In this document: one piece after another, positions 1-64,000 of the stretch | How positions within the stretch are numbered: the stretch's first letter is position 1 | Layout of the letters: each line of letters opens with the position of its first letter | DNA from: Rubripirellula amarantea | Lineage (GTDB): Bacteria > Planctomycetota > Planctomycetia > Pirellulales > Pirellulaceae | DNA length: 64,000 nt | Direction: 5' to 3' | Assembly: GCF_007859865.1 (NCBI RefSeq) | Contig: NZ_SJPI01000001.1 | Location: forward strand, 2,559,132-2,623,131 | Notes under the pieces: generated by a model | Database searches by the model: none | Told to the model about the DNA's origin: nothing | The model's input: the letters and a program-made list of their open reading frames with translations, nothing else | Made by a program: the position numbers and the translations under genes

Positions 1-396
1 GGCGACGGCGTACTTCTGCCAAGCGAGGAGTTTTCTCGAAGCGAAACGCGAGATTTCATTCACATCAACGTGCCGGGGGCGGATTCCAATCAACGGCCCG
101 GATCGCGGTTTGGCGATTCGCGAGTGGAAGCGGCTGCCAAGCTTGCCGAAGTTCTCGCTCCCTTTCGCGAGCAAGTTGGCATCAAGAGCATCGATGTCGG
201 CGGCGACCCTCGATTGAGCGAAGTGCCCCAGTTGGAGCTCACCACGCACGATGGGCGACGAATTTGGTGGGGCAGCCCGCCTGGGTTTGAGCCGCCGGGC
301 GAACGCACTACCGAAATGAAACTGCACACCCTGCTTTCCCCGGAACGTGATACGGTTTCCGACTTGCGGATGGCAAGCCGCGCAAAGCCCGAATGA
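1..396 (+). CDS. 3' end of a hypothetical protein, possibly FtsQ-like (partial)
   Basis: The reading frame is open from the first base of the window and ends with TGA at 394-396, so this is the C-terminal 131 residues of a gene that starts outside. The fragment holds a D-G-V-L-P segment at its very start, then a stretch of alternating hydrophobic residues, and the segment DGRRIWWGSPPG followed by a Lys-Leu-rich helix. That order resembles the C-terminal beta domain of FtsQ/DivIB division proteins (short V-L-P turn, dG-x-I-x-x-G, then K-L). The likeness is weak and from memory. The next gene, recQ, is on the opposite strand and converges on it with about 20 bases between the stops. Confidence 0.45.
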   Translation, partial: GDGVLLPSEEFSRSETRDFIHINVPGADSNQRPGSRFGDSRVEAAAKLAEVLAPFREQVGIKSIDVGGDPRLSEVPQLELTTHDGRRIWWGSPPGFEPPGERTTEMKLHTLLSPERDTVSDLRMASRAKPE

Positions 397-415
397 ACAC
401 GGCTGAGGCTGCTCG

Positions 416-2317
416 CTAGGCGTTTTGATCTTGAGCCACGTTGTGTTCAACGCAGTAGCTTTTGATTTCATCTAGAAACACGTCGCCGTAGTCGGCAAGC
501 TTCTTGGTTCCGATTCCCTTCAGCAAACCAAGTTTCTTTAAATCGCTCGGTCGAGCGATCGCCATTTCCCGCAGCGTTGCATCGCCGAAGACGATGTAGG
601 CGGGCACTTTGGCGCTAGCGGCTAACTGCGAACGGACTTGGCGAAGGCGATCAAAGAGTCCGCGATCCACGCCTTCCCATGAAGCCTCTTTGCCGGCTTT
701 GGATTTACCGGCGCTAGATGCCCGAGACTTGGTTTCGGGGCCGGCTTTGGTTAGTCGAGGTGTGACTTCGCCGCGGATCAATTGCCAACCGGAATCCGAC
801 AGCGAAAGCGTTTGGTATTCACCAGTGCGGTTGATAAATCCCTGGGCTACGAGTTGATCGATCCACATACGGATCGCAGCGGAACCCTCGCGAGCCATCA
901 ACCCATAAGTGCTTAGTTGGTCGTGCCGAAGATCCGTGATTCGACTTTCTTTGGAACCAATCAAGACTTTCGCAGTGTGAGCGGCACCGAATCGTCGGTT
1001 CAGGCGGACGATGCAGGAAAGTATTTTCTGACCGATCACGATGGGAGATTCGGCAAGTTCAATTTCTTCCAGACAAACATCGCAGGCGTCGCAAGAATCC
1101 GTCGCGTACTCTTGACCAAAGTATGAAACGATCGCGCGGTGGCGACATACCGCTCCGCTGCACAAGTCGTACATCGCATCAAGTGACGCCACGGCGGCAC
1201 GAAGTCCGCCCGGTTCGCCCGACATGATCTTCTTCCAGGTCACAAGATCGCCACCTGAGTAAAGCAATACACACTCGCTTTCGAGGCCATCACGTCCAGC
1301 GCGACCACTTTCCTGCTGGTAATGTTCAATTGATTTTGGCATCCCCGCGTGAACAACGTATCGGACATTCGACTTGTCGATACCCATACCGAAAGCAACC
1401 GTTGCCACGATCACATCGCACTTTTCGTTGATGAACGCATCTTGATTGGCTTGCCGCTTGCCATCGTCCATTCCAGCGTGATAGGGCAACGCCGAGACTC
1501 CGTTGGATGTCAATGTCGCGGCAACTCGTTCCACTTCTTTACGGCTGATGCAGTACACGATTCCTGATTCGCCTTGATGGCGATTGACCACTTCCATGAC
1601 TTGTCCAATGCGTCCCTGGGTTCGCAACATTCGATAGGTCAGATTGGGGCGGTCAAAGTCACCAACTAAGATCTCTGCGTTCTTGAGACCAAGTTGTTCG
1701 GCGATGTCATTACGCACGCCTTCCGAAGCGGTGGCCGTGTAGGCATGAACGGCAACGCCCGGGAATTGTTGCTTGAGCGTGCGAAGACCTCGGTACTCGG
1801 GCCGAAAGTCGTGGCCCCAGTTGCTGATGCAGTGAGCTTCGTCGATGGCAAAGAAGCTGACTCCCGATGACTTCAAAAAGTCGATCGTGCGCGGCATTAG
1901 CAGTCGCTCGGGCGCCATGTAAAGCAATTTAAGTTCGCCCGAACGAATCGAGTTCGCCACGTCGCGTTTGTCTTGTTCACTTTGAGTGCTGTTGACGAAG
2001 GCAGCTTCAATTCCGCAGGTACGTAGAGCGTCGACTTGATCTTTCATCAACGAAATCAGCGGCGAAACAACGACCGCCAATCCATCCATGCACATGGCAG
2101 GAACCTGAAAGCAGATCGATTTACCGCCCCCGGTTGGCAACACGGTGAGTGAGTCTCGTCGTTGAAGCACCGCGGAAACCGACTCGGCTTGCAACGGTCG
2201 AAAGGACTCGTAACCCCAATATTGCTTGAGGACTTCAGTTGCGATCGAAGGCACAGGTGGCGATGAAGGCATTCTCGTTTCGGTTTTCGTTTCGATTTCC
2301 GTTGAGATTGTCGACAC
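416..2317 (-). CDS. recQ: ATP-dependent DNA helicase RecQ
   Basis: 3'-5' DNA helicase of the RecQ family, used in recombination and fork repair. In order: helicase core with Walker A LPTGGGKS near residue 60, motif II DEAHCISNWGHDFRPEYRGL near 155, motif VI QESGRAGRDG near 335, the zinc-binding cysteine cluster of the RQC region (CRHRAIVSYF, then CDACDVC) near 390-415, a winged-helix region, and a C-terminal HRDC domain (GLLKGIGTKKLADYG). At 633 residues it is close to E. coli RecQ (609). The GTG at 2317 is chosen because AAGGA lies about 10 bases upstream; an ATG at 2272 would remove 15 low-complexity residues. A Ser/Ala/Lys linker separates RQC from HRDC. Confidence 0.95.
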   Translation of the reverse strand: MSTISTEIETKTETRMPSSPPVPSIATEVLKQYWGYESFRPLQAESVSAVLQRRDSLTVLPTGGGKSICFQVPAMCMDGLAVVVSPLISLMKDQVDALRTCGIEAAFVNSTQSEQDKRDVANSIRSGELKLLYMAPERLLMPRTIDFLKSSGVSFFAIDEAHCISNWGHDFRPEYRGLRTLKQQFPGVAVHAYTATASEGVRNDIAEQLGLKNAEILVGDFDRPNLTYRMLRTQGRIGQVMEVVNRHQGESGIVYCISRKEVERVAATLTSNGVSALPYHAGMDDGKRQANQDAFINEKCDVIVATVAFGMGIDKSNVRYVVHAGMPKSIEHYQQESGRAGRDGLESECVLLYSGGDLVTWKKIMSGEPGGLRAAVASLDAMYDLCSGAVCRHRAIVSYFGQEYATDSCDACDVCLEEIELAESPIVIGQKILSCIVRLNRRFGAAHTAKVLIGSKESRITDLRHDQLSTYGLMAREGSAAIRMWIDQLVAQGFINRTGEYQTLSLSDSGWQLIRGEVTPRLTKAGPETKSRASSAGKSKAGKEASWEGVDRGLFDRLRQVRSQLAASAKVPAYIVFGDATLREMAIARPSDLKKLGLLKGIGTKKLADYGDVFLDEIKSYCVEHNVAQDQNA

Positions 2318-2627
2318 CGCTTGTTTTCCTTGTTCCTCGGCAGCTTTAGATAAGCAGCGATCTCTCCTCGTTTAGTTCACCGGTCTAGTTATCACGAGGT
2401 CGGTCGCTCGAGGCAAGTCTCGCGAAGGATCAATGTTGTCCCCGTTACCTATTCATCGAGCAAAATCGTTGATCGAGCAACGGCGTACAAAGCGACGGTG
2501 CAGAGTGTCTGCTTCGTCATTCAGCGCAAAATGGTTATTGAGTGCATTGATCGGCTAGACAGAATCGCACTTCTCGGGCATCAAAGGACATCTCTAATGT
2601 TTCTACTCCTTTTTTCAATCAATTAGC
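2318..2627. other. Intergenic region between divergent recQ and methyltransferase genes
   Basis: About 310 bases between two divergent genes, so it should hold two promoters. On the + strand a weak match (TTGAGT, 16 bases, CAGAAT) lies near 2537-2564. No convincing RNA gene, hairpin terminator or repeat is visible, and no reading frame with a plausible ribosome site. Confidence 0.4.
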
Positions 2628-3575
2628 ATGACGCAAGCGACTCTCACTTCGAAATCAGCAACAAAGAAACCCTTGGCCAAGAAGGCCCCGGTCAAAAAAA
2701 CGTTGGTGAAGAAAGCAGCAGCTACCAAACCGGCAGCAACCAAAACGGCGGCTAAGAAGTCAGCGACGGGGAAATCGGTAAAGAAATCCAAACAAGTAGA
2801 GCTTGGCGATTGGTACGACTATCCGCAGTACTTCGACATGCTCTTTCGCGATGAAACCGCTGAAGAGGTCGCGTTTTTCGAAAAGGCGTTTGCTAAGTAT
2901 GCCAATGGCGACATCAAGCGATTGCTTGAACCAGGTTGCGGATCGGGCCGATTGGTCGCAGCGATGGCTCGCAAGGGCTACGACGTCACGGGACTTGATC
3001 TAAGTCCTGCGATGCTGAAGTATCTTGACGCTCGCATCAAACGTGGCAATTTGTCTGCTACCACCGTGCATGGCGACATGACACAGATGCAATTTGACGA
3101 GAAGTTTGACGCCGCGTTCTGCACCTTTAATACGTTCCGCCATCTTCTGGATGAGAAAACAGCAATCAAGCATCTTCAGAACGTGGGCGAAGTCATTCGC
3201 GAAGGTGGGCTGTACATCCTAGGTTTTCACATCATTCCCGATGATGCGGATCCCGAATGCACCGAACGTTGGTACGCATCGCACGGCGGTACGGATGTCA
3301 AAGGTGTTTTGAAGGTTATCGACTTCAATCGGCGTAAGCGAGAAGAGATGCTTCGGGTGACCATCAACGCCAAGATGCGATCGGGCAAGAAGCAACGAGT
3401 CGCCAGCGAGTTTTCGCTGCGTGTTTACACGGTGCCTCAAGTGAAAAGTCTGTTTCGCAAGATTTCGGACGTCTGGGAAATCGCTGAGGTTTTCGATTTC
3501 GACTACGACATCGACAAGACGCGGGAGTTCGACGACGACCTAACCGATGCGTTGTTCGTACTTCGCCGTCGCTAA
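2628..3575 (+). CDS. Class I SAM-dependent methyltransferase with Lys/Ala-rich N-terminal tail
   Basis: Residues 60-315 form a class I methyltransferase: motif I LEPGCGSGRLV at about 100-110, the acidic end of beta 2 in VTGLDLSP, then an F-C-T-F-N motif IV-like strand and a C-terminal beta region. The substrate cannot be read from sequence. Residues 1-56 are a low-complexity tail rich in Lys, Ala and Thr, with repeated A-A-K-K and A-T-K type units, like the tails of bacterial histone-H1-like proteins and AlgP. Such tails bind DNA or RNA non-specifically, so the enzyme may be held on nucleic acid (inference). The ATG at 2628 is the only start that includes the tail; a start inside the tail would still leave the catalytic domain whole. 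Confidence 0.85.
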   Translation: MTQATLTSKSATKKPLAKKAPVKKTLVKKAAATKPAATKTAAKKSATGKSVKKSKQVELGDWYDYPQYFDMLFRDETAEEVAFFEKAFAKYANGDIKRLLEPGCGSGRLVAAMARKGYDVTGLDLSPAMLKYLDARIKRGNLSATTVHGDMTQMQFDEKFDAAFCTFNTFRHLLDEKTAIKHLQNVGEVIREGGLYILGFHIIPDDADPECTERWYASHGGTDVKGVLKVIDFNRRKREEMLRVTINAKMRSGKKQRVASEFSLRVYTVPQVKSLFRKISDVWEIAEVFDFDYDIDKTREFDDDLTDALFVLRRR

Positions 3576-3714
3576 CGTCGTGTTGGCTATGAACTATTTC
3601 GGCGTCTTTCGCCGATAGCTCGCGATAGGTTCGGGGCGATCTTCCCCGACCAATAGTATTGCAGCAGCCAAGGCACGAGCACGATGCCTAGCTTCAACGC
3701 GGCAGGTCCTATCT

Positions 3715-3746
3715 CGCTGTAAACCCACAACGCTGTAAACCCACAA
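3715..3746. repeat. Two tandem copies of a 16-bp unit
   Basis: The unit CGCTGTAAACCCACAA occurs twice head to tail and is followed by a degenerate third copy up to about 3771. It lies in the gap between the methyltransferase stop (3575) and the stop of the DUF1598-like gene (3905). The 108-codon minus-strand reading frame that covers it has no visible family features. Confidence 0.85.
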
Positions 3747-3793
3747 CGCGTTAAACCGTGACCCAAAACGCTTGGTCCTGCTGGCGATACTTT

Positions 3794-3905
3794 GCCTTAA
3801 GCAAGTCCGCAAGTCTCGGCCAACCAAGCTCGGGAAACCGAGCTCAAGAAACTGATCGCAATTGACCCAGTTCAAGAAACTAAACTCAGCCAACTGAGCC
3901 GGGCT
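3794..3905. repeat. Degenerate 14-bp tandem array ending on a stop codon
   Basis: Reading from 3794 in steps of 14 gives eight units. The clearest are AACCAAGCTCGGGA, AACCGAGCTCAAGA, GACCCAGTTCAAGA, AACTAAACTCAGCC and AACTGAGCCGGGCT; most carry AAC at the start and a CTCA/GTTC core. The last unit ends at 3905, which is also the last base of the stop codon of the minus-strand DUF1598-like gene. Period and position match the array at 11761. Confidence 0.75.
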
Positions 3906-5326
3906 CAGTCCCACCACCATTGGCCGTCAGCTAGATCGGATGGGCCGTTAGCGGTTTTGGTGGCCACGGTTTCACCCTTGGTGTCGATCGTCAGGCGATC
4001 TTTATTGAGGGCAAGTTTGGGTTGCATTTGCACTCCACCACCCAACGGCGTCATCAGCTTGCTACCTCGCCAGACAGCATTGACTGCGGTTTCAACTTGC
4101 TCGGGTGCAGTGTATCGCTCGACGGAAAGCTGGGATTCATCCATCAACACGCCAGCGTCCCAGTTGGCTTGGGTGTAAAAATCTTGTTGCTGGATATAGG
4201 CAGCCGCAATTGCAACGTCGATGAGTTGGCGAAGTTCACCGTAGATGCGAACTCGGCTGGCAATCAGGTTGAAATTATCCGTGAAATCTTGGCAGAACGC
4301 TTGGCTAGCTTTGTTCACTCGGCCGCCCTTAATGCGTTGTCCGCCTGCCGCCACTCGTTCGTTGGCTCCCACCAATTGAACGCCTCTCTCTTTAATTTTC
4401 ATCGCGAGTCCGTCTTCGCTGACTGCGACACCGTCGTAGTTGGGTTGGAAGTACCAACGTTCCATGGCATTGGAATTGACCATGTTTGGGTTGGCTCGAT
4501 CAACATAGCTGGCCATTTTGATTGGCAAGCGTTCTAGGCCGATACCAATCAACTTCATTCGATAATCGGCTTCCACCAATACACGAGCGAAGTGGGTCGT
4601 GTCGGGGACTCCGCGAAAGGTCACCTTTTGAAGTCCAAGATTGTCTTTTAGGCCTGCAGCGAGTCGCTCGGCATCCGAAGGTCGAACATTGCCGCGAACC
4701 GAAGCCAAGAAGTTTTGCATTTGTTGCAGGCCTTCCGCGGTCGGATCGATCGAAACACTGATCACCGAAGTGGCATTCGCACCGGGGGCGTACGCTCGCA
4801 TCGCCGTTACCAAGTCTTCGAGCAGAACAACAGGGCGTCCGCTTTTCATGCCGATCAATCGATCGGTGGGGTCCGCAAAGAATCCTTCGGATGGACCAGC
4901 GATGACGATGTCGCCGGATTCAGGATAGAAGAACACGTACTGAACCGACGTCAGGCCGGCGAGAGCTTGCATTTCTTCAGTGGGCATGTTGCCCGTTTCG
5001 AGTTGCTTGGCAATTGCCTTTTCAAGACGGTTCAGCGAAATCTTTCGCATGCCGCTAGCTCGCATCACATCAGCATCGCCACGGCGTTCGACGGCCCGCG
5101 CTGCGTTGAAGCGTTCTTTGGCCAAACGCGGATCAAACTGCTTAACTTTAAGCACCCCCGCAGCATCGACATCGATACCCGCGATCGGATTACCGATCAG
5201 AATCGTCTCTTGATCGCCGCCGCCATCATCCTGAGCGAATGCGGAGCCGTTGGGGACCAGGACGCAGGAAAACATTGCCAAAGCAGCGAGAGCTGTGAAC
5301 GAGGCAAAGCGACGAATTTGATTCAT
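3905..5326 (-). CDS. Secreted DUF1598-like domain protein
   Basis: A 473-residue protein typical of planctomycetes, recalled as the DUF1598 family, function unknown. The start at 5326 gives MNQIRRF followed by a hydrophobic segment and an Ala-x-Ala cleavage site (GSAFAQ), a clear Sec signal peptide; the frame stays open upstream to 5452 but that part is not signal-like. The mature part begins with an Asp/Gly-rich stretch, then about 400 residues of mixed alpha/beta sequence with no visible catalytic motif. Likely periplasmic or surface located. Its stop codon coincides with the end of a 14-bp tandem array. Adjacent to gnd on the other strand, with divergent starts. Confidence 0.7.
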   Translation of the reverse strand: MNQIRRFASFTALAALAMFSCVLVPNGSAFAQDDGGGDQETILIGNPIAGIDVDAAGVLKVKQFDPRLAKERFNAARAVERRGDADVMRASGMRKISLNRLEKAIAKQLETGNMPTEEMQALAGLTSVQYVFFYPESGDIVIAGPSEGFFADPTDRLIGMKSGRPVVLLEDLVTAMRAYAPGANATSVISVSIDPTAEGLQQMQNFLASVRGNVRPSDAERLAAGLKDNLGLQKVTFRGVPDTTHFARVLVEADYRMKLIGIGLERLPIKMASYVDRANPNMVNSNAMERWYFQPNYDGVAVSEDGLAMKIKERGVQLVGANERVAAGGQRIKGGRVNKASQAFCQDFTDNFNLIASRVRIYGELRQLIDVAIAAAYIQQQDFYTQANWDAGVLMDESQLSVERYTAPEQVETAVNAVWRGSKLMTPLGGGVQMQPKLALNKDRLTIDTKGETVATKTANGPSDLADGQWWWD

Positions 5327-5736
5327 GAGAATGACTGGTCTGGATGTGACGGGTCGGGAAAGGTAGGGGCGAAGGATGGAATCATCCCCGGAAACAGCCC
5401 TAGATTCACCCCTGACGATAATCGCCAACGAGGCTTTCATCAACAAATACACCTCACGATCGTCAAATCATTAGGTCTGGGATCGACTTTGCGGGGCCGC
5501 CCAAACCAGTCGTGACGGCTGTGACGGCTGGAATCATGGGAAACCCGCCATTTGAAGCCCTCCCCGCTACCTCAACCTTGGTCTAGAATCGCCGCCAAAG
5601 AGTGCGAAGCGAGCTCCGCCAACCGGGGCCACCTACCACCCGCTCGCGGCGATACACTGCCGATGGCAAAACTTTCGAAGCCGAGTGGCTTCGAGCTGAA
5701 CAAAGACAATTTTACTCCAACCCTTGGAACGTTCTG

Positions 5737-7215
5737 ATGAGTGGCGACTGCGATTTTGGTCTGATTGGATTGGCTGTGATGGGTGAAAACCTAGCCCTGA
5801 ACGTGGAAAGCCGTGGCTATAAAGTCGCCGTTTACAACCGCACAACGTCCAAGGTTGACGACCTGATGGCTGGTCGGGCCAAAGGTAAGAACTTTGTGGG
5901 CACGCATTCGATCGAAGAATTCGTCAAAGCCGTCAAACGTCCTCGCAAATTGATGATGTTGGTCAAAGCCGGACCTGCGGTTGATGCCCTGATTGAGCAA
6001 TTGCTGCCTTATTGTGAGCCGGGTGACATCATCATCGACGGCGGTAACGAGCAATACCAAAACACCGAACGTCGTACCAAGCAGGTCGAAGCCGCTGGAC
6101 TACTGTACGTCGGTTGCGGCGTTTCGGGCGGTGAAGAGGGCGCCTTGAAGGGGCCAAGCCTGATGCCCGGTGGAAGCAAAGAAGCATGGCCTCACATCAA
6201 GGAAATGTTTCAATCGATCGCTGCCAAAGTCGGACCGAATAACGACATTCCTTGCTGCGAATGGCTTGGCAGCGGTGGAGCAGGTAACTACGTCAAGATG
6301 GTTCACAATGGCATCGAGTACGGCGATATGCAGTTGATCTGCGAAGCCTATCAATTGCTTCACGAGCTCGGTGGGCTCACCAACGATGAACTTTACGATG
6401 TATTTGACGATTGGAATCGTGGTGATTTGCAGAGTTATCTGATCGAAATCAGCCGGGACATCTTCAGCGTCAAAGATGACCAAGGGGGCGATGGTTACTT
6501 GGTCGATAAGATCTTGGATGTTGCTGGTGCCAAAGGAACGGGCAAGTGGATGAGCCAGCTTGCGCTTGATCTCGGTGTGCCTAGCACCCTGGTCACCACC
6601 GCCGTGTTCGCTCGCGGATTGTCGGCTCAAAAAGAAGCCCGTACCCGCGCTTCGAAGACGCTTAATGGCCCGTCGGCATCTTCAAATCCAGAAATGCAAG
6701 CGATCGCCAAGTCGCTCGTTGGCGACCGCGCAGAGCTCGTTGAAGCCGTTCGTCAGGCGTTGTATGCCTCCAAGATTGTTTCGTACGCTCAAGGCTTTGT
6801 GCAGTTGCAGGCCGCATCAGCCGAGCATGGTTGGGGACTCGATTACGGTGCGGCGGCGCTACTGTGGCGAGGAGGCTGCATCATTCGTGCTCAGTTTCTT
6901 GATCGGATCAAGGAAGCCTTCGACAAGGATCCAAACCTTGAAAACCTGTTGCTCGACAAGTTCTTTGAAGACGCCGTTGAAAACAGCCAAGAAAAGTGGC
7001 GCAAAGTCGTGGCCATCGCTTCGATCATGGGCATCCCCGTGCCAGCGTTCAGCACCGCCTTGTGCTACTACGATGGCTACCGCATGGAACGTCTGCCCGC
7101 GAACATGTTGCAAGCTCAACGTGACTACTTCGGTGCCCACACGTATCAGCGAACGGACATGGAAGGCACGTTCCACAGCGAGTGGATTCAGCTTCGCAAA
7201 GAACCCAAAGCGTAG
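5737..7215 (+). CDS. gnd: 6-phosphogluconate dehydrogenase, decarboxylating
   Basis: Oxidises 6-phosphogluconate to ribulose 5-phosphate with release of CO2 and NADPH (oxidative pentose phosphate pathway, cytosol). Rossmann motif GLIGLAVMGENLALN at residues 7-21, the N-R-T after beta 2, the signature GCGVSGGEEGALKGPSLMPGG near 128-148, substrate-binding KMVHNGIEYGDMQ near 186-198, and the C-terminal HSEW. The ATG at 5737 gives 492 residues, near the usual 470-490; the frame is open further upstream (5602) but that part is unlike the family. It converges on the dockerin gene with an 8-bp tandem array between the stops. Confidence 0.95.
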   Translation: MSGDCDFGLIGLAVMGENLALNVESRGYKVAVYNRTTSKVDDLMAGRAKGKNFVGTHSIEEFVKAVKRPRKLMMLVKAGPAVDALIEQLLPYCEPGDIIIDGGNEQYQNTERRTKQVEAAGLLYVGCGVSGGEEGALKGPSLMPGGSKEAWPHIKEMFQSIAAKVGPNNDIPCCEWLGSGGAGNYVKMVHNGIEYGDMQLICEAYQLLHELGGLTNDELYDVFDDWNRGDLQSYLIEISRDIFSVKDDQGGDGYLVDKILDVAGAKGTGKWMSQLALDLGVPSTLVTTAVFARGLSAQKEARTRASKTLNGPSASSNPEMQAIAKSLVGDRAELVEAVRQALYASKIVSYAQGFVQLQAASAEHGWGLDYGAAALLWRGGCIIRAQFLDRIKEAFDKDPNLENLLLDKFFEDAVENSQEKWRKVVAIASIMGIPVPAFSTALCYYDGYRMERLPANMLQAQRDYFGAHTYQRTDMEGTFHSEWIQLRKEPKA

Positions 7216-7218
7216 TTC

Positions 7219-7258
7219 CTACTGGTCTACTGGATCATTGACCTACTGGCTCACTCGT
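7219..7258. repeat. 8-bp tandem array between two convergent stop codons
   Basis: Five steps of 8 bases: CTACTGGT, CTACTGGA, TCATTGAC, CTACTGGC, TCACTCGT. It begins four bases past the gnd stop and runs over the stop codon of the minus-strand dockerin gene (7251-7253). Small, but placed like the other arrays in this window. Confidence 0.65.
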
Positions 7259-10200
7259 CGACCACATCCCCGACATTCAATTGGCCATGCAGGTCAATGA
7301 TGATGCCGCGGATGCGGAGCACATCGCCGCTGCTGATGCTCCCTTTACCGGCTCTGATCGTGACGCCAGCTTCGATGGTCAATGAATTGGCCGAACTGAT
7401 CGAGTGCCCGCTAACGGCGATGTCGTCGTTAGGGTTGGGGTCGAACTGAGCAAGAACCACGGTGCCGGTGCCCAGCAGGTGAGAGAGCTTTTCGTCAGAG
7501 GGACGGTCGTCGTCCGTGAGCGCTAAAAACGTGCTTTGATCTACCAGCGTTAGCGTTGAGTTAAGCTGCAAATCACCGTCAACCACTAAGCCAACCCGGA
7601 AGCTCTCGCTGGGAAGGTTTTGCACAAACAACGGGATGTTAATCGTCGGATTGTTGAGGCCAAGGCCGTTCGTATACAGCACCGAACCCTCGGTCCCGTC
7701 GATCACGACGCTATCCAAATCGGAATCAACTGAGTGCAGGTAGAGCCGCCCGGCTTGCGGTGTGAGGTCGATGCGCCCAGGGCTGGTCACGTAGTGGCGA
7801 AGGTGAATGATCGCTCCGGCTTCGCTGGCAAGTGGACCCGCATGAACGATTTGGCCGATCGTCCCGCTTTGACCACCCAACGTGATGTCGGGGCCGGCGC
7901 TTATCGAACTCGTATTCGCACCCGTGATGATGTGCACGCTGTCAACGAGGTCCGAACGGTTGATGGAGGGGCCAAACAAGATTGCCCCGTTACCCGTCAG
8001 TTCGACCACCTTGTCGTCGTCGCCCATATTTTGGAACTGAATTCTGGAGTTCGCAGGTTGCAAATCACCGCGGACTTCTGTGTCCTCATCACCGATCATG
8101 GTGAAGGTGGAGTTCAGCTCCATCCGTTCAGCAACGAGGAGAACGCCTCCGAGCATTCGAACAGGCAAGTTCAGAGTCACGTCAGTCAGCCGATCGAAAC
8201 CCAGTGTATCAAGGTCAAAGCCGTCTCCTGGAAACCCCAGATCGGCATAGGGGTGTATGACAATGTCGCTGTTCTCGATGCCGTTGACGGTGATGCTTTC
8301 GAGTTCGCCAGCCAGAACGGTTCCATCGCGTGAATCAATCGTGATCGAATCGCCATCTCCTGATAGCTTGCCAATCGCTATCGTGCCGTCGTCAGTGACC
8401 GTGATTGAGCCAGCGTAGGTCGCTTCCCCGCCGAAGAGTCCATTGCGGCCGCTAATGGTAATCCTGGGATCGAGTGTCCCACCCTTCAGGTCTGCCTTGA
8501 AGAGATTGCCAAATGGCTTGGTCGTATCACCTGCGAAAATGATGGCACCATCCCCCACAACGGGCTCAGTCCCTGTCAGTAGCACCTGAGCGCGATCTGT
8601 ATCGTCGCCAAGCAGCGTGATATCACCGCTGATCGTTGTGCTGCCTGCGGTTGCGCTCCCGGAGAGCTCCAGAATCGCTCCCGCTTCGACGTGAATGTCC
8701 AGCATCAGTTCTGCCGCGTTCCAACGTTGGTCATCGAGGACACTGATCACGGAATTGCCAATGCCCGACACCTTCAAGTTGTCCAATGGGTCGTCGATCG
8801 TGACCGCACCATCGATCGAGTTAACGCGAAAGCCCTCCCTCGTGGCGATGTGGCGCAAAACGATGCTAGTGTCCGCGTCTCCGACCACCGTCCCGCTGAA
8901 GTCTAAGTCGGCGCCGAGGGAGCCCAGGAAGGTTCCCACGTTTCCGCGAACTGTGATTCCTGAGCCAATCGCTACCTCTTGGGGGAGGTTCTGGCTGCCG
9001 ACTACCATGTCGATACGTTGCTGCAACGGATCAGTGGTTGATCCTGCAAATACGATCTCACCGTCGCCATCAAGGTTGACGCTCCCTTCCAAGCTGATCC
9101 TCGCAAGGCTCTCGTCCGTTCCCTCGATTGTTAAAACGCTGTTGAGTGTCGCATTTTCATGGAGTCTGAGTGTATCGGTGACCAACACTCTCGACTGAAT
9201 GCTGACGTTGGTTAGCAACGCACGGTCTCGAAACTCGATCGGGGCCGAGCCTCGATTCACCAGTGTCGTGTTCGCATGCGAATCGAGCTGGACGAGGCCA
9301 ATGGGCGTGTCGATTCGAAGGTCAACCAAGCCGGTTTCGCTGCCCAATCCCGATATTTCAATGCTCCGCTCACCGCTTTCGTCGGCCTCACGACCATCGT
9401 CCACCAGTCGAGCTCGCAGGTTGATCGGGTTGTCCACGCCCGCCTCGACGCTTCCCCGGCTTCCACGAACGGTCAGTGTGTCGGCGATGTCAACGTAACC
9501 CTGACCACGAGAAATAATGCGGCTGCTTCGTGAATCAGCCCCGACAAGTTCAAAGATTCCTCGCCCGGTGACTTGTTGCGATTCACCAAAGCTGACGGTC
9601 GCGGGCGATTGCACCGATTCGCCTGCGATTTCGATCGTGCTGTTGAGCTCAACGCCACCGGAAACGAGTAATGTTCCACCGTTTCCAACTTGGATCGGTA
9701 CTTCGACGAGCCCGTTGTCGATGCGCATCAAGCCATCTTCAACCACGATGCGACCGTCGCCGGTGCGGGATGTGTAAAGCACGTCGCTGGCCGCCGAGCC
9801 GTTGGAAATCCGCAGTGTTCCGCGGTCGACGGAAATCGTCTTGGCTTGGAAATTACTGTTCGATCGCAATTCACCGCGAAGCGTTAGGTGCTCAATCGTT
9901 ACTAAGTTTGCGATGGGACCTTCGACGATCACCCCATCGGGAACATCGATCAAAACCACATCATCTTCACTAGGGACTTCGCCGGATTGCCAATTCTCGG
10001 CATCGCCCCAATCGCCACCCGCCGTGTTGGTCCAAATCGCGGTCGGGGTCAGGAAACTGAGCGGAATGCTGCGGATTTCATTGCCAACGGCGTTACCGGC
10101 GGGAGTTGCAATGCGTGATTCGTCGACGCGCAGTTCGAAGTTCCCTGCCGGAATAGCCTGGTCAAAGTTGACAATGAATCCTTGGTCCACCGACGAACGC

Positions 10201-10796
10201 TCAATCTGGGAAGGACGAAAAACTCGCGATGCATCCGAGGAATCGACCAGCGAAATGCTCTCGAGATCAAGAAACAATGCTTCGCCTGGCGTCGTCACCT
10301 GCACTGCGATCGTGGAATCGCCCACCAACACCGATCGTTTGGGAAGAACATCAAGCAGTTCGGGAACTCTGCGATCCACCGTTAGCGTGAATTCGATCGG
10401 TTCACTGTGAGGACCTGAGATCGCGATGCGAATCGGATGATCTCCATCAGGCAATTCTTCACCGTAAAATTCATCGATTTGGTCGCTCGTAAAAGTCACA
10501 TGGTTGTCCACGATCCAATCAGTGATGTCATGTGTTGTGGCCGAGTCGTCACCGATGCGAAGGCTGACGGTCTCATCGCCCAATTCCCCAATTGAAACGT
10601 CAATCGCGAGGGCGTAGTGGTTCGTTTTTAAATCAAATTCAAGACCGGGCTGTGTCGTTGCGCTGCCCCGAGGCAATGAATCTTGCAGCAGGGTAACGGC
10701 GATCGTGGGACTGTTGCTGCCCAGGCGATTGATCACCCTCAGAGCATCCAAAGCCGTCCCCAGTCCATCGTTGTTGACGTCGACAAAGTTGCCCAC
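7251..10796 (-). CDS. Large surface protein with dockerin half and beta-helix-like repeats (main part)
   Basis: An 1181-residue acidic protein. It starts (GTG at 10796, but see below) inside the second calcium-binding repeat of a type I dockerin, with VDVNNDGLGTALDALRVINR at residues 5-24. Then come cadherin/Ig-like beta segments to about residue 250, and a long region rich in Gly, Asp, Thr, Val with repeated short beta strands (W-T-N-x-x-G-G-D-W, then NGGTLLVSGG-type turns) as in extracellular beta-helix or autotransporter passenger proteins. In the same frame, 11 codons upstream lie between this start and an in-frame TGA at 10827-10829, beyond which the first dockerin repeat and an N-terminal leader are found. 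The natural gene is therefore probably 7251..11042. Exported, cell surface or secreted (inference). Confidence 0.8.
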   Translation of the reverse strand: MGNFVDVNNDGLGTALDALRVINRLGSNSPTIAVTLLQDSLPRGSATTQPGLEFDLKTNHYALAIDVSIGELGDETVSLRIGDDSATTHDITDWIVDNHVTFTSDQIDEFYGEELPDGDHPIRIAISGPHSEPIEFTLTVDRRVPELLDVLPKRSVLVGDSTIAVQVTTPGEALFLDLESISLVDSSDASRVFRPSQIERSSVDQGFIVNFDQAIPAGNFELRVDESRIATPAGNAVGNEIRSIPLSFLTPTAIWTNTAGGDWGDAENWQSGEVPSEDDVVLIDVPDGVIVEGPIANLVTIEHLTLRGELRSNSNFQAKTISVDRGTLRISNGSAASDVLYTSRTGDGRIVVEDGLMRIDNGLVEVPIQVGNGGTLLVSGGVELNSTIEIAGESVQSPATVSFGESQQVTGRGIFELVGADSRSSRIISRGQGYVDIADTLTVRGSRGSVEAGVDNPINLRARLVDDGREADESGERSIEISGLGSETGLVDLRIDTPIGLVQLDSHANTTLVNRGSAPIEFRDRALLTNVSIQSRVLVTDTLRLHENATLNSVLTIEGTDESLARISLEGSVNLDGDGEIVFAGSTTDPLQQRIDMVVGSQNLPQEVAIGSGITVRGNVGTFLGSLGADLDFSGTVVGDADTSIVLRHIATREGFRVNSIDGAVTIDDPLDNLKVSGIGNSVISVLDDQRWNAAELMLDIHVEAGAILELSGSATAGSTTISGDITLLGDDTDRAQVLLTGTEPVVGDGAIIFAGDTTKPFGNLFKADLKGGTLDPRITISGRNGLFGGEATYAGSITVTDDGTIAIGKLSGDGDSITIDSRDGTVLAGELESITVNGIENSDIVIHPYADLGFPGDGFDLDTLGFDRLTDVTLNLPVRMLGGVLLVAERMELNSTFTMIGDEDTEVRGDLQPANSRIQFQNMGDDDKVVELTGNGAILFGPSINRSDLVDSVHIITGANTSSISAGPDITLGGQSGTIGQIVHAGPLASEAGAIIHLRHYVTSPGRIDLTPQAGRLYLHSVDSDLDSVVIDGTEGSVLYTNGLGLNNPTINIPLFVQNLPSESFRVGLVVDGDLQLNSTLTLVDQSTFLALTDDDRPSDEKLSHLLGTGTVVLAQFDPNPNDDIAVSGHSISSANSLTIEAGVTIRAGKGSISSGDVLRIRGIIIDLHGQLNVGDVVDE

Positions 10797-10826
10797 GTTG
10801 TCCGATGGGTCCGCTTTACCGTCTTC

Positions 10827-11042
10827 TCATCGAGCCAACGCGTTAATGATTCGCAGGGCATCCAGGGCCGAAACCGAGCCATCTCGCGACACGTCCAACG
10901 GCTGCAGAACATTCGTTCCAAATGGCGAAGCGGCTAATAAACATCGCTTTTCAAGGTTCTCGAAACCGGCCAAACGCAGGGGCGACTGTTTTGGTTTAAT
11001 GCGTTTCGGGACGAGTTTCTTGCCGCGGAAATGAGAAGGCAT
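10827..11042 (-). pseudogene. N-terminal piece of the dockerin surface protein, cut off by TGA
   Basis: 71 codons in the same frame as the main part of the gene. A basic N-terminus is followed by GFENLEKRCLLAA, the motif seen at the start of many planctomycete exported proteins, and by the first dockerin repeat LDVSRDGSVSALDALRIINA. The TGA at 10827-10829 follows ALAR; reading through it gives E-D-G-K and then the second dockerin repeat. Two dockerin repeats separated by a short linker are the norm, so the stop splits one domain. A CGA-to-TGA transition would explain it. It could be a true nonsense mutation, a sequencing error, or read-through. Confidence 0.75.
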
Positions 11043-11145
11043 GTGAAGACTTTCGCGAGCGATCGAAGAGAGTGTTCCGCCCGAGTCTAGTCGCCATGCC
11101 CGTTGATGCCACCCTGAAGGAGGGGCCTTCTTCGAGGTTGCTGAT

Positions 11146-11559
11146 TTAGCTGGATAGTATGTTCAGGAATCTGACAAAGGCACCGCCATCACGTTCGTCG
11201 CGATGTGAGGTTGCCGTCTTAAGTAGGCTGCCAATGGCGTCTCGGAAGGCGGCATTGCTGACGTCATCTCGCTTAGCGATCTTATTTAGATTCACGTAAA
11301 GGTTCTCAGCATCAGCGGCGTCGGGAACGGATCCGCTAAGGCAGCCTTTCAGGGCAGCGATGACGCTAACATCCGCTAAAACGTGACGCCCTCGAGGCCT
11401 TAAGATCTCACTAACGCACAGCCCCGCAACGTCGGGCTCGTCGGCCGTGGTGCTTACATCGGCACCTGTTTCCGCCGACGCTAGAGTGGAATCGGGGCGA
11501 CGGGCACGGCGACGATCCGCCGCTTTGAGTTTCCGTTTAAGGTTTTCGTTCTTGGCCAT
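11146..11559 (-). CDS. Small hypothetical protein
   Basis: 137 residues, no family recognised. The start MAKNENLKRKLKAADRRRAR at 11559 is chosen because AGAGGA lies eight bases upstream; the frame is open to 11592. The first 25 residues are strongly basic (nucleic-acid contact is possible), residues 25-50 are Ala/Thr/Asp-rich and probably disordered, and the rest looks alpha-helical (SVIAALKGCL, then NLYVNLNKIAKRDDV). It ends in NILSS. It may share a transcript with the redoxin gene upstream on the same strand, but the 390-base gap with a repeat array makes that uncertain. Confidence 0.6.
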   Translation of the reverse strand: MAKNENLKRKLKAADRRRARRPDSTLASAETGADVSTTADEPDVAGLCVSEILRPRGRHVLADVSVIAALKGCLSGSVPDAADAENLYVNLNKIAKRDDVSNAAFRDAIGSLLKTATSHRDERDGGAFVRFLNILSS

Positions 11560-11671
11560 TGTTTGATTCCTCTGGGCACTCAAGAAGCTCATTGGTTGCT
11601 TCTTGGCGAGGTCAAACTAACCGCAACGCTTGGCCAAGACACCCGGTTTTTCCAGTAGCGGGGTGCACGGC

Positions 11672-11705
11672 CTGAGGTTGATCCCTCAGCCGCCCCTAGG
11701 GGCGG
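11672..11705. repeat. Two adjacent inverted repeats
   Basis: CTGAGG-TTGATC-CCTCAG (11672-11689) is followed without a gap by the perfect palindrome CCGCCCCTAGGGGCGG (11690-11705). No T-run follows on either strand, so neither is a standard terminator. They lie between the 14-bp array and the small hypothetical gene. Confidence 0.6.
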
Positions 11706-11760
11706 ATCGAATAGAAGGGAAGGATCAAATAGAAGCGGAACGATGAAAGAAAGCGGCAGA

Positions 11761-11886
11761 CCAGTGCTGGCAGACCAGTGCTGGCGGACCAGTGCTGGCG
11801 AACCAGTGCTGGCGAACTGAGTTCGCAAACCTGAGTTCGCAAACCTGAGTTCGCAAATCAAAGTTCGCCGAGCAGAGTTCGCCAAG
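11761..11886. repeat. 14-bp tandem array, nine units, with a switch of unit sequence
   Basis: Four units of CCAGTGCTGGC(G/A)(A/G)A are followed in exact register by five units of the CTGAGTTCGCAAAC type (two identical, then three drifting: CTGAGTTCGCAAAT, CAAAGTTCGCCGAG, CAGAGTTCGCCAAG). The period stays at exactly 14 while the sequence changes completely. It lies about 65 bases past the stop of the redoxin gene (11951). The minus-strand reading frame across it (11589-11885) is a product of the repeat and is not listed as a gene. Confidence 0.9.
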
Positions 11887-11950
11887 CAGGACTGGTGGCG
11901 GTCAACGACTTGGCCGACCGCGAGTGGATTGCCGCACGCCAGCCCGGTGC

Positions 11951-13906
11951 TTATTTCTTCTTGAGCATCTCGTCGATTTCATTCGGCAATTCATCGGCTC
12001 GGACGTTGTGGCGTACCACTTTGCCGGCGGCGTCGATTAGCAACGTCGTTGGCAACGTTTGAACCCCCAGCGACTTGGCCAAACCACTGTCCTCAAGTCC
12101 ACCGGGTTCGAAAAGTTGCACCCAAGGAAGTGACGATTCCTTAAGGAATTCTGATGCCGTTTCGCGTGTACCGTCCACGTTGACGCCAACGATTTGCAGT
12201 CCTGCCCGCTTGTAGCTGGCCTGCAATCGCCGCAACAATTTCATGTCCTGTTTGCATGGTTCACACCATGTGGCCCAGTAGTGAATCACTACCGGTTTGC
12301 CGCGAAGAGCCGACAATTTGAACGTTTTGCCATCCATCGTGTCGCCTTCGAGCTCGATTCGTTGCCCTACCGATTCGAGGCGGCGGACTGCCCCTAAAGC
12401 CTTCTCGCCGGCGTCGGTACCACGGAAATTAGCTGCGACCTTCTTGTAGTAATTGAGGGCTTCGCTTTCCTTGTCCTCAAATTCCTTGCTGAGCGCCATT
12501 TGCAACCAAGCGCGAGCGGCTTCGGGGGTTCGCGGGTAGCGATCAACGAACCCATTCAATGCGTCGAGGTACCATTCTTGCACCTTGGCGAAATCAGCTT
12601 CGGGCGTTTGGCGAACAACGTATTCAGCGTTGATTGCTTCGTAATCAGCGTAAGCCTGCAGCATTTCGCTGTCTCCGGCTTGCTTGCGAGCAATACCGCG
12701 AAGGCGACCGACGCCATCGGGGTACTGCCCACTTTGAACTGCCACCGAAAGCGTGTCGACGAGCTGGCGAACCCATGTATCTCGCTCGGTTTCGTCGGGC
12801 GCTGCTGCGATCAGAGCTTCAATCACATCGGACCGCTGAGCGTGAAGCTTTTCGATATCGTCCTTTTGGTCAGTCGTCGAAAACTTTTGGTCAATCGCTT
12901 CGAGTTGCGAGACCAATCGCTGGGTTTGTTCGCCCATCGCTGAATCGCCGGCATTGCCTGGGCGAACGGCGCCGGGAGTAAAGAAATTGCCCGTGGTTTG
13001 AGCAATCGCTTCGCCATCGGCACTTAATGATGGCAGCTCGACCAAACGCCATGCATCGCCCACTTGGATCAGCGTTCCCACCATCAACTGACCGCTCTTT
13101 TCGTCCTGTTCGTACATCGCGACGGAATTTTCGTAGACCAATACATCCTTGGTCGATCCGTCGGTTCCCGCTGGCACCACACCTGGTTTTGAGGCGGCGA
13201 ATTGAACCCATTTTGCATTCGGCCCGACCGCTTTTTGCCGCTTGGCGAGTTCGCGAAAATCCTTGGCCGCCCGCCCTGATTTAGCTGTGAGTTGGCCCGT
13301 CTTGGTGCGTCCCAATCCGAGCGATTTGATCTCCGATTCGTCGATCAATATCGCGGCAAATCGAGCCGGGGCGCTGTCCCGAAGGGAGGCAACAAGCTCG
13401 GCGGAAACCTCTTCGGCCGAGATCTGTTTCCAGCGATCGATGCGACCATCCTCGTCATCATCGAGTCCCCAACGACTGCCGCCGGTACCGAGCCAACGGT
13501 ACTGGTCCGCTTTGTTGTCGTAGTCCTCGTCGATGTCGCGATAGACCTCAACGCCGTACTTGTAGTAACTCCAAAGGTCAATTTTGCTGTCCCCGTTGGT
13601 GTCAGCAAAACGGCGTAACATCGAGCCATCCGGCCCAACCACAACCCAACCGGACGTGTTTTTTTCGTCGATGTTTTGCACCACGCATCGTTTTGCATCG
13701 GCACTGGAAACCTTTTCGTAGTCCACGTCGGCCTGGACGGGTTCTAATTTCAAGGCCGTTTCCGCACTCGGTGTGGCAGCGTGGGCGGTTGAATAGGTGA
13801 GTGTTGCAACAGCGATCGCCGTCAAAAGACTGCGTGAAAAGCGGCCTCGACGCGAGGCGGGTGCCAGTGAAGTGTCGTCGTACTGTGAATTCAAATGATC
13901 CGTCAT
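11951..13906 (-). CDS. Exported TlpA/redoxin-family thiol-disulfide protein with long N-terminal region
   Basis: 651 residues. An N-terminal export signal is seen (basic ASRRGRFSRS, hydrophobic LLTAIAVATL, then TAHAA). Residues about 45-160 repeat short Asp-rich turns (DTNGDSKIDLW, DEDYDNKADQYRW, DDDEDGRIDRW) that look like EF-hand/calcium loops. A helical middle region (residues 320-520) includes TPR-like stretches. The C-terminal 135 residues are a TlpA-like thioredoxin fold with the redox motif WCEPC at 547-551 and cis-Pro in TLPTT. Such proteins reduce or isomerise disulfides outside the cytoplasm or serve cytochrome maturation. Its partners cannot be told from context. Confidence 0.88.
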   Translation of the reverse strand: MTDHLNSQYDDTSLAPASRRGRFSRSLLTAIAVATLTYSTAHAATPSAETALKLEPVQADVDYEKVSSADAKRCVVQNIDEKNTSGWVVVGPDGSMLRRFADTNGDSKIDLWSYYKYGVEVYRDIDEDYDNKADQYRWLGTGGSRWGLDDDEDGRIDRWKQISAEEVSAELVASLRDSAPARFAAILIDESEIKSLGLGRTKTGQLTAKSGRAAKDFRELAKRQKAVGPNAKWVQFAASKPGVVPAGTDGSTKDVLVYENSVAMYEQDEKSGQLMVGTLIQVGDAWRLVELPSLSADGEAIAQTTGNFFTPGAVRPGNAGDSAMGEQTQRLVSQLEAIDQKFSTTDQKDDIEKLHAQRSDVIEALIAAAPDETERDTWVRQLVDTLSVAVQSGQYPDGVGRLRGIARKQAGDSEMLQAYADYEAINAEYVVRQTPEADFAKVQEWYLDALNGFVDRYPRTPEAARAWLQMALSKEFEDKESEALNYYKKVAANFRGTDAGEKALGAVRRLESVGQRIELEGDTMDGKTFKLSALRGKPVVIHYWATWCEPCKQDMKLLRRLQASYKRAGLQIVGVNVDGTRETASEFLKESSLPWVQLFEPGGLEDSGLAKSLGVQTLPTTLLIDAAGKVVRHNVRADELPNEIDEMLKKK

Positions 13907-14174
13907 CAGGCTTCAGGGTCCAGTGATTAAGTGAGGTGGGGAGCAAAGGGAAGGCAGTTATCGATTGCCAATTCACAATTCGCCCATTCATGATTTGCTT
14001 GCGAGTTTCATTGTGGCGAACCTTGCCTTCCAAGCAAATGTCGATTTTTATGGGGTGCAGAAAACGCGATCAATTGCCGATAAGTCATCTTCGCCCGGTC
14101 CACTGATCGTTAACATCGGTGTACCAAGGCAACGGTTTTTTGGCGACGAAGCGAAAAATGTGGCTTGGCTTCCC

Positions 14175-14202
14175 TTTACAGCGAACCAAGTTTTCGTAAG
14201 AT
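14175..14202 (+). promoter_or_regulatory. Candidate sigma70-type promoter for the tRNA pair
   Basis: TTTACA at 14175-14180, a 16-base spacer, TAAGAT at 14197-14202, about 57 bases before the first base of tRNA-Ile. There is no 16S gene upstream, so the tRNAs need a promoter in this gap. The match is fair, not strong. Confidence 0.45.
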
Positions 14203-14258
14203 TCGTCGCTCTGATTTGAGCCGAGGATGGCAAACGCCCATTCGCGGAGATCAAGTTG

Positions 14259-14332
14259 GGGCGTATAGCTCAGTTGGTTAGAGCGCGTCGCTGATAACGA
14301 CGAGGTCCCAGATTCGAGTTCTGGTACGCCCA
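14259..14332 (+). tRNA. tRNA-Ile (anticodon GAT)
   Basis: 74 bases. The acceptor stem GGGCGTA pairs with TACGCCC, with A as discriminator. D-arm AGCTCAGTTGGTTAGAGC, anticodon GAT at 14293-14295 in loop CTGATAA, T-arm with TTCGAGT. CCA is not encoded. It is followed by tRNA-Ala, the usual pair of the 16S-23S spacer. Confidence 0.97.
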
Positions 14333-14411
14333 TTAAAGGAAACATGGCTGAGGTTTCAGCAAACAGGTCTTTCCCTGTTGCCTGAAAACTGTATCCTGTC
14401 GCCTTACCTTC

Positions 14412-14484
14412 GGGGGTATAGCTCAGTTGGGAGAGCGCCTGCTTTGCAAGCAGGATGTCGTCGGTTCAAGTCCGTCTACCTCCA
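14412..14484 (+). tRNA. tRNA-Ala (anticodon TGC)
   Basis: 73 bases. The acceptor stem GGGGGTA pairs with TACCTCC (one G-T pair), discriminator A. Anticodon TGC at 14445-14447 in the loop between CCTGC and GCAGG. T-arm with GTTCAAGTC. The gap to tRNA-Ile is 79 bases. Confidence 0.97.
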
Positions 14485-14492
14485 CTTTAAGT

Positions 14493-14516
14493 CTCGCACC
14501 TGTCGCATGGTGCGAG
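14493..14516 (+). other. Stem-loop just past tRNA-Ala
   Basis: CTCGCACC (14493-14500) and GGTGCGAG (14509-14516) form a perfect 8-bp stem with an 8-base loop. It begins nine bases after the tRNA and may mark 3' processing; no T-run follows. Confidence 0.6.
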
Positions 14517-14527
14517 CGAAAAAGTAG

Positions 14528-14555
14528 GCACCAAACATTTGGTGCTTTTCTTTTT
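14528..14555 (+). terminator. Intrinsic terminator after the tRNA pair
   Basis: GCACCAAA-CA-TTTGGTGC (14528-14545; in practice a shorter stem with a wider loop) is followed by TTTTCTTTTT. It lies 44 bases past tRNA-Ala and about 750 bases before 23S rRNA, so it should separate the tRNAs from the 23S-5S unit unless antitermination applies. Confidence 0.8.
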
Positions 14556-14610
14556 GGAAATGTCGCGATTGGTTCTTGCGGAAGCCGCTCCAATTTGCAA
14601 TGTTTCGCGA

Positions 14611-14725
14611 CCCGAGAAAACGACGTGAAGAATTCACGATAACTTCTCGGGGGCCGGAAGTCTCATCTCCGAATTCGGAATCATGAGGCTCCCAAGAAGA
14701 GGTTAAGAAAGTTTTTGACTTTCTT
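14611..14725 (+). other. Cluster of three further stem-loops upstream of the 23S promoter
   Basis: (a) CCCGAGAA (14611-14618) pairs with TTCTCGGG (14644-14651), with an inner CGTGAA-GAA-TTCACG. (b) The palindrome TCCGAATTCGGA (14668-14679) is flanked by CTCAT and ATGAG. (c) AAGAAAGT and ACTTTCTT enclose TTTTG near 14705-14725. They could be processing signals of a longer transcript, a small RNA, or relics of an old 16S-23S spacer. No gene is visible here. Confidence 0.55.
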
Positions 14726-14737
14726 GTGAAGACTCGG

Positions 14738-14766
14738 TTGACGGCCTTGAACGCCGACTGTATTCT
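14738..14766 (+). promoter_or_regulatory. Sigma70-type promoter upstream of 23S rRNA
   Basis: TTGACG at 14738-14743, a 17-base spacer, TATTCT at 14761-14766. The region just upstream is A/T-rich as in an UP element. This is the best promoter match between the tRNA terminator and 23S rRNA and would give a leader of about 535 bases. Confidence 0.65.
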
Positions 14767-15015
14767 TCGCCTCCCACTTGGGAAAAACGTCACGCAGGTG
14801 ACCGAATGTGTCTCTCGCTCAGTCAGAGCAAATGAGATGCCTTCGGCTGCTTACGAGCGGCGTCCTGAGTCCTCCCGGATAACCTTCGGCGGCTCAGAAC
14901 TGATATTTTACAATTTGGTTGTTTGGTAATTGGCATCTGAATAAAGAGCAACGCAGCTCTGATCGGATGAGTCATCGCTTCGGTGGTGTGCTTGTTTGTG
15001 AAGAGGTGTCTTGCA

Positions 15016-15026
15016 AGTTCTTTAGA
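15016..15026 (+). promoter_or_regulatory. Possible boxA-like antitermination element
   Basis: AGTTCTTTAGA in the 23S leader resembles the boxA core (TGCTCTTTAACA in E. coli). The match is partial and no boxB hairpin is evident. The rest of the leader (14767-15308) shows no gene. Confidence 0.25.
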
Positions 15027-15308
15027 AGCGTCGCCAGCGAAGTTTGTTTCGCATTGTTTGCCAGAGTGGATTCGTTTGCTTCGGTGAGTTTTGTGAAGTG
15101 GATGGTTGTTGGTGATTTGAATTCGAATCAAGGATTCTGTGCGAGTTGTCGATCGCGATCTTCCCTGCAGCTTGCTGTTGGGTTTTGAAGAGATTGGCAA
15201 CGAATGTGATATCGTTAGTAACTAACTGATTGAAGTTCATGATTCAGGTTGAATGGCTGGCTTTGGTTTTCCAAGGTGAGTTGTTTTGTCTGAGTTCGGG
15301 ATTTCGAC

Positions 15309-18203
<2,895 letters not shown>

Positions 18204-18377
18204 GTCGATATCCCGCACTCTGACAGCTCCTTTATTGGAGTTTCCTTGTCGAGTTCAGATTAAGACGCGTCTAAAAGATTGAGATTCAGTAACCGCATCA
18301 CACTGTCTTCGGACTTGTGTGCTACCAATTACCAAGCAACACGGCTTGCCAGTGGTGAAATACCTGCTGGCAAGTCT

Positions 18378-18488
18378 TTCCGGCGACCATATCGCAAAGG
18401 TTCTACCTGTTCCCATCCCGAACACAGAAGTCAAGCTTTGTGAGCCGATGATAGTGCCCACCAGCGTGAAAGTAGGTATTGCCGGATT
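18378..18488 (+). rRNA. rrf: 5S ribosomal RNA
   Basis: About 111 bases, 175 bases after 23S. Holds CCCATCCCGAACACAGAAGT, the conserved loop A/B region, and GCGTGAAAGTAGGTATTGCC. The terminal stem TCCGGC/GCCGGA sets the ends to within a few bases. Confidence 0.93.
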
Positions 18489-18495
18489 TTTAAAG

Positions 18496-18531
18496 ACCCC
18501 TTTGTCGTAGCCGACAAAGGGGTTTTTTTTT
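18496..18531 (+). terminator. Strong intrinsic terminator of the 23S-5S unit
   Basis: ACCCCTTTGTCG-TAGC-CGACAAAGGGGT is a perfect 12-bp stem with a 4-base loop (18496-18523), followed by a run of T to 18531. It lies directly past 5S rRNA. Confidence 0.95.
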
Positions 18532-18612
18532 GGACTGAACTGAACAGTCTGTTTATTGACCAGCGCCCATTCAACAGTGCTGCCACACCCCCATTTACCC
18601 AGCAAGAATAGT

Positions 18613-19026
18613 ATGTCCGATCTCAATCATGGTCCCGCCGATGATCTCGAAGTTGCCTCCCCTGGTGCAATCGATGATTCTGCATCAAGCGATTTCCAAA
18701 CCACTGAATCGGGTTTGATGTATCGCATTCTTCGCGAAGGAGACGATCAAAACCCTTCGGAAAGTGATCGCGTCGAGGTGCATTACAAAGGTTGGCTCGA
18801 TGACGAATCAATCTTCGACAGTTCTTACCGTCGCGGCGAAACGATTGCGTTCCCTCTCAATGGTGTGATTCCCGGTTGGACAGAAGGAATGCAGCTCGTT
18901 GGAAAGGGTGGAATGATCGAATTGCAGATCCCTTCGAGTCTAGGTTATGGACCTCGCGGAATGCCTCCAGTCATACCAGGCGGTGCTCAACTTCATTTCC
19001 TCGTTGAGTTAATTGATATTCACTAA
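18613..19026 (+). CDS. FKBP-type peptidyl-prolyl cis-trans isomerase (cytosolic)
   Basis: Catalyses cis-trans isomerisation of Xaa-Pro bonds during folding. 137 residues from MSDLNHG; an in-frame ATG at 18556 lies close to the rRNA terminator and lacks a ribosome site. Residues 1-30 are acidic and probably disordered. The FKBP fold follows: VEVHYKGWLDD, IFDSSYRRG, VIPGWTEGMQLVGKGGM, IPSSLGYG and the closing LVELIDIH. No signal peptide, so cytosolic. A lipoprotein paralogue lies at 52990-53436. Confidence 0.93.
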   Translation: MSDLNHGPADDLEVASPGAIDDSASSDFQTTESGLMYRILREGDDQNPSESDRVEVHYKGWLDDESIFDSSYRRGETIAFPLNGVIPGWTEGMQLVGKGGMIELQIPSSLGYGPRGMPPVIPGGAQLHFLVELIDIH

Positions 19027-19167
19027 CAGGTTTTAGAAATCCAAGTGTTACCATCACGCTGCTGCCGATCGGGCAAGCGCTGAGATTAATTGGAATGAGA
19101 CTTTTCGGTTTATACTGAGTTGATACTCTGCCGACCGCTTGTGTCTCTTTCTTGAATAACCGCTGCT

Positions 19168-21159
19168 ATGGCTTCTAGTAAACGAACGAAGAAACGCAGG
19201 GCTGCATCTTCGTCCAGTCTTGAGCCGACGCGTGAAGAAGGGATCGGCGTTCCAGGTGCTAGGCGTGATCGAACAACGTTGTTGGTGCGTTGGCACTTTG
19301 TTGTAGGCCTGTCAGTTTTTGCGTTACTTGCAGCCTTGTTGCTTTGGCGATCTTTTTTTGCGGAGCAGCCACCATCCGACCTGACCCGTTGGCAGGCTCG
19401 ACTGACTTCTAACCCACAACCGCCAGGAATTATTGCGTCGGAATCCAACGGCGACGATGGGAAGTCTGCTTTGCAGGGATCGTTCGCTGATTACGTCGGC
19501 ATGCAATCGTGCAAAGATTGCCACCCCGATCAATACGCTTCTTACCAGACGACGACGCACGCAAAGTCATTCAGAACCACGAGTGCAGTCAGTGAACCAG
19601 CAAACGGAAAATTGTTTCACGAACCTTCCAACCGTGTCTACGAATCATGGTCGAAGGATGACGAACTGGTTCATCGCGAGGTTATCTTAGGCAACGAAGG
19701 AAAACCCGTTTCTAAAGTTGACCGAGCCATCAACTTTACCGTTGGATCGGGAACCCACGCGCATACCTACCTCTGTGTCGAAGACGGATTTTTAGTGGAA
19801 TCGCCCATCACTTGGTATGCGGGCGGCGAAGGTTGGGGAATGTCACCTGGCTACGATCACGGTTCGCAAGCTTCGTTCACTCGACAAGTCGAAGGGAGTT
19901 GTTTGTTTTGCCATGTCGGAATGATCAAGACCTCTGAAGATAATTCCGCAAAGGTTGAAATCGTCGAACAACAAATTGGTTGCGAACGATGCCATGGCCC
20001 AGGGCGAGATCACGTCGAGCTCTACGAAAATGTTTCAAACGTCGAGAACGGAGATCACCCTTCCGAGCACTTGATTGTTCATCCAGGCAAACTTCCGCAA
20101 TCTGCACTGGAGGCTATCTGCCAACAGTGTCATCTGCAGGGATTTGCCTTGGTTCCAGCAACTGGCCAAACCGTTTGGGACTTCCGCCCCGGGCAGTTGT
20201 TGGAGGAGAACCGAACGGATTTTCAGTTTGAGGGAAACAAAGAATCAAAAATTGTCGGACATGTTGAGCAGATGCACGAAAGCAAATGCTACACAGCGTC
20301 GGGGATGATGACTTGCATTACGTGCCATGATCCCCACCATCAGCATCCCAAGACAGAAAGAGTGGCCTTTTATCGCTCGGTCTGTCTGACGTGCCATGGC
20401 GATAATGATTGTGGGCTGACGATGGAGGTTCGTCATATACGAGCCGACAACGATTGCGCGCAGTGCCATATGCCTAAGCGTCCCACGAATGTTTCGCATG
20501 CAGCATTGCACGATCATCGAATTCGAATTCCCGGAGCGCCGGAAGATCCAACATCAGAAGTTCTTTTGGTGGAATCCGTATTGGGGTACGACCAACTTTC
20601 GGAACAGGAAATCGATCGCCGCCAGGCAATCGCAGTTCAAGCTGCCTTGAGCAAAAAGCCTGAATCAGAACTCTCATCCGATCAACTTGCCGCGTCCGTG
20701 CAGACAATGTTGAAGTATTTGGAAGGTGAGGAACGTGATCCCGTAGTCGACGCTACGATGGCAAACTACGCGGCCAATGTTGGAAACATCCAATACGCAA
20801 TCGATTTATCCAAGCGTGTTCTAAAAAACACGCAGCCGGGAGCATCAACACGGTGCGATGCCATCGTTGTCTTGGCGTCATCACTTTTTAGTGAGGGAAA
20901 AAATGCCGAGGCGATGGAATACTATCGGCAACTGACCGTGGAACGGCGAAATGTAACCGATCATGTGATGCTCGCTCTTTGTCTACGCAACTCAGGTGAA
21001 ATTGAACGAGCCGTCGAGTCACTTGAGCGTGCTCTGGTAATTGACCCTGGGTTCAGCTTGGCGCACGAAGAGATGTACACGCTGCTCAAAGATCGAGATC
21101 CGGAACGAGCGCAAATGCATCTCGATGTGGTACAAGCACTATCCGCAAAAGCGGATTAA
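19168..21159 (+). CDS. Membrane-anchored multihaem cytochrome c with C-terminal TPRs
   Basis: 663 residues. A basic start (SSKRTKKRR) precedes a single membrane segment at about 43-62, leaving the rest outside the cytoplasm. Seven CxxCH haem-binding motifs follow in order: CKDCH, CLFCH, CERCH, CQQCH, CITCH, CLTCH, CAQCH, with extra His residues (DPHHQHP, TTTHAKSF) that can be distal ligands. This is the layout of cytochrome c554/NrfA-like electron carriers. The C-terminal 200 residues are TPR-like helices (AIDLSKRVLKN, AMEYYRQLTVE, AVESLERALVIDPGFSLAHE). The fusion of haem region and TPR is seen in many planctomycete proteins of unknown donor and acceptor. Upstream lies the FKBP gene, downstream a glycosyltransferase. 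Confidence 0.9.
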   Translation: MASSKRTKKRRAASSSSLEPTREEGIGVPGARRDRTTLLVRWHFVVGLSVFALLAALLLWRSFFAEQPPSDLTRWQARLTSNPQPPGIIASESNGDDGKSALQGSFADYVGMQSCKDCHPDQYASYQTTTHAKSFRTTSAVSEPANGKLFHEPSNRVYESWSKDDELVHREVILGNEGKPVSKVDRAINFTVGSGTHAHTYLCVEDGFLVESPITWYAGGEGWGMSPGYDHGSQASFTRQVEGSCLFCHVGMIKTSEDNSAKVEIVEQQIGCERCHGPGRDHVELYENVSNVENGDHPSEHLIVHPGKLPQSALEAICQQCHLQGFALVPATGQTVWDFRPGQLLEENRTDFQFEGNKESKIVGHVEQMHESKCYTASGMMTCITCHDPHHQHPKTERVAFYRSVCLTCHGDNDCGLTMEVRHIRADNDCAQCHMPKRPTNVSHAALHDHRIRIPGAPEDPTSEVLLVESVLGYDQLSEQEIDRRQAIAVQAALSKKPESELSSDQLAASVQTMLKYLEGEERDPVVDATMANYAANVGNIQYAIDLSKRVLKNTQPGASTRCDAIVVLASSLFSEGKNAEAMEYYRQLTVERRNVTDHVMLALCLRNSGEIERAVESLERALVIDPGFSLAHEEMYTLLKDRDPERAQMHLDVVQALSAKAD

Positions 21160-21329
21160 TCCCACTTTCGATCCTGCGCCTCTGGTTTTCACCAGATTGC
21201 TTACCAGAGTTTTCAAGGGTCGGGTGATAAGTCACGTTGGTTGGTTCATAATGCTTTGGCAGTTTCCTGGCCGCGTGTTGCTAGGTTGTGAGTGCATTAT
21301 CCCGACCGAGTCCTCTTTTTTGAGTTCGT

Positions 21330-22394
21330 GTGAAAACGTCATCAACCAAAAGCGAAGCTTGGACTGGTTCACCCAAAGCTCAAGCGAATTTGTGTCAAAT
21401 CTTCGCTGACGTTGTTTTCGTGATCCCTACGTTTAACGAGCAGGAATCAGTAGGCGAACTTGCCTCTCAGATAAAAAGTGTTTGCGAAGCGAATAGCATA
21501 AATTTCAAAATCGTCTTCGTTGACGACGGTTCTTCCGATGAATCATGGAACGTTATCGAGCGACTCAGTACCGAAACATCTCAGGTGGTCGGACTACGGT
21601 TGCGACGAAATTTTGGAAAAGCGGCAGCTTTAGAAGCCGGCATTCGCGCTAGCTCTGGTGAATTGATCATCACGATGGACGCTGACCTGCAGGACGATCC
21701 CCAGGAAATCCCTCGGTTCTTGACCGCGCTTGGCCAAGCGAGCGATCGTGATGGAAAAGATGTGGTCAGTGGATGGAAGCGAGTTCGCCACGATCCATGG
21801 CACAAAATATTGCCAAGTCGTGCGTTCAATTTCTTGGTGAGTCGTCTGACTGGCGTTCATTTGCACGATCACAATTGCGGATTTAAAGCTTACCGCCGAG
21901 AAGTGTTTGACGACGTCCACCTATATGGCGAGCGACACCGCTTTGTCCCAGTGTTGGCTGCCTCGAAAGGTTGGCGAATAGGCGAGATTGAAGTCAAACA
22001 CCATGCCCGAAAGTTTGGCCATTCCAAGTATGGACTGTCACGTTTACTGAAAGGTTTTCTGGATCTGTTATCGGTCTACCTGATCACGGGGTACTCAGGG
22101 CGTCCATTTCACTTGATTGGAACTGGCGGGATGGTTTGTTTTGGGTTGGGCGGTTTGGGGATCGTTTATCTTTCCACGATGTGGTGTCTGACTCGACTGA
22201 TCGACTCGATGCCAATTTTGCATCTGCACGAAACGGCTATCTTTTACTACTGCATTTTGGCAATGCTACTCGGTTCGCAGTTTTTGTTAGCTGGTTTGTT
22301 GGCTGAGCTGCTTGTGTCACGAACTTCCCAGGATCATCTGGGCTACAGCATCTCTGAGCGTACTGATTCGCGTTTGCGTTCTGAAAAAACATGA
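21330..22394 (+). CDS. Family 2 glycosyltransferase of the DPM1/GtrB type
   Basis: Transfers a sugar from a nucleotide donor, probably to a polyprenyl phosphate. GT-A fold near the N-terminus: VVFVIPTFNEQESV, IVFVDDGSSDES, RNFGKAAALEAGI, and the metal-binding D-x-D in TMDADLQDDPQEI, as in polyprenyl-phosphate mannosyl/glucosyltransferases. Two C-terminal membrane segments (about 270-300 and 305-335). Start is a GTG at 21330; the first 25 residues are not conserved-looking, so a later start is possible. The stop overlaps the start of the next gene by four bases (ATGA), so the two are translationally coupled. Confidence 0.9.
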   Translation: MKTSSTKSEAWTGSPKAQANLCQIFADVVFVIPTFNEQESVGELASQIKSVCEANSINFKIVFVDDGSSDESWNVIERLSTETSQVVGLRLRRNFGKAAALEAGIRASSGELIITMDADLQDDPQEIPRFLTALGQASDRDGKDVVSGWKRVRHDPWHKILPSRAFNFLVSRLTGVHLHDHNCGFKAYRREVFDDVHLYGERHRFVPVLAASKGWRIGEIEVKHHARKFGHSKYGLSRLLKGFLDLLSVYLITGYSGRPFHLIGTGGMVCFGLGGLGIVYLSTMWCLTRLIDSMPILHLHETAIFYYCILAMLLGSQFLLAGLLAELLVSRTSQDHLGYSISERTDSRLRSEKT

Positions 22395-24013
22395 ATATGT
22401 TGGACGATGCGAAAAGCGAAGATCGCCGCAGCATGGGTTGGATAGTCATCGTGGCCGCGCTTGCGCTGACAGCGGGGCGGATCGCAGTCGTCAGCAGCGA
22501 CGAGGGTGACACCGCTTTCTTATCAGCGAATGACCGAAGTCGTTGGTGTACAGTCGCTTCGCTCGTGGAAGACGGCACCTACGAGATCGATCGTCAGATT
22601 TCCATCGTCAATCCTATCCATCGGCATCGTTATCCCTGGCAAACGATCGATAAGGTCCAGCATCTCGGCGACGATGGAGAATTGCATTTCTACAGCAGCA
22701 AACCACCTTTGTTTCCGACCATGGTTGCCGGTGTGTATGCCATGATCAGGCAGGTCACGGGATTGTCGATGACCGACCACCCCGCTTATGTGCCTCGTAT
22801 GGTGCTGGCAATCGTCAATTTGCCCATGATGTTTGTGTTTTTGTGGGCGACGATCGGAGTGATTAACCGTGTGTGCCGTAGCCAATGGAGCAGAAGCGTT
22901 GGGGCGGTAGCGGCAAGTTTCGGCACGATGGTTTTGCCGTTCTCGATTTCGCTCAATAATCACTTGCCAGCCGCCGCGGCAATCGCACTCGTGATGGGCA
23001 TTTATTTCAAATTAAGTGACGATCTTCGGTCGGCGAAACAGACGAAGCCGAAATTTGGGTTTTGTTTTATCGCTGGAGTCGCCGCCGCATTTGCTGCCGC
23101 TAACGAGTTACCCGCGCTTTCGATGACGGTGTTCTGGGCAGGCCTGTTTTGGCTGCTTAGCTCGCGTACTGTGATTCCATTCTTGCTAGGCATTTTACTC
23201 GTCGCGGTTGCCTTCTTCGGCACCAACTGGATTGCTCACCAGAGCCTGCGCCCGCCGTATGCCCATCGGGGTGACGGAAGTCAGATCAAATTGTTGAAAA
23301 TAACCGAAGATGTCCGGAATATTGAACCTTCGAAATCCCTCATTTTGCGTGAGCAAGTTCGAACAGTTTTGAATGAAGACTTCGCCCTTCGTCCAACCGA
23401 CAACGTTGAGATAGCGAAATCAGATGAAGCCGATCGCTGGCGAGTATTTTCGCCGGTGGGGCATTTTTCGTTGATACAAAACGGTGATCAGTGGCGGCTG
23501 GGCCGCTGGGATGATTGGTACGAATACCCCGGCAGTTATTGGCAAGACGGAAACCGTCGCGGGGTCGATCGTGGCGAGCCGTCACGAGCGATCTACCTGT
23601 TTCACGCTACCATCGGCCATCACGGCATCTTCTCACTCACGCCATTTTGGCTGTTGTTTCCACTCGGAATGGTCAGTCTTTGGAAGCGTGAAGAACATCG
23701 ATGGTTGAGTTTCACGGCGGCAAGTGTGTTAGCGACGGTGGTCTGTTTTACGTTTTACATGCTGCGTCCGATGATCGATCGCAATTACGGGGGCGTCAGT
23801 GTCTGCTTTCGTTGGCTGTTATGGCTTGCCCCCATCTGGCTCGTGCTTGCATCGTCGGCACTCGATCGGATGGCATCAAATCGAAGCATGCGAAGGCTCG
23901 TTGTCGCTTTGCTTGCATTAAGTGTTTTCTCGGTATCGACAGCGCTCTCTTCACCGTGGCAGTCGCCTTGGCTGTATCAGTATTGGCAGTTTTTGGGCTG
24001 GCTAGATAACTGA
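22391..24013 (+). CDS. Polytopic membrane protein, probable GT-C-type glycosyltransferase
   Basis: 540 residues with roughly ten hydrophobic segments. The loop after the first segment holds acidic and Arg residues (SSDEGDTAFLSANDRSRW), and the sequence YSSKPPLFPTMVAG recalls the dolichyl-phosphate-mannose transferase/ArnT group, which use polyprenyl-linked sugars. Coupling by ATGA overlap to a GtrB-like enzyme that would make such a donor supports this role, but no family signature is decisive. The stop is 75 bases before the AsmA-like gene. Confidence 0.7.
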   Translation: MNMLDDAKSEDRRSMGWIVIVAALALTAGRIAVVSSDEGDTAFLSANDRSRWCTVASLVEDGTYEIDRQISIVNPIHRHRYPWQTIDKVQHLGDDGELHFYSSKPPLFPTMVAGVYAMIRQVTGLSMTDHPAYVPRMVLAIVNLPMMFVFLWATIGVINRVCRSQWSRSVGAVAASFGTMVLPFSISLNNHLPAAAAIALVMGIYFKLSDDLRSAKQTKPKFGFCFIAGVAAAFAAANELPALSMTVFWAGLFWLLSSRTVIPFLLGILLVAVAFFGTNWIAHQSLRPPYAHRGDGSQIKLLKITEDVRNIEPSKSLILREQVRTVLNEDFALRPTDNVEIAKSDEADRWRVFSPVGHFSLIQNGDQWRLGRWDDWYEYPGSYWQDGNRRGVDRGEPSRAIYLFHATIGHHGIFSLTPFWLLFPLGMVSLWKREEHRWLSFTAASVLATVVCFTFYMLRPMIDRNYGGVSVCFRWLLWLAPIWLVLASSALDRMASNRSMRRLVVALLALSVFSVSTALSSPWQSPWLYQYWQFLGWLDN

Positions 24014-24088
24014 GGCTGGGGCTACTATCGCCTCAGAAAATCCAGGAAAACGCGATCATTTCGCGATTTTGGACGCCAAGGAAAGGCG

Positions 24089-27000
24089 ATGTTTTTGGAA
24101 CGGAAACGCGGCGCGGAGAAATCTCAGCGATCGGGACGATTGTCTCGGTGGCTTGTCGCTGCGCTCTTTCTGGTTGCTATTTTATTCGTGCTTCGTTCCC
24201 TTGCGCCGCAAACGATTGGGGAAACGGCGCGACGGCAGTTCTTGTCGAAGTTGCAGAACCACTACCCATCGCTGAACGTCTCAATTCGTCGCGGGCACTT
24301 TGACCCCGATATGGGGCTAACGTTCGAAGGCATCCGGATTGCCGAGTCGACCAGCGGAGGACGTTGGAGTCTTCGCGATCTTGTTCGCATCGAGCGATTG
24401 ACCGTGGTCGGATCTTTCGATACTCAGCGAATGATGGATCAACAAAATCCGATTGTTACCAATCGAATCATTGTTCAAGGAGTTCAGGCCAACGCTTGGC
24501 TCGATGGCGCGGGGGACCTGTCTCTTGCCAAGCTGATGCCATTGCCCAGTTTTGGACCGGGTGCACCGAGGACTGACATTCGATCGGCAAAGTTAAGCTT
24601 CTTTGGTGAAGGCGACCGAGCCAAACCGATTGATGCTGAGCTTCAAGACGTGGTTGTATTAAAAGCCCAGCTACCCGAACACGATGCTTCAAGCACAAGA
24701 TCCACGTCGACGGCGCCGGATTTGGTTTTAGCCGACCAGGAAATCACGTTGCGGGGCATTGCGGATTTTGTTGATCAGTTCGCTGCGAAGATTGTCATTC
24801 AAGATGGCAACATTGACACACGTTTATCCGCGGGCGGCATACGTATTGATCGTGCAATGCTTGACCGTTTACCGAGTGAGTGGACAAGTTCAATCCGCGA
24901 GATTCATGATGTTTCGTGCGCACTCGATGCAAAGCTGGCCGCCTACTTCCCGGCTAACGGTACGCCAAATTTTCAGTTGGAATCTAATCTCTATGATGGT
25001 CGGTTTTCCCACCCATCGTTGCCGTATTCAGTCACTGGCATGCGAGGCAAGTTTCAGTGTGATCCGAAGGGAGTGAAAATCGAGGCAGCTCAGGCTTTAT
25101 TGGGCGATGCTTTGGTTCTTGTTCACGGCCATGTGGACGGTTACGACTTAATGGACAGCGAGGTGGACTTGGATGTTTCCACTCGCGGTCTAATGCTCGA
25201 TCGCCGTATCGCATCATCTCTTCCGATCCAGGTCCAAGAACAATGGAACAAGATTCAACCGGTGGGACGCGTTGATATCGACGCAAAACTGAACCGCGTC
25301 GATCGCCAGTGGGAAAAAGTCGTTGATCTGACCTGCAATGGTGTAGACGTTCAGTACGAGAAGTTTCCGTACCCCGTCGAGCAAGTGATTGGCAAAATCA
25401 CAATGCGGGGTGACACAATTGCGGCTACCAATCTGAGTGCACGGGTTGGTGGGCGGCGAATGCAATGCGCCTTTCGAATTCCGTCGCGACCGGGACTGAC
25501 CCCCGAAAAGTCATTCGTGATCTCGACGGATGGCCCAGTGCCGATCAATGAAGCTTTGCTTAACGCGTTGTCGCCCATGGGAAGCACAAAGCAATCCAAG
25601 ATGGAGAAATTTGTTCGTTCGCTTGAACCATCGGGAAGCATCCAACTTGCGAACGCCATCTTCATTACAGACAAGAACAATCAAAAGACCAGAAAGATTG
25701 ATTTGAGCGTTGTGGATGGCGGCCTTCGATATGACCAGTTTGCGTACCGACTTTACAACGTGGCTGGCACAATCAAAGTCGACAACGATCTCGTTCATAT
25801 CAATGGATTTCGAGCGACGAACGCCAACGCAGGTGCTGTGCAATGCGACGGGTTGTACCGGATGCCAACAACGAATCAAACGCAGGTCCAAACCGAGTCG
25901 CGGCTTGCCTTGAAGTTTAGGGCCACAAATGTGTTGATGGACGAATCGTTGCGTCAATCACTTCCCGCGTCGAGCCAACAAGTGTGGGATGCCATTTCGC
26001 CGAGCGGGATTCTTGATCAGTTGGACGTGCGTCTAACTCAGATGGGATCGGGCAACCCGTTGGCAATGGATATTACTGCGGAACAAATCGCGCACGATCA
26101 GGTCACCAACCGTACGCTGAGCTTGCGTCCGCCGGCACTGCCTTATCGCATCGATGTCACCGGAGGCAAAGTTCGGTTTGACGGTTCGAAGGTCTGGATT
26201 GATTCACTCGACGGACGTCACGATGCATCGAAGTTGTCGGCTAATGGGATGTGTTCGCCGGGACCAGATGGTCGTTGGGTACTGGCACTTGATCTGCACA
26301 GTGGCAGTCGTTTGCATCCCGACGGGGAATTGATCGCCTCTTTGCCACCGCAAATGCGAGAAGCGATGCGACGATTGCAATTAAGAGGCCCGGTGAGTGT
26401 GCGTGGAAAGACGCAGTTGGCGCTGCCGAGCGAACGGCTTCCTCAAACCGCGATCGATTGGGATCTAGTACTGCAACTTGAAGGAAACCGAATTGCAGAC
26501 GTCGGACCAGTCCATTCCATCCGCGGTGGCTTGTCTGTGCGTGGGCACAGTGACCAAAACGTGTTACGAGCCGAAGGGCAAGTCAACATTGATTCCATGC
26601 ACGCATTCGATCAACAAATTGCGGCAATTCATGGACCGTTTTCAATTGTCGACGACCGACTTACTCTCGGCGACGTGCAGACTTCGACTCCCATTAGTGG
26701 CGAGTTGTTTGACGGGAAAGTCGACATGAATGGTGATCTACTCTTGTCGTCTGGGAACTTCGATATCTCGATGGCAATCCTCGATGCCCAAGTTCCTACG
26801 TTGTTGGCGGAGTACGGATATACCGACCAAGACTTCACGGGTGAATTGACGGGGCAAGCGCAACTTCAAGGCAATCTAGAAACCACTGATTTGCTTAAGG
26901 GGACCGGTGCCGTCAGAATGTCAGGAGCCAACATGTATAAGTTGCCATTCTTGATCCAAGTGATGAATCTGCTTCGCATCAGTCCTTCAGAAGATCACGC

Positions 27001-27388
27001 GTTCACGGATGCTGAAATGGAGTTCACCTTGTTCGGTGATACTGTCACGTTCAGTGACATGCAGATCTGGGGAGAACTGGTGACGCTGCATGGCGGTGGA
27101 ACGTTGGATCACCGGCGGGAACTTGACTTAACATTCAATACGCGAGTGAGTCCTAAAAACACGTTCTCGCGAGTATTTCGTCCGCTCAATAGCCAACGCT
27201 ATACGCTCTGGACAATTGATGTGCGGGGGCCGATGGCAAACCCTCAAATTGAACGTCGAGCGCTCGATGGTGTTAGCGAAACTTTGGGGCGTTGGTTTCC
27301 TGGCCGAAAAGAATCCTCCAACGCTGAATTTGACGAGTCAGGTAGCTCACCACGCACCGCAAACGGACAACCAAGTCGCAGGCAATAG
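24089..27388 (+). CDS. AsmA/TamB-like envelope protein
   Basis: 1099 residues. One N-terminal membrane segment (LVAALFLVAILFVLRSL), then about 1050 residues of beta-rich repeats with the flow of AsmA-like proteins, including a C-terminal part with GTGAVRMSGANMYKLPF and the closing LFGDTVTFSDMQIWG typical of this group. AsmA-like proteins form long grooves between inner and outer membrane and carry lipids. Start chosen at ATG 24089 with AAGGAAAGG just upstream. Placed after two glycosyl-transfer genes, it suggests a unit for glycolipid or lipopolysaccharide assembly (inference). Confidence 0.75.
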   Translation: MFLERKRGAEKSQRSGRLSRWLVAALFLVAILFVLRSLAPQTIGETARRQFLSKLQNHYPSLNVSIRRGHFDPDMGLTFEGIRIAESTSGGRWSLRDLVRIERLTVVGSFDTQRMMDQQNPIVTNRIIVQGVQANAWLDGAGDLSLAKLMPLPSFGPGAPRTDIRSAKLSFFGEGDRAKPIDAELQDVVVLKAQLPEHDASSTRSTSTAPDLVLADQEITLRGIADFVDQFAAKIVIQDGNIDTRLSAGGIRIDRAMLDRLPSEWTSSIREIHDVSCALDAKLAAYFPANGTPNFQLESNLYDGRFSHPSLPYSVTGMRGKFQCDPKGVKIEAAQALLGDALVLVHGHVDGYDLMDSEVDLDVSTRGLMLDRRIASSLPIQVQEQWNKIQPVGRVDIDAKLNRVDRQWEKVVDLTCNGVDVQYEKFPYPVEQVIGKITMRGDTIAATNLSARVGGRRMQCAFRIPSRPGLTPEKSFVISTDGPVPINEALLNALSPMGSTKQSKMEKFVRSLEPSGSIQLANAIFITDKNNQKTRKIDLSVVDGGLRYDQFAYRLYNVAGTIKVDNDLVHINGFRATNANAGAVQCDGLYRMPTTNQTQVQTESRLALKFRATNVLMDESLRQSLPASSQQVWDAISPSGILDQLDVRLTQMGSGNPLAMDITAEQIAHDQVTNRTLSLRPPALPYRIDVTGGKVRFDGSKVWIDSLDGRHDASKLSANGMCSPGPDGRWVLALDLHSGSRLHPDGELIASLPPQMREAMRRLQLRGPVSVRGKTQLALPSERLPQTAIDWDLVLQLEGNRIADVGPVHSIRGGLSVRGHSDQNVLRAEGQVNIDSMHAFDQQIAAIHGPFSIVDDRLTLGDVQTSTPISGELFDGKVDMNGDLLLSSGNFDISMAILDAQVPTLLAEYGYTDQDFTGELTGQAQLQGNLETTDLLKGTGAVRMSGANMYKLPFLIQVMNLLRISPSEDHAFTDAEMEFTLFGDTVTFSDMQIWGELVTLHGGGTLDHRRELDLTFNTRVSPKNTFSRVFRPLNSQRYTLWTIDVRGPMANPQIERRALDGVSETLGRWFPGRKESSNAEFDESGSSPRTANGQPSRRQ

Positions 27389-27421
27389 AAGCAACCCTAT
27401 CTCACGCAGGAGAACACCGTT

Positions 27422-27772
27422 GTGAATATTAACCCCTCGGCCGCCGCATCGGTGGCCGGTACCTCGCGTGCCGCCGCGAAAGGTGGCGATGCAGATAAGT
27501 TGGCCAGTGACGCTACTGCCAAACAAGCATCAAGCCAATCGCCAACGGGAAAGACCGACGCAGTTGATCAGCTTGACGCAGGCGACCAAACGCAGGATCG
27601 CAGTGGCGATGGACGGCAAACGCTGGATGTCTTCGAAGAATCAAAAAAAGAGAACGCCGAAGATCAGTCGGGATCCGAAGAACTATCCGGTACTGACGAC
27701 CCATCGTTGGCAGACGACGAGCACAAGCGGCTTCCGGAAATCGTCGACGGGCACCTGGACTTCGATGCCTAA
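27422..27772 (+). CDS. Small acidic, probably disordered protein
   Basis: 116 residues from GTG 27422, with CAGGAG 10 bases upstream. Composition is rich in Asp, Glu, Ser, Ala, Gln and Lys with almost no hydrophobic core and no Cys. The C-terminus HLDFDA resembles short C-terminal tags of other small planctomycete proteins. Function unknown. It lies 33 bases after the AsmA-like gene and may be its last operon member. Its stop and the stop of the next gene (opposite strand) sit on two near-copies of GCCTAA. Confidence 0.65.
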   Translation: MNINPSAAASVAGTSRAAAKGGDADKLASDATAKQASSQSPTGKTDAVDQLDAGDQTQDRSGDGRQTLDVFEESKKENAEDQSGSEELSGTDDPSLADDEHKRLPEIVDGHLDFDA

Positions 27773-27778
27773 CGGCGC

Positions 27779-28516
27779 CTAAATAAGATCACGAAGCGAG
27801 TTCATCGCCAGCGGTTCCTTCGTTGCAAATGGTTCACCATAGTGGCGAGCGATCAGGGTTCCCCAATGAATCGCGTCGGCATGCAATCGGTCCAACATCG
27901 AAATAGGTTCGGTAGGGCGACCCACGACGAACTGGCTATGGTAAGCCTCGATTGACGCTTGCTTGCGTTGCCAATGCTCGCTGATATCCACAATCCATGC
28001 CGGTTCGATGGCCAGTCGCAAATGAATGCAGAAATAGTAGTACATGCGTTCGGGATGAAATCGTTCGCCCGGCATGTCTGTTTTGCTGAGCTTGGCCCAG
28101 AAACGAGCAGCTTCGATCAGCGCTGTTGCGGCAACGTGATCAGGGTGTGCATCGTTCCAATAGGGAGCGAAGATCCAACGAGGTCGCGTCATACGAAAGT
28201 AACTTGCGATCAATTGCCTTGCTTCGAGAGTGGCTTCGAGTTTTCGATTGATCAAACCCGCATTCGCTCGCCAAGAAACGTTCAGGATCTCGGTAGCCTT
28301 CACCGTCTCGGCGCGGCGGATTTCTTCGCTGCCATTGGGAGTGGGTTCACCCGTCGTTAAATCTAGAATCCCGACCCTCATCCCCTCGTCCACCATTTTG
28401 GCGATAGTGCCCCCCATTCCCAATTCGGCATCATCGGGATGAGGAGCAACGACCAACATGTCGAGCGGTTCGATCTCAGGCAAATCGCGTGGATGGCAGG
28501 TGTGAATCTTCGTCAT
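27779..28516 (-). CDS. PIG-L family deacetylase, BshB1-like
   Basis: Zinc-dependent N-acetylglucosamine deacetylase fold. Metal and catalytic residues: APHPDD at about 24-29 and HPDH near 125. [10 protein letters not shown] and [13 protein letters not shown] match the BshB1 branch, which deacetylates GlcNAc-malate in bacillithiol synthesis; the substrate here is inferred. The start [11 protein letters not shown] at 28516 gives 245 residues, the usual length; the frame is open to 28624 but the extra part is not conserved-looking. Shares a strand with the inositol monophosphatase gene 40 bases upstream. Confidence 0.87.
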
Positions 28517-28539
28517 GGGCAAACAACCGAGGAGAACAA

Positions 28540-28573
28540 CTAAGGATGGTGAACTACTAAGGATGATGGGCTT
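28540..28573. repeat. 17-bp duplication over a stop codon
   Basis: CTAAGGATGGTGAACTA is followed directly by CTAAGGATGATGGGCTT. The second copy begins with the stop codon of the minus-strand inositol monophosphatase gene (28557-28559). Fits the class of stop-linked repeats described under findings. Confidence 0.7.
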
Positions 28574-29381
28574 TGGTAATGGTAAGCATCGCGTCATGCA
28601 AGAGACCGTTGCTCGCCAACACACTGGTCTTCTCGATTGGCAATTCGTCGCCTCTTGCGGTCGTAATCTTCCCGCCGGCTTCGGTCAGGATCAAAGCACC
28701 CGCAGCAAAATCCCATGGCGAAAGTTGGTATTCAAAGAAACCACCAAACTGACCCGAGGCGACTTGGCATAGATCAAGTGAGGCGGTTCCGAACCGGCGA
28801 ATTCCGTGAATATCCTCTGCGAAGAATGACTCGATTGCAGCGAGAGTTTTCTTCATCATTTCACCACGATCGTAGTAGAATCCGCAGCCGATCAGCGATT
28901 GTGACAACTTGCCATCACGACTGACTTCGATCGCGCGGCCGTTCAAGAAAGCACCGCCTCCTGCGATCGCCGTGTACATTTCATCGCGAGCGGGATTGAA
29001 GACTGCTGCGACGATGGGCGTTCCCTTGCAGTAGTAGGCAATCGAAACACCGAAATGCAGAACACCATGAGCAAAGTTGTTCGTTCCATCGAGTGGGTCG
29101 ATGATCCATAGATTGTCTGAGTCCGCTTCGGCATGCAAGTTTTCTTCGCCCAGCAAATGGTGAGTGGGGTACTTGGAATGCAGATGCTTCGCGATCGCGT
29201 TCTCGCTTTCGATGTCCGCGTCGCTAACGAGGTCATACGTCTTGGCACCTTCATGCGACTTTGCTCGCATTTCAACTCCGTCGCGAAGGTATCGCATCAG
29301 GATGTCGCCACCGCGTTGAGCAGCGGTGGTTGCCGCAAGTAGTAGTTCAGTGGACTGATTCACTTGATACCAACAATTCAC
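28557..29381 (-). CDS. Inositol monophosphatase family protein
   Basis: Mg-dependent phosphatase of the IMPase/CysQ/FBPase-like group. Motif A WIIDPLDGTNNFAHG near 90-105 supplies the metal-binding Asp residues, preceded by GEEN near 75; motif B SPWDFAAGALILTEAGG near 220-236. 274 residues from GTG 29381; no good ribosome site is seen, and a second GTG six codons on is an alternative. Substrate uncertain: inositol 1-phosphate, or PAP if CysQ-like. Confidence 0.92.
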   Translation of the reverse strand: MNCWYQVNQSTELLLAATTAAQRGGDILMRYLRDGVEMRAKSHEGAKTYDLVSDADIESENAIAKHLHSKYPTHHLLGEENLHAEADSDNLWIIDPLDGTNNFAHGVLHFGVSIAYYCKGTPIVAAVFNPARDEMYTAIAGGGAFLNGRAIEVSRDGKLSQSLIGCGFYYDRGEMMKKTLAAIESFFAEDIHGIRRFGTASLDLCQVASGQFGGFFEYQLSPWDFAAGALILTEAGGKITTARGDELPIEKTSVLASNGLLHDAMLTITKAHHP

Positions 29382-29546
29382 TTAGGTTGCACTGACGTAA
29401 TCCGCTTCGCGAACAATCTGTCTTCAACGAGAGGAAAGATGCGAAGGGTTAGAACCAATTCTTAAGATCATCAAACGGAATGGTAAGGGGACGGATAGCG
29501 ACGAAGTTACCGTCAAGGTTTCGCCAGTTTGTGAGTGAGGATCGTC

Positions 29547-30578
29547 CTACTTTCCAGCATACCAAACGCCGCGATTCCAGTGATGTTGTCGCAATTGGTT
29601 GATTGTTTCCGGCGTTAGGTCTCTTAGTTGGCTGGTGCGAGTGTTCTGAGTGACTTGATCCACACTTCGCATGCCCACGACGACACTGCTTACCTCGCGG
29701 CGCGCCAAAACGAATTTGAGGGCGACATCCGCAAGTGAGTATTCCTCGGATAACCCTAACGCTTCGATGTCCTGAAGGATCTCGCCAACTCGAGCTGACG
29801 TTCTCGCCATGCGATCTCCTGCAAAGTAAGCGTGACGGAAATCGTCTTCGGGGAACTGATGATCGGCAGAGTACTTCCCTGTCAACGCTCCCTCATCCAA
29901 CGCGACTCTTACGATCACGCCGGTACCGGTCTCGGCAGCAACGGGCAGGATTTGTGCGGCAGCTTCTTGATTGAACAGATTGAAAATCACTTGCACCACA
30001 TCAACAAGTCCGTCTCGCATCAACTGAATCACGCACGATTGGTCCTGTTCAGGAGTGCTGATTCCGATCAATCCGATCTTCCCTTCATCTCGCAACTGAC
30101 GCAGCACAAGCAGCGGTTGCGGGTCATCGTTCCATGCCCTCGTCCAGGTATGCAGTTGCAGCAAGTCGATCTTTTCAGTTCCCAAATTCTTCAACCGATG
30201 TTCCACATTTTCACGCAGGTAGGCGGCGCTGTATCGATCTTGCCAGCGGCAGTAGGGACTCGGTGGCCAGGGACCCGGAGCGGGCGGCGTTTTTGTTGCA
30301 ACAAAAACATTGTCGGCTCGGCCCTGGTTTCTAAGATCGCGAAGAACCTGTCCAATTAATCGCTCGCTTTGTCCGTCACCATAGCCGGCGGCGGTATCGA
30401 TCAGCGTGATGCCTTTTTCGATCGCCAAGTGCAGTGCGGCAGCCGAAGCGGCTTCATTTTGCGGGCCCCAGCCACCGCCGATCGCCCAGCCGCCGAAACC
30501 GACTTCCGATACTTCGGGGCCATGAGTGCCCAGCGGTCGCGTCGGCAGAGGTCGAGTCGGCTGCGATGGGTGGGACAT
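29547..30578 (-). CDS. Aldo/keto reductase
   Basis: NADPH-dependent carbonyl reductase of the AKR superfamily. 343 residues in a TIM barrel: GFGGWAIGGGWG at about 26-37, the catalytic D-T-A-A-G-Y-G-D with Tyr near 66, the expected Lys region in NVFVATKTPP, and WTRAWNDDP in place of the usual His loop. C-terminal VVVGMRSVDQV is the cofactor-binding end. Substrate unknown. Divergent from the glycosyltransferase at 30870 with a 290-base gap. Confidence 0.92.
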   Translation of the reverse strand: MSHPSQPTRPLPTRPLGTHGPEVSEVGFGGWAIGGGWGPQNEAASAAALHLAIEKGITLIDTAAGYGDGQSERLIGQVLRDLRNQGRADNVFVATKTPPAPGPWPPSPYCRWQDRYSAAYLRENVEHRLKNLGTEKIDLLQLHTWTRAWNDDPQPLLVLRQLRDEGKIGLIGISTPEQDQSCVIQLMRDGLVDVVQVIFNLFNQEAAAQILPVAAETGTGVIVRVALDEGALTGKYSADHQFPEDDFRHAYFAGDRMARTSARVGEILQDIEALGLSEEYSLADVALKFVLARREVSSVVVGMRSVDQVTQNTRTSQLRDLTPETINQLRQHHWNRGVWYAGK

Positions 30579-30869
30579 GTGGGGACCAGTTCAATGAGAG
30601 GATCAGGGGGAAAAGACAAAGCGACGAGAACAGCAGGCAAAAACGACCGTGAAACTCCGCCTTGTGAAATTGTGCCGATTACACGACGTGTTCGTAGGGG
30701 GCTTCGCCAAACTTCCTCGCTTTCCTACATGCCAGCGGCGTGGACTCAATTCCCCGTCGCTCTTATCCCGATAAATCTCCCAACTGACGCATGGAAGCGT
30801 TAGACAGCGATTCGGTGGGGCAGTGATCGCCACCCTTTTCGCTCTCGACCTCCCGCCCAAGATCGCCTT

Positions 30870-31844
30870 ATGGATTTGGTGTCAACGGTGTCTTCTTTCC
30901 CAACCTCGCGATCCACGCCGTCGCCCGTACCGCGACTGTCGATCGTCGTTCCTCTGCTCGGCGATTCAACTCGATTTGAATCGACTTTGATCAGTGTGTT
31001 AGAAAATCGCCCCGAGCATTGCGAAGTAATCGTATGCCACGATGGTAGCTACGATGACCCCTTTGATCTGTGCGACGAAGTGCGATTCGCAGTCGCCTCA
31101 TCTGATCAACTGCTCGACCTCGTTCACGCCGGAGCCCGCGCCGCGCACGGACGTTTCGTCCACGTCATTGGCGATGCACTCCAAGCAACTCTCGGTTGGG
31201 CGGATGCTGCCATCGAAAAATTTGAGCATTTTGATTGCGGGTCGGTGATGCCAGTCATCCGCAATGCGTCATCCGACAAGATCATCGCTGCGGGATGGCA
31301 AGACGCAAGCGATCGTCTTTGCAAACCAGTGGGCCAAGGCAAGAAAGATGCCAGCAAGACCGGCGTGAAGGTTGCCGGAGCCTACATCAACGGATCGTTT
31401 TGGCGACGAGATTTGCTGCGTTCGCTTCACGATGCCGTTAGCACTACTAGCGTGACGGAAGCCACCGTCGCCTATGAGTACCTATCACGAAAATCCGGTT
31501 GGCGATGCGTCGTTGCCACTCAATCGAATTTGAGATGCGATTCGAGCGACTTGGTCATTGATGCACCATGTTTCAGTCGTGGAGCAAGCTTGCGAGGCAT
31601 GCGTGGGGTGTTCTATCAAGGCAACTTTGCAAGTGCGGTTCAATCGGCGTTGAAGGCGGCGATTTGCAATGTGGCTCGACCAGGTTTGTTAATGGAATCG
31701 CTTGGCCAAGTTTTTGGGCCAACGAAGTCGGCGTCCATTGCTTCGCGGATCAGTTCCCAATACGTCGTTAGCTGTGACCAACGCGAAGTAATCGTGAAGT
31801 TTCCAGCACAAGACACGCCGGCATCTGTCCGTCGTGCGGCATAG
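30870..31844 (+). CDS. Family 2 glycosyltransferase-like protein, degenerate DXD
   Basis: 324 residues. N-terminal RLSIVVPLLGDSTRFESTL and VIVCHDGSYDDP match the GT-A nucleotide-binding half. Where a D-x-D metal site is expected the sequence is HVIGDALQATLGW, with only one Asp. The second half (ASLRGMRGVFYQGNF to the end) is not recognised. It may be an enzyme with an altered metal site or a non-catalytic relative. Single gene, no membrane segment. Confidence 0.78.
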   Translation: MDLVSTVSSFPTSRSTPSPVPRLSIVVPLLGDSTRFESTLISVLENRPEHCEVIVCHDGSYDDPFDLCDEVRFAVASSDQLLDLVHAGARAAHGRFVHVIGDALQATLGWADAAIEKFEHFDCGSVMPVIRNASSDKIIAAGWQDASDRLCKPVGQGKKDASKTGVKVAGAYINGSFWRRDLLRSLHDAVSTTSVTEATVAYEYLSRKSGWRCVVATQSNLRCDSSDLVIDAPCFSRGASLRGMRGVFYQGNFASAVQSALKAAICNVARPGLLMESLGQVFGPTKSASIASRISSQYVVSCDQREVIVKFPAQDTPASVRRAA

Positions 31845-31939
31845 CGACGTGTTCGCCATGTGCGAAAGACATGCGAACGCAAGTCTTTGATAGGTGCACG
31901 AACAAATGAGTGAGAGAACGCAGTGCAACACCTTGATAT

Positions 31940-33445
31940 TTAGGTGCGGCTGCTTTCTCTCGCAGGTTCGTTGACAGCCTGTCCAATCGCGTAAGCTAAG
32001 CGACCAATCATCGCAAAGTAGGCGAAGAAAACGCCGATCGTTAGCAGGACGGCGATAAAGACGCCTCCGGGTGCAGCCATGCTCTTGAGCACGACGAATG
32101 TCAGGAACAAACCGAAGAAAAGTAGTCCTGACGAAAAGTAAAGGCCACCCCATGCGTCTTGGCACTTGTTGATGCTGCGCGCCACTTCGGGGGAAAACGG
32201 CATGAAGGGACTGCCCATGTCCATCATCGATAGCAGAACAAATGGGAACACTAAGTAAAGTGCAAACATGTTCAACAGGATCAACAGCAACGAAGGCCCC
32301 AGCATCGCACCAAAGACGGCATTGACCGGAATCAACGCCACACCCGCTGCGGCAGCGGTCATGAACATCTGACCGAACCAACTGCCAGGGTCAAACACTG
32401 GCCAATCATTTACCGCGTCTTCTTGATTGGCGACCGATTCAAGGATCGCGAATGAACAGGCCAAGGTGAGCGTGGTCGCAATGATCGAAAACGGGAACAT
32501 ACCGAGAATAAGAGTCGGATGTTGGCTCAGCACGGTGAAGTAAACCGGTATCGAAATCAGGGCGGTCAGAATTAGCCAATGAGCGATTACGCTGGGATCG
32601 AGGAAGATTCCAAAGACTGACTTCACCCAATCCAGCACGTTCGGCGTGTCGTAATTGACCGGTGGTTTCTCGACGTCCGCTTTCTCGGCTTCAGCTAACA
32701 GATCTGCCGCGGATTTTTGGTAGGGATCCTGTCGTTTGGTCGCCGCGGATTGAGTTTGCAGCGGAAGCGCTTGCGGTACTTCAGTGTTGACGGTTTTCTT
32801 CGGTACCTTGGGAGGCTGGGGGACCAAGATCGTGGAATGGCAATCGTTGCACTTGATCTTGTGCCCTGCTTGCGAGGCTCGCACATACGTCGCCGTCCCG
32901 CAAATGGAGCACTTCACTCGGTACTCCTCTAGAAACTCTGGTTCGCTCTTTCGAGCTTGCGGAGCGGAAGGGATAACGACTTCCGGCAATTGAAGTTCGC
33001 CGAACGAATCATTCTTGGACGAGCCTTGGTTAGCGTCGGCTTGTGATCTAGTCGGAACTCGACCTGGGACCGGTTCGGTTGAGGCCACAAAATCGTCGTC
33101 GTTGAATTCGCCTGCGAATTGCGCCAACAAATCGTCATCGGTTGGCTTTTGAACCTTGGGCTTAGCATCGGAACTGGGGAGCGGCGCAAGCGAGAGATCG
33201 AACTCGTCCGATTCGTCGGCTTCTGGTTGGGTCGGTTTCGAAGCACCAGGAGGAGGATCTGCGTCGACGGATTGAGTGGGGGTGTCAAGCGATAGCCAGT
33301 CATCGTCGTCGTTGGACGCAGCGACTGTTGAGCCCGGAGCGAGGAATTCTTTTTGGCACGTCGGGCACGTCACGCGATGTCCTGCATCCTCATCAGCCAC
33401 CGATACGGCGGAATGACATTGGGGACATTGAAGAGCGAGAGACAT
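31940..33445 (-). CDS. Zinc-ribbon membrane protein (MJ0042-type finger)
   Basis: 501 residues from ATG 33445; the frame is open to 33493. The N-terminus holds CPQCHSAV and TCPTCQKEF (two CxxC, MJ0042-like ribbon). An acidic, Pro/Ser-rich linker of about 120 residues comes next, then a second ribbon CSICGTATYV...CNDCHST, and about six hydrophobic segments over the last 220 residues. Proteins of this layout are common in planctomycetes and have no known function. Stop is 95 bases from the stop of the convergent glycosyltransferase gene. Confidence 0.8.
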   Translation of the reverse strand: MSLALQCPQCHSAVSVADEDAGHRVTCPTCQKEFLAPGSTVAASNDDDDWLSLDTPTQSVDADPPPGASKPTQPEADESDEFDLSLAPLPSSDAKPKVQKPTDDDLLAQFAGEFNDDDFVASTEPVPGRVPTRSQADANQGSSKNDSFGELQLPEVVIPSAPQARKSEPEFLEEYRVKCSICGTATYVRASQAGHKIKCNDCHSTILVPQPPKVPKKTVNTEVPQALPLQTQSAATKRQDPYQKSAADLLAEAEKADVEKPPVNYDTPNVLDWVKSVFGIFLDPSVIAHWLILTALISIPVYFTVLSQHPTLILGMFPFSIIATTLTLACSFAILESVANQEDAVNDWPVFDPGSWFGQMFMTAAAAGVALIPVNAVFGAMLGPSLLLILLNMFALYLVFPFVLLSMMDMGSPFMPFSPEVARSINKCQDAWGGLYFSSGLLFFGLFLTFVVLKSMAAPGGVFIAVLLTIGVFFAYFAMIGRLAYAIGQAVNEPARESSRT

Positions 33446-33655
33446 GACGGGCAGGTTTCGATACGAATAAGGGACGGCGATCACTCTACGCAAGAACGTG
33501 CACCACCATCGCCAAGAGACTCTTCACATTCTATAAGCTGCACGATTGAACAACAGCACCGTCTATCTGTCTTTTTCGCCACTTCTTCGACGTGCGGAAT
33601 CAGATTGGCGTTTTAGAATAGCCCTGTTTCAAGTGAAAGCCAGAGCGGAAAGCGT

Positions 33656-34678
33656 ATGAAAGTGATCGCGTACAGCACGCTGCGAGAAGTTCGCGAACCT
33701 GATTTTCCCTGCCAAGTCCTCGAGGTTCAGACTCGCGAAACGCCAGGATTTGTGTCGCATCTTAATGGGATGATTGGTTGGGCCTGCGATTCAGGCGAAG
33801 CCAATATGACACCCATTTTGTATTCCGTACTGCGGCATTTGGAACGAACTCGAAATCAAGTCCAGATGGAAATTCGAGATAGCGACCTCGAACATTTGGC
33901 CCAGTGGGGACGACGCAGCAATTCCATCTACTGGCTTGCTGATCAAACCCTGCGAGACCCAGATGGTGCGATTTTGGTGGATCGCGAGAACGACCAAGTG
34001 AACGAACTGGCATCGGTCCCATTTCCCGACGACGCTCGGCTACGCAATCAAAAAAATCGCGAGCGTTTAGCTCAACGTGGAATTAGCGTGATCGACACGT
34101 TGCCGCCAATTCCTGGGGAAAGCGAGGTCGTGATACGCCCGTCGGACGAAGTGGCATGGCGGAGCTTGGCATTGTTCATCACCGCCGTACGAGCGGAATC
34201 GGTTGCCACTGATCAGCCGATATCCGCCGAACAGCTCAAGGCAAAGTCTCCGATGTCATTCGAAGCAATGACACCCAACGAATTGGCATTCCTGGAAACG
34301 GATCAGCCCGACACCCAGCAAGTCATCAATTTTGCGTGGCGATACGAGGCGTTGTTTGCTCTTCAGTGGGCTTTGGGACTTCACGACCAATTGAAGTTTC
34401 CCGACCAAATTTGTGACGTTCCACGGGTGGCTGAAACCATGGTGGATTATTCCGACCGAGATTTGGTTTTGCACGCGCGGTTGCGACCGGTGGACGAATT
34501 GTTGGACGCAATCGACCTCAACGGACAAATGCTCTGGGCGGCTCGTCAGGCCAGGATCGAAAACCGAGAGCCTCCGGAAAACCTCGACGGCGGAGTACTG
34601 AGTGAGCGTCAGCACGCCTTCAACTGGCTCATTCGGCTCGGTGAGGCACCTTGGGACGATGTCGACACACCGACGTAG
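33656..34678 (+). CDS. DUF4272 domain protein
   Basis: 340 residues. The C-terminal two thirds match my memory of DUF4272: ERLAQRGISVIDTLPPIPG, then EVAWRSLALFITAV, FLETDQPD, WRYEALFALQWALGL and the closing HAFNWLIRLGEAPWDDVDTPT. The N-terminal 110 residues hold a small alpha/beta domain. Cytosolic, no signal. Function unknown. Confidence 0.82.
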   Translation: MKVIAYSTLREVREPDFPCQVLEVQTRETPGFVSHLNGMIGWACDSGEANMTPILYSVLRHLERTRNQVQMEIRDSDLEHLAQWGRRSNSIYWLADQTLRDPDGAILVDRENDQVNELASVPFPDDARLRNQKNRERLAQRGISVIDTLPPIPGESEVVIRPSDEVAWRSLALFITAVRAESVATDQPISAEQLKAKSPMSFEAMTPNELAFLETDQPDTQQVINFAWRYEALFALQWALGLHDQLKFPDQICDVPRVAETMVDYSDRDLVLHARLRPVDELLDAIDLNGQMLWAARQARIENREPPENLDGGVLSERQHAFNWLIRLGEAPWDDVDTPT

Positions 34679-34866
34679 TGCCGGGGCCGGGCTGGATCTC
34701 GCAAGCTTCGCCGCATCAGTTCGGTCCTGAATCACCCATTTGTCGGAACGATCGCCTAATCCTTAAAAGCTAACATGTAATCTCAAGTTTGCCGGTTATG
34801 CCTGTCGATACGGTTATGTGGAGCGATCTATCTTCGGATGCTTAGCGATCCAGAACCGCCGCGATC

Positions 34867-34895
34867 TTGACGCCCTTTCCAGTTGCCCTTAGACT
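34867..34895 (+). promoter_or_regulatory. Candidate promoter of the HU gene
   Basis: TTGACG at 34867-34872, a 17-base spacer, TAGACT at 34890-34895, 77 bases before the GTG start. A good -35 and fair -10. Confidence 0.5.
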
Positions 34896-34972
34896 TGCGT
34901 GAGATAAGTCGAAAGTAGCAAAGGGTTTACAGCGATCGGCAAACGGCAGTATTGGGACGCTAGGGAGTCAGA

Positions 34973-35365
34973 GTGACCAAAAAAGACATCGTGAGAGCGA
35001 TCTCGGAAGAGGTTGGACTGACTCAGCAGCAAACGAAGGAAATCGTTCAAAAGACCTTTGACGCCATAGTGGAATGCTTGGTACGAGAACGTCGGATCGA
35101 ACTCAGAAACTTTGGTGTTTTTGAGGTCAAGCCACGTGCAGCCCGAAAGGCTCGTAATCCGCGGACTGGTGAACAGGTCGATGTACCCATGAAGTACGTC
35201 GTCACGTTCAAGCCCGGCAAGTACATGGAAGCAAAGGTTAGTGATTTGGATGCTACCGAAATGGAAGCAGCCAATCCAAAACAACAAAACAACCAGCAAC
35301 CGCCCAACCTAACCACTGGAAGTGATCTTCCACCGGATGGGCCAACGGGACGCTGGGACACTTGA
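34973..35365 (+). CDS. HU/IHF family DNA-binding protein
   Basis: 130 residues from GTG 34973, AGGGAG just upstream. The first 90 residues are a standard HU fold: [34 protein letters not shown], and the DNA-binding arm with [14 protein letters not shown]. The last 40 residues are a Gln/Asn/Pro-rich tail not present in E. coli HU. A nucleoid protein that bends DNA; IHF-like specificity cannot be judged. Confidence 0.95.
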
Positions 35366-35461
35366 TCGAACGACTAAACACACCCTCGCTGGGCATTCAT
35401 CAGAATTAGTGATGGAACCGGTGAACCCAACCGAGCAAGCGAACGTTCACGGAGGAACGAC

Positions 35462-35719
35462 ATGCGACGCACTCAAGCCAATTCACGACCCAGTCGCACC
35501 ATGCGGATTGCCATGCAAGCCACGATGGCAGTCGTGTGCGTTGTCACCACCGTTGGTTGCTTCGTTCCTATCTATTCGGCTCGACCTGAACGGCGTGTTC
35601 AGCAACTGCTTTACACTTCGGAAGACTTGCGATCGCTCGTCGAAGAATGGGAGCGTTTCTGGCACCTGGACCAGCCCAGCCACATGACACCGGTTCGGAC
35701 TCACGGCGGCATCATGTAG
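35462..35719 (+). CDS. Small lipoprotein-like protein
   Basis: 85 residues with GGAGG nine bases before ATG 35462. A basic N-terminus and hydrophobic stretch (AVVCVVTTVGC) suggest an export signal, with Cys at 33 as possible lipid site. The body holds ARPERRVQQLL, EEWERFWHLDQPSHMTPV and ends in RTHGGIM, an ending I recall from other planctomycete proteins. Function unknown; 97 bases after HU. Confidence 0.72.
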   Translation: MRRTQANSRPSRTMRIAMQATMAVVCVVTTVGCFVPIYSARPERRVQQLLYTSEDLRSLVEEWERFWHLDQPSHMTPVRTHGGIM

Positions 35720-35758
35720 GCGTTCTTGTTTCAATCGATCGTTCTCGAATCGTTCGAG

Positions 35759-38539
35759 CTAAACCGATTGATCGAGCAAGTAACCCGAAAGAGACTTTCC
35801 CTGCGGAGAAGATCCGCCGGTGAATTGTCCTAGACTCGACGCTGCGTCAACTAAGATTGAAAGCGAGTTGGCGAGCGAGAAATTCGCTCCCGCGTGTTTT
35901 CCGCCCGATGCCAGTTCTAGCAACTCGGCCAAAGCAGTCTTGGTGGCTTCCTGAAGTTGACCGGACAACGGCGACTCGCTGGACGTTCCCGTTATTTCGC
36001 CGCCGGCCGCTACCGTGAACGAATCGAACTCTCCCGAGAATCCCGGCGCCAAGCGAATCGTGATCTCAATGCCGTCTTGCTCTAAGACGTAGCGCCCACG
36101 ATCGGCCTGTATGCGTTGGCCGTCGTAGTCAAACGTCTGCTGGGATCCGCGTGCTGAATAGGTTTCGCTGCCGCTTGATCGCAAGCGTTTCTTGCTTCCA
36201 GAAGAGACCTCGATGTCATCGAAGTTGCCCACGAATGAGTCGGCAAACTGGACTCCGATCATTCCGTTGCCCGAGTCATAGTCAAACGAGTCGGTGCTGC
36301 TGGAAACGCTTTGGCCATTGATCGTAGCCCAGCCGTTTTGGCCACTCGCATTTCCGTTGCCGTCGCCTCCAAACAACTGAAAATCGTCTCGTTCTGATCG
36401 AATGGTAATGGGATCAATCGTGCCGACGAAATCAGCCTTCGTGCTGAACGCAAATTCGGCTCCCTCAATCGCCAGATCAAAATCTTTTCCGGCGGCCACC
36501 AAGGTTTCTCCGTTCACAATCGCCTCGGCATCGACACCGACGGATGTCCCATTGATATCGCCTCCGGTGACGTCGAAAGTTCCATTAGTTGAGGTCACCG
36601 TTATGGGATCGATGTTTCCGACAAAGCCGGCGTTCACGCTGAATGAATAAGAGCCTAACGCATCGGTGTAGGTGACATCGTTGCCCGTTCCGGTAATGTC
36701 ATTTCCGTTGATGTTTAACTGGATGTCTTCGCCTTCGGCGTATCCGTTGCCGTCGCCTCCATTGACATTGAAGTTGCCAGATTGAACATCAACATCAATG
36801 AAGCCATCGGAGCCCTCAAGCGTGCTCTTAAGCGTGATCCGGTTGCCCGAAAGTGTAGCCGAGACACCGGTTTGGCTGGTCTTATCATTGATCGCGTTAC
36901 GAACGGATGACAATCCTTGAAGCCCAGAGACGGAAATCGACTCGCTACCGAGATGGCCGGCAAGGGTAATCGTTGCGGCACCTTGCGAGAAACCAAGTGT
37001 GCCGTCGTACGTTAGTTGTGCGTGCGTAGCGGTCTGGGAAACATTGGCGTTCAGTGTGTTAGAAGACGCTGGTTCCGCGGAAAGCACTTGAAAGTTGCTG
37101 ACTTGACTGGCGTTTAGTCCGGTGACGTCGATCTCCTGAGCGATGCTCTGGAGCGTGATACTTACCGATTCGGAAGAACCAACCACTTCGCTCTCGAACA
37201 CAAGATCATTGCCAATGGTGTTCGCGACGATGCCTGTGCTGGACGAGACTTGGTTCACGCGATCTCGAACATCTTCGATGGATTCGCCTTCTACGATGCT
37301 GATATTCTGGCTACCGAGCGATCCACCGAGAGTGAACGTAGCCGTATCGGCTATCAGTCCGTCGATTGTGCCGTGGTAGACCTGTTGGGCCGACTGAGCG
37401 GCTTGAGTGACTTGGCCAGTGAGCGTGATTTCGGTGTCATCTGGAATAGACACAACTTGAAACGGATCGATTTGCGAAGTGTTGACACCGGTCACGGATA
37501 CTTCGTTCTCCTGAACGATATTCGAAATGCTCACCGAGGCTGAGTCGCCAACGCTGGTTGAGCGAAATACCACGGTGTTGCCTTCGACATCGGCGGTTAC
37601 TCCCGTGATGCCAGACGAGGACGCAACGCGGGCGGCTAAGTTTTCAAGCGACTCGCCTTCGCTGACAAACAGATCGGCGCTTCCAGCCGAACCCGTCACC
37701 GTGAATGACGCGTCTCCGGTGGCCTGTCCATGGGTATCACCCAGATAGGTCAGAGTTGCTGAGGTAGCAATGGAATCTCGCGATCCGGTGATTGTGATAT
37801 TTTGACCGCCCGAGGTTCCAGACAAGTCAAGGTTGGCAACTTGAGAATCGTTCTGGCCTTTGATCTCGTTGGTGAAGTGTTGGAACAACGCACGGTTTGT
37901 TTGAGAAACAACATTGACTGACGATCCCGCTGTCCGGCTAGTAATTAGCAGTGAACCTCGGGATACACTGGCGCGCACACCAAGATTTCGTTCGTTGATT
38001 TTTGATGCGATCGCATCCACTGAGTCGCCGCTTCGAACTTGGAACGATCGTTGTGACGAACCCAGCCCAAATAACAATCGGCCGCCACCGGAGAGCAATC
38101 GGTCTGAGTTCTCAACAAGCACTCGCCCGGGTTTTGCTTGGTTGATTCGACCTCCCGCGAACGAAGTCGCCGCGCCGTCGGGTAGCGAAAGAACTTCCAC
38201 GCCTTCGATCTGATGTGCGTTGACGCCCTGGACGATCGCCTGATCACCGCCGCCCGATTTCAACGGCGATCCGACCAAGTAGCTGATCTCGCCGAGCGAG
38301 TCGTCAATGAAACGCTGCAGATCGGACGATGCACCTGACGATGACGCGTCGAGAATTCGTTCCTTGATCTGCGACACCAAGCTTTCGATCCGAGCCAGCG
38401 ATGGATCGGTAGTTTGAGTGACTTGGTTGCTAGCCGTGGCCGATGAACTGCGTATCGAAAGCTGGATGTTCTCTACAAGCAAGCGAGAATTACTCGCTGC
38501 AAAGCCATAGCCCGATGACGAAAGGATTTGAATCGGCAC
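35759..38539 (-). CDS. Large repeat protein with flagellin-hook-IN motifs
   Basis: 926 residues from GTG 38539 (an upstream GTG at 38635 would add 32 residues). After a coiled-coil-like start (residues 20-70), it carries several Flagellin_IN-like units, each with a V-x-E-G-E-S-x-x-x-V-x-x-R-V pattern and then a V-x-G-x-N-x-S-Q-I/V-x-x-F-Q-V link (VTGVNTSQIDPFQV, VTGLNASQVSNFQV). A second repeat type follows with DPITVTS/DPITIRS and GGDGNG turns. The conserved flagellin D0/D1 helical ends are not seen, so it is not a normal flagellin. No flagellar gene is nearby. Perhaps a hook-cap or surface filament protein (inference). Confidence 0.75.
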   Translation of the reverse strand: MPIQILSSSGYGFAASNSRLLVENIQLSIRSSSATASNQVTQTTDPSLARIESLVSQIKERILDASSSGASSDLQRFIDDSLGEISYLVGSPLKSGGGDQAIVQGVNAHQIEGVEVLSLPDGAATSFAGGRINQAKPGRVLVENSDRLLSGGGRLLFGLGSSQRSFQVRSGDSVDAIASKINERNLGVRASVSRGSLLITSRTAGSSVNVVSQTNRALFQHFTNEIKGQNDSQVANLDLSGTSGGQNITITGSRDSIATSATLTYLGDTHGQATGDASFTVTGSAGSADLFVSEGESLENLAARVASSSGITGVTADVEGNTVVFRSTSVGDSASVSISNIVQENEVSVTGVNTSQIDPFQVVSIPDDTEITLTGQVTQAAQSAQQVYHGTIDGLIADTATFTLGGSLGSQNISIVEGESIEDVRDRVNQVSSSTGIVANTIGNDLVFESEVVGSSESVSITLQSIAQEIDVTGLNASQVSNFQVLSAEPASSNTLNANVSQTATHAQLTYDGTLGFSQGAATITLAGHLGSESISVSGLQGLSSVRNAINDKTSQTGVSATLSGNRITLKSTLEGSDGFIDVDVQSGNFNVNGGDGNGYAEGEDIQLNINGNDITGTGNDVTYTDALGSYSFSVNAGFVGNIDPITVTSTNGTFDVTGGDINGTSVGVDAEAIVNGETLVAAGKDFDLAIEGAEFAFSTKADFVGTIDPITIRSERDDFQLFGGDGNGNASGQNGWATINGQSVSSSTDSFDYDSGNGMIGVQFADSFVGNFDDIEVSSGSKKRLRSSGSETYSARGSQQTFDYDGQRIQADRGRYVLEQDGIEITIRLAPGFSGEFDSFTVAAGGEITGTSSESPLSGQLQEATKTALAELLELASGGKHAGANFSLANSLSILVDAASSLGQFTGGSSPQGKSLSGYLLDQSV

Positions 38540-38765
38540 GCAAAAAGCTCTGGTTCGCCACGATGGCGTCGAAGCTTGATTGGAACGCTCCCCCCGCGTT
38601 CCAGCGTTGTCGGTTCTGTTGCCACGATCCAACACCGCTGAGTTTCAGTGCGCAACGTCACTGACAGCACTGAAACCTATGTCGATTTTTCGATACAGGC
38701 GCACCGATGCAACAAAGTTTGGCCTCAGTCAGCATCGGATTACAACGACTATGAGGGCTGCAGCG

Positions 38766-40136
38766 TTAAGCGAATGATGCCAGCACGCTCTTGGCCGCGT
38801 CGATCGTTTCGTCGATCATGGCCTCGGTGTGAGTGCGGCCAAAGAATAAAGCTTCGAATTGGCTGCAAGGCATGTAAACGCCCTTGCTGATCAGGCCCCA
38901 GAAGTATCTACCGAACGCTTCGCGATCCGATTGGTCTGCATCCGCCCACTCGTTGACTGGATCGGTATTGAAGAACAGCGTCATCATGCTACCTACGGCC
39001 TGCACCTGATAATCAATCCCCGCATCAAAGGCAGCTTGATCAAGTCCTTGGGCCAATCGAATTCCTAGATTCTCTAGGTACTCATAGGGCGGGTCGTTTC
39101 GTAAGATTTCCAGCGTCTTGCTACCCGCCGCTACGGCAACCGGGTTGCCGCTTAGTGTTCCCGCTTGAAACACTTTGCCCGCTGGTAAGACTTGGTCCAT
39201 GATGTCGGCGCGGCCGCCATAAGCACCCAGTGGCATGCCGCCCCCGACAATTTTGCCAAGCGTTGTCATGTCGGGAGTGACTCCGAATCGCTCCTGTGCG
39301 CCTCCGAATGCCAGTCGGAAACCCGTCATGACTTCGTCGAAAATCAAGATTGAACCGTCGCGAGTGGTTTCATCGCGAAGCGTTTGCAGGAACTCTGGCG
39401 ACCCGGCAACACACCCCATGTTGCCGACCACAGGCTCTAAAATGACGGCCGCTATTTCACCCGGGTGTTTCGCGAAGGCTGCTTTCACACCTGCGACGTC
39501 GTTGTATCGAAGCACGATTGTGTCTTTACCGGCACCTTTGGTCACGCCCGGTGAATCGGGCACTCCCAATGTCGCGGCGGCACTTCCGGCGGCAACAAGC
39601 AGGCTATCGACATGACCGTGATAGTTGCCTGAAAATTTAATGATCTTATCGCGGCCCGTTGCGCCTCGGGCAACACGGATAGCACTCATGGTTGCTTCGG
39701 TGCCGCTATTGACCAACCGAACTTTCTCTACGCTTGGCACCGCTTCAATGATTTGCTCGGCCAGTCGAGATTCGGCTTCGGTGGGGGCGCCATAACTGGT
39801 ACCACGCTGTGCCGCTTTGGTGATCGCTTCGATGACCTCGGGATGTGCGTGACCCAGAATCATTGGTCCCCAAGATCCGATGTAGTCGATAAACCGCCGC
39901 CCATCGATGTCGAACAGGTAAGGACCTTCGGCCCGTTCGATAAACAAAGGTGTTCCGCCAACGGCGCCGAACGCTCGAGCAGGACTATTGACGCCACCTG
40001 GCATTAAGCGATGGGCGCGGGAAAATGCCTCGGCACTGCGAGGACCAACGTCATGGGAATTTGCAAGGGACAAGTGTCGAACTCTAGCGATGCGAGTGAA
40101 AGGAACGTCGAACGCCCCTAGTCTATCGGCTAACAT
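38766..40136 (-). CDS. hemL: Glutamate-1-semialdehyde 2,1-aminomutase
   Basis: PLP enzyme that makes 5-aminolevulinate from glutamate 1-semialdehyde in the C5 haem pathway. Family blocks are clear: AHRLMPGGVNSPARAF, DYIGSWGPMILGHAHP, VNSGTEATMSA, FSGNYHGHVDSLLVAAGS, FDEVMTGFR, and the PLP-lysine segment TTLGKIVGGGMPLGAYGG. The ATG at 40136 is listed; a TTG at 40073 would give 435 residues, closer to E. coli HemL (426), and a GTG at 40166 is also open. No haem gene adjoins it. Confidence 0.95.
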   Translation of the reverse strand: MLADRLGAFDVPFTRIARVRHLSLANSHDVGPRSAEAFSRAHRLMPGGVNSPARAFGAVGGTPLFIERAEGPYLFDIDGRRFIDYIGSWGPMILGHAHPEVIEAITKAAQRGTSYGAPTEAESRLAEQIIEAVPSVEKVRLVNSGTEATMSAIRVARGATGRDKIIKFSGNYHGHVDSLLVAAGSAAATLGVPDSPGVTKGAGKDTIVLRYNDVAGVKAAFAKHPGEIAAVILEPVVGNMGCVAGSPEFLQTLRDETTRDGSILIFDEVMTGFRLAFGGAQERFGVTPDMTTLGKIVGGGMPLGAYGGRADIMDQVLPAGKVFQAGTLSGNPVAVAAGSKTLEILRNDPPYEYLENLGIRLAQGLDQAAFDAGIDYQVQAVGSMMTLFFNTDPVNEWADADQSDREAFGRYFWGLISKGVYMPCSQFEALFFGRTHTEAMIDETIDAAKSVLASFA

Positions 40137-40240
40137 CGCTTCGCCAAAGCACTCATCAAGTTGCACTCACCACGCCACACCGCCGAGTGAATCCAAATGC
40201 ACCGGCAAACCTGTCCTATCGGGTAGGCCTCGGCTTGCAT

Positions 40241-40254
40241 CCCCTTCGAAGGGG
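40241..40254. repeat. Perfect 14-bp palindrome CCCCTTCGAAGGGG
   Basis: In the gap between the zinc-ribbon gene stop and the hemL start, on the hemL side. A second, spaced inverted repeat CGGAAC...GTTCCG follows (40255-40284). It could be an operator for hemL or a stem-loop; no T-run is present. Confidence 0.4.
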
Positions 40255-40300
40255 CGGAACTGATAGGGGAACAGGCCGTTCCGCTGAAATAGCAATCTTG

Positions 40301-40660
40301 CTAGCTGGCTTCGCCACTCAGCTTTTTCAAATAATCCGGAGCCGAGCCCACATAGCATTTGCAACTCTGGCAAACGCTCACTGCAATGGAAATGCTTGCC
40401 TTGCACCGTGGGCAAGGTCGCAACAAGTTCGCGTGGTTCATTCTTGGTGGTGGGGGCAGCGGTTCGAGGTCGCCCAAAATTCGCATGACGCCCGATTCCG
40501 AAAGCGGGTCCCGGTGCACTGTTTTGCTGGCGGCGTTCGGGTCGACCACCTCGACTTTGCTTCTGCAGCTCGGGCAAAGTACAGTCTTTCCAAAATGCTG
40601 CTCTCTGGCGAGAAATTTATGCCCTTGTTGGCACGAAATCGTAATCGTTTCCATCGTCAT
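40301..40660 (-). CDS. Small zinc-ribbon protein
   Basis: 119 residues from ATG 40660, or 117 from the ATG at 40654. The first half has ISCQQGHKF and CPSCRSK, an incomplete MJ0042-like ribbon; the second half has CPRCKASISI...CQSCKC, a full CxxC...CxxC finger. The linker is Pro-rich. Function unknown. Confidence 0.65.
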   Translation of the reverse strand: MTMETITISCQQGHKFLAREQHFGKTVLCPSCRSKVEVVDPNAASKTVHRDPLSESGVMRILGDLEPLPPPPRMNHANLLRPCPRCKASISIAVSVCQSCKCYVGSAPDYLKKLSGEAS

Positions 40661-40867
40661 TCTTTCGTGTAATTGCCGTGCGTGTTGCCCTTAAAATTCA
40701 ACCATGGCCTCGGATGAAGGTTCTGGTTCAAGCAAAACTTTTTGCTTTTGTGTTTCTCTAGTGATTCGCTGGCCGCATAGCATTCTTGGTTCCATTTGCA
40801 GCCTTTTCTCTTCGTCTCGTTCTGTAACGGGGATATTCGTCCGGCGGCCGTTGAGGATAATGAAGCA

Positions 40868-41554
40868 ATGCAAAAAATCATGCTTGTCGAAGATGACGCT
40901 GAACTTGCGTCAATGGTGGCCGATTTTCTTCGTAGCGAGTCCTACGACGTTACGATCGAATACAACGGTGCAAAAGCAGTTCAGCGGATCCTTACCGAAT
41001 CGTTTGACGCGATCATTTTGGACATTGGATTACCGGGAATGGATGGCATCCAAGTTTGCCGAACGGTACGTTCCGATTTTGAAGGTCCAATCCTCGTCTT
41101 AACCGCGCGAGGCGAAGAGGTGGACGAAGTGATCGCGCTCGAGGTTGGCGCGGATGACTACATGGCAAAGCCGGTGCGGCCAAAGGCGCTGTTGGCTCGC
41201 ATTAAGTTGCATCTTCGTCGCGGCGAACCTCATGAAACAAGTGACGGCGCGGTCATCTCAATCGATGGAATCGAGATTGATCCGGCTAGCCGGGTCGTCA
41301 AAGTCGATGGCGTCGACGTGCACCTCACCACAGCCGAGTTCGATTTAATGTTTTACTTGGCTCAAGGAGCCGGCAAGGTAATCGGGCGAAGTGAGATTTA
41401 TCAGGCGTTGTTAGGAATGCCGTACGACGGACTTGATCGTTCGATTGACTTACGAGTATCGCGACTACGCAAGAAAATTGGCGATGATCCGCATCAACCC
41501 GATCGAATCAAGTCAGTCCGTGGAGTGGGGTACATGTTGGCGCGACAAGCATGA
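40868..41554 (+). CDS. OmpR-family response regulator, RstA-like
   Basis: 228 residues from ATG 40868, with GAGGA upstream. Receiver domain: acidic pair D9/D10, phospho-acceptor D52 in ILDIGLPGMDG, T79, K101 in DYMAKPVRP. C-terminal winged helix with LTTAEFDLMFYLA, the recognition region DGLDRSIDLRVSRLRKKIGDD and the closing IKSVRGVGYMLAR. The stop overlaps the kinase start by four bases, so the two are co-translated. It would bind DNA when phosphorylated by the partner kinase. Confidence 0.95.
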   Translation: MQKIMLVEDDAELASMVADFLRSESYDVTIEYNGAKAVQRILTESFDAIILDIGLPGMDGIQVCRTVRSDFEGPILVLTARGEEVDEVIALEVGADDYMAKPVRPKALLARIKLHLRRGEPHETSDGAVISIDGIEIDPASRVVKVDGVDVHLTTAEFDLMFYLAQGAGKVIGRSEIYQALLGMPYDGLDRSIDLRVSRLRKKIGDDPHQPDRIKSVRGVGYMLARQA

Positions 41555-42900
41555 CGCGTTTGTTCTTGCGGTTCTATATCGGCGTCCTCATCATTTTGAT
41601 CGCTGCATGGTTTATCCAAGCGTACGTTTACTCGCGCTCGAATGAAAAGGAGAACATTAAGACGATCGAAGAAGCGCTTGGCGGGGGCGCGCGACTAGCT
41701 CGGGACGAGTTGATGTCAGCACCACCGCACGAACGTGCTCAAGTTCTCATTGACATTCAACGACGTTTTGATTTTCCGATCACAATCCGGAAAAAAGGTT
41801 TTGTCGGTTTGCCACCCGATGGTCCCCAGCGACTGCAGGCTGAGAAAGCTGTTTTTTGGGCAAATGTGGTCATCGTTGACATGCCCGATACTGGTCAATG
41901 GATGGTATTTGGTCCGTTGCCAAAGTTTCCTGGCCCCAGTCAGCCTTGGGTTTCGATCGGTCTAGGAACAGTCTTGTTGCTTGCCGCCCTCGCGATTGCC
42001 ATCTTGCTACGCCCGGTGGTGATCCAGCTTCGCAGCGTTGAACGCGCAGCCTCAGCCATTTCCGAGGGAGACTTCTCTGCCAGAATCGAGAGCGGTCGCT
42101 TTCGCCGTAGTTTGCCGATCGCTGGGGCGTTCAACTCGATGGCTGATCGAATGCAAAACTTGCTTCAGTCGCAACGTGATCTCCTGCAATCGGTATCGCA
42201 TGAACTTCGCACGCCGCTAGCACGAATTCGTTTTGCAACCGAGTTGCTAGGGGAGGCCGAATCTGGTGACGATCGTAAGAGACGTTTGAACGCGATCGAC
42301 GATGCAACGAAACAACTCGACGAACTGGTAGAAGAACTGCTGACGTTCATTCGTCTGGATTCTACAACCAACTCAAAGGGTGCCAACGAGTATGGCATGG
42401 ACGATCGTCATGCGATCGAGCTAAGTGACTTGCTTGATGAATGGGTTGAAGTAAATCGTTCGCTTTATCCAGACATCTGTTTCGAGAACCAAGTCGAGCA
42501 GTCCGTTGGTGTCATGGGCAATCGACGGCTCTTGATTCGTGCACTTGGTAATGTCTTGCACAATGCCGGAAGGCATGCCAAGCAATGCGTGACGGTTACC
42601 GCTGAAATCACGCCCCCCTGCGATGCGGCCAACGAGACGTTGTCGAATCAGGTCAGGATCTTCGTCGACGATGATGGCGCAGGCGTCGCTGAGGCTGATC
42701 GGATACGAGTCTTCGAGCCTTTCGTTCGTCTGGACAATGCACGCGGTCAGGGCACCGGTTTAGGATTGGCTCTCGTCAAGCGAATCGTTCGCCGCTTCAA
42801 TGGCGATATTGTTGTGACCGATAGCCCTAAGGGCGGAGCCCGATTGGTTGTCAACCTTCCCGCGGGCACGATTGACGATGGACCCGGAACAATCGACTAG
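41551..42900 (+). CDS. Sensor histidine kinase, RstB-like
   Basis: 449 residues. Membrane segments at about 4-26 and 133-155 enclose a periplasmic sensor region of 105 residues. HAMP follows (LRSVERAASAISEGDFSARIE), then the phospho-acceptor box SHELRTPLARIRFATELL with H217, N-box LGNVLHNAGRHA near 332-343, G1 DDDGAGV near 373 and G2 GQGTGLGLALVK near 399-410. The order and the sensor length match E. coli RstB. The signal is unknown. Confidence 0.95.
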   Translation: MTRLFLRFYIGVLIILIAAWFIQAYVYSRSNEKENIKTIEEALGGGARLARDELMSAPPHERAQVLIDIQRRFDFPITIRKKGFVGLPPDGPQRLQAEKAVFWANVVIVDMPDTGQWMVFGPLPKFPGPSQPWVSIGLGTVLLLAALAIAILLRPVVIQLRSVERAASAISEGDFSARIESGRFRRSLPIAGAFNSMADRMQNLLQSQRDLLQSVSHELRTPLARIRFATELLGEAESGDDRKRRLNAIDDATKQLDELVEELLTFIRLDSTTNSKGANEYGMDDRHAIELSDLLDEWVEVNRSLYPDICFENQVEQSVGVMGNRRLLIRALGNVLHNAGRHAKQCVTVTAEITPPCDAANETLSNQVRIFVDDDGAGVAEADRIRVFEPFVRLDNARGQGTGLGLALVKRIVRRFNGDIVVTDSPKGGARLVVNLPAGTIDDGPGTID

Positions 42901-43187
42901 CGGAATATGCAAGCTGATTCTGGCTCACGATCGCTGGGGGGAAATTGCGAACGGTGGCCCAGGCCGGTGCCCATGCACTGCAACATTCGCCCAGCCTCGC
43001 TTCGGTGGCTTTCCTTGCCTCGCTGCTTTGAATTTTGTCGCTTTCGGTGCTGGATGTGTCGTTGGACGAGGTCCCGGGGCTTAGCGTCTAGACAGAGATG
43101 TCTACTTGGGTGCTAACGATGGCTCGACCGAGTATCATTTTGGGGTAGTCTCTCACGCACCCCGCACTCATTGAGGTCGATTGTTCC

Positions 43188-44561
43188 ATGGACCGCCGCA
43201 ACTTTATTCGCAACTGCACCGCTGCCACCGTCACTGCGGCCGCCGTTCAAAGCCAAGTTCAAAACTACGCTTACGCCGCGCCGGGGAATAAACCACGACG
43301 CGTCGGATTGATTGGTTGCGGTTGGTACGGCAAGCTCGACCTGTTGGGATTGATGGCGGTCGAACCCATTGAAGTGGTGTCGCTCTGCGACGTAGACAAC
43401 AATCTGCTTAGCGAAGCTGCTGACTTGGTCGAAGGTCGACAAGTTTCCAAGAAGCGGCCTCGCGTTTATAGCGACTACCGCGAATTGTTGGCCGAGAAGG
43501 ATTTGGACATTGTCCTGATCGGCACACCTGATCACTGGCATGCACTTCCAATGATCGCCGCTGTCGAATCCGGGGCCGATGTTTATGTTCAAAAGCCCAC
43601 GGGCGTGGACGTGCTCGAGAGCAAGGCCATGTTGGATGCAGCACGCCGCACCGGACGTATCGTGCAGGTGGGGACTCAACGTCGCAGCACGCCGCACTTG
43701 ATGGAAGCAAAAGAGAAGATTGTCGATGCGGGCTTGCTGGGGGATATCGCGCACGCGGAAGCTTGCTGTTACTACCACATGCGGGCTAAAGCTCATCCAC
43801 CGGCGATTCAGCCGCCTGACTACTTCGATTACGAAGCATGGACAGGACCGGCGCCGATGCGTCCTTACACCGAGTTGGTTCATCCACGTTCTTGGCGAGC
43901 CTTCATGGAGTATGGCAACGGGATCGTTGGCGATATGTGTGTGCACATGCTTGATATGATCCGCTGGCAACTCGGGCTGGGTTGGCCCAAGCGAATTAGC
44001 AGTTCGGGAGGCATTTTCGTGGATACCGAATCGCTCGCAAATATTACCGACACTCAAAACGCTCTTTACGAATTCGACGATTTGGATGTCGCTTGGACTC
44101 ATCGCAGTTGGGGCGACGCACCGGATCCCGAGTTTCCCTGGGCAGGAGTCATCTACGGTACCAAGGGCACATTGAAGTTAAGTGTCGACAAGTATCGCTT
44201 CACACCGCGCGGGGGTGGCAAAGCAATCGAAGCAAATGCCGTGGTGGAACTTGACAAGTATCCATCGGACGAAGAGGACGTCAAAAAGTGGCGTGCTGAG
44301 TTGAAAGTTCAGTCTGCCATTCGGCAGCACATGCGAAACTTCTTAGCTGCGATCGATGATCGGTCACTTCCGATCGCCGACATTGAACAGGCTCACATCA
44401 GTAGTGCTTCGTGCTTCATGGCGAACATCGCGATGAAGATAGGTCGGACCATCGAATTTGATCCGAAGACTCACACCGCGGTTGGTGATGAGGAAGCGAC
44501 CGCTTTGTTCAAGCGAGATTATCGCGCACCGTATGTGCATCCATCGGACGCAAATGCTTAG
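43188..44561 (+). CDS. Exported Gfo/Idh/MocA-family oxidoreductase
   Basis: 457 residues. MDRRNFIRN with an Ala/Thr/Val stretch and AYAAPG is a twin-arginine-type signal, so the protein is likely exported folded with its cofactor. Rossmann motif GLIGCGWYGKLDLLG near 37-51, then the family signature with the catalytic Lys in VYVQKPTGVD near 141-150. The C-terminal half is the usual beta sheet dimer domain. Reaction type: NAD(P)-linked oxidation or epimerisation of a sugar or inositol. A long antisense reading frame (43113-44102) is a shadow. The PQQ-repeat gene begins about 30 bases after the stop. Confidence 0.9.
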   Translation: MDRRNFIRNCTAATVTAAAVQSQVQNYAYAAPGNKPRRVGLIGCGWYGKLDLLGLMAVEPIEVVSLCDVDNNLLSEAADLVEGRQVSKKRPRVYSDYRELLAEKDLDIVLIGTPDHWHALPMIAAVESGADVYVQKPTGVDVLESKAMLDAARRTGRIVQVGTQRRSTPHLMEAKEKIVDAGLLGDIAHAEACCYYHMRAKAHPPAIQPPDYFDYEAWTGPAPMRPYTELVHPRSWRAFMEYGNGIVGDMCVHMLDMIRWQLGLGWPKRISSSGGIFVDTESLANITDTQNALYEFDDLDVAWTHRSWGDAPDPEFPWAGVIYGTKGTLKLSVDKYRFTPRGGGKAIEANAVVELDKYPSDEEDVKKWRAELKVQSAIRQHMRNFLAAIDDRSLPIADIEQAHISSASCFMANIAMKIGRTIEFDPKTHTAVGDEEATALFKRDYRAPYVHPSDANA

Positions 44562-44592
44562 TTTCTATCAGTCCTTCATTGCAGTAGATCGC

Positions 44593-45921
44593 ATGTCAGC
44601 TTGTACGCTAAACCGACTTCAATATCTCGTTTGTGTAGTGCTGGGGTTGGGCTGGTTTTCGTTTGCCCCGGCTGAAGATTGGCCGCAATGGCGTGGTGTG
44701 AATCGAGATGCTGCGATTACCGATACCAATATCACCGATCAGTTCTCCGATCAGATTTTGCCTCGGAGATGGAAGGTTGACATTGGGGCCGGGTATAGCG
44801 GTCCAACGGTGGCGGCCGGACGGGTGTATGTGACCGATCGAGGTTTACCCGACTCGGAAAACGAGATCGAGCGTGTGCTTTGCTTCGACGCCAAAGACGG
44901 TCAATTGATTTGGAAGCACCAGTACGATTCGGTCTATCAAATTGGATATCGTGCGGGCCCGCGTGCTGCCGTCACGGTGCACGAGGGCAAGGCAATATCC
45001 GTTGGCGCGATGGGACACCTCTTTTGTTTCGATGCGGCTACGGGTGATATTCTTTGGCAGCATGATTTGGCAAACGAATACGGAGTGCGGATGCCAATTT
45101 GGGGAATCGCTGGATCGCCGTTGGTGGTTAGCGGATTGGTCATCCAGATTGCGGCGGGTCAGAACGATCAATGCGTGATGGCTTTCGACTTGAACACCGG
45201 GGAACGCAAGTGGCACTCCATTGACGAGCGAGCCGGATATTCATCGCCGATCGTAATTGAGCAAGCAGGACAAAAAGTGGTGGTGTGTTACACCGGCGAG
45301 AGCGTATCAGGTTTGGATCCTGAAACAGGAAACGTACACTGGCGAGTCGACTATCCGCCTCGCAACATGCCCATTGGTGTTCCTACGCCCGCAGTCGAAG
45401 GCAACAAAATTTTCGTTTCGTCTTTCTACGATGGATCGCTGCTAATCGAGTTTGATTCAAAGTCACTTAGTGCCAAGCGACTTTGGCATCGAGTTGGTAT
45501 CGACGAGAAGAATACCGATGCCCTGCACTGCATGATTAGCGGGCCGCTGATCAAAGGAGATTTCGTCTACGGGGTCGATAGCTATGGTGAACTCCGTTGC
45601 CTCGACCTGAAGACTGGCGATCGTGTTTGGGAATCTGACCAAGCGGTAAAGCGGTCACGTTGGGCAACCATTCACACCATTCAGCATGGCCACAATGAGA
45701 TCATGCTGAACGACCAAGGGCATTTGATTCTGGCATCACTGACGCCTGAAGGTTACAAGGAATTTGACCGCGCCGCTCTGATCAAGCCGACGAAGTTGCA
45801 ACTCAACCGCCGTGATGGCGTTGTGTGGTCGCATCCCGCAATCGCTGATGGTTTGGTTTACGCACGCAGCGATACGGAATTGGTTTGCGCGTCGATTCGC
45901 AAAGAAGACCATGCTCGCTAG
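44593..45921 (+). CDS. Exported PQQ-type beta-propeller protein
   Basis: 442 residues from ATG 44593 with a clear signal (QYLVCVVLGLGWFSFAPAED). The mature protein starts WPQWRGVNRD, a common start in planctomycete PQQ-repeat proteins, and holds several blades of the type GxVYVTDR...VLCFDAKDGQLIWKH, as in PQQ dehydrogenases and BamB. No catalytic Asp/Ca site of quinoprotein dehydrogenases was picked out. Its stop shares four bases with the stop of the convergent RbsD/FucU gene. Confidence 0.85.
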   Translation: MSACTLNRLQYLVCVVLGLGWFSFAPAEDWPQWRGVNRDAAITDTNITDQFSDQILPRRWKVDIGAGYSGPTVAAGRVYVTDRGLPDSENEIERVLCFDAKDGQLIWKHQYDSVYQIGYRAGPRAAVTVHEGKAISVGAMGHLFCFDAATGDILWQHDLANEYGVRMPIWGIAGSPLVVSGLVIQIAAGQNDQCVMAFDLNTGERKWHSIDERAGYSSPIVIEQAGQKVVVCYTGESVSGLDPETGNVHWRVDYPPRNMPIGVPTPAVEGNKIFVSSFYDGSLLIEFDSKSLSAKRLWHRVGIDEKNTDALHCMISGPLIKGDFVYGVDSYGELRCLDLKTGDRVWESDQAVKRSRWATIHTIQHGHNEIMLNDQGHLILASLTPEGYKEFDRAALIKPTKLQLNRRDGVVWSHPAIADGLVYARSDTELVCASIRKEDHAR

Positions 45922-46364
45922 TCCATCCGCACGCCGATGGTCAGCAAGATGTTGGCGTAGCGTTGTTGGTCAGCGGTTTGGATGGTGAGCACGTGATCAT
46001 TGGTGCTGACCGCCTCGTAGAACTTCCATTTGTCGGTGGGTTGCAATTCCACATCAATTCCACTGGCCTTGATCGTTTTGCGATAGTCATCCCAAACCGG
46101 TGGATCACCGTCAAGCGCGTACGGCCCATCGGTTTCCGTTTCCATGGTTCGAATCTCTTCGACTGGAATGGCAGATAGCAGTGCTTCGAGCACTTGATCG
46201 CAGGTGGGCACACCAGGCATCAAATTGAGGCTAACCAGAGTCGACAGAGGGCCTCGCTTGGTGGCCGCAGGATAATTTCCATCAGCGATCAGGACGGTGC
46301 TGTGATGACCTGCTCCACCAAGAATAGCGTTGATTTGGGGATGAATGAGTTTGTGACGTAGCAT
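45918..46364 (-). CDS. RbsD/FucU-family sugar mutarotase
   Basis: 148 residues from ATG 46364; the frame is open to 46700 but that part is shadow of the protease gene. HPQINAILGGAGHHSTVLIADGNYP is the family block, with catalytic-type His in G-H-H-S and D in IADGNYP. C-terminal Y-ANILLTIGV closes the fold. It interconverts anomers of a sugar such as fucose or ribose. Lying beside the Gfo/Idh and PQQ genes, it fits a small sugar-use neighbourhood (inference). Confidence 0.9.
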   Translation of the reverse strand: MLRHKLIHPQINAILGGAGHHSTVLIADGNYPAATKRGPLSTLVSLNLMPGVPTCDQVLEALLSAIPVEEIRTMETETDGPYALDGDPPVWDDYRKTIKASGIDVELQPTDKWKFYEAVSTNDHVLTIQTADQQRYANILLTIGVRMD

Positions 46365-46489
46365 GCGTTTGATCGGTTGGGGGCAAAGGAGACAAAAACG
46401 GTCAAAATACGAAATTCCGCACTGGTTCGACGATCGCTTTGGATCGGTTACCGTGTGCATTAACGATCCCATTTTGACGGAGAGGCGAA

Positions 46490-47782
46490 TTGCCCGAAAG
46501 TCTACTATCTCGACGCCTCTCGCTGGGCACCTATGCGGGCATTCCGTTGTACGTGCATTGGTCATTCGCCCTTGCCGTCTTGTACGTGGGCCTAACCTCG
46601 TTGGATCTGGGGTGGGCGGGCGTTGGATTCTCGATCGCCCAACTCTTTGGTGTCTTTTTCTGCGTGACGTTGCACGAGTATGGCCATGCCATTGCCGCAC
46701 GCCGTTTTGGCATCGGTACTGCGGATATCACGCTATTGCCAATTGGCGGCGTGGCCCGGCTAAAAAAGATGCCTAGGATTCCGTGGCAAGAGTTGGTTGT
46801 GGCCGTTGCAGGGCCGGCTGTCAACGTTGTCATCGCAATTGTCCTGGGCGTGTTTTTGGCACTGACGATTGATCCCGAAATCTTCAGTGCGATTGGCACC
46901 TACGTGAACGCCTTGTTCCTCGAAGGACCGATCACCGACGAAACTTTGATGATGATCATGGACCTGCTTTCTCAACCGTCATGGATTGGGTTCGGTCTGT
47001 TGTTGCTGTTTGTGAATGTGATGTTAGTCGTTTTCAATATGATCCCGGCGTTTCCGATGGATGGAGGTCGCGTGTTTCGGTCCATCATGGCGATGTTCAT
47101 GGACTACCGCCGAGCGACCTTCATTGCCTCGCGAGTCGGATTGGTTTGTGCCGCCATCATGGCAATGCTAGCGCTACGCAGCAGTCCACCTAGCTTGTTT
47201 CCATTGTTCATTGCCGCGTTCATCGCCTACGCCGGCATGGCCGAAGCCCGCCAAGTGAACGTGATGGAGACCGTAAGAGGATTGACGGTCGGTGAAGTCA
47301 TGATCGAAAACACCCCATGGGTGTCCATGAACATGCCCGTTGTCGATGTCATCAAGACAATGCGATCAAGCAGCCTAACGTCGGTGCCAGTGATTTCAAT
47401 CGCCGGGACAGTGGTGGGAATGCTGTCGATTTCAGATCTACAGCGATACATGCGACAAGGAGTCGACCCGGGGGCCACAGCGGGTGAATTAGTTGATCAT
47501 GGAAAGTCAGCCTTCCCGATCTTGCAATCAGCACTGCTTGATGAAGTTCTTGGAACGCTCGATAAGCACCATCGTCAAGTTCCAGTGATCAATCAAACTT
47601 ATCAACTCGTTGGCATCCTCGATTTGGATTCGATGATGATGCGAGCCGAGCTTATCCGCGCTGCATCGACGGCTTTGGGTGAAAATGGATTTGGCCAAAT
47701 CTGGAATGGCTACTCAAGCGATCACGATTCGACGGATTCCAATCCTTATCGTCCACCAAGCCAGTTTGACGCGACCACCTAA
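46490..47782 (+). CDS. Site-2 protease family (M50) membrane peptidase with CBS pair
   Basis: 430 residues from a TTG start at 46490, supported by GGAGAGG just upstream. Zinc site H-E-Y-G-H at 62-66 in a membrane segment, third ligand in NMIPAFPMDGGRVFRS near 185. About five to six membrane segments, then two CBS domains (about 263-380), which often bind adenosyl ligands. Family members cut membrane-bound regulators. No anti-sigma factor is nearby to suggest the substrate. Confidence 0.92.
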   Translation: MPESLLSRRLSLGTYAGIPLYVHWSFALAVLYVGLTSLDLGWAGVGFSIAQLFGVFFCVTLHEYGHAIAARRFGIGTADITLLPIGGVARLKKMPRIPWQELVVAVAGPAVNVVIAIVLGVFLALTIDPEIFSAIGTYVNALFLEGPITDETLMMIMDLLSQPSWIGFGLLLLFVNVMLVVFNMIPAFPMDGGRVFRSIMAMFMDYRRATFIASRVGLVCAAIMAMLALRSSPPSLFPLFIAAFIAYAGMAEARQVNVMETVRGLTVGEVMIENTPWVSMNMPVVDVIKTMRSSSLTSVPVISIAGTVVGMLSISDLQRYMRQGVDPGATAGELVDHGKSAFPILQSALLDEVLGTLDKHHRQVPVINQTYQLVGILDLDSMMMRAELIRAASTALGENGFGQIWNGYSSDHDSTDSNPYRPPSQFDATT

Positions 47783-48203
47783 GTTTTCGCCGCTTGGGGT
47801 GGTCCACTAGGTTGGATTACCAATGGCAATGTTCGGCATCCTTTTCGGATTGCCACTCACTATTGGGCAAATGTGAGCCCAGGTAACGACAATGGGTATG
47901 AAGTTTTGAAGTGAGGTTAGTGTGTAGATTCGGGACTACGCACGATCCGTTCTTGAAGTCCTTGATGCAAGTAAGTGATGGGTGGCGTCCCGGAATCGTA
48001 TCGCACCTTCCTAGAAAGATGCTTCTAACGAGCGGAGTTCCATCCCATCGTGACTGCGACAAAGCTCATGTCACGCCCCTCTCCCCCGAGGTTTGGTTTA
48101 GCGAAGTAAACCGCGGAGGAGAACGGCGAAGTGAGCACGCCTTTCGAAACAAGTTCCGTCCCGTAAGAACTCATTTCGAGTGCGTTTTCGGTTTGGCGGT
48201 CCG
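47783..48203. other. 421-base gap between convergent genes, with stem-loops
   Basis: CCAAT-GGCAAT (47820-47830) pairs with ATTGCC (47849-47854) and ATTGG (47862-47866) in a bulged stem. GGTTTA-GCGAAG-TAAACC lies near 48094-48111. Overlapping opposite-strand reading frames of 81 and 98 codons have no ribosome site or family features. No tRNA or terminator was recognised. Confidence 0.4.
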
Positions 48204-50690
48204 TTAAGGGATTCGCCGGTTGACTTGGTTTACATCCAGGTGCCGCTCGCTACCCACTTGGTCAGGCATGCGAGGTTCCCAAGGTCGGCATGTTCGTTGC
48301 AATAAGCCCTCAAAGAGTGGCTGTGTTGCTCGTTCGACATTGATTGCTTCACGATCGCAATAGCACGTTGGTTCAATGATGTGGCAGGTCAGCGCGACGA
48401 TGATTTCAGTACGGTTGCGTTCGGTTTCTCTTCTTTGAAACAGCTTGCCGATGTACTTCACATCGCCGAGCCAGGGCAACTTGCGAATGATGGTGCTGTC
48501 CTTTTCTTGGATCAGTCCCCCGATTACCACGCCTTGATGGTCGTCGAGTAGCACGGAAGTTTCTACTTCGCGAGTAACCTCTTCGGGCAGCAGTGTATCT
48601 GGATTAATTTTTCCATCGCTAACTTCGGGTTTTACCTGCATCAAAATTCGATTGTCGCGGCTAATGGTCGGGGTCACGCTAAGCACGACACCGGTTTCCA
48701 AGAACTGGACGTCCTGGATGGTGGCGGTTTGGGTCACGGTCGCAACGGTGAAGCCGAGTTGTTGGCCGACCTGGATTTTCGCGACTTGGCCATTGATGAC
48801 TTGCACGCGTGGATTGGCCAACGTTTTTGAATCGGTTGTGGTCTCGATGAAGTCAAGCAAGGCCGAAACTTTGCTGCCGTCCACTTGAGCAAAGAAGAGC
48901 GGATTGTTCTTGCTTGCGATTGGATCGGCGAGTCCAAATGAGCCAACCTTCAAGTCGCCACCTAGAACCGAATCAAAGTTGAGCCCGTGCATCATGTCGT
49001 CTTTCAACTCCACTTCTAAGATGCTGGCTTCAATCATCACTTGGCGAGGAGCCTGATCGGCTTGGAAAACGTACTGTTCGACTTGGCTCAGCACGGCCGG
49101 GATGTCCACGACGACCAACGATTCTCGGGTTTGGCGATTGTCTTGGTCGCTAATCTTATTGACGTATGCATTTCCGACTGGCGAAAGCAGTCCTTGAACC
49201 ACCTGTTCAAGGGCCTCGGCACGTGCGAAGTCGAGTGGGAATACTTGCAGTTGTCGAGCGTCGGCGGGCAAGTTGGTGTCCGGGTAAACGTAGATCAAAT
49301 CACCATCCCGTTGAACGTTCAGGTTGCACATCTTGACGATGCCGTCGAGCGTTTGTTCCGGTGAAAGACCTTCGACATTGGCGGTGACGGTACCGTTGAC
49401 TTCTGGGGAAACCAGAATGTTCATCTGGTAACCGCGAGCGAGCATCTCAAGTACTCCTCGCACATCCGCCTTGTCGACGTTCAGTGTGACTTTCTGAGTA
49501 GTTGCAACGGTAGCAGCGCCAAGGATTGGCCAGCGAGCCGCAATGTGCTCTTCCTCTTCGCCAACGCTTGGTTCCGAATCGGCATCAGAATCGTCTTCGA
49601 CCTTGTTTGTAGGTGCTCCCAGCGTTCTCACTTCATTCGCCGTTTCGGCCACCATCTCGATTGAAGATTCGTTTGTCGCCGTAGGCTTGGCAACTGAGAC
49701 GGTTGCTTCGGGGACCATAACGGGTTTTGCTGCGACTCGTATGATCTTGGCGTCGGCCGACGGCACCGGATCGGACACGGTTTCGTTGGACGCACGATCG
49801 CGATCCATGTTTGAGTCAACGAAGCTAGTCGCTGCGTTGGTGCCCGGTACGACTGGTTGAGCTGGTGTCGTTGAATTTACTTCATTCGCACTGTCAGCGG
49901 TTCGACGGAGCTGAGATGTCGCTTCGGATGACTCCGCTGCAACTGCAGGCCGCTGTGGTGAATCGTCGTGTTCGGTTGGGATTGGAGCAACGTTTACCGG
50001 CCCCATCAACTCTTGGAAGCTGTGAACGACTTGTTGCACAAACTGAGGAAAGGCTTGGGAGTCGTTTGCCGGATCTGCATCTCGATTGACGGTGGCGTTC
50101 GATGCAAGCTGCGAGGTCGACGAGGCAATCGCTTCGGACGCCTTTGGTTCAGACTTCGCGATTGTGGTTTTTGACTTACTTGATTGGGATTCACTCGATT
50201 TGGCAACCGCAGTTGCGGCAACAGTCGATTGTGAGATGTCGGTAGCTTCGGTTTCGCGTCGAGACGAACGTTGCTTGGACAACGCAAGCTCTTTGGCTTC
50301 GGTGGCTGCCTTCTCTTTGGCGGCAGCTAGCTTTGACTGTTCCGCATGCGATTGAGCGATCATGGCCTCGAAAACAGGCCGCAATCTGCTTTCTCGTTCG
50401 ATTCGTTCGAAAGCCACAATGCCTGAATGAGTGATCGCGGAATCGTTCTCGATTTGCTGCCACTGCTGCGAAATCGGGGCGAAGTTATATGGCTCGGCAC
50501 CCGTCGCATTGAGTTCAAGAATCAAAGTACCAACAATCCAAGCGACCAAAATCCAGATGACAGCAGGGGCGTGATGAGTCAGCAAGTTGCCAAAGCTATT
50601 CGACGCAGAAACTTCTTGCTCCATCGCGACGGCCTGATCGACAGCGGTAACGCCGTCGTTGATGGCCGATTGGTTAGGAATCTTCTTCAT
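48204..50690 (-). CDS. Secretin (GspD/PilQ family) with long linker
   Basis: 828 residues from ATG 50690 (AGAGCG upstream; an ATG at 50711 has none). Residues about 40-58 form one hydrophobic segment (VIWILVAWIVGTLIL), with no typical cleavage site. Residues 90-390 are Ala/Ser/Thr/Glu-rich and disordered-looking. Then an STN-like domain (VTLNVDKADVRGVLEMLARG), an N-domain, and the secretin core with ILEVELKD, VGQQLGFTV, ETGVVLSVTP, and GVVIGGLIQEK. This forms an outer-membrane ring for type II, type IV pilus or related export. No ATPase, pseudopilin or inner platform gene is in the window. Confidence 0.88.
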   Translation of the reverse strand: MKKIPNQSAINDGVTAVDQAVAMEQEVSASNSFGNLLTHHAPAVIWILVAWIVGTLILELNATGAEPYNFAPISQQWQQIENDSAITHSGIVAFERIERESRLRPVFEAMIAQSHAEQSKLAAAKEKAATEAKELALSKQRSSRRETEATDISQSTVAATAVAKSSESQSSKSKTTIAKSEPKASEAIASSTSQLASNATVNRDADPANDSQAFPQFVQQVVHSFQELMGPVNVAPIPTEHDDSPQRPAVAAESSEATSQLRRTADSANEVNSTTPAQPVVPGTNAATSFVDSNMDRDRASNETVSDPVPSADAKIIRVAAKPVMVPEATVSVAKPTATNESSIEMVAETANEVRTLGAPTNKVEDDSDADSEPSVGEEEEHIAARWPILGAATVATTQKVTLNVDKADVRGVLEMLARGYQMNILVSPEVNGTVTANVEGLSPEQTLDGIVKMCNLNVQRDGDLIYVYPDTNLPADARQLQVFPLDFARAEALEQVVQGLLSPVGNAYVNKISDQDNRQTRESLVVVDIPAVLSQVEQYVFQADQAPRQVMIEASILEVELKDDMMHGLNFDSVLGGDLKVGSFGLADPIASKNNPLFFAQVDGSKVSALLDFIETTTDSKTLANPRVQVINGQVAKIQVGQQLGFTVATVTQTATIQDVQFLETGVVLSVTPTISRDNRILMQVKPEVSDGKINPDTLLPEEVTREVETSVLLDDHQGVVIGGLIQEKDSTIIRKLPWLGDVKYIGKLFQRRETERNRTEIIVALTCHIIEPTCYCDREAINVERATQPLFEGLLQRTCRPWEPRMPDQVGSERHLDVNQVNRRIP

Positions 50691-50994
50691 GCAGACGCTC
50701 TGGTTCAACATGGCGAAGCCGAAGCTTGCCGCTAAGAATCATTGATACCCCGAGAATCGGCCTATATGGTCGGTCGGGATAAGGCGGAAGCATGGAACAG
50801 ACCGAAGGTAGCGGCTGCACCGGACCCATCTTCGGAACGATCGGTTCAAGCGTTAACTCCGACAACGCAACCGCAATCGTTACAGGTTGCCAAACCGCAC
50901 GACCCCCATGGCTAGTGCAGTTGGCAAATGCCCGTGATTGGGGGCTGTTGGGTGTATCCCAGGCGGCTGTGATACAAGTGAACGGAGCACGGCC

Positions 50995-51052
50995 GGTTGG
51001 AGCGCGCCTGGTTGGAGCGCGCCTGGTTGGGTCGCCGTCGGTTGGTAAGACT
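50995..51052. repeat. 15-bp tandem array past the cimA stop
   Basis: GGTTGGAGCGCGCCT twice, then GGTTGGGTCGCCGTC and a partial GGTTGGTAAGACT. A degenerate copy, AACGGAGCACGGCC, precedes it. It ends about 33 bases from the cimA stop codon (51085), on the 3' side of that gene. The rest of the gap 50712-51084 shows no gene. Confidence 0.85.
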
Positions 51053-51084
51053 AGCGACCTTTCGTTAACCACACTCGCGTGCGG

Positions 51085-52674
51085 CTACGCGTTTTTTTGA
51101 TCTTCTTTATGCAGTTTGTACTCAACGGCGTCGTTGAGAGCCTGCCAACTGGCTTCGATGATGTTTTCACTCACACCGATCGTTCCCCAAGTTTCGTCCT
51201 TGTCACCGCTTTCGATGTTCACGCGAATTGAGGCGGCCGTCCCTGCTCCGCTATCAACCACACGGACCTTGTAGTCAATCAGTCGCATTTCGTTGAGGCA
51301 TGGATACGTGTCGACCAGTGCCTTTCGCAGTGCCGCATCAAGTGCATCGACGGGGCCATGGCCTTCGGCAGCATCGAACCAAAGCGTTTCGCCTACGACA
51401 AGTTTGATGACGGCTTCAGCGAACACCGTGCTATTGGCGCGATCACGATCGCCCGCAACGATTCGGTACTTAATCGCATTGAAGTGCGGCGTATAGGTTT
51501 CTGAGAGTCGCCGGATCAGCAAGTTAAAGGAAGCGTTCGCATTCTCGTACTGATAGCCCTGGTTTTCGCGTTTCACCACCTCGGCCAGGATTCGATTCAT
51601 TAGTTCTTTGTCGTCAGCGATGTTGTGCTGTGACGCGACCGCTTCAATGTTACTGCGACCGGACAATTCACTGACCAAGATCCGTCGTTCGTTGCCAACG
51701 ACAGCCGGATCGATGTGCTCGTATGTGCTGGCGGCCTTATTGATGGCGTGTACGTGCATCCCGCCCTTGTGTGCAAACGCGCTCTGTCCGACAAACGGTT
51801 GGCCACCCCTCAATTGCAAGTTCGCGGTTTCATAAACGAAGCGACTCAACTCGGTAAGTGACGTTAGAGGACGACCGTCCAGGACGGTGTAGCCGGTCTT
51901 CTTGATCGCAAGGTTTGCCATCACTGATATCAAGTCCGCATTTCCGCAACGCTCGCCGATGCCGTTGATGGTGCCTTGAACCTGGGTTGCACCGGCGTCC
52001 ACGGCGGCAAGCGAGTTCGCGACGGCAAGCTCGCCATCGTTGTGAGTGTGAATGCCGATTTGCACTCCGTAAGCCGACAACCAATTGACTGCTTTGGCGG
52101 TGATGTCGGCAACTTCTTCCGGGAGGGTTCCTCCGTTTGTGTCGCAGAATACTAACCACTTCGCACCCGCGGATGCGGCGGCCTTGAGCGTGTCGATGGC
52201 ATAGTCGGGGTTGGCCTTGAAACCATCAAAGAAATGCTCGGCGTCGTAGATGACGTCAGCGCTTTGAGCCAAGAACTCGGTGCTTTCGCCGATCATGGCA
52301 AGGTTTTCATCAAGCGATACTCGCAGCACTTCGGTTGCGTGGTAGTCCCAGGTCTTGCCAACCAAAGTGATACAGGGAGTCTGGGCGGCGACGAGGGCTT
52401 GCATGCCGGGATCATCGGCGGCCTTCATCGAACGACGTCGTGTCATGCCAAAGGCGCAAATCTTTGAACCGCCCAGGTCGTCTTTTCGGATCTGCTCGAA
52501 GAACGCAACGTCCTTTTCGTTCGAAAGCGGGTAGCCGCCCTCGATGAAGTCGATGCCGGTTTCTGCCAACCGCCGAGCGATGCTTAGCTTGTCTTGCAAC
52601 GAAAAGCTTACGCCTTCGCCCTGGGAGCCGTCTCGGAGAGTGGTGTCGTAGATTTGGATTGCTTTAGCAGACAT
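51085..52674 (-). CDS. cimA: Citramalate synthase
   Basis: Condenses pyruvate with acetyl-CoA to (R)-citramalate, the entry to threonine-independent isoleucine synthesis. N-terminal HMGL-like TIM barrel: YDTTLRDGSQGEGVSFS at 9-25, FIEGGYPLSN, CDTNGG, and the metal/catalytic IHTHNDGELAVANS. Linker domain GGMHVHAINKA, then a C-terminal LeuA-type allosteric domain from about 390. YDTTLRDGSQGEG and LVGKTWDYH are typical of CimA rather than LeuA. ATG 52674 gives 529 residues; the frame is open to 52863 but those codons lie in the leader with the attenuator. Confidence 0.93.
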   Translation of the reverse strand: MSAKAIQIYDTTLRDGSQGEGVSFSLQDKLSIARRLAETGIDFIEGGYPLSNEKDVAFFEQIRKDDLGGSKICAFGMTRRRSMKAADDPGMQALVAAQTPCITLVGKTWDYHATEVLRVSLDENLAMIGESTEFLAQSADVIYDAEHFFDGFKANPDYAIDTLKAAASAGAKWLVFCDTNGGTLPEEVADITAKAVNWLSAYGVQIGIHTHNDGELAVANSLAAVDAGATQVQGTINGIGERCGNADLISVMANLAIKKTGYTVLDGRPLTSLTELSRFVYETANLQLRGGQPFVGQSAFAHKGGMHVHAINKAASTYEHIDPAVVGNERRILVSELSGRSNIEAVASQHNIADDKELMNRILAEVVKRENQGYQYENANASFNLLIRRLSETYTPHFNAIKYRIVAGDRDRANSTVFAEAVIKLVVGETLWFDAAEGHGPVDALDAALRKALVDTYPCLNEMRLIDYKVRVVDSGAGTAASIRVNIESGDKDETWGTIGVSENIIEASWQALNDAVEYKLHKEDQKNA

Positions 52675-52717
52675 GTAATTGCCTAGACTCTCAAACGAAT
52701 TGCTTAGTCGTGATACG

Positions 52718-52750
52718 AAAAAACCCCCGAACCCTTGAAGGACTCGGGGG
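52718..52750 (-). terminator. Intrinsic terminator in the cimA leader (attenuator)
   Basis: On the minus strand CCCCCGAGTCC, loop TTCAA, GGGTTCGGGGG: an 11-bp stem with two G-T pairs, followed at once by TTTTTT (52723-52718). It lies 44 bases before the cimA ATG and on the same strand, downstream of a promoter and a leader peptide. Alternatively it ends transcripts from the FKBP gene upstream, but the promoter in between argues for attenuation. Confidence 0.85.
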
Positions 52751-52838
52751 CAAATGTTGGGGGCTCTGCGTTTTGGTGCGCTGAAATGCTGGCGGAGAAA
52801 TCGATCTACGATTCTCGACCAGCCCCATCCATCGTTCC

Positions 52839-52871
52839 CCGCGTCATGGCTGGCTGTTGCCAATGACGCGG
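52839..52871 (-). promoter_or_regulatory. Leader hairpin (1:2-type) over the leader peptide stop
   Basis: CCGCGTCAT (52871-52863) and ATGACGCGG (52847-52839) are exact complements; an inner TGGC/GCCA lengthens the stem. The 5' arm covers the Arg-Val-Ile codons of the leader peptide and the 3' arm covers its TGA. A G-run right after the 3' arm (CGGGG, 52841-52837) could pair with the C-run that opens the terminator. Confidence 0.7.
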
Positions 52872-52915
52872 TCGATAATCGACTCGATCGACGAGGAAAG
52901 GTTGCGCTGACGCAT
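52844..52915 (-). CDS. Ile-rich leader peptide of cimA
   Basis: A 23-codon frame, ATG 52915 to TGA 52844, with AGGA nine bases upstream of the ATG. It opens MRQRNLSSS and continues IESIIDRVIGNSQP. Four of 23 residues are Ile (codons 10, 13, 14, 18) and one each Val and Leu; the Ile codons stand just before or inside the 5' arm of a strong hairpin. This is the layout of ribosome-stalling leader peptides of ilv, leu and trp operons. Isoleucine as effector is inferred. Confidence 0.72.
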   Translation of the reverse strand: MRQRNLSSSIESIIDRVIGNSQP

Positions 52916-52949
52916 AATGCGGGTTCCTAAATGGAATGGGGACGCCCTG

Positions 52950-52977
52950 AGAATAGGTTGGATTTCACAAATGTCAA
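52950..52977 (-). promoter_or_regulatory. Sigma70-type promoter of cimA
   Basis: Minus strand TTGACA (52977-52972), 16-base spacer, TATTCT (52955-52950). The -35 is a perfect match. Transcription would begin near 52943, about 28 bases before the leader peptide ATG. The -35 is 13 bases past the stop of the FKBP gene. Confidence 0.75.
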
Positions 52978-52989
52978 TCCGTGCCCTGA

Positions 52990-53436
52990 TCAGTGAATCT
53001 TGTGCAATTCGACTTTAAAGTGCAGCGTCGCATTGGGCGGGATCGACCCGCTGCCGCTAGCGCCGTATCCCAGTTCTGATGGGATTTCCAGCTCAATCAT
53101 GCCGCCTTCGCCGATCAATTGCAGGCCCTCGGTCCAGCCGGCAACCACGTTTCCAAGTCGAAATTTCGCAGTTTTGCGACTGTTGTACGAACTGTCGAAG
53201 ATCGTGCCATTGTCCAGCCAGCCCGAATAGTCGACTTCGACTTCGTCCTGAGGCGTCGGTCTGGGGCCGTCCGACTTTCGCAAGATGCGGTACTTTAGCC
53301 CGGATTCGGTAGTTGTGAACTCTTCCGGTGCATCAAGGTCGATCGCCATCGGTCCTCGTGGGGCACTGCAACCCAAGGTGATCGACATCAACGCGATAGC
53401 GAAGTAACACAGGAATGACAGAGAATGTTTTTTCAT
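52990..53436 (-). CDS. FKBP-type peptidyl-prolyl isomerase, lipoprotein
   Basis: 148 residues from ATG 53436; the frame is open to 53505. MKKHSLSFLCYFAIALMSIT then LGC gives a lipobox with Cys 24, so it is lipid-anchored outside the cytoplasm. The FKBP fold follows: VEVDYSGWLDN, IFDSSYNSRK, VVAGWTEGLQLIGEGGM, IPSELGYG, LHFKVELHKIH. Close relative of the cytosolic protein at 18613-19026. Confidence 0.92.
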   Translation of the reverse strand: MKKHSLSFLCYFAIALMSITLGCSAPRGPMAIDLDAPEEFTTTESGLKYRILRKSDGPRPTPQDEVEVDYSGWLDNGTIFDSSYNSRKTAKFRLGNVVAGWTEGLQLIGEGGMIELEIPSELGYGASGSGSIPPNATLHFKVELHKIH

Positions 53437-53729
53437 CAGGCGGATCTTTGACAAAGGCAAACGGAAACGTAGCTGTGCTACGAGCCAAAATAACAATTCG
53501 TTCACCCAAGTCGGTGATCAAAAGGTAGTAGTGAGGTGACATTGCGTTAGAAGCAACATCACCGAGCGTCTAAGGGCATATCAGAGTATCTATTTCGTTG
53601 TACGCTGCTGGCGTTGAAGCGTCGTTGTGCGAAATAATAAAGCCGTTGGCACCAGGACTCGGAAAACTCTGCAAGACTCTGCTCACCAACACGCTTTGAC
53701 CTTAGATACACCAAGCTTGCCGCGACGTC

Positions 53730-54323
53730 ATGTACCTAGTCTTTGAATACCTGTTTTACCTTGGCCTTGCGTTGACCGGCATCGGAGTGCTTTGGACGCT
53801 CGTCCGAGTGTTTCAAGGGCAGCTTTCGCGGGTCTCCGTTCCGATACTGGTGCTGTGTCTGGGGTTAGTCGCGATCGCCACCCCGGCGCTCTACACTCGA
53901 TTTGCCGATGTTGACTTGGGGCCTCGCATCGTTCTTGTTCAAGGCGAAAAGCATATCACGCTAACGGGCTGGGATCGCACGCGCTACGATGTGCTTCGCC
54001 AACATCCCGAGACAATTGTCTTGCAGATGGGGAATCCCGATGTCACCGATGCGACTCTCGAGTACCTTGCGCCGATGGCAAATCTCCGTGAGCTGGATTT
54101 GAATGACACCAAGGTTACCGATGCGGGCGTCGCGAAACTGTCAACGCTTACTGGCTTGCAAGTTCTTAGATTGCGGGCAACGTCCATTAGTGACGCGGCC
54201 CTTGATGATCACCTGAGTAAACTACCTCAGCTCAATCGCCTCGACGTTCGCGAAACCTTCGTCACCAAAGACGCAGTCGACCGTTGGAAGGCCGCTGGCG
54301 AAGGTCGCCGAGCGTTTCAATGA
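53730..54323 (+). CDS. Membrane protein with short LRR region
   Basis: 197 residues. Two hydrophobic segments (about 5-27 and 36-55), then after a short linker three to four leucine-rich units of the planctomycete type (L-R-E-L-D-L-N-D-T-K-V-T-D-A-G-V near 120-135, then LQVLRLRATSISDAAL). Such LRRs fold as short solenoids and bind proteins; no enzyme domain is attached. Function unknown. Confidence 0.75.
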   Translation: MYLVFEYLFYLGLALTGIGVLWTLVRVFQGQLSRVSVPILVLCLGLVAIATPALYTRFADVDLGPRIVLVQGEKHITLTGWDRTRYDVLRQHPETIVLQMGNPDVTDATLEYLAPMANLRELDLNDTKVTDAGVAKLSTLTGLQVLRLRATSISDAALDDHLSKLPQLNRLDVRETFVTKDAVDRWKAAGEGRRAFQ

Positions 54324-54377
54324 GTTGCGGCTAGGGTTTGGCAGCTACCAAGGCAGTCGCTCAAAGACAATTTCGAA

Positions 54378-54407
54378 ACTTACAGCTTCGTGACTTACAG
54401 TTCCAAG
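54378..54407. repeat. 15-bp duplication over the E2 gene stop
   Basis: ACTTACAGCTTCGTG followed by ACTTACAGTTCCAAG. The second unit contains the stop codon of the minus-strand E2 gene (54395-54397). Confidence 0.7.
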
Positions 54408-55738
54408 AACAATCGCGCTGGTTCTTCGATCACATCCTTAATCGTCTTTAAGAAGCCGACCGCTTCTCGGCCATCGACGATGCGGTGATCGTACGTCAAC
54501 GCGACGTACATCATCGGGCGAATCACGACTTCACCCTTCACGGCGACCGGTCGCTCTTGGATCGAGTGCAGGCCAAGGATCCCGCTTTGAGGTGGGTTGA
54601 CGATCGGCGTCGACAACAGCGACCCGTAGATGCCTCCGTTGCTGATCGTAAAGGTTCCGCCCATCAAATCTTCTGGTTGCAAACGGTTTTCACCGGCTTG
54701 CTTTGCGTATTCGCCGATAGCACGCTCGATCTGCGAAAAGTTCATGCGTTCAACGTTTCGAAGGATGGGAACAACAAGCCCCTTTCCGCCGCCAATGGCA
54801 ATGCCGATGTCTTGGTAGTGGTGATAGATCTGGTTGCCATCACGAATCTCTGCGTTGACGGCCGGGAACTTGCGCAGTGCCTCAACGGCTGCTTTCGCGA
54901 AGAAGGACATGAAGCCCAGTTTGACGCCGTGTTTTTCCGCGAAGCGATCTTTGTATTGGTTTCGCATGGTCATCACAGGCTGCATGTCGATTTCGTTGAA
55001 CGTCGTCAACAAGGCTGCGGTGTGCTGAGCTTCCACTAGTCTTGCTGCGATGGTCCGTCGCAACATGCTGAGTGGTTTGACTTCTTCCGAACGGTGCGGC
55101 GGCGTTTCGGTCATCAACGAACCGAGATTGGCCGAGCTCGATCGAGGTGCCGACATGGTCGTTGCTGGTGCGGGGGCCGCTGGTGCAGGTGGCGCTGCTT
55201 GAGGGCGATTGCGAATGAACGCGACTACGTCTTCCTTAAGCAAGCGTCCGCCGGGGCCAGTTGCGGGAACTTCGCTAACTGATAATCCATGCTCATCAAG
55301 CAAACGCTTGGCGGCTGGCATCACGAACCCATTGCCCTGGTTCCCAGAGCTAGGACCGCCGGAAAATGATGGCGATGCTGCGCTGGCGCTCGTGGTCGGT
55401 GGAGCTGCGGCTGCTGGACTTGGGGCAGACGCCGATGCCGACGAACCGGCGGATGAATCTGAATTGCCGCCCGCTGGGGCCTTACCACCGGTTTTAATAC
55501 TGGCGATCACCTCGCCCACCGTCGCAAATTCCTCGTTTTGCTTCAGGATTCCCGTTAAGGTTCCCGCCGAGGGGGCAGGGATCTGGACCGAGGCTTTCTC
55601 GGTTTCGATCTCAACCAAGTCTTCACCCGCCTCTACCCAGTCACCTTCGGACTTGAGCCATTGGCCGATTTGAACTTCAGAAATGGATTCGCCAACGGTG
55701 GGCACTTCTACTTGGATCGTTTCGCTCACGAGAACCAT
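54395..55738 (-). CDS. sucB: Dihydrolipoyl acyltransferase (E2), 2-oxoglutarate dehydrogenase type
   Basis: Transfers succinyl from lipoate to CoA in the 2-oxoglutarate dehydrogenase complex (TCA cycle). Lipoyl domain at 7-82 with the lipoylated K48 in ETEKASVQ, Ala/Pro/Ser-rich linker, peripheral-subunit-binding domain near 140-185 ([25 protein letters not shown]), second Ala/Pro linker, catalytic domain from 215 with [23 protein letters not shown] and the active-site [16 protein letters not shown]. These are SucB-like rather than pyruvate-type features. No E1 or E3 gene adjoins it. Confidence 0.92.
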
Positions 55739-55847
55739 CTGAGAGAAAGAGGACTGAAAAACAATATGCAGTCCTTACGATACCAATGTCCGTGCCGAGT
55801 GTCATGAACACTTCGAGGCCGCGGCGTAGAAAAGATCGCGGCTTTCT

Positions 55848-56300
55848 CTAAGACTTCGTCGCGTCGGTCGTGCCAAGTTGGGCAAGCACTTGAAGAACGC
55901 CGTTTAAATGGGCCAAGCGAGGGCCAAAACGATCAACGAATTCGTTCAGCATGTAGTCACCTTCGATAAGATGCTCTTCGCTGTCCTGGATTTCCTCGGT
56001 CAAAGATCCCAGGAATTCCGTTTGCACGCGGCTAAGTGTTTCAGCGGCTCGTCGGCACGATTGAGCAAGCTCGGGATTCGCGTTCTTCCATTGCTCCAAC
56101 TCATGAGCACGTTGTTGGTTGGCCGCGGTGCTTTGCTGGACCAGCGATTCGAGCAATTTGTTTTGCTGATGCTGTCCGGCGACGATTTGACGCAGCAACT
56201 CGATCGTCAGACGCTCGTTGGACGCCGGTGGAGTTGTTTCGGTCTCAGGTGAAACATCGATGCGAAACATGGGCGAAACGGGCTCGTGATCGTACGACAT
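55848..56300 (-). CDS. Hypothetical helical protein
   Basis: 150 residues from ATG 56300. A Pro/Glu-rich start of 25 residues, then helices with heptad-like spacing (LLRQIVAGQHQQNKLLESLVQQ, broken here as LLRQIVAGQ and KLLESLVQQ) and a second helical part with FLGSLTEEIQDSEEH and FVDRFGPRLAHLNGVLQ. No Cys-pair or signal except one Cys. Function unknown; the antisense frame is a shadow. Confidence 0.7.
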   Translation of the reverse strand: MSYDHEPVSPMFRIDVSPETETTPPASNERLTIELLRQIVAGQHQQNKLLESLVQQSTAANQQRAHELEQWKNANPELAQSCRRAAETLSRVQTEFLGSLTEEIQDSEEHLIEGDYMLNEFVDRFGPRLAHLNGVLQVLAQLGTTDATKS

Positions 56301-56699
56301 ATCAGGACAAACTTGGGCCAGAGTAAATACAAGAGTAAATAGCGGTCCGCGGCGAAAGCCCGGGAAACCGCTGCTGGGTCAGACGCGAGTATAACCAACG
56401 AAAAAAGCGATTGTCGAGCAATCAGCTTGGCAAATTGGTTTTTGTCCTCGACGGTAGGAAACTTCGGAATAAACCGCAGTTTTTAACTTGCTCTTTGGTA
56501 CTTCGTAGGCTTCACGTTACGACCGTTAAAGTCCGCATAACTGATCGGCCGAAGACGAACGTATCGGGTTGTCGCCATCAGAAAATTTCGGCGTGTGTTT
56601 CATGCACGTGGGATCAACCGATGGGCAATTTGTTTCATCGACATTGCAAATTGACAGCAACTCGAACCGCTTCCACCGCTCGCCTTCTTTAGGATCCGC
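56301..56699. other. 399-base gap between divergent genes
   Basis: Should hold promoters of the helical protein (minus) and of the helicase pair (plus). A 93-codon + frame (56411-56692) lacks a ribosome site and family features. No clear -35/-10 pair, hairpin or repeat was found. Confidence 0.35.
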
Positions 56700-57323
56700 A
56701 TGGCCGCAAGTGATGCCACAATTGCCTACCTTACCGTCATCGAAGACGAACGCACCGGCTGGACCGGCGGGTTGCTTATCCTCAACAGCGGCGGTCGGCC
56801 TCTTGAGTTTCAGTGCACGTTACCAGTTCGTCCGACCCGAGCGCACGAGATCCTCTTCGGGCCAACTCTTCGTGATCACCTCATCGGTGACGTGATCGGA
56901 CCGCTTTTGATCAAGAAAAGCAGAACGCCGATCTCGATGCTTTGTTGCGACCTGCCCGAGGCGCTTGCGATTGGTCAAACGACTCAATTCCCCATTGCGT
57001 TAGTTGTTGCTGCCGCAGAGCCGACTGAAGGTCCCATCGATGACGATACGTTGATTGGATCGGACATTGTCATGCTTGCTGATTCGGAACTTCGAGTTCC
57101 GATGGAGCAGGTCGAAGCCGCGCGTGCGATTGCCCTTAAGATGGTTGACTTGCCCGATGCCGTCGAGCCTTTCGAACGCATCCGCGAAGCGATTAAGGAA
57201 GCTCAGGCTCAAATCAGCCGAGCTCGCGAAGCTGCTGCCAATGCTCGCGATGGCGGACAAGTCAAAGATGCCATCGCTGTTTCCCCAAGTTTCGATAGTG
57301 CCTCTCGCACCAAGGCAGCTTAA
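56700..57323 (+). CDS. Hypothetical protein coupled to a SNF2 helicase
   Basis: 207 residues, AGGA six bases before ATG 56700. No family recognised. The first 130 residues look alpha/beta (AYLTVIEDERTGWTGGLLIL, LPVRPTRAHEILFGPTLRDHL) and might bind a ligand or partner; residues 145-195 are helical and Ala/Glu-rich (AIKEAQAQISRAREAAANAR). Stop and next start are two bases apart, so it is very likely made with the helicase at 57326 and may be its partner (inference). Confidence 0.75.
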   Translation: MAASDATIAYLTVIEDERTGWTGGLLILNSGGRPLEFQCTLPVRPTRAHEILFGPTLRDHLIGDVIGPLLIKKSRTPISMLCCDLPEALAIGQTTQFPIALVVAAAEPTEGPIDDDTLIGSDIVMLADSELRVPMEQVEAARAIALKMVDLPDAVEPFERIREAIKEAQAQISRAREAAANARDGGQVKDAIAVSPSFDSASRTKAA

Positions 57324-57325
57324 CG

Positions 57326-59041
57326 ATGTCAGTGAATCGCTCGATGCTGAGCGCGGATATCGATCATGCCAACAGTTGGGTTGCGGCTGATCTTGTTCCC
57401 CGTGGTACCCACGAAATAACGCTCGATCGGATTGAACCGGTATCGCTTCCGATCAAGGTGGCACCGATTCAGGCGCGCGCAAACGGCTTTTTGTTTCCTG
57501 AAGCGAACCAGTGGCAGCCACCGGCAGCGCCGATTCAAACCGCTGAAGAGAAGCGGCAGATCAAGAAGCGATACAAAAAGCTTGCTCGGCATCGCGTTAA
57601 GCCACCACACGATGTCGTGAAGTTACAAGATCGCTTGTACTATTTGCTTCAACCGCCGTTGGATCTTTTGATCGGTAGCGGTCAGTTGAATTTTCCGTTC
57701 GAACCGTTCGCCTACCAACTCGATGGCATCGCGTTCCTGTTCCCTCGCTACGCTGCGGTCTTGGCCGACGAGATGGGCTTGGGCAAAACGATGCAAGCGA
57801 TTAGCACAATTCGCTTACTGTTGTGCAGTGGTGAAGCTCGCAGCATTCTGCTGATTTGTCCGAAGCCACTGGTCAGCAATTGGCTGAGAGAGTTCAGTGT
57901 TTGGGCGCCGGAAATTCCGGTCATGGCAATCGAAGGCAACCAAGCCAAACGTGAACTGGCTTGGCGAAGTCCCGAGGTTCCGGTCAAAGTTGCGAACTAC
58001 GAATTGCTAATGCGAGACAAAGAGGTGGTGCTCGAAAGCGGGCTTCACTTCGATCTTGTCGCGCTCGACGAAGCGCAGCGAATCAAGAATCGCAATAGCA
58101 CCACATCAGAGATCGTTCGCGCGATCCCGCGAACGCGATCATGGGCGTTGACCGGAACGCCGGTCGAGAACTCGCCGGATGATTTGGTCGGTATCTTTGA
58201 CTACTTGTCGCCCGGGTATTTGAAAACGGGAATGCCAATGCCTGACATGGCCAAACGGGCACGCGACTATATCCTTCGTCGCACCAAAGACATGGTGATG
58301 GATGACATGCCACCTAAGCTGTATCGCGATGCTGAGCTGGACCTCACTCCCGAACAATGGGCGACCTACGAGTCTGCCGAAAATGAGGGGGTCATTCGGC
58401 TGGAAGAACTAGAGCAAGATCTGACGATACAACACGTTTTTGAACTGGTGCTGCGTTTGAAACAGATCTGCAACTTTGATCCTTTGACCAGCAGCAGTAG
58501 CAAGCTCGAGCGGCTTGTTGCTGACATGGAAGAGGTCGCCGCGTCCGGTAAGAAGGCGATCGTGTTTAGCCAGTGGGTCAATTCGGTTGAGAAAATGCGT
58601 CCAGCGTTAGAGCCCTTCGGCCCGCTGGAGTATCACGGCAAGGTGCCGCACAAAAAGCGTGAAGGGGTCATCGACCAGTTCAAGAATGATCCTAATAGCA
58701 GTGTGATCTTGATGAGCTACGGTGCCGGCAGTGTGGGCTTGAATCTGCAGTTTTGCGAGTACGTGTTCTTGTTTGACCGATGGTGGAACCCGGCTATCGA
58801 AGACCAAGCGATCAACCGCGCGCATCGAATCGGTGCGAAGGGTGCGGTCACGGTCACTCGAATGATGGCGATGAATACCATCGAGCAACGAATCGCTGCG
58901 GTGCTAGATCAGAAACGCGAAATGTTCAACACCCTATTCTCGGACCAGGGTGGCACACCGGCTCACGGCGGCGGTTTGTCCCGTGATGAGATCTTCGGGC
59001 TCTTCGACTTGCGAGCACCATCGGGAAAGAAAGTAGCTTAG
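57326..59041 (+). CDS. SNF2-family DEAD/DEAH helicase-like ATPase
   Basis: 571 residues. N-terminal 110 residues not recognised, with a Lys-rich stretch at 76-92. RecA-like half 1: FAYQLDGIAFL (Q-motif-like), Walker A DEMGLGKT at 148-155, DEAQ at 248-251, and the SNF2-typical LTGTPVENSPDDL. Half 2: KKAIVFSQWVNSVEKM, GAGSVGLNLQFCEYVFLFDRWWNP and the motif VI run NRAHRIGAKG. SNF2 enzymes move along DNA and strip or move bound proteins. It is shorter than RapA and lacks SWIM or HARP-like parts that I can see. Confidence 0.92.
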   Translation: MSVNRSMLSADIDHANSWVAADLVPRGTHEITLDRIEPVSLPIKVAPIQARANGFLFPEANQWQPPAAPIQTAEEKRQIKKRYKKLARHRVKPPHDVVKLQDRLYYLLQPPLDLLIGSGQLNFPFEPFAYQLDGIAFLFPRYAAVLADEMGLGKTMQAISTIRLLLCSGEARSILLICPKPLVSNWLREFSVWAPEIPVMAIEGNQAKRELAWRSPEVPVKVANYELLMRDKEVVLESGLHFDLVALDEAQRIKNRNSTTSEIVRAIPRTRSWALTGTPVENSPDDLVGIFDYLSPGYLKTGMPMPDMAKRARDYILRRTKDMVMDDMPPKLYRDAELDLTPEQWATYESAENEGVIRLEELEQDLTIQHVFELVLRLKQICNFDPLTSSSSKLERLVADMEEVAASGKKAIVFSQWVNSVEKMRPALEPFGPLEYHGKVPHKKREGVIDQFKNDPNSSVILMSYGAGSVGLNLQFCEYVFLFDRWWNPAIEDQAINRAHRIGAKGAVTVTRMMAMNTIEQRIAAVLDQKREMFNTLFSDQGGTPAHGGGLSRDEIFGLFDLRAPSGKKVA

Positions 59042-59145
59042 CTTTTTTGCACCACCGGCTTTCGACATAAGCTCTAATAGGCGGCAACCAAGCGTACCTC
59101 GTGGGGTAGTGCTTCGTTGCTCCTTTTGCCAAGCGAAAAAATCTT

Positions 59146-59751
59146 ATGTCGTCTAATCCATCGCCTTACGCACCGACGAATCAATCACACGCATTGCCTC
59201 CGTTTCCGCAACTGGAAGAAGGGCGGCCGGTGGGGGTCACCGTTTTTGCGATACTGTCGCTTGTGTTCGGTGGCCTGGGCTTGTTAAGTCTTTTGTTTTC
59301 GGCCGGCATGTACGCAACGGGCGTCACCTTAGGCCAGCCTAACGCTGCTTTGGACCTTTTCCAGACCAACATGGTCTACAAGGTGTTTACGATTGTCGCG
59401 ATGGTCTTGGGGATCTTCTTTAGCATCGTTCAGGTCGTTGCGGGTATCGGTTTGCTCAAGATGTCTGAACTCGCTCGCAAGTGGACCCTGATCTACGCTG
59501 TGTATTCAATCATCGCCGCGGTTATCGCTAGCCTGATGAACCTGTTGTATCTCTTTCCCGCTATGAAAGAGCAAATGGCGACCCAAGTAGCCAATACGCC
59601 CGCCGGAGCTAGGGAATTTATGGAATTGAGTATGTACGCGGGAATGGTGGGCGGAATGATTTTTGCGCTCGCTTTGCCCACGGCCATCCTGTGGTACTTC
59701 AATCGTGCCACAATCAAGGCCAAGTTCGCTGCCGCGAATGCCGTCAGTTAA
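59146..59751 (+). CDS. Small integral membrane protein
   Basis: 201 residues with four hydrophobic segments (about 29-52, 75-100, 106-130, 165-188) after a Pro-rich start. No motif points to a transport or enzyme role. Ribosome site is poor. Stop overlaps a 13-bp duplication shared with the convergent gene. Confidence 0.72.
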   Translation: MSSNPSPYAPTNQSHALPPFPQLEEGRPVGVTVFAILSLVFGGLGLLSLLFSAGMYATGVTLGQPNAALDLFQTNMVYKVFTIVAMVLGIFFSIVQVVAGIGLLKMSELARKWTLIYAVYSIIAAVIASLMNLLYLFPAMKEQMATQVANTPAGAREFMELSMYAGMVGGMIFALALPTAILWYFNRATIKAKFAAANAVS

Positions 59752-59774
59752 ACCTGCAAACTAAACCTGCAAGC
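59749..59774. repeat. 13-bp duplication over two convergent stops
   Basis: TAAACCTGCAAAC then TAAACCTGCAAGC. The first copy starts with the stop of the + gene (59749-59751); the stop of the minus gene (59761-59763) spans the join. Confidence 0.75.
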
Positions 59775-61167
59775 AATGGCGGTTCGCCATGCTGATGCCG
59801 CTAACGATGGCGCCAACGATTCCCACAAATCCTTGATCCGTCCCGCATAAAAACACGTTGGGCAAGTGAGTTGTCCCGTCGAGTTGTTTGTCGGGCGCAC
59901 CATAGACGGCGCCGTTGTCGTGCCATGTGAAGCGACGAATGGTCTTCGGAGTGAACACGTCTGTGTCGATGACATAGGACCGAAAGTCCGGCATAAAACG
60001 CACCGCTGATTCGACCGCCGCATCGTACTGAATCACCTTCTCGGCGCGATACTTGTCTTCGCCTAGTTCGCTCCAACGGTCGTGGTTTGCTAACGTCGTG
60101 ATGCGGATGACTCCATCGGGAAGTTCTCCTTCATCGTCTTCGTAAACGTAGTTGTTGGGTGAACAAATCACGCCGGTACGCGCATCGCAGATTTGATCGT
60201 CGGGACGCTTCCAATGAAACGTCTCGCTGTCGTTGTAAAAGACGATCGTGCGATCAAAGTGAAAGTCGGACGGTTTTCGATCGAGAATCGAAATGGACTC
60301 GATGAACGAAAGTTTGCCTGCGCGAGCAACATCGACTGTGGTGATGTCGTCGCACATGCGAGCTGTTTCAATATTTCCAGCGGACGACAATATGCGGTCC
60401 CCGGTAAGTTCAGTGCCGTCATCGAGAACAACGCCAATGGCTTTACCGTTCTCGACATGAATCTTGGCAACGCCACTTCGAAGTTTCAGTTCGCCACCGA
60501 GGCCGCGAAACTTCTTCACTAGGTTCTTCAGGATCACTCGCACGCCCTTAAACGGACGTCCGAAACCTTCCAGGTAACAAGCGCGAAACATGATGCAGAA
60601 TTGCCCGAAGTCCATGTCGTCTTCACGGGCATTGCCGTACCACATCAACGGACAAATCAACATCTCGATCAACAGCGGATCGCTGATGTGCTCGGCCATC
60701 ACTTCGCGAGCGGATCGCATGAAGTTGGGGTCGCCACCATCCATGTCGCTGTAATCCAATAGCGATCCGCATAACGAGCGAAAGCCATCGACTTGGCCAG
60801 GGAAGCTCTTTGCGATTTCACTTTCGAGCAATTCAATGTCGTTGGTGAAGTCGAGTGAAACGCCGGGGAAACGAATGGACGAACCAATTTGTTCGGCAAG
60901 CTTGAAGTCTTCCCAAGAAAACCGCAGTTGGCGAATCAGCTTCGCGAGTGGACCTTTCTTGTCGCCTTTGCGAGCGAAGTTGGTCATCGCGTGCAGGCCT
61001 ACGTCGTAGTCACGTCCGCCCATGCGATAAAACGAATTGAGACCGCCGATGGTGTAGTGGCGTTCAAGGATGCAGACGCGTTGGTCGAAGTGAGCAAGCC
61101 GGATCCCAGCCGCCAATCCGCTCATTCCTGCCCCAATGATGATCGTGTCGTAGTGCGAATCGGTCAC
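59761..61167 (-). CDS. FAD-dependent oxidoreductase of the phytoene desaturase / carotenoid isomerase type
   Basis: 468 residues from a GTG at 61167. Dinucleotide-binding TIIIGAGMSGLAAGIRLA at about 8-25, ILERHYTIGGLNSFYR, then YDVGLHAMTNF, and the C-terminal FAD end FLCGTDQGFVGIVGAIVSG. This is the CrtI/CrtISO/RetSat group, acting on polyene lipids; pink planctomycetes make carotenoids, which fits, but no other carotenoid gene is present. Start is uncertain: upstream codons to 61353 are open but overlap nth. Confidence 0.85.
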   Translation of the reverse strand: MTDSHYDTIIIGAGMSGLAAGIRLAHFDQRVCILERHYTIGGLNSFYRMGGRDYDVGLHAMTNFARKGDKKGPLAKLIRQLRFSWEDFKLAEQIGSSIRFPGVSLDFTNDIELLESEIAKSFPGQVDGFRSLCGSLLDYSDMDGGDPNFMRSAREVMAEHISDPLLIEMLICPLMWYGNAREDDMDFGQFCIMFRACYLEGFGRPFKGVRVILKNLVKKFRGLGGELKLRSGVAKIHVENGKAIGVVLDDGTELTGDRILSSAGNIETARMCDDITTVDVARAGKLSFIESISILDRKPSDFHFDRTIVFYNDSETFHWKRPDDQICDARTGVICSPNNYVYEDDEGELPDGVIRITTLANHDRWSELGEDKYRAEKVIQYDAAVESAVRFMPDFRSYVIDTDVFTPKTIRRFTWHDNGAVYGAPDKQLDGTTHLPNVFLCGTDQGFVGIVGAIVSGISMANRHCLQV

Positions 61168-61298
61168 GGGATTTTCGGTAAGAAGCTTGGGCAGAAAGGA
61201 AAGAACATCTGTCGGCAGGATAGAAGATCGGCCAGGGCAAGGCAACGAGATGCCAATATCATGACGCAACGTGACGCATTTCGCTTCGCTTTTTTCAG

Positions 61299-61970
61299 CT
61301 AGGGCTTGTTCCAAACCACAGGCGATTTGCGGCGCGGGTATAGTTCCCTGCAAATCTCACATTTTCTGCCATCGCATGCCCGGGCCGTACAATGCTCGCG
61401 CCCATAGAAGATGATTTGTAGGTGCAGCTTATTCCAACTGTCTTCGGGGAAAAGCTTTTTTAGGTCGCGTTCGGTCTGAACAACGTTCTTGCCACTGGAA
61501 AGACCCCAGCGTTGGGCCAGTCGGTGGATGTGAGTGTCGACCGGAAAAGCGGGGATTCCGAATGCTTGGCTCATCACAACGCTGGCTGTTTTGTGGCCCA
61601 CTCCGGGTAGCTTTTCAAGTTCCTCGAACGACGCAGGGACCTTGCTGTCGTAGTCGTTGATTAGCATTTCCGACAGCCTCGCTAGACTCTTGGCCTTTTG
61701 CTTGGACAGTCCCAATGGCCGGATCAATTCAAGTATCTTTTCCTCGCCCAACTGTTTCATTCGCTGCGGATTGGGGGCGGCTTGAAACAGCGCGGGCGTG
61801 ATCTCGTTGACTTTCTTATCCGTACATTGGGCGCTCAATAGCACCGCGACCAACAGAGTGAAGTCGTCCGTGTGGTCCAGTGGAATGGGCGTCTCAGGAT
61901 ACAGTTCATTCAACCGGACGCGGACGTAGTCGGCTCGTTCTTGTTTTCTCACGTGGGTTCCTGCGGACAT
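61299..61970 (-). CDS. nth: Endonuclease III
   Basis: DNA glycosylase/AP lyase that removes oxidised pyrimidines. 223 residues. HhH motif LPGVGHKTAS with catalytic K127, catalytic D145 in VDTHIHRLAQRWGL. The C-terminal iron-sulfur loop has C194, C199, C204 and C207, a C-x4-C-x4-C-x2-C spacing instead of the C-x6-C-x2-C-x5-C of E. coli Nth. The FAD oxidoreductase gene follows on the same strand. Confidence 0.94.
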   Translation of the reverse strand: MSAGTHVRKQERADYVRVRLNELYPETPIPLDHTDDFTLLVAVLLSAQCTDKKVNEITPALFQAAPNPQRMKQLGEEKILELIRPLGLSKQKAKSLARLSEMLINDYDSKVPASFEELEKLPGVGHKTASVVMSQAFGIPAFPVDTHIHRLAQRWGLSSGKNVVQTERDLKKLFPEDSWNKLHLQIIFYGREHCTARACDGRKCEICRELYPRRKSPVVWNKP

Positions 61971-62122
61971 TCGATTAGGTCAGAAAAGCTTGGGAAAGTC
62001 GAGTTTCACAGGCATTTGCTAGTCGGCACCGCGAAATACTCAGCTTGGCCCCCGACGCCAGCCTGTTAAACTAAAGAATCTCGTTTTCCAAAGATCACAC
62101 TCACAACGGAGTTTTCCTGAGT

Positions 62123-62728
62123 ATGAAGAAAATCGTCGCTGGCCTTCTGGCTATTGTTTCCTCCTTCGGCCTCGTTGGTAGCGTCGAGGCACGCTCGCCC
62201 GAAGATGGTGAGGTCACCCACAAGGTTTACTTTGACGTCTCCATTGATGGCAAGGAGGCTGGCCGCATCACGATGGGCTTGTTTGGTAAAGACGTTCCGC
62301 AAACCGTCGAGAACTTTCGTGCATTGTGCACCGGCGAAGCTGGCAAAACGGACTCGGGTGTTCCGTTGCACTACAAAGGCAGCGTCTTTCATCGCGTGAT
62401 TCCCAACTTCATGTTGCAAGGTGGTGACTTTACCGCTGGCAACGGAACCGGCGGCGAAAGTATCTACGGTGAAAAGTTTGACGACGAAGCGTTCACGTTC
62501 GTTCACAACATGCCTGGCATCCTCAGCATGGCGAATGCCGGTCGTAATACCAACGGTTCGCAATTCTTTATCACCACAGTCCCAACGCCGCACCTCAACG
62601 GACGTCACGTCGTCTTTGGAAAAGTCATCGACGGCATGGCACTGGTCAAGAAGATTGAATCACTGGGGTCACAATCCGGTGCCACTCGCGCCAAGATCGT
62701 CATCGCTGATTGCGGTGAACTGAAGTAA
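62123..62728 (+). CDS. Secreted cyclophilin-type peptidyl-prolyl isomerase
   Basis: 201 residues. [20 protein letters not shown] then VEARS is a Sec signal peptide. Cyclophilin fold: [37 protein letters not shown] (catalytic Arg in FHR), [31 protein letters not shown]. Full family length. Likely periplasmic folding helper. A terminator follows 28 bases past the stop. Confidence 0.95.
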
Positions 62729-62755
62729 GCCAAGAATTCAGTCTGACACTTTCTG

Positions 62756-62790
62756 AAGCCCGCATTGATCGATTCAGTGCGGGCTTTTTT
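62756..62790 (+). terminator. Intrinsic terminator of the cyclophilin gene
   Basis: AAGCCCGCA (62756-62764) pairs with TGCGGGCTT (62778-62786), 13-base loop, followed by TTTT. On the + strand just past the stop at 62728. Confidence 0.85.
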
Positions 62791-62870
62791 CGTCCAGAAT
62801 CGTTCACGCTCACTGATTTTTTGGATAAGCCTCGTTACTTCGGCGTCAAACAGTACCGTAGGGGTGCTCG

Positions 62871-62975
62871 GGACTTTGTGGCTCGGGCTTCTGACGCTCG
62901 AGCCTTTGACGCCCGGGACTTTGGCGCCCGGGACTTTGACGCCCGGGACTTTGGCGCCCGGGACTTTGGCGCTCG
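62871..62975. repeat. 15-bp tandem array, seven units
   Basis: Units of 15: GGACTTTGTGGCTCG, GGCTTCTGACGCTCG, AGCCTTTGACGCCCG, GGACTTTGGCGCCCG, GGACTTTGACGCCCG, GGACTTTGGCGCCCG, GGACTTTGGCGCTCG. The period is five codons, so frames on both strands stay open and spell repeats such as RDFGA; these are not taken as genes. It lies between the cyclophilin terminator and the next gene, and nothing else is seen in 62791-63092. Confidence 0.92.
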
Positions 62976-63092
62976 TTTGGCCTTCGTGGCTCACCGAGGC
63001 ATACCAGCTCGGGACGTCGGCTCGACGAAGATAAGTTACAATTGGCTCTGCTGTCCGCTATTTCGTTCTTCCCTGCCTCGCTCTGTTGGAAC

Positions 63093-64000
63093 ATGTTTGA
63101 CCCTTTGCACAAATGGCTCGGAATTCCACCCAGTGAGCAGCCTCCTCATCATTATCGACTATTGGGAGTCACTCTATTCGAGAGCGATCCCGATGTGATC
63201 GATAGCGCGGCAGATCGTCAGTTGTCTTTCCTGCATGAATTAACCGGTGGGGAACATGGTGAAGCAGCCGAACAGCTTTCCAATCAAGTTTCGTTGGCGC
63301 GGCTGTGTTTGCTCAATGCGGACAAGAAGGCTGCCTATGACGAAGTGCTCCGGCGACGTCGATCAAAGGAATCATCGAGTGAACTTGGTCCGCAGCCAAC
63401 TGCGGCATTGCAACCAACAATCCCGGTCAATCAACTCGCGGCGAAACAAGGCACTACCGGTCATCCCACGGGCGCCGCACCAACTGCACCAGTCCTGCGA
63501 CCGGGACCGGTTGAACCAAAGTCGCCCGTCCGTGTTCAATCACGCATCGCAGCAAATGCAAAACGCAGACGCAAGACGTCGTCCCCGTTTTGGATGATTT
63601 CGGCCATCGCTGGCATCATTGCAATCTTGATGATCTTCATGGCCGTTCGCGAAGGACATCTAAAGCTAGACTACTCGTGGATCACGGGAACTGCTGACCC
63701 CGAAGGTCCTTCGCCGGCCACGCAGCCTAGTGTCGCGGAAACCGATTCGGCCCCAAGTACCGTGCCTTCGATGGCTTCGAACACTCCCGTGGTCGCTGCG
63801 GCTCCAACAAGTCGCCAACCATCCGGCCAGCCGAACAACCGACCAACGCAGTCGCAGCGCAGCACCGATCGCGACGATGCCGATAACAACCGTGAAAGTA
63901 GCGGTGCTAAGGCTCCGGTGCCAAAGCAACGGTCGCTTGCCGATCTTTTGAAGCCACCTTCGCCCGAATTAGTTGCAGCCAAACCAAGCATCGTTCGCTC
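63093..64000 (+). CDS. J-domain-like N-terminus, single-pass membrane protein (partial)
   Basis: Open from ATG 63093 to the right edge, at least 302 codons. It begins MFDPLHKWLGIPPSEQPPHH then YRLLGV, a start I recall from many planctomycete proteins. The first 90 residues resemble a DnaJ-type J domain in layout (HYRLLGV, then LARLCLLNADKKAAYDEVL) but there is no HPD triplet, so it should not activate DnaK in the normal way. A Pro/Ala linker follows, a basic patch (AKRRRKTSS-like), one membrane segment at about 165-187, and a Ser/Thr/Pro-rich outer part. The C-terminus is outside the window. Confidence 0.85.
   Translation, partial: MFDPLHKWLGIPPSEQPPHHYRLLGVTLFESDPDVIDSAADRQLSFLHELTGGEHGEAAEQLSNQVSLARLCLLNADKKAAYDEVLRRRRSKESSSELGPQPTAALQPTIPVNQLAAKQGTTGHPTGAAPTAPVLRPGPVEPKSPVRVQSRIAANAKRRRKTSSPFWMISAIAGIIAILMIFMAVREGHLKLDYSWITGTADPEGPSPATQPSVAETDSAPSTVPSMASNTPVVAAAPTSRQPSGQPNNRPTQSQRSTDRDDADNNRESSGAKAPVPKQRSLADLLKPPSPELVAAKPSIVR

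Follow-up and report, generated by a model that had tools for sequence, protein, structure and literature searches.

On the minus strand of the window, the whole 64,000-nt stretch of Rubripirellula amarantea DNA analysed here, an FKBP gene is followed directly by a leader region and then by cimA, the gene for citramalate synthase (Table 1). The 6.9-Mb genome encodes a single CimA and one distant relative (30% identity), which is leuA by TIGR00973. In named genomes, of which the 80 best among at least 587 loci were kept, the closest CimA is that of Rubripirellula obstinata, at 85%. The open frame of CimA would also allow a start further upstream, at TTG 52863; this longer version was set aside because it would cross the terminator, and because most loci of the core genus have an ATG at the aligned start (judged by eye, uncounted). 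The gene for valine-tRNA ligase, valS, does not lie directly after cimA in the window, and a plasmid collection searched with the leader gave no match.

Table 1. Features of the cimA leader and gene, in positions of the window
Feature	Position	Strand	Basis
Promoter-like site TTGACA-16-TATTCT of the putative leader transcript	52950-52977	-	sequence
AGGA, possible Shine-Dalgarno element, 9 nt 5′ of the leader ATG (52915)	52925-52928	-	sequence alone
Leader peptide frame MRQRNLSSSIESIIDRVIGNSQP, 23 codons and TGA, Ile codons 10, 13, 14 and 18	52844-52915	-	sequence; Ile enrichment in relatives
Leader stop codon, within the 3′ arm of stem 1	52844-52846	-	sequence
Putative control codons Ile13-Ile14 (ATT ATC), just 5′ of the stem-1 5′ arm	52874-52879	-	sequence; fold model
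Region 1, the stem-1 5′ arm, CCGCGTCAT	52863-52871	-	sequence, fold, core alignment
Region 2, ATGACGCGGGG, stem-1 3′ arm and antiterminator 5′ half, holding the leader stop codon	52837-52847	-	pairing scan, fold, permutation
Middle hairpin, which separates regions 2 and 3 and is enclosed by the antiterminator	52788-52823	-	window-leader fold
Region 3, first part of the terminator 5′ arm	52741-52751	-	sequence, fold
Antiterminator 3′ half CCCCGAGTC, part of region 3	52741-52749	-	fold
Terminator hairpin, 13 pairs, -20.3 kcal/mol	52723-52751	-	fold
T6 tract	52718-52723	-	sequence
cimA, citramalate synthase, 529 aa, ATG at 52674	51085-52674	-	NCBIfam TIGR00977, 652 bits (cut-off 450)

The promoter-like site is the sole one found in 52600-53100, where shuffles give 0.3 (sd 0.7), and the 304-nt leader stretch folds at a z of -4.40, with none of 100 shuffles equally stable. 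An earlier, sequence-only reading of this DNA had listed the promoter, the AGGA and the 23-codon frame with its four Ile codons exactly as they stand, and the terminator with its T6 tract that it placed ahead of cimA is present. Two of its pairings call for small corrections. Stem 1 had been said to start in the Arg-Val-Ile codons and to end past the stop codon; its 3′ arm, ATGACGCGG (52847-52839), which pairs with region 1, does span the stop codon, but the 5′ arm begins at the last base of Asp15. Similarly, the CGGGG held to pair with the terminator does lie at 52841-52837, but the folded antiterminator is longer than was claimed, joining GACGCGGGG (52845-52837) to CCCCGAGUC (52749-52741) by 8 pairs round one mismatch.

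Isoleucine codons and terminators in relatives

CimA was sought in 60 relatives, 57 of which gave a match at E 1e-150, and at E 1e-120 in 128 genomes of the phylum (51 matches) and 118 of the class (115 matches, from which 30 loci were taken automatically and 40 were picked to spread over genera); the 80 loci of named genomes mentioned above were also used, and G020 (a partial gene) and G086 were left out. Upstream DNA of 252 loci was reduced to 233 by dropping duplicates together with L108 and L175, which hold too little of it. Terminators were detected from folds as a hairpin followed by a T-run, and 131 of the 233 loci have such a structure upstream of cimA at -10 kcal/mol or below. The specificity counts were made with a cut at -12 on the 162 loci from genomes of stated kinship, 93 with a terminator and 69 without a detected one.

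For each amino acid, codons were counted in the last 15 of the best short frame whose stop codon lies at most 130 nt from the terminator, and compared with dinucleotide shuffles. At the 93 planctomycete-wide cimA loci with a terminator there are 314 Ile codons against 89.5 expected (z 26.3); Val follows with z 9.8, and the remaining amino acids lie between -3.4 and 4.5. Taking one locus per genus gives z 23.3 for Ile and 6.5 for Val. The logic suggested earlier, namely Ile codons ahead of a gene of the CimA pathway, is supported by the comparison of all 20 amino acids. A short frame with at least three Ile codons stands before the terminator in 46 of 63 genera, compared with 161 of 3150 shuffles (5%) and 4 of 63 reverse strands. 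Counted by locus, 71 of the 93 leaders have at least three Ile codons and 22 have fewer, and an Ile-Ile pair occurs in 58 of the 71, including all 16 from the core genus. The leaders also use these codons differently from the genes that they precede, with ATT 211, ATC 71 and ATA 2 in leaders versus 466, 1310 and 28 in cimA genes (odds 8.4).

The spread of the element was followed by group. A terminator precedes cimA at 19 of 22 loci of the genus and its near relatives, 16 of which also have a frame with three or more Ile codons; the corresponding figures are 42 of 51 and 32 for the other loci of the order, 17 of 20 and 15 in family f21, 7 of 11 and 2 in f75, 2 of 17 and none in f74, 1 of 2 and 1 in f78, none of 2 and none in f76, and 5 of 37 and 5 outside the class. 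The element is therefore unevenly spread, with groups in which it is common and others that have it seldom or never.

Among the 22 loci of the genus and near it, which include the window, all 16 Ile leaders carry the Ile-Ile pair. The sequence-only reading had proposed a test for conserved Ile, Val or Leu codons in the short frame of relatives, and had named terminators kept without them as a sign against it; the Ile leader is retained at 16 of the 19 terminator loci, with L086 and L087 as exceptions that keep terminator and promoter and have lost the leader frame. L092, L098 and L101 have no terminator and L094 is cut by a contig end; in all, five of the 22 are without terminator or leader. 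A promoter-like site, TTGACA or TTGACG with a spacer of 16-17 nt and a weak -10 element (3-4 of 6 positions), lies ahead of the terminator at 18 of the 20 core loci that have one.

These loci also bear on a simpler explanation, raised by the earlier reading itself, in which the hairpin is the ordinary terminator of the upstream FKBP gene, the short frame is there by chance and cimA is transcribed from a start after 52718. The arrangement in the window lends itself to this, FKBP being directly upstream on the same strand and the terminator strong, but of 23 core loci no more than 4 showed an FKBP gene upstream (the window, L086, L087 and L089; L094 and L005 have little upstream DNA). None was found upstream of 14 of the 16 core Ile leaders, and the terminator is therefore not simply that of FKBP. 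In addition, FKBP is separated from the leader by the promoter-like site, and Ile enrichment at z 23-26 speaks against a chance frame beside an FKBP terminator. This explanation, which is extremely unlikely, was rejected.

Pairing at the leader stop codon and the proposed switch

Pairing, fold-model and permutation tests were carried out on the 71 of the 93 loci with at least three Ile codons, a set selected for its Ile content regardless of pairing. A 20-nt segment was slid along each leader, and its pairing energy with the terminator 5′ arm was computed. Pairing peaks at the leader stop codon, reaching -15.7 kcal/mol with the locus's own arm, compared with -11.5 kcal/mol between the stop-codon region and the arms of other loci and about -5.5 further upstream. 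The 5′ half of the antiterminator therefore overlaps the leader stop codon, an arrangement by which a ribosome at the stop codon would cover that half and one at the control codons would leave it free. When the arms were re-assigned at random, none of 5000 permutations was as good, with or without the core genus. Within the core genus, whose sequences hardly vary, no difference is seen between own and swapped arms (18% of permutations as good), so that the covariation that had been proposed as a check is clear between genera but weak within the core. In the alignment of 17 core sequences only two pairs of stem 1 show double changes, and the covariation score is matched in 17 of 500 shuffles.

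The co-variation of the terminator arm with the stop-codon region between genera also weighs against other forms of translation-dependent control, in which the leader ribosome would block Rho, or a nascent peptide would stall it, with the hairpin secondary. Such control would suit the 69 of 162 cimA loci without a detected intrinsic terminator. However, the leader peptides, compared by eye, differ widely except for Ile and Val, which disfavours a signal in the nascent chain, and control of this kind is very unlikely to account for the cimA leaders.

The comparison of relatives and the folds described below support the attenuator reading of the leader: it is very probably a ribosome-mediated transcription attenuator, with charged tRNA-Ile as its signal. 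RNA polymerase would start just past 52950, and a ribosome would translate the 23-codon leader behind it. When Ile-tRNA is plentiful, the ribosome would arrive at the stop codon and cover region 2 (52847-52837), which would let the terminator form and stop transcription before cimA. When Ile-tRNA is scarce, the ribosome would wait at Ile13 or Ile14 (or at Ile18) and cover region 1, leaving region 2 to pair with region 3 once this is made; the terminator would then come too late and cimA would be transcribed. If the leader is not translated, stem 1:2 would form, and then the terminator.

In the fold model, the window RNA without a ribosome forms stem 1:2 and the terminator. Placing the A site at Ile13 (with the ribosome edge at least 13 nt on), Ile14 or Ile18 gives 8.2 expected pairs between regions 2 and 3, counted before the terminator 3′ arm is made, and at most 0.1 of stem 1:2. 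At Ile13 with the 3′ edge only 10 or 12 nt on the pairing is partial, at 4.3 and 5.8 pairs, and at Ile10 stem 1 is mostly kept. Stalling at the Ile codons, which had been expected to free region 2, is thus predicted to do so at codons 13, 14 and 18, but mostly not at codon 10. With the ribosome at the stop codon only the terminator forms in the model, where the absence of 2:3 pairs holds by construction because the ribosome masks region 2. That antiterminator and terminator exclude each other is indicated by the peak at the stop codon, the between-genus permutation and these window folds.

In equilibrium folds of the full-length window RNA, the terminator prevails over the antiterminator despite a stalled ribosome, and once the full hairpin is made it wins at equilibrium in most of the 71 loci. 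Control would therefore have to be kinetic. Over the 71 loci, upstream pairing of the terminator arm was 0.72 with the ribosome stalled versus 0.24 with it at the stop codon; the difference exceeds 0.25 in 52 loci and is nowhere that large in the opposite direction. The window itself goes the wrong way in this model (0.48 stalled, 0.60 at the stop codon), because the stall was placed at Ile10 and all upstream pairing counted, whereas the clearer result of 8.2 pairs counts the pairing of region 2 alone. In folds of the 16 core loci, the segment that makes up the antiterminator 5′ half is the stem-1 3′ arm, and stalling gives about three or more expected 2:3 pairs in 14; the two that fail to switch are L100 and L103. 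At L089 and L091 the 2:3 pairing arises even without a ribosome, and L085 retains much of stem 1.

Leaders before leuA and known attenuators

The upstream DNA of leuA and of seven control genes was scanned in 28 genomes, that of the window and those of 27 relatives from its genus and order. All 28 leuA loci were taken, 27 after deduplication, and 22 of these have a terminator. Here Leu is the enriched amino acid (z 16.5), Ile stands at -0.5 and the others are at most 2.5; at least four Leu codons are found in all 22 leuA leaders with a terminator, and CTA makes up 41 of 131 leader Leu codons against 30 of 734 in leuA genes. The window genome's own leuA leader reads MQTYLLTLSLLLGRQFGG (L291). 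The leuA leaders also peak in pairing at the stop codon, at -17.0 (22 loci, own arms only).

The control genes were considered as further attenuated genes and set aside, since a terminator occurs at only 11 of their 179 deduplicated loci: ilvB 5 of 26 (26 fetched), trpE 1 of 26 (30 fetched), hisG 0 of 27 (30), ilvD 1 of 26 (30), leuC 0 of 24 (26), ilvC 0 of 26 (27) and ileS 4 of 24 (30), those left out being mostly second or partial hits. A leader with matching codons was sought before all seven, and none was found except at L393; for hisG the upstream DNA is not a fair test of leaders, because the gene often lies inside an operon.

The Leu codons before leuA also argue against direct sensing of isoleucine or tRNA-Ile by a metabolite riboswitch or T-box to which the frame is incidental. 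Strong RNA structure ahead of an amino-acid gene would fit such an element, and the cimA locus of a Chloroflexi MAG (L076) has a T-box-like match, of E 1.8e-16 and below the gathering score. In the window leader, by contrast, no Rfam family matches at gathering (the best E, 0.29, is at chance level), and the T-box covariance model (RF00230) gave no match there at gathering or at E up to 1; what is conserved is the in-frame codons and the complementarity to the stop-codon region. PMC2494555 found no T-box in the single planctomycete genome that it covers. A riboswitch or T-box in the window leader was accordingly rejected, and it is hardly credible that direct sensing of this kind underlies the cimA leaders.

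The leu and ilv operons of Proteobacteria are controlled by ribosome-mediated attenuators. Attenuation of trp and his in this phylum follows a scheme in which, for trp, timing matters (PMC1183508, in part). As far as the same portion describes them, the proteobacterial attenuators resemble the cimA leader in having a leader frame with control codons for the end product, regions that pair as 1:2, 2:3 and 3:4, and an intrinsic terminator before the gene (PMC1183508); they differ from it in that the cimA leader targets the citramalate entry to isoleucine, includes the stop codon in region 2 and belongs to the phylum Planctomycetota. The candidate ilvB and leuA leaders of Actinobacteria, as given in part of PMC1262725, share frames rich in Ile, Leu and Val or in Leu before branched-chain genes. 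In ilvB, however, the leader codons overlap the terminator, unlike in the cimA leader, and the LEU element of leuA is a pseudoknot with a stem to the Shine-Dalgarno box, whereas the cimA leader has an intrinsic terminator with an antiterminator at the stop codon (PMC1262725). Neither cimA nor Planctomycetes occurs in the text of that paper. The ilvB-II, ilvB-OMG and ilvB motifs are, in the portion of PMC10272879 used here, upstream frames rich in branched-chain codons for which attenuation was suggested, as for the cimA leader, but they sit at ilvB and not at cimA, and come from Corynebacterium and Leptospira or, in the case of ilvB-OMG, from various phyla. Terminators are rare before ilvB in the relatives scanned here (5 of 26). 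PMC4833913 counts leader genes in Planctomycetes, and its text mentions neither cimA nor isoleucine.

Among the hits listed, the open-access literature searched yielded no report of an attenuator or leader peptide at cimA, in planctomycetes or elsewhere, in agreement with the earlier reading, to which none was known for planctomycete citramalate synthase. The mechanism is thus known, and the gene and the phylum appear to be new within that literature.

The wider pattern

Among the 49 leader loci whose downstream DNA suffices, 36 have the gene for valine-tRNA ligase (TIGR00422, checked on L479) after cimA and on its strand; a further 22 leader loci have too little DNA to judge. Leaders with valS after cimA hold 2.0 Val codons on average, compared with 0.7 elsewhere (p 4.7e-4, a value that ignores kinship). 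G045 gave no CimA at E 1e-150; its ilvD, ilvC and ilvB stand in a row behind an Ile/Leu/Val leader ending ...LLALIIILIVALIPGACGS, and this ilvD leader has a terminator as well as complementarity at the stop codon (-18.7 kcal/mol).

In a deltaproteobacterial MAG (L058), a frame with five consecutive Ile codons and a terminator precede cimA.

In family f75 and the named Gemmata-like genomes, 11 of the 15 loci examined have a terminator. Their best frames, which were picked by Ile plus Val content, are mostly Val-rich, and pairing at the stop codon ranges from -7.7 to -18.8 kcal/mol. The leader of Gemmata sp. IIL30 (L040), ...VAIIATVVVITTG, reaches -17.2 kcal/mol, and a Gemmataceae MAG (L027) has a leader of the same design before cimA.

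With the cimA leaders, citramalate synthase and the Planctomycetota would join the genes and phyla known for ribosome-mediated attenuation, and the specificity control built into the comparison, Ile for cimA and Leu for leuA, predicts the signal of each switch. It seems rather likely that planctomycetes possess widespread, possibly ancestral attenuators matched to the amino acid of the gene (Ile for cimA, Leu for leuA), with an antiterminator half at the stop codon and a sensor that follows the content of the operon. Switches of this type work only with a ribosome that trails RNA polymerase closely, and would therefore imply coupled transcription and translation in the phylum, relatives of Gemmata included. 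A spatial separation of the two processes has been proposed for Gemmata relatives, and the leaders of Gemmata sp. IIL30 and the Gemmataceae MAG make this long-argued question of coupling testable.

The valine-tRNA ligase gene after cimA

Among the leader loci of cimA, those with a short frame of at least three Ile codons and a terminator, 49 had enough downstream DNA to be judged; the citramalate synthase gene was directly followed by a valine-tRNA ligase gene in 36 of these 49, and Val codons were commoner in the leaders of the loci with this gene order. Loci L087 and L090 are examples of the order in relatives. In the window, no valine-tRNA ligase gene lies directly downstream of cimA. A group of rRNA and tRNA genes in the window is listed in the table below; no 16S gene was found within its 64,000 nt.

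Coordinates of the features
Feature	Sequence	Positions
tRNA-Ile(GAT), tRNA-Ala(TGC), 23S rRNA, 5S rRNA	window	14259-18487
T-box-like match before cimA	L076 (Chloroflexi MAG)	2136-2446
leuA (L291)	G000 (genome of the window), C1	1046317-1047798

Other arrangements upstream of cimA

At L086 and L087, which belong to the genus of the window or its near relatives, the leader frame has been lost and the promoter and terminator retained, leaving a bare terminator before cimA. A five-Ile run in a short frame, together with a terminator, precedes cimA at L058, from a deltaproteobacterial MAG. The T-box-like match at L076 (E 1.8e-16) lies under the gathering score, and cimA may there be controlled by a different tRNA-sensing device.

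Leaders of ilvD and leuA

In a relative's genome, G045, where a search at E 1e-150 did not find CimA, an Ile/Leu/Val-rich leader and a terminator lie upstream of ilvD (L393), which is followed by ilvC and ilvB. In the window's own genome, leuA is preceded by a terminator and the Leu-rich leader MQTYLLTLSLLLGRQFGG. All 22 terminator-bearing leuA leaders contained at least four Leu codons, a frequent one being CTA, which is rare within the leuA genes themselves.

Follow-up and report, generated by a model that had tools for sequence, protein, structure and literature searches.

On the minus strand of the window (the whole 64-kb stretch of DNA that was analysed) lies cimA, whose product matches the citramalate synthase model TIGR00977 with 652.1 bits (cut-off 450). 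This enzyme is the first of the citramalate route to isoleucine, and the gene thus acts in the pathway of the amino acid which its leader would sense. An FKBP-like gene, the best model matches of which are under their cut-offs, ends at 52990, just upstream of the leader and its putative promoter.

Between the two genes are found a sigma-70-like promoter sequence, AGGA, a short frame of 23 codons with Ile at codons 10, 13, 14 and 18, a hairpin which contains the stop codon of this frame, and an intrinsic terminator with six T, which stands between the leader frame and cimA (Table 1). A previous sequence-only reading had listed these elements, and all of them are where it had placed them; the terminator keeps its location and its T6, but the scan gives a stem of 13 pairs (G-U allowed) with a 3-nt loop instead of 11 pairs. 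A long frame with a TTG start (52863-51085) was rejected as the beginning of cimA, because in relatives the terminator occupies the stretch before the ATG, and the length of this stretch is variable.

Table 1. Elements of the cimA leader in the window and the basis of each assignment
Element	Position	Strand	Basis
Putative promoter of the cimA leader, sigma-70-like, TTGACA-16-TATTCT	52950..52977	-	match to consensus
Promoter hexamers, spacer of 16 nt	TTGACA 52977-52972; TATTCT 52955-52950	-	
AGGA, likely ribosome-binding site of the leader frame	52925..52928	-	sequence
Leader peptide frame MRQRNLSSSIESIIDRVIGNSQP*, 23 codons, TGA stop included	52844..52915	-	sequence and Ile clusters in relatives
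Ile codon 10 (ATC)	52886..52888	-	region 2 not freed by a ribosome here in the model
Ile codons 13 and 14 (ATT ATC), predicted stall site	52874..52879	-	antiterminator strand exposed by a ribosome here in the model
Ile codon 18 (ATT)	52862..52864	-	fold model
Region 1, 5' strand of the protector hairpin, CCGCGTCAT	52863..52871	-	sequence, folds and pair counts
3' strand of the protector hairpin, ATGACGCGG, holding the TGA stop codon	52839..52847	-	sequence, folds and pair counts
Region 2, antiterminator strand, GACGCGGGG	52837..52845	-	complementarity and folds
Intermediate hairpin, from region 2 to the terminator	52788..52823	-	minimum-energy fold
Region 3, segment of the terminator 5' arm, CCCCGAGTC, predicted partner of region 2	52741..52749	-	fold model
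Intrinsic terminator stem-loop, regions 3 and 4	52723..52751	-	terminator scan and folds
T run, TTTTTT	52718..52723	-	sequence
cimA, citramalate synthase, gene under control, ATG at 52674	51085..52674	-	TIGR00977

The consensus scans of the window are weak by themselves (1 promoter compared to 0.5 expected, and 2 terminators compared to 1.5 expected). Folding of the leader region, which had been suggested as a check, gives -88 kcal/mol for 226 nt (z -4.48), and none of 200 shuffles is equally stable. The decisive support for these candidate elements is their conservation in relatives and not the consensus scans.

Elsewhere in the window, 3.1 tandem copies of a 15-bp unit, GGAGCGCGCCTGGTT, occupy positions 50984-51030, about 54 nt downstream of cimA. 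The genes of tRNA-Ile(gat), tRNA-Ala(tgc), 23S rRNA and 5S rRNA are found together at 14259-18487. No match to 16S rRNA was obtained within the 64 kb, and therefore the 16S gene seems to be unlinked or far away.

Recurrence of the leader in planctomycetes

A close CimA homologue is present in 21 of the 22 genomes of the genus which were searched (the copy of G013 is split over two contigs), and G019 has only the more distant paralogue. The leader and the terminator are found together in 16 of the 21 upstream regions read. This count includes G018, whose leader is cut by the end of a contig, and G002, whose terminator was missed by the terminator finders and was read by eye; the automatic caller used below calls neither of them. 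The ends of the leaders vary and the Ile clusters are kept (PSIINRVSGIVSQH, IISIAPVIGTTIGH and MIIHTSIRPINNG). G021 and G003 retain the promoter and the terminator without such a leader. The sequence-only reading had regarded this situation as evidence against an attenuator; it does occur in these two genomes, and the leader is retained in most of the genus. Neither the leader nor the terminator was found in G009, G010 and G011 within the 450-550 nt read. The absence of the leader from some members of a single genus provides natural comparison cases.

Among 396 genomes sampled in the order, 305 have a CimA match with an E value up to 1e-150, and 63 of the 148 genomes of the phylum sample have one with an E value up to 1e-120. 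The upstream regions of 202 genomes were examined: 156 from the order, 12 from the class outside the order, and 34 from the phylum outside the class, where 13 further CimA genomes were left out of the set. The 156 comprise 142 of the 305, for the most part those with the best CimA matches together with 30 picked in f8 and f17, and a further 14 genomes of the genus. Three features are required by the caller: a terminator; a frame with three or more Ile among its 20 final codons, the end of which precedes that of the T run by 50-145 nt; and a duplex of region 2 at least as stable as -9 kcal/mol. These features are called together in 106 of the 202 upstream regions, compared to 3 of 928 random flank windows of the same contigs, none of the 202 reverse strands and 1 of 32 CimA loci from outside the planctomycetes. 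The earlier proposal of an Ile-sensing attenuator before cimA is supported by this co-occurrence of leader, Ile codons, terminator and alternative pairing.

The proportion of positive loci depends on the group: 14/21 in the genus itself, 45/72 in the other genera of the family, 6/11 in f7, 9/17 in f17, 0/13 in f8, 14/22 in the other examined families of the order, 12/12 in the class outside the order and 6/34 in the phylum outside the class. On contigs sorted as planctomycete by their title, the caller is positive in 26 of 48 cases, some of which may duplicate members of the 202. A terminator is called in 160 of 250 sets of cimA upstream sequences (129/173 and 31/77), which partly overlap and include three non-planctomycete loci. 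In 75 of the 106 called loci, compared to 5 of 530 shuffles, the leader stop is preceded at a distance of 40-190 nt by a promoter-like site resembling that of the window.

These counts bear on the simplest other account, according to which the terminator merely ends the transcript of the FKBP-like gene, the promoter of cimA lies downstream of the terminator and the leader frame occurs by chance. The position of the FKBP-like gene in the window is compatible with it, as are G021 and G003, where an FKBP-like gene lies upstream and the terminator is kept without the leader. However, an FKBP-like end, recognized by a C-terminal motif of our own design, was found upstream in only 4 of the 202 genomes (the search covered up to 1400 nt per genome, and about 800 or less in many), so that this account, which the sequence-only reading had named as a possible refutation, is a poor fit. 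The terminator, the Ile-rich frame and the antiterminator recur in 106 loci despite the rarity of this neighbour, and a promoter-like site precedes 75 of the 106 leaders; in the window, such a site lies after the end of the upstream gene and before the leader. Because the FKBP-like gene is so rarely upstream, this explanation was rejected as the main account, and we consider it highly improbable.

Two other sets of loci have a different organization. In one genus, three loci (L127, L129 and L130, from G384, G074 and G335) have a strong terminator before cimA and no called Ile-rich leader. All three carry CTCCGCTTTCCGGC, which is preceded by CCGG in two of the three, forming a potential hairpin; in this genus, the leader may have given way to a different control element. 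In six genomes of one genus (L115, L117, L118, L119, L121 and L122), neither the leader nor the terminator is called before cimA, and the upstream coding region seems, by eye, to be close to cimA.

The short leader frame is enriched in codons of the end product, as can be seen in a frame-blind test in which the anchor is the best complement of the terminator arm and codons are counted in the best of the three frames. The Ile count is 3.90 compared to 2.36 in dinucleotide shuffles (z 23.5, the top of all residues), and at least three Ile are present in 125 of 150 loci, compared to a fraction of 0.419 in the shuffles; n = 150 was obtained after the removal of two near-identical sets, and it still contains some other named genomes which overlap with unnamed ones. 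The conservation of Ile codons in the short frames of relatives, which had been put forward as a check, is supported by this excess. Leu (z 19.3), Tyr (z 13.3) and Val (z 12.2) also score above the shuffles, and the scores of Leu and Tyr probably arise from ATT runs which are read as TTA and TAT in another frame.

The choice of Ile codons is not the same in the leaders and in cimA. The ATT:ATC:ATA counts are 399:141:8 in 129 leaders chosen for their Ile content, and 777:1863:152 in CimA coding sequences: ATT is favoured in the former (399 of 548 Ile codons) and ATC in the latter (1863 of 2792).

A conditional terminator could also be switched by a riboswitch, a T-box or a protein, independently of the translation of the leader. 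The conservation of the terminator and the hairpin in near genera would be expected in this case, and PMC2494555 reports T-boxes predicted before leuA in Geobacter and Pelobacter. But Rfam gives nothing at gathering score at the cimA leader (the matches in the window are to rRNA and tRNA only) and no family at an E value up to 1 in nine cimA loci. Moreover, the feature which recurs is an Ile-rich frame in an otherwise variable sequence, and the stop codon of this frame marks the antiterminator. Such a switch is therefore very unlikely. A described RNA family (T-box, riboswitch or other) was rejected, no covariance-model match having been obtained at the leader in the window or in the nine loci.

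Alternative pairings and ribosome position

Two types of leaders can be distinguished: in the long type, to which the window belongs, the leader stop is 95-145 nt before the end of the T run, and in the short type this distance is 50-94 nt. The leaders used in the analyses of pairing, ribosome position and protector hairpin were selected for their Ile content. In both types, the complementarity to the 5' arm of the terminator is maximal at the stop codon, with a mean duplex energy of -14.15 kcal/mol in the long type (n = 30) and -15.12 kcal/mol in the short type (n = 74), compared to about -3 to -9 kcal/mol in windows upstream of the peak.

In short-type leaders, region 2 fits the arm of its own terminator better than the arms of other genomes (0 of 2000 permutations are as good), and this holds in 64 non-redundant leaders which are less than 65% alike (0 of 5000). 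In the long type, the own arm has no clear advantage over swapped arms (136 of 2000 permutations are as good), and both region 2 and the arm are nearly invariant among leaders. In 24 aligned long-type leaders, 89.6% of the cells of the 2:3 pairing are paired, and no compensatory changes were found in this pairing. For the protector hairpin and the terminator of the same 24 leaders, 94.1% of the cells pair (0 of 500 shuffles are as high) and 15 cells are changed on both sides (0 of 500 shuffles have as many), two of the five measures are not above the shuffles (63/500 and 256/500), and the scores are inflated by the kinship of the sequences. The hairpin CCGCGTC...GACGCGGGG is kept in most of these leaders and altered in a few (e.g., L003, L007 and L018). 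As to the covariation suggested as a check, double changes are found in the protector and the terminator, and region 2 and the arm change together in the short type, but no such changes are found in the 2:3 pairing of the long type. In our judgement, the short-type leaders have too little common sequence for a covariance model.

To model the effect of a ribosome, 30 nt around a given codon were masked and each transcript was folded as far as the loop of the terminator. In the window, with the ribosome at Ile13, Ile14 or Ile18, the minimum-energy fold pairs GAC-x-CGGGG with CCCCG-x-GTC, the predicted antiterminator. The pairing of CGGGG (52841-52837, minus strand) with CCCCCG which had been proposed earlier is thus right in essence, the modelled strands being slightly different. 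The antiterminator does not form in the window fold of the free RNA, or with the ribosome at Ile10 or at the stop codon; in the free RNA and with the ribosome at the stop, the arm segment stays free. On average, the change in arm pairing in the window is moderate (0.46 with the ribosome at Ile, 0.23 at the stop and 0.32 in free RNA).

Over 128 leaders, the computed pairing of the terminator arm with upstream sequence has a mean of 0.701 with the ribosome at Ile, 0.416 at the stop and 0.633 in free RNA, and it is higher at Ile than at the stop in 119 of them. When region 2 is shuffled, the difference between Ile and stop falls from 0.285 to 0.082 and Ile exceeds stop in 257 of 384 cases; because some difference is kept, the effect is partly that of the position of the mask alone. 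The computed folds suggest that the antiterminator pairing would exclude the terminator and that the position of the ribosome would decide between the two.

The leader might instead act on the translation of cimA, or through the coupling of transcription and translation (Rho), the hairpins being secondary. Some actinobacterial leader peptides lack the other parts of an attenuator, and Rho is suggested there in PMC1262725. Against this reading, relatives repeatedly have both a strong terminator followed by a T run and an antiterminator which complements the 5' arm of this terminator, and the T run of the window ends 43 nt before cimA; there is very little chance that it is correct.

The computed folds also distinguish the two types of leaders. 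The hold of upstream sequence on region 2 in the free RNA exceeds 0.5 in 23 of 31 long-type leaders, with a value of 0.77 in the window, and in only 19 of 97 short-type leaders, 78 of the 97 being unheld. A protector hairpin (1:2) which would permit termination without translation is thus predicted in the window and in the long type, and in few short-type leaders. For 72 of the 97 short-type leaders, the value of the free RNA differs by no more than 0.1 from that of the Ile-stalled state, and for 69 of the 97 it exceeds that of the stop state by more than 0.1. Because the free RNA resembles the Ile-stalled state, a ribosome at the stop codon seems to be necessary for termination in the short type, which prevails in the other genera and families where a leader is called. 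The window's type could also terminate untranslated RNA.

Proposed mechanism and a parallel leader before leuA

Considering this anatomy, its recurrence, the complementarity, the matched changes in short-type leaders and the predicted folds, the cimA leader is very probably a ribosome-mediated transcription attenuator which senses charged tRNA-Ile. Counting against it are the upstream regions without a call (only 106 of 202 are positive, with none in f8 and few in the phylum outside the class), the genomes of the genus which lack the leader, the 2:3 pairing of the long type with its missing compensatory changes, and, in the window, the moderate computed change and the failure of Ile10 to release the antiterminator strand. 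RNA polymerase would start just past the promoter and make the leader while the 23-codon frame is translated. If isoleucine is sufficient, the ribosome would reach the stop codon and cover the antiterminator strand, or leave and let the protector hairpin re-form. The antiterminator strand being covered or held, the terminator would fold and transcription would stop before cimA. If isoleucine is scarce, the ribosome would stall at Ile13, Ile14 or Ile18 and cover the 5' strand of the hairpin; GACGCGGGG would then be freed to pair with the 5' arm of the terminator, and the polymerase would continue into cimA. The transcription start, the stalling, the efficiency of termination and the response to isoleucine are predicted steps of this scheme. 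The scheme yields a prediction which can be tested from sequence.

The leader of the paralogous gene leuA in the genome of the window contains MQTYLLTLSLLLGRQFGG, followed by TGATGAGGGTTTG, CGAACCC and a terminator. This locus, which is outside the window (G000:C1:1047700-1048610, L215), has its own Leu-rich attenuator-like leader with a GGGTTTG/CGAACCC antiterminator. A Leu-rich leader is found before leuA in 19 of 20 upstream regions of the genus, with 117 Leu compared to 16 Ile, although this count is partly selected because the search required the stop-site pattern and at least three Leu. A Leu leader was not found in the leuA upstream region of L030. The terminator pattern is present in 18 of the 20. 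Conversely, the last 22 residues of 14 cimA leaders of the genus contain 56 Ile compared to 10 Leu. The leuA leaders favour CTA (45 of 117 Leu codons). The cimA/Ile and leuA/Leu leaders thus form a matched pair, which serves as an internal control.

No such leader was seen by eye in the upstream regions of ilvC and ilvB of the same genome (about 420 nt each), and therefore control may sit at the branch enzymes in this organism. The single threonine deaminase model searched, TIGR01127, gave only matches under its cut-off, which suggests that cimA may be the main route to isoleucine.

It is conceivable, though we would not favour it over its negation, that planctomycetes have an old, lineage-wide attenuator at branch-point enzymes (Ile for cimA, Leu for leuA). 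Outside the near genera, most cimA leaders would then have no protector, either lost or never present, so that untranslated RNA would read through by default and termination would need a ribosome on a stop codon which overlaps the antiterminator strand. If this is true, the default of the short type is the reverse of that of the trp leader. Planctomycetota have unusual cell plans, and the attenuator, which appears across much of the phylum, would imply a close coupling of the ribosome and RNA polymerase in these cells.

Comparison with known systems

Attenuation of the trp type controls the trp, his, leu and ilvGMEDA leaders of proteobacteria. The cimA element resembles them in having a leader rich in the end-product amino acid, a putative promoter upstream and a biosynthetic gene downstream, and in the predicted mutually exclusive protector, antiterminator and terminator. 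It differs from them in its target, cimA, in its phylum, Planctomycetota, and in that the stop codon overlaps the antiterminator strand. The window also has an extra hairpin between regions 2 and 3, and, unlike in the trp type, region 2 is computed to be unheld by a protector in the 78 short-type cimA leaders mentioned above.

Like a T-box, the cimA element would sense the aminoacylation of one tRNA, and many T-boxes act on termination. T-boxes are not known to have a leader frame, whereas the cimA element has one and has no Rfam match. T-box control of leuA or of isoleucyl-tRNA synthetase genes is described in PMC2494555 and PMC1262725, and the table of the former gives no T-box for the single planctomycete genome scanned.

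The leuA leaders of the genus share with cimA the leader, the antiterminator and the terminator before a paralogous enzyme. They differ in having Leu codons, CTA being the commonest, instead of Ile codons, and the leader sequences are unrelated. In actinobacteria, the ilvB leader frames have runs of Ile, Val and Leu codons (PMC1262725). These ilvB leaders have in common with cimA a branched-chain leader peptide and terminator hairpins before a branched-chain biosynthetic gene; the gene and the phylum are different, and in planctomycetes the leader of the Ile branch is rich in Ile and that of the Leu branch in Leu.

Most descriptions of amino-acid leader peptides come from proteobacteria and actinobacteria. 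According to a survey published in 2010 (PMC2965389), none had been shown outside these two groups until the Firmicutes case which it presents; further Firmicutes cases followed later (PMC5794164, PMC5864092). The sequence-only reading knew of no described cimA attenuator in planctomycetes, and, in agreement with it, no leader-peptide attenuator of cimA or of planctomycetes was found among literature titles and abstracts, a coverage which leaves out most subscription journals. A table of Weinberg 2010 (PMC2864571) lists a motif named 'Rhodopirellula-1' in Proteobacteria and Planctomycetes, and nothing further was found under this name in the literature beyond that table. This motif may overlap the cimA leader element. 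The mechanism itself is known; the gene, the spread at the scale of a phylum and the overlap of the stop codon with the antiterminator strand seem to be new.
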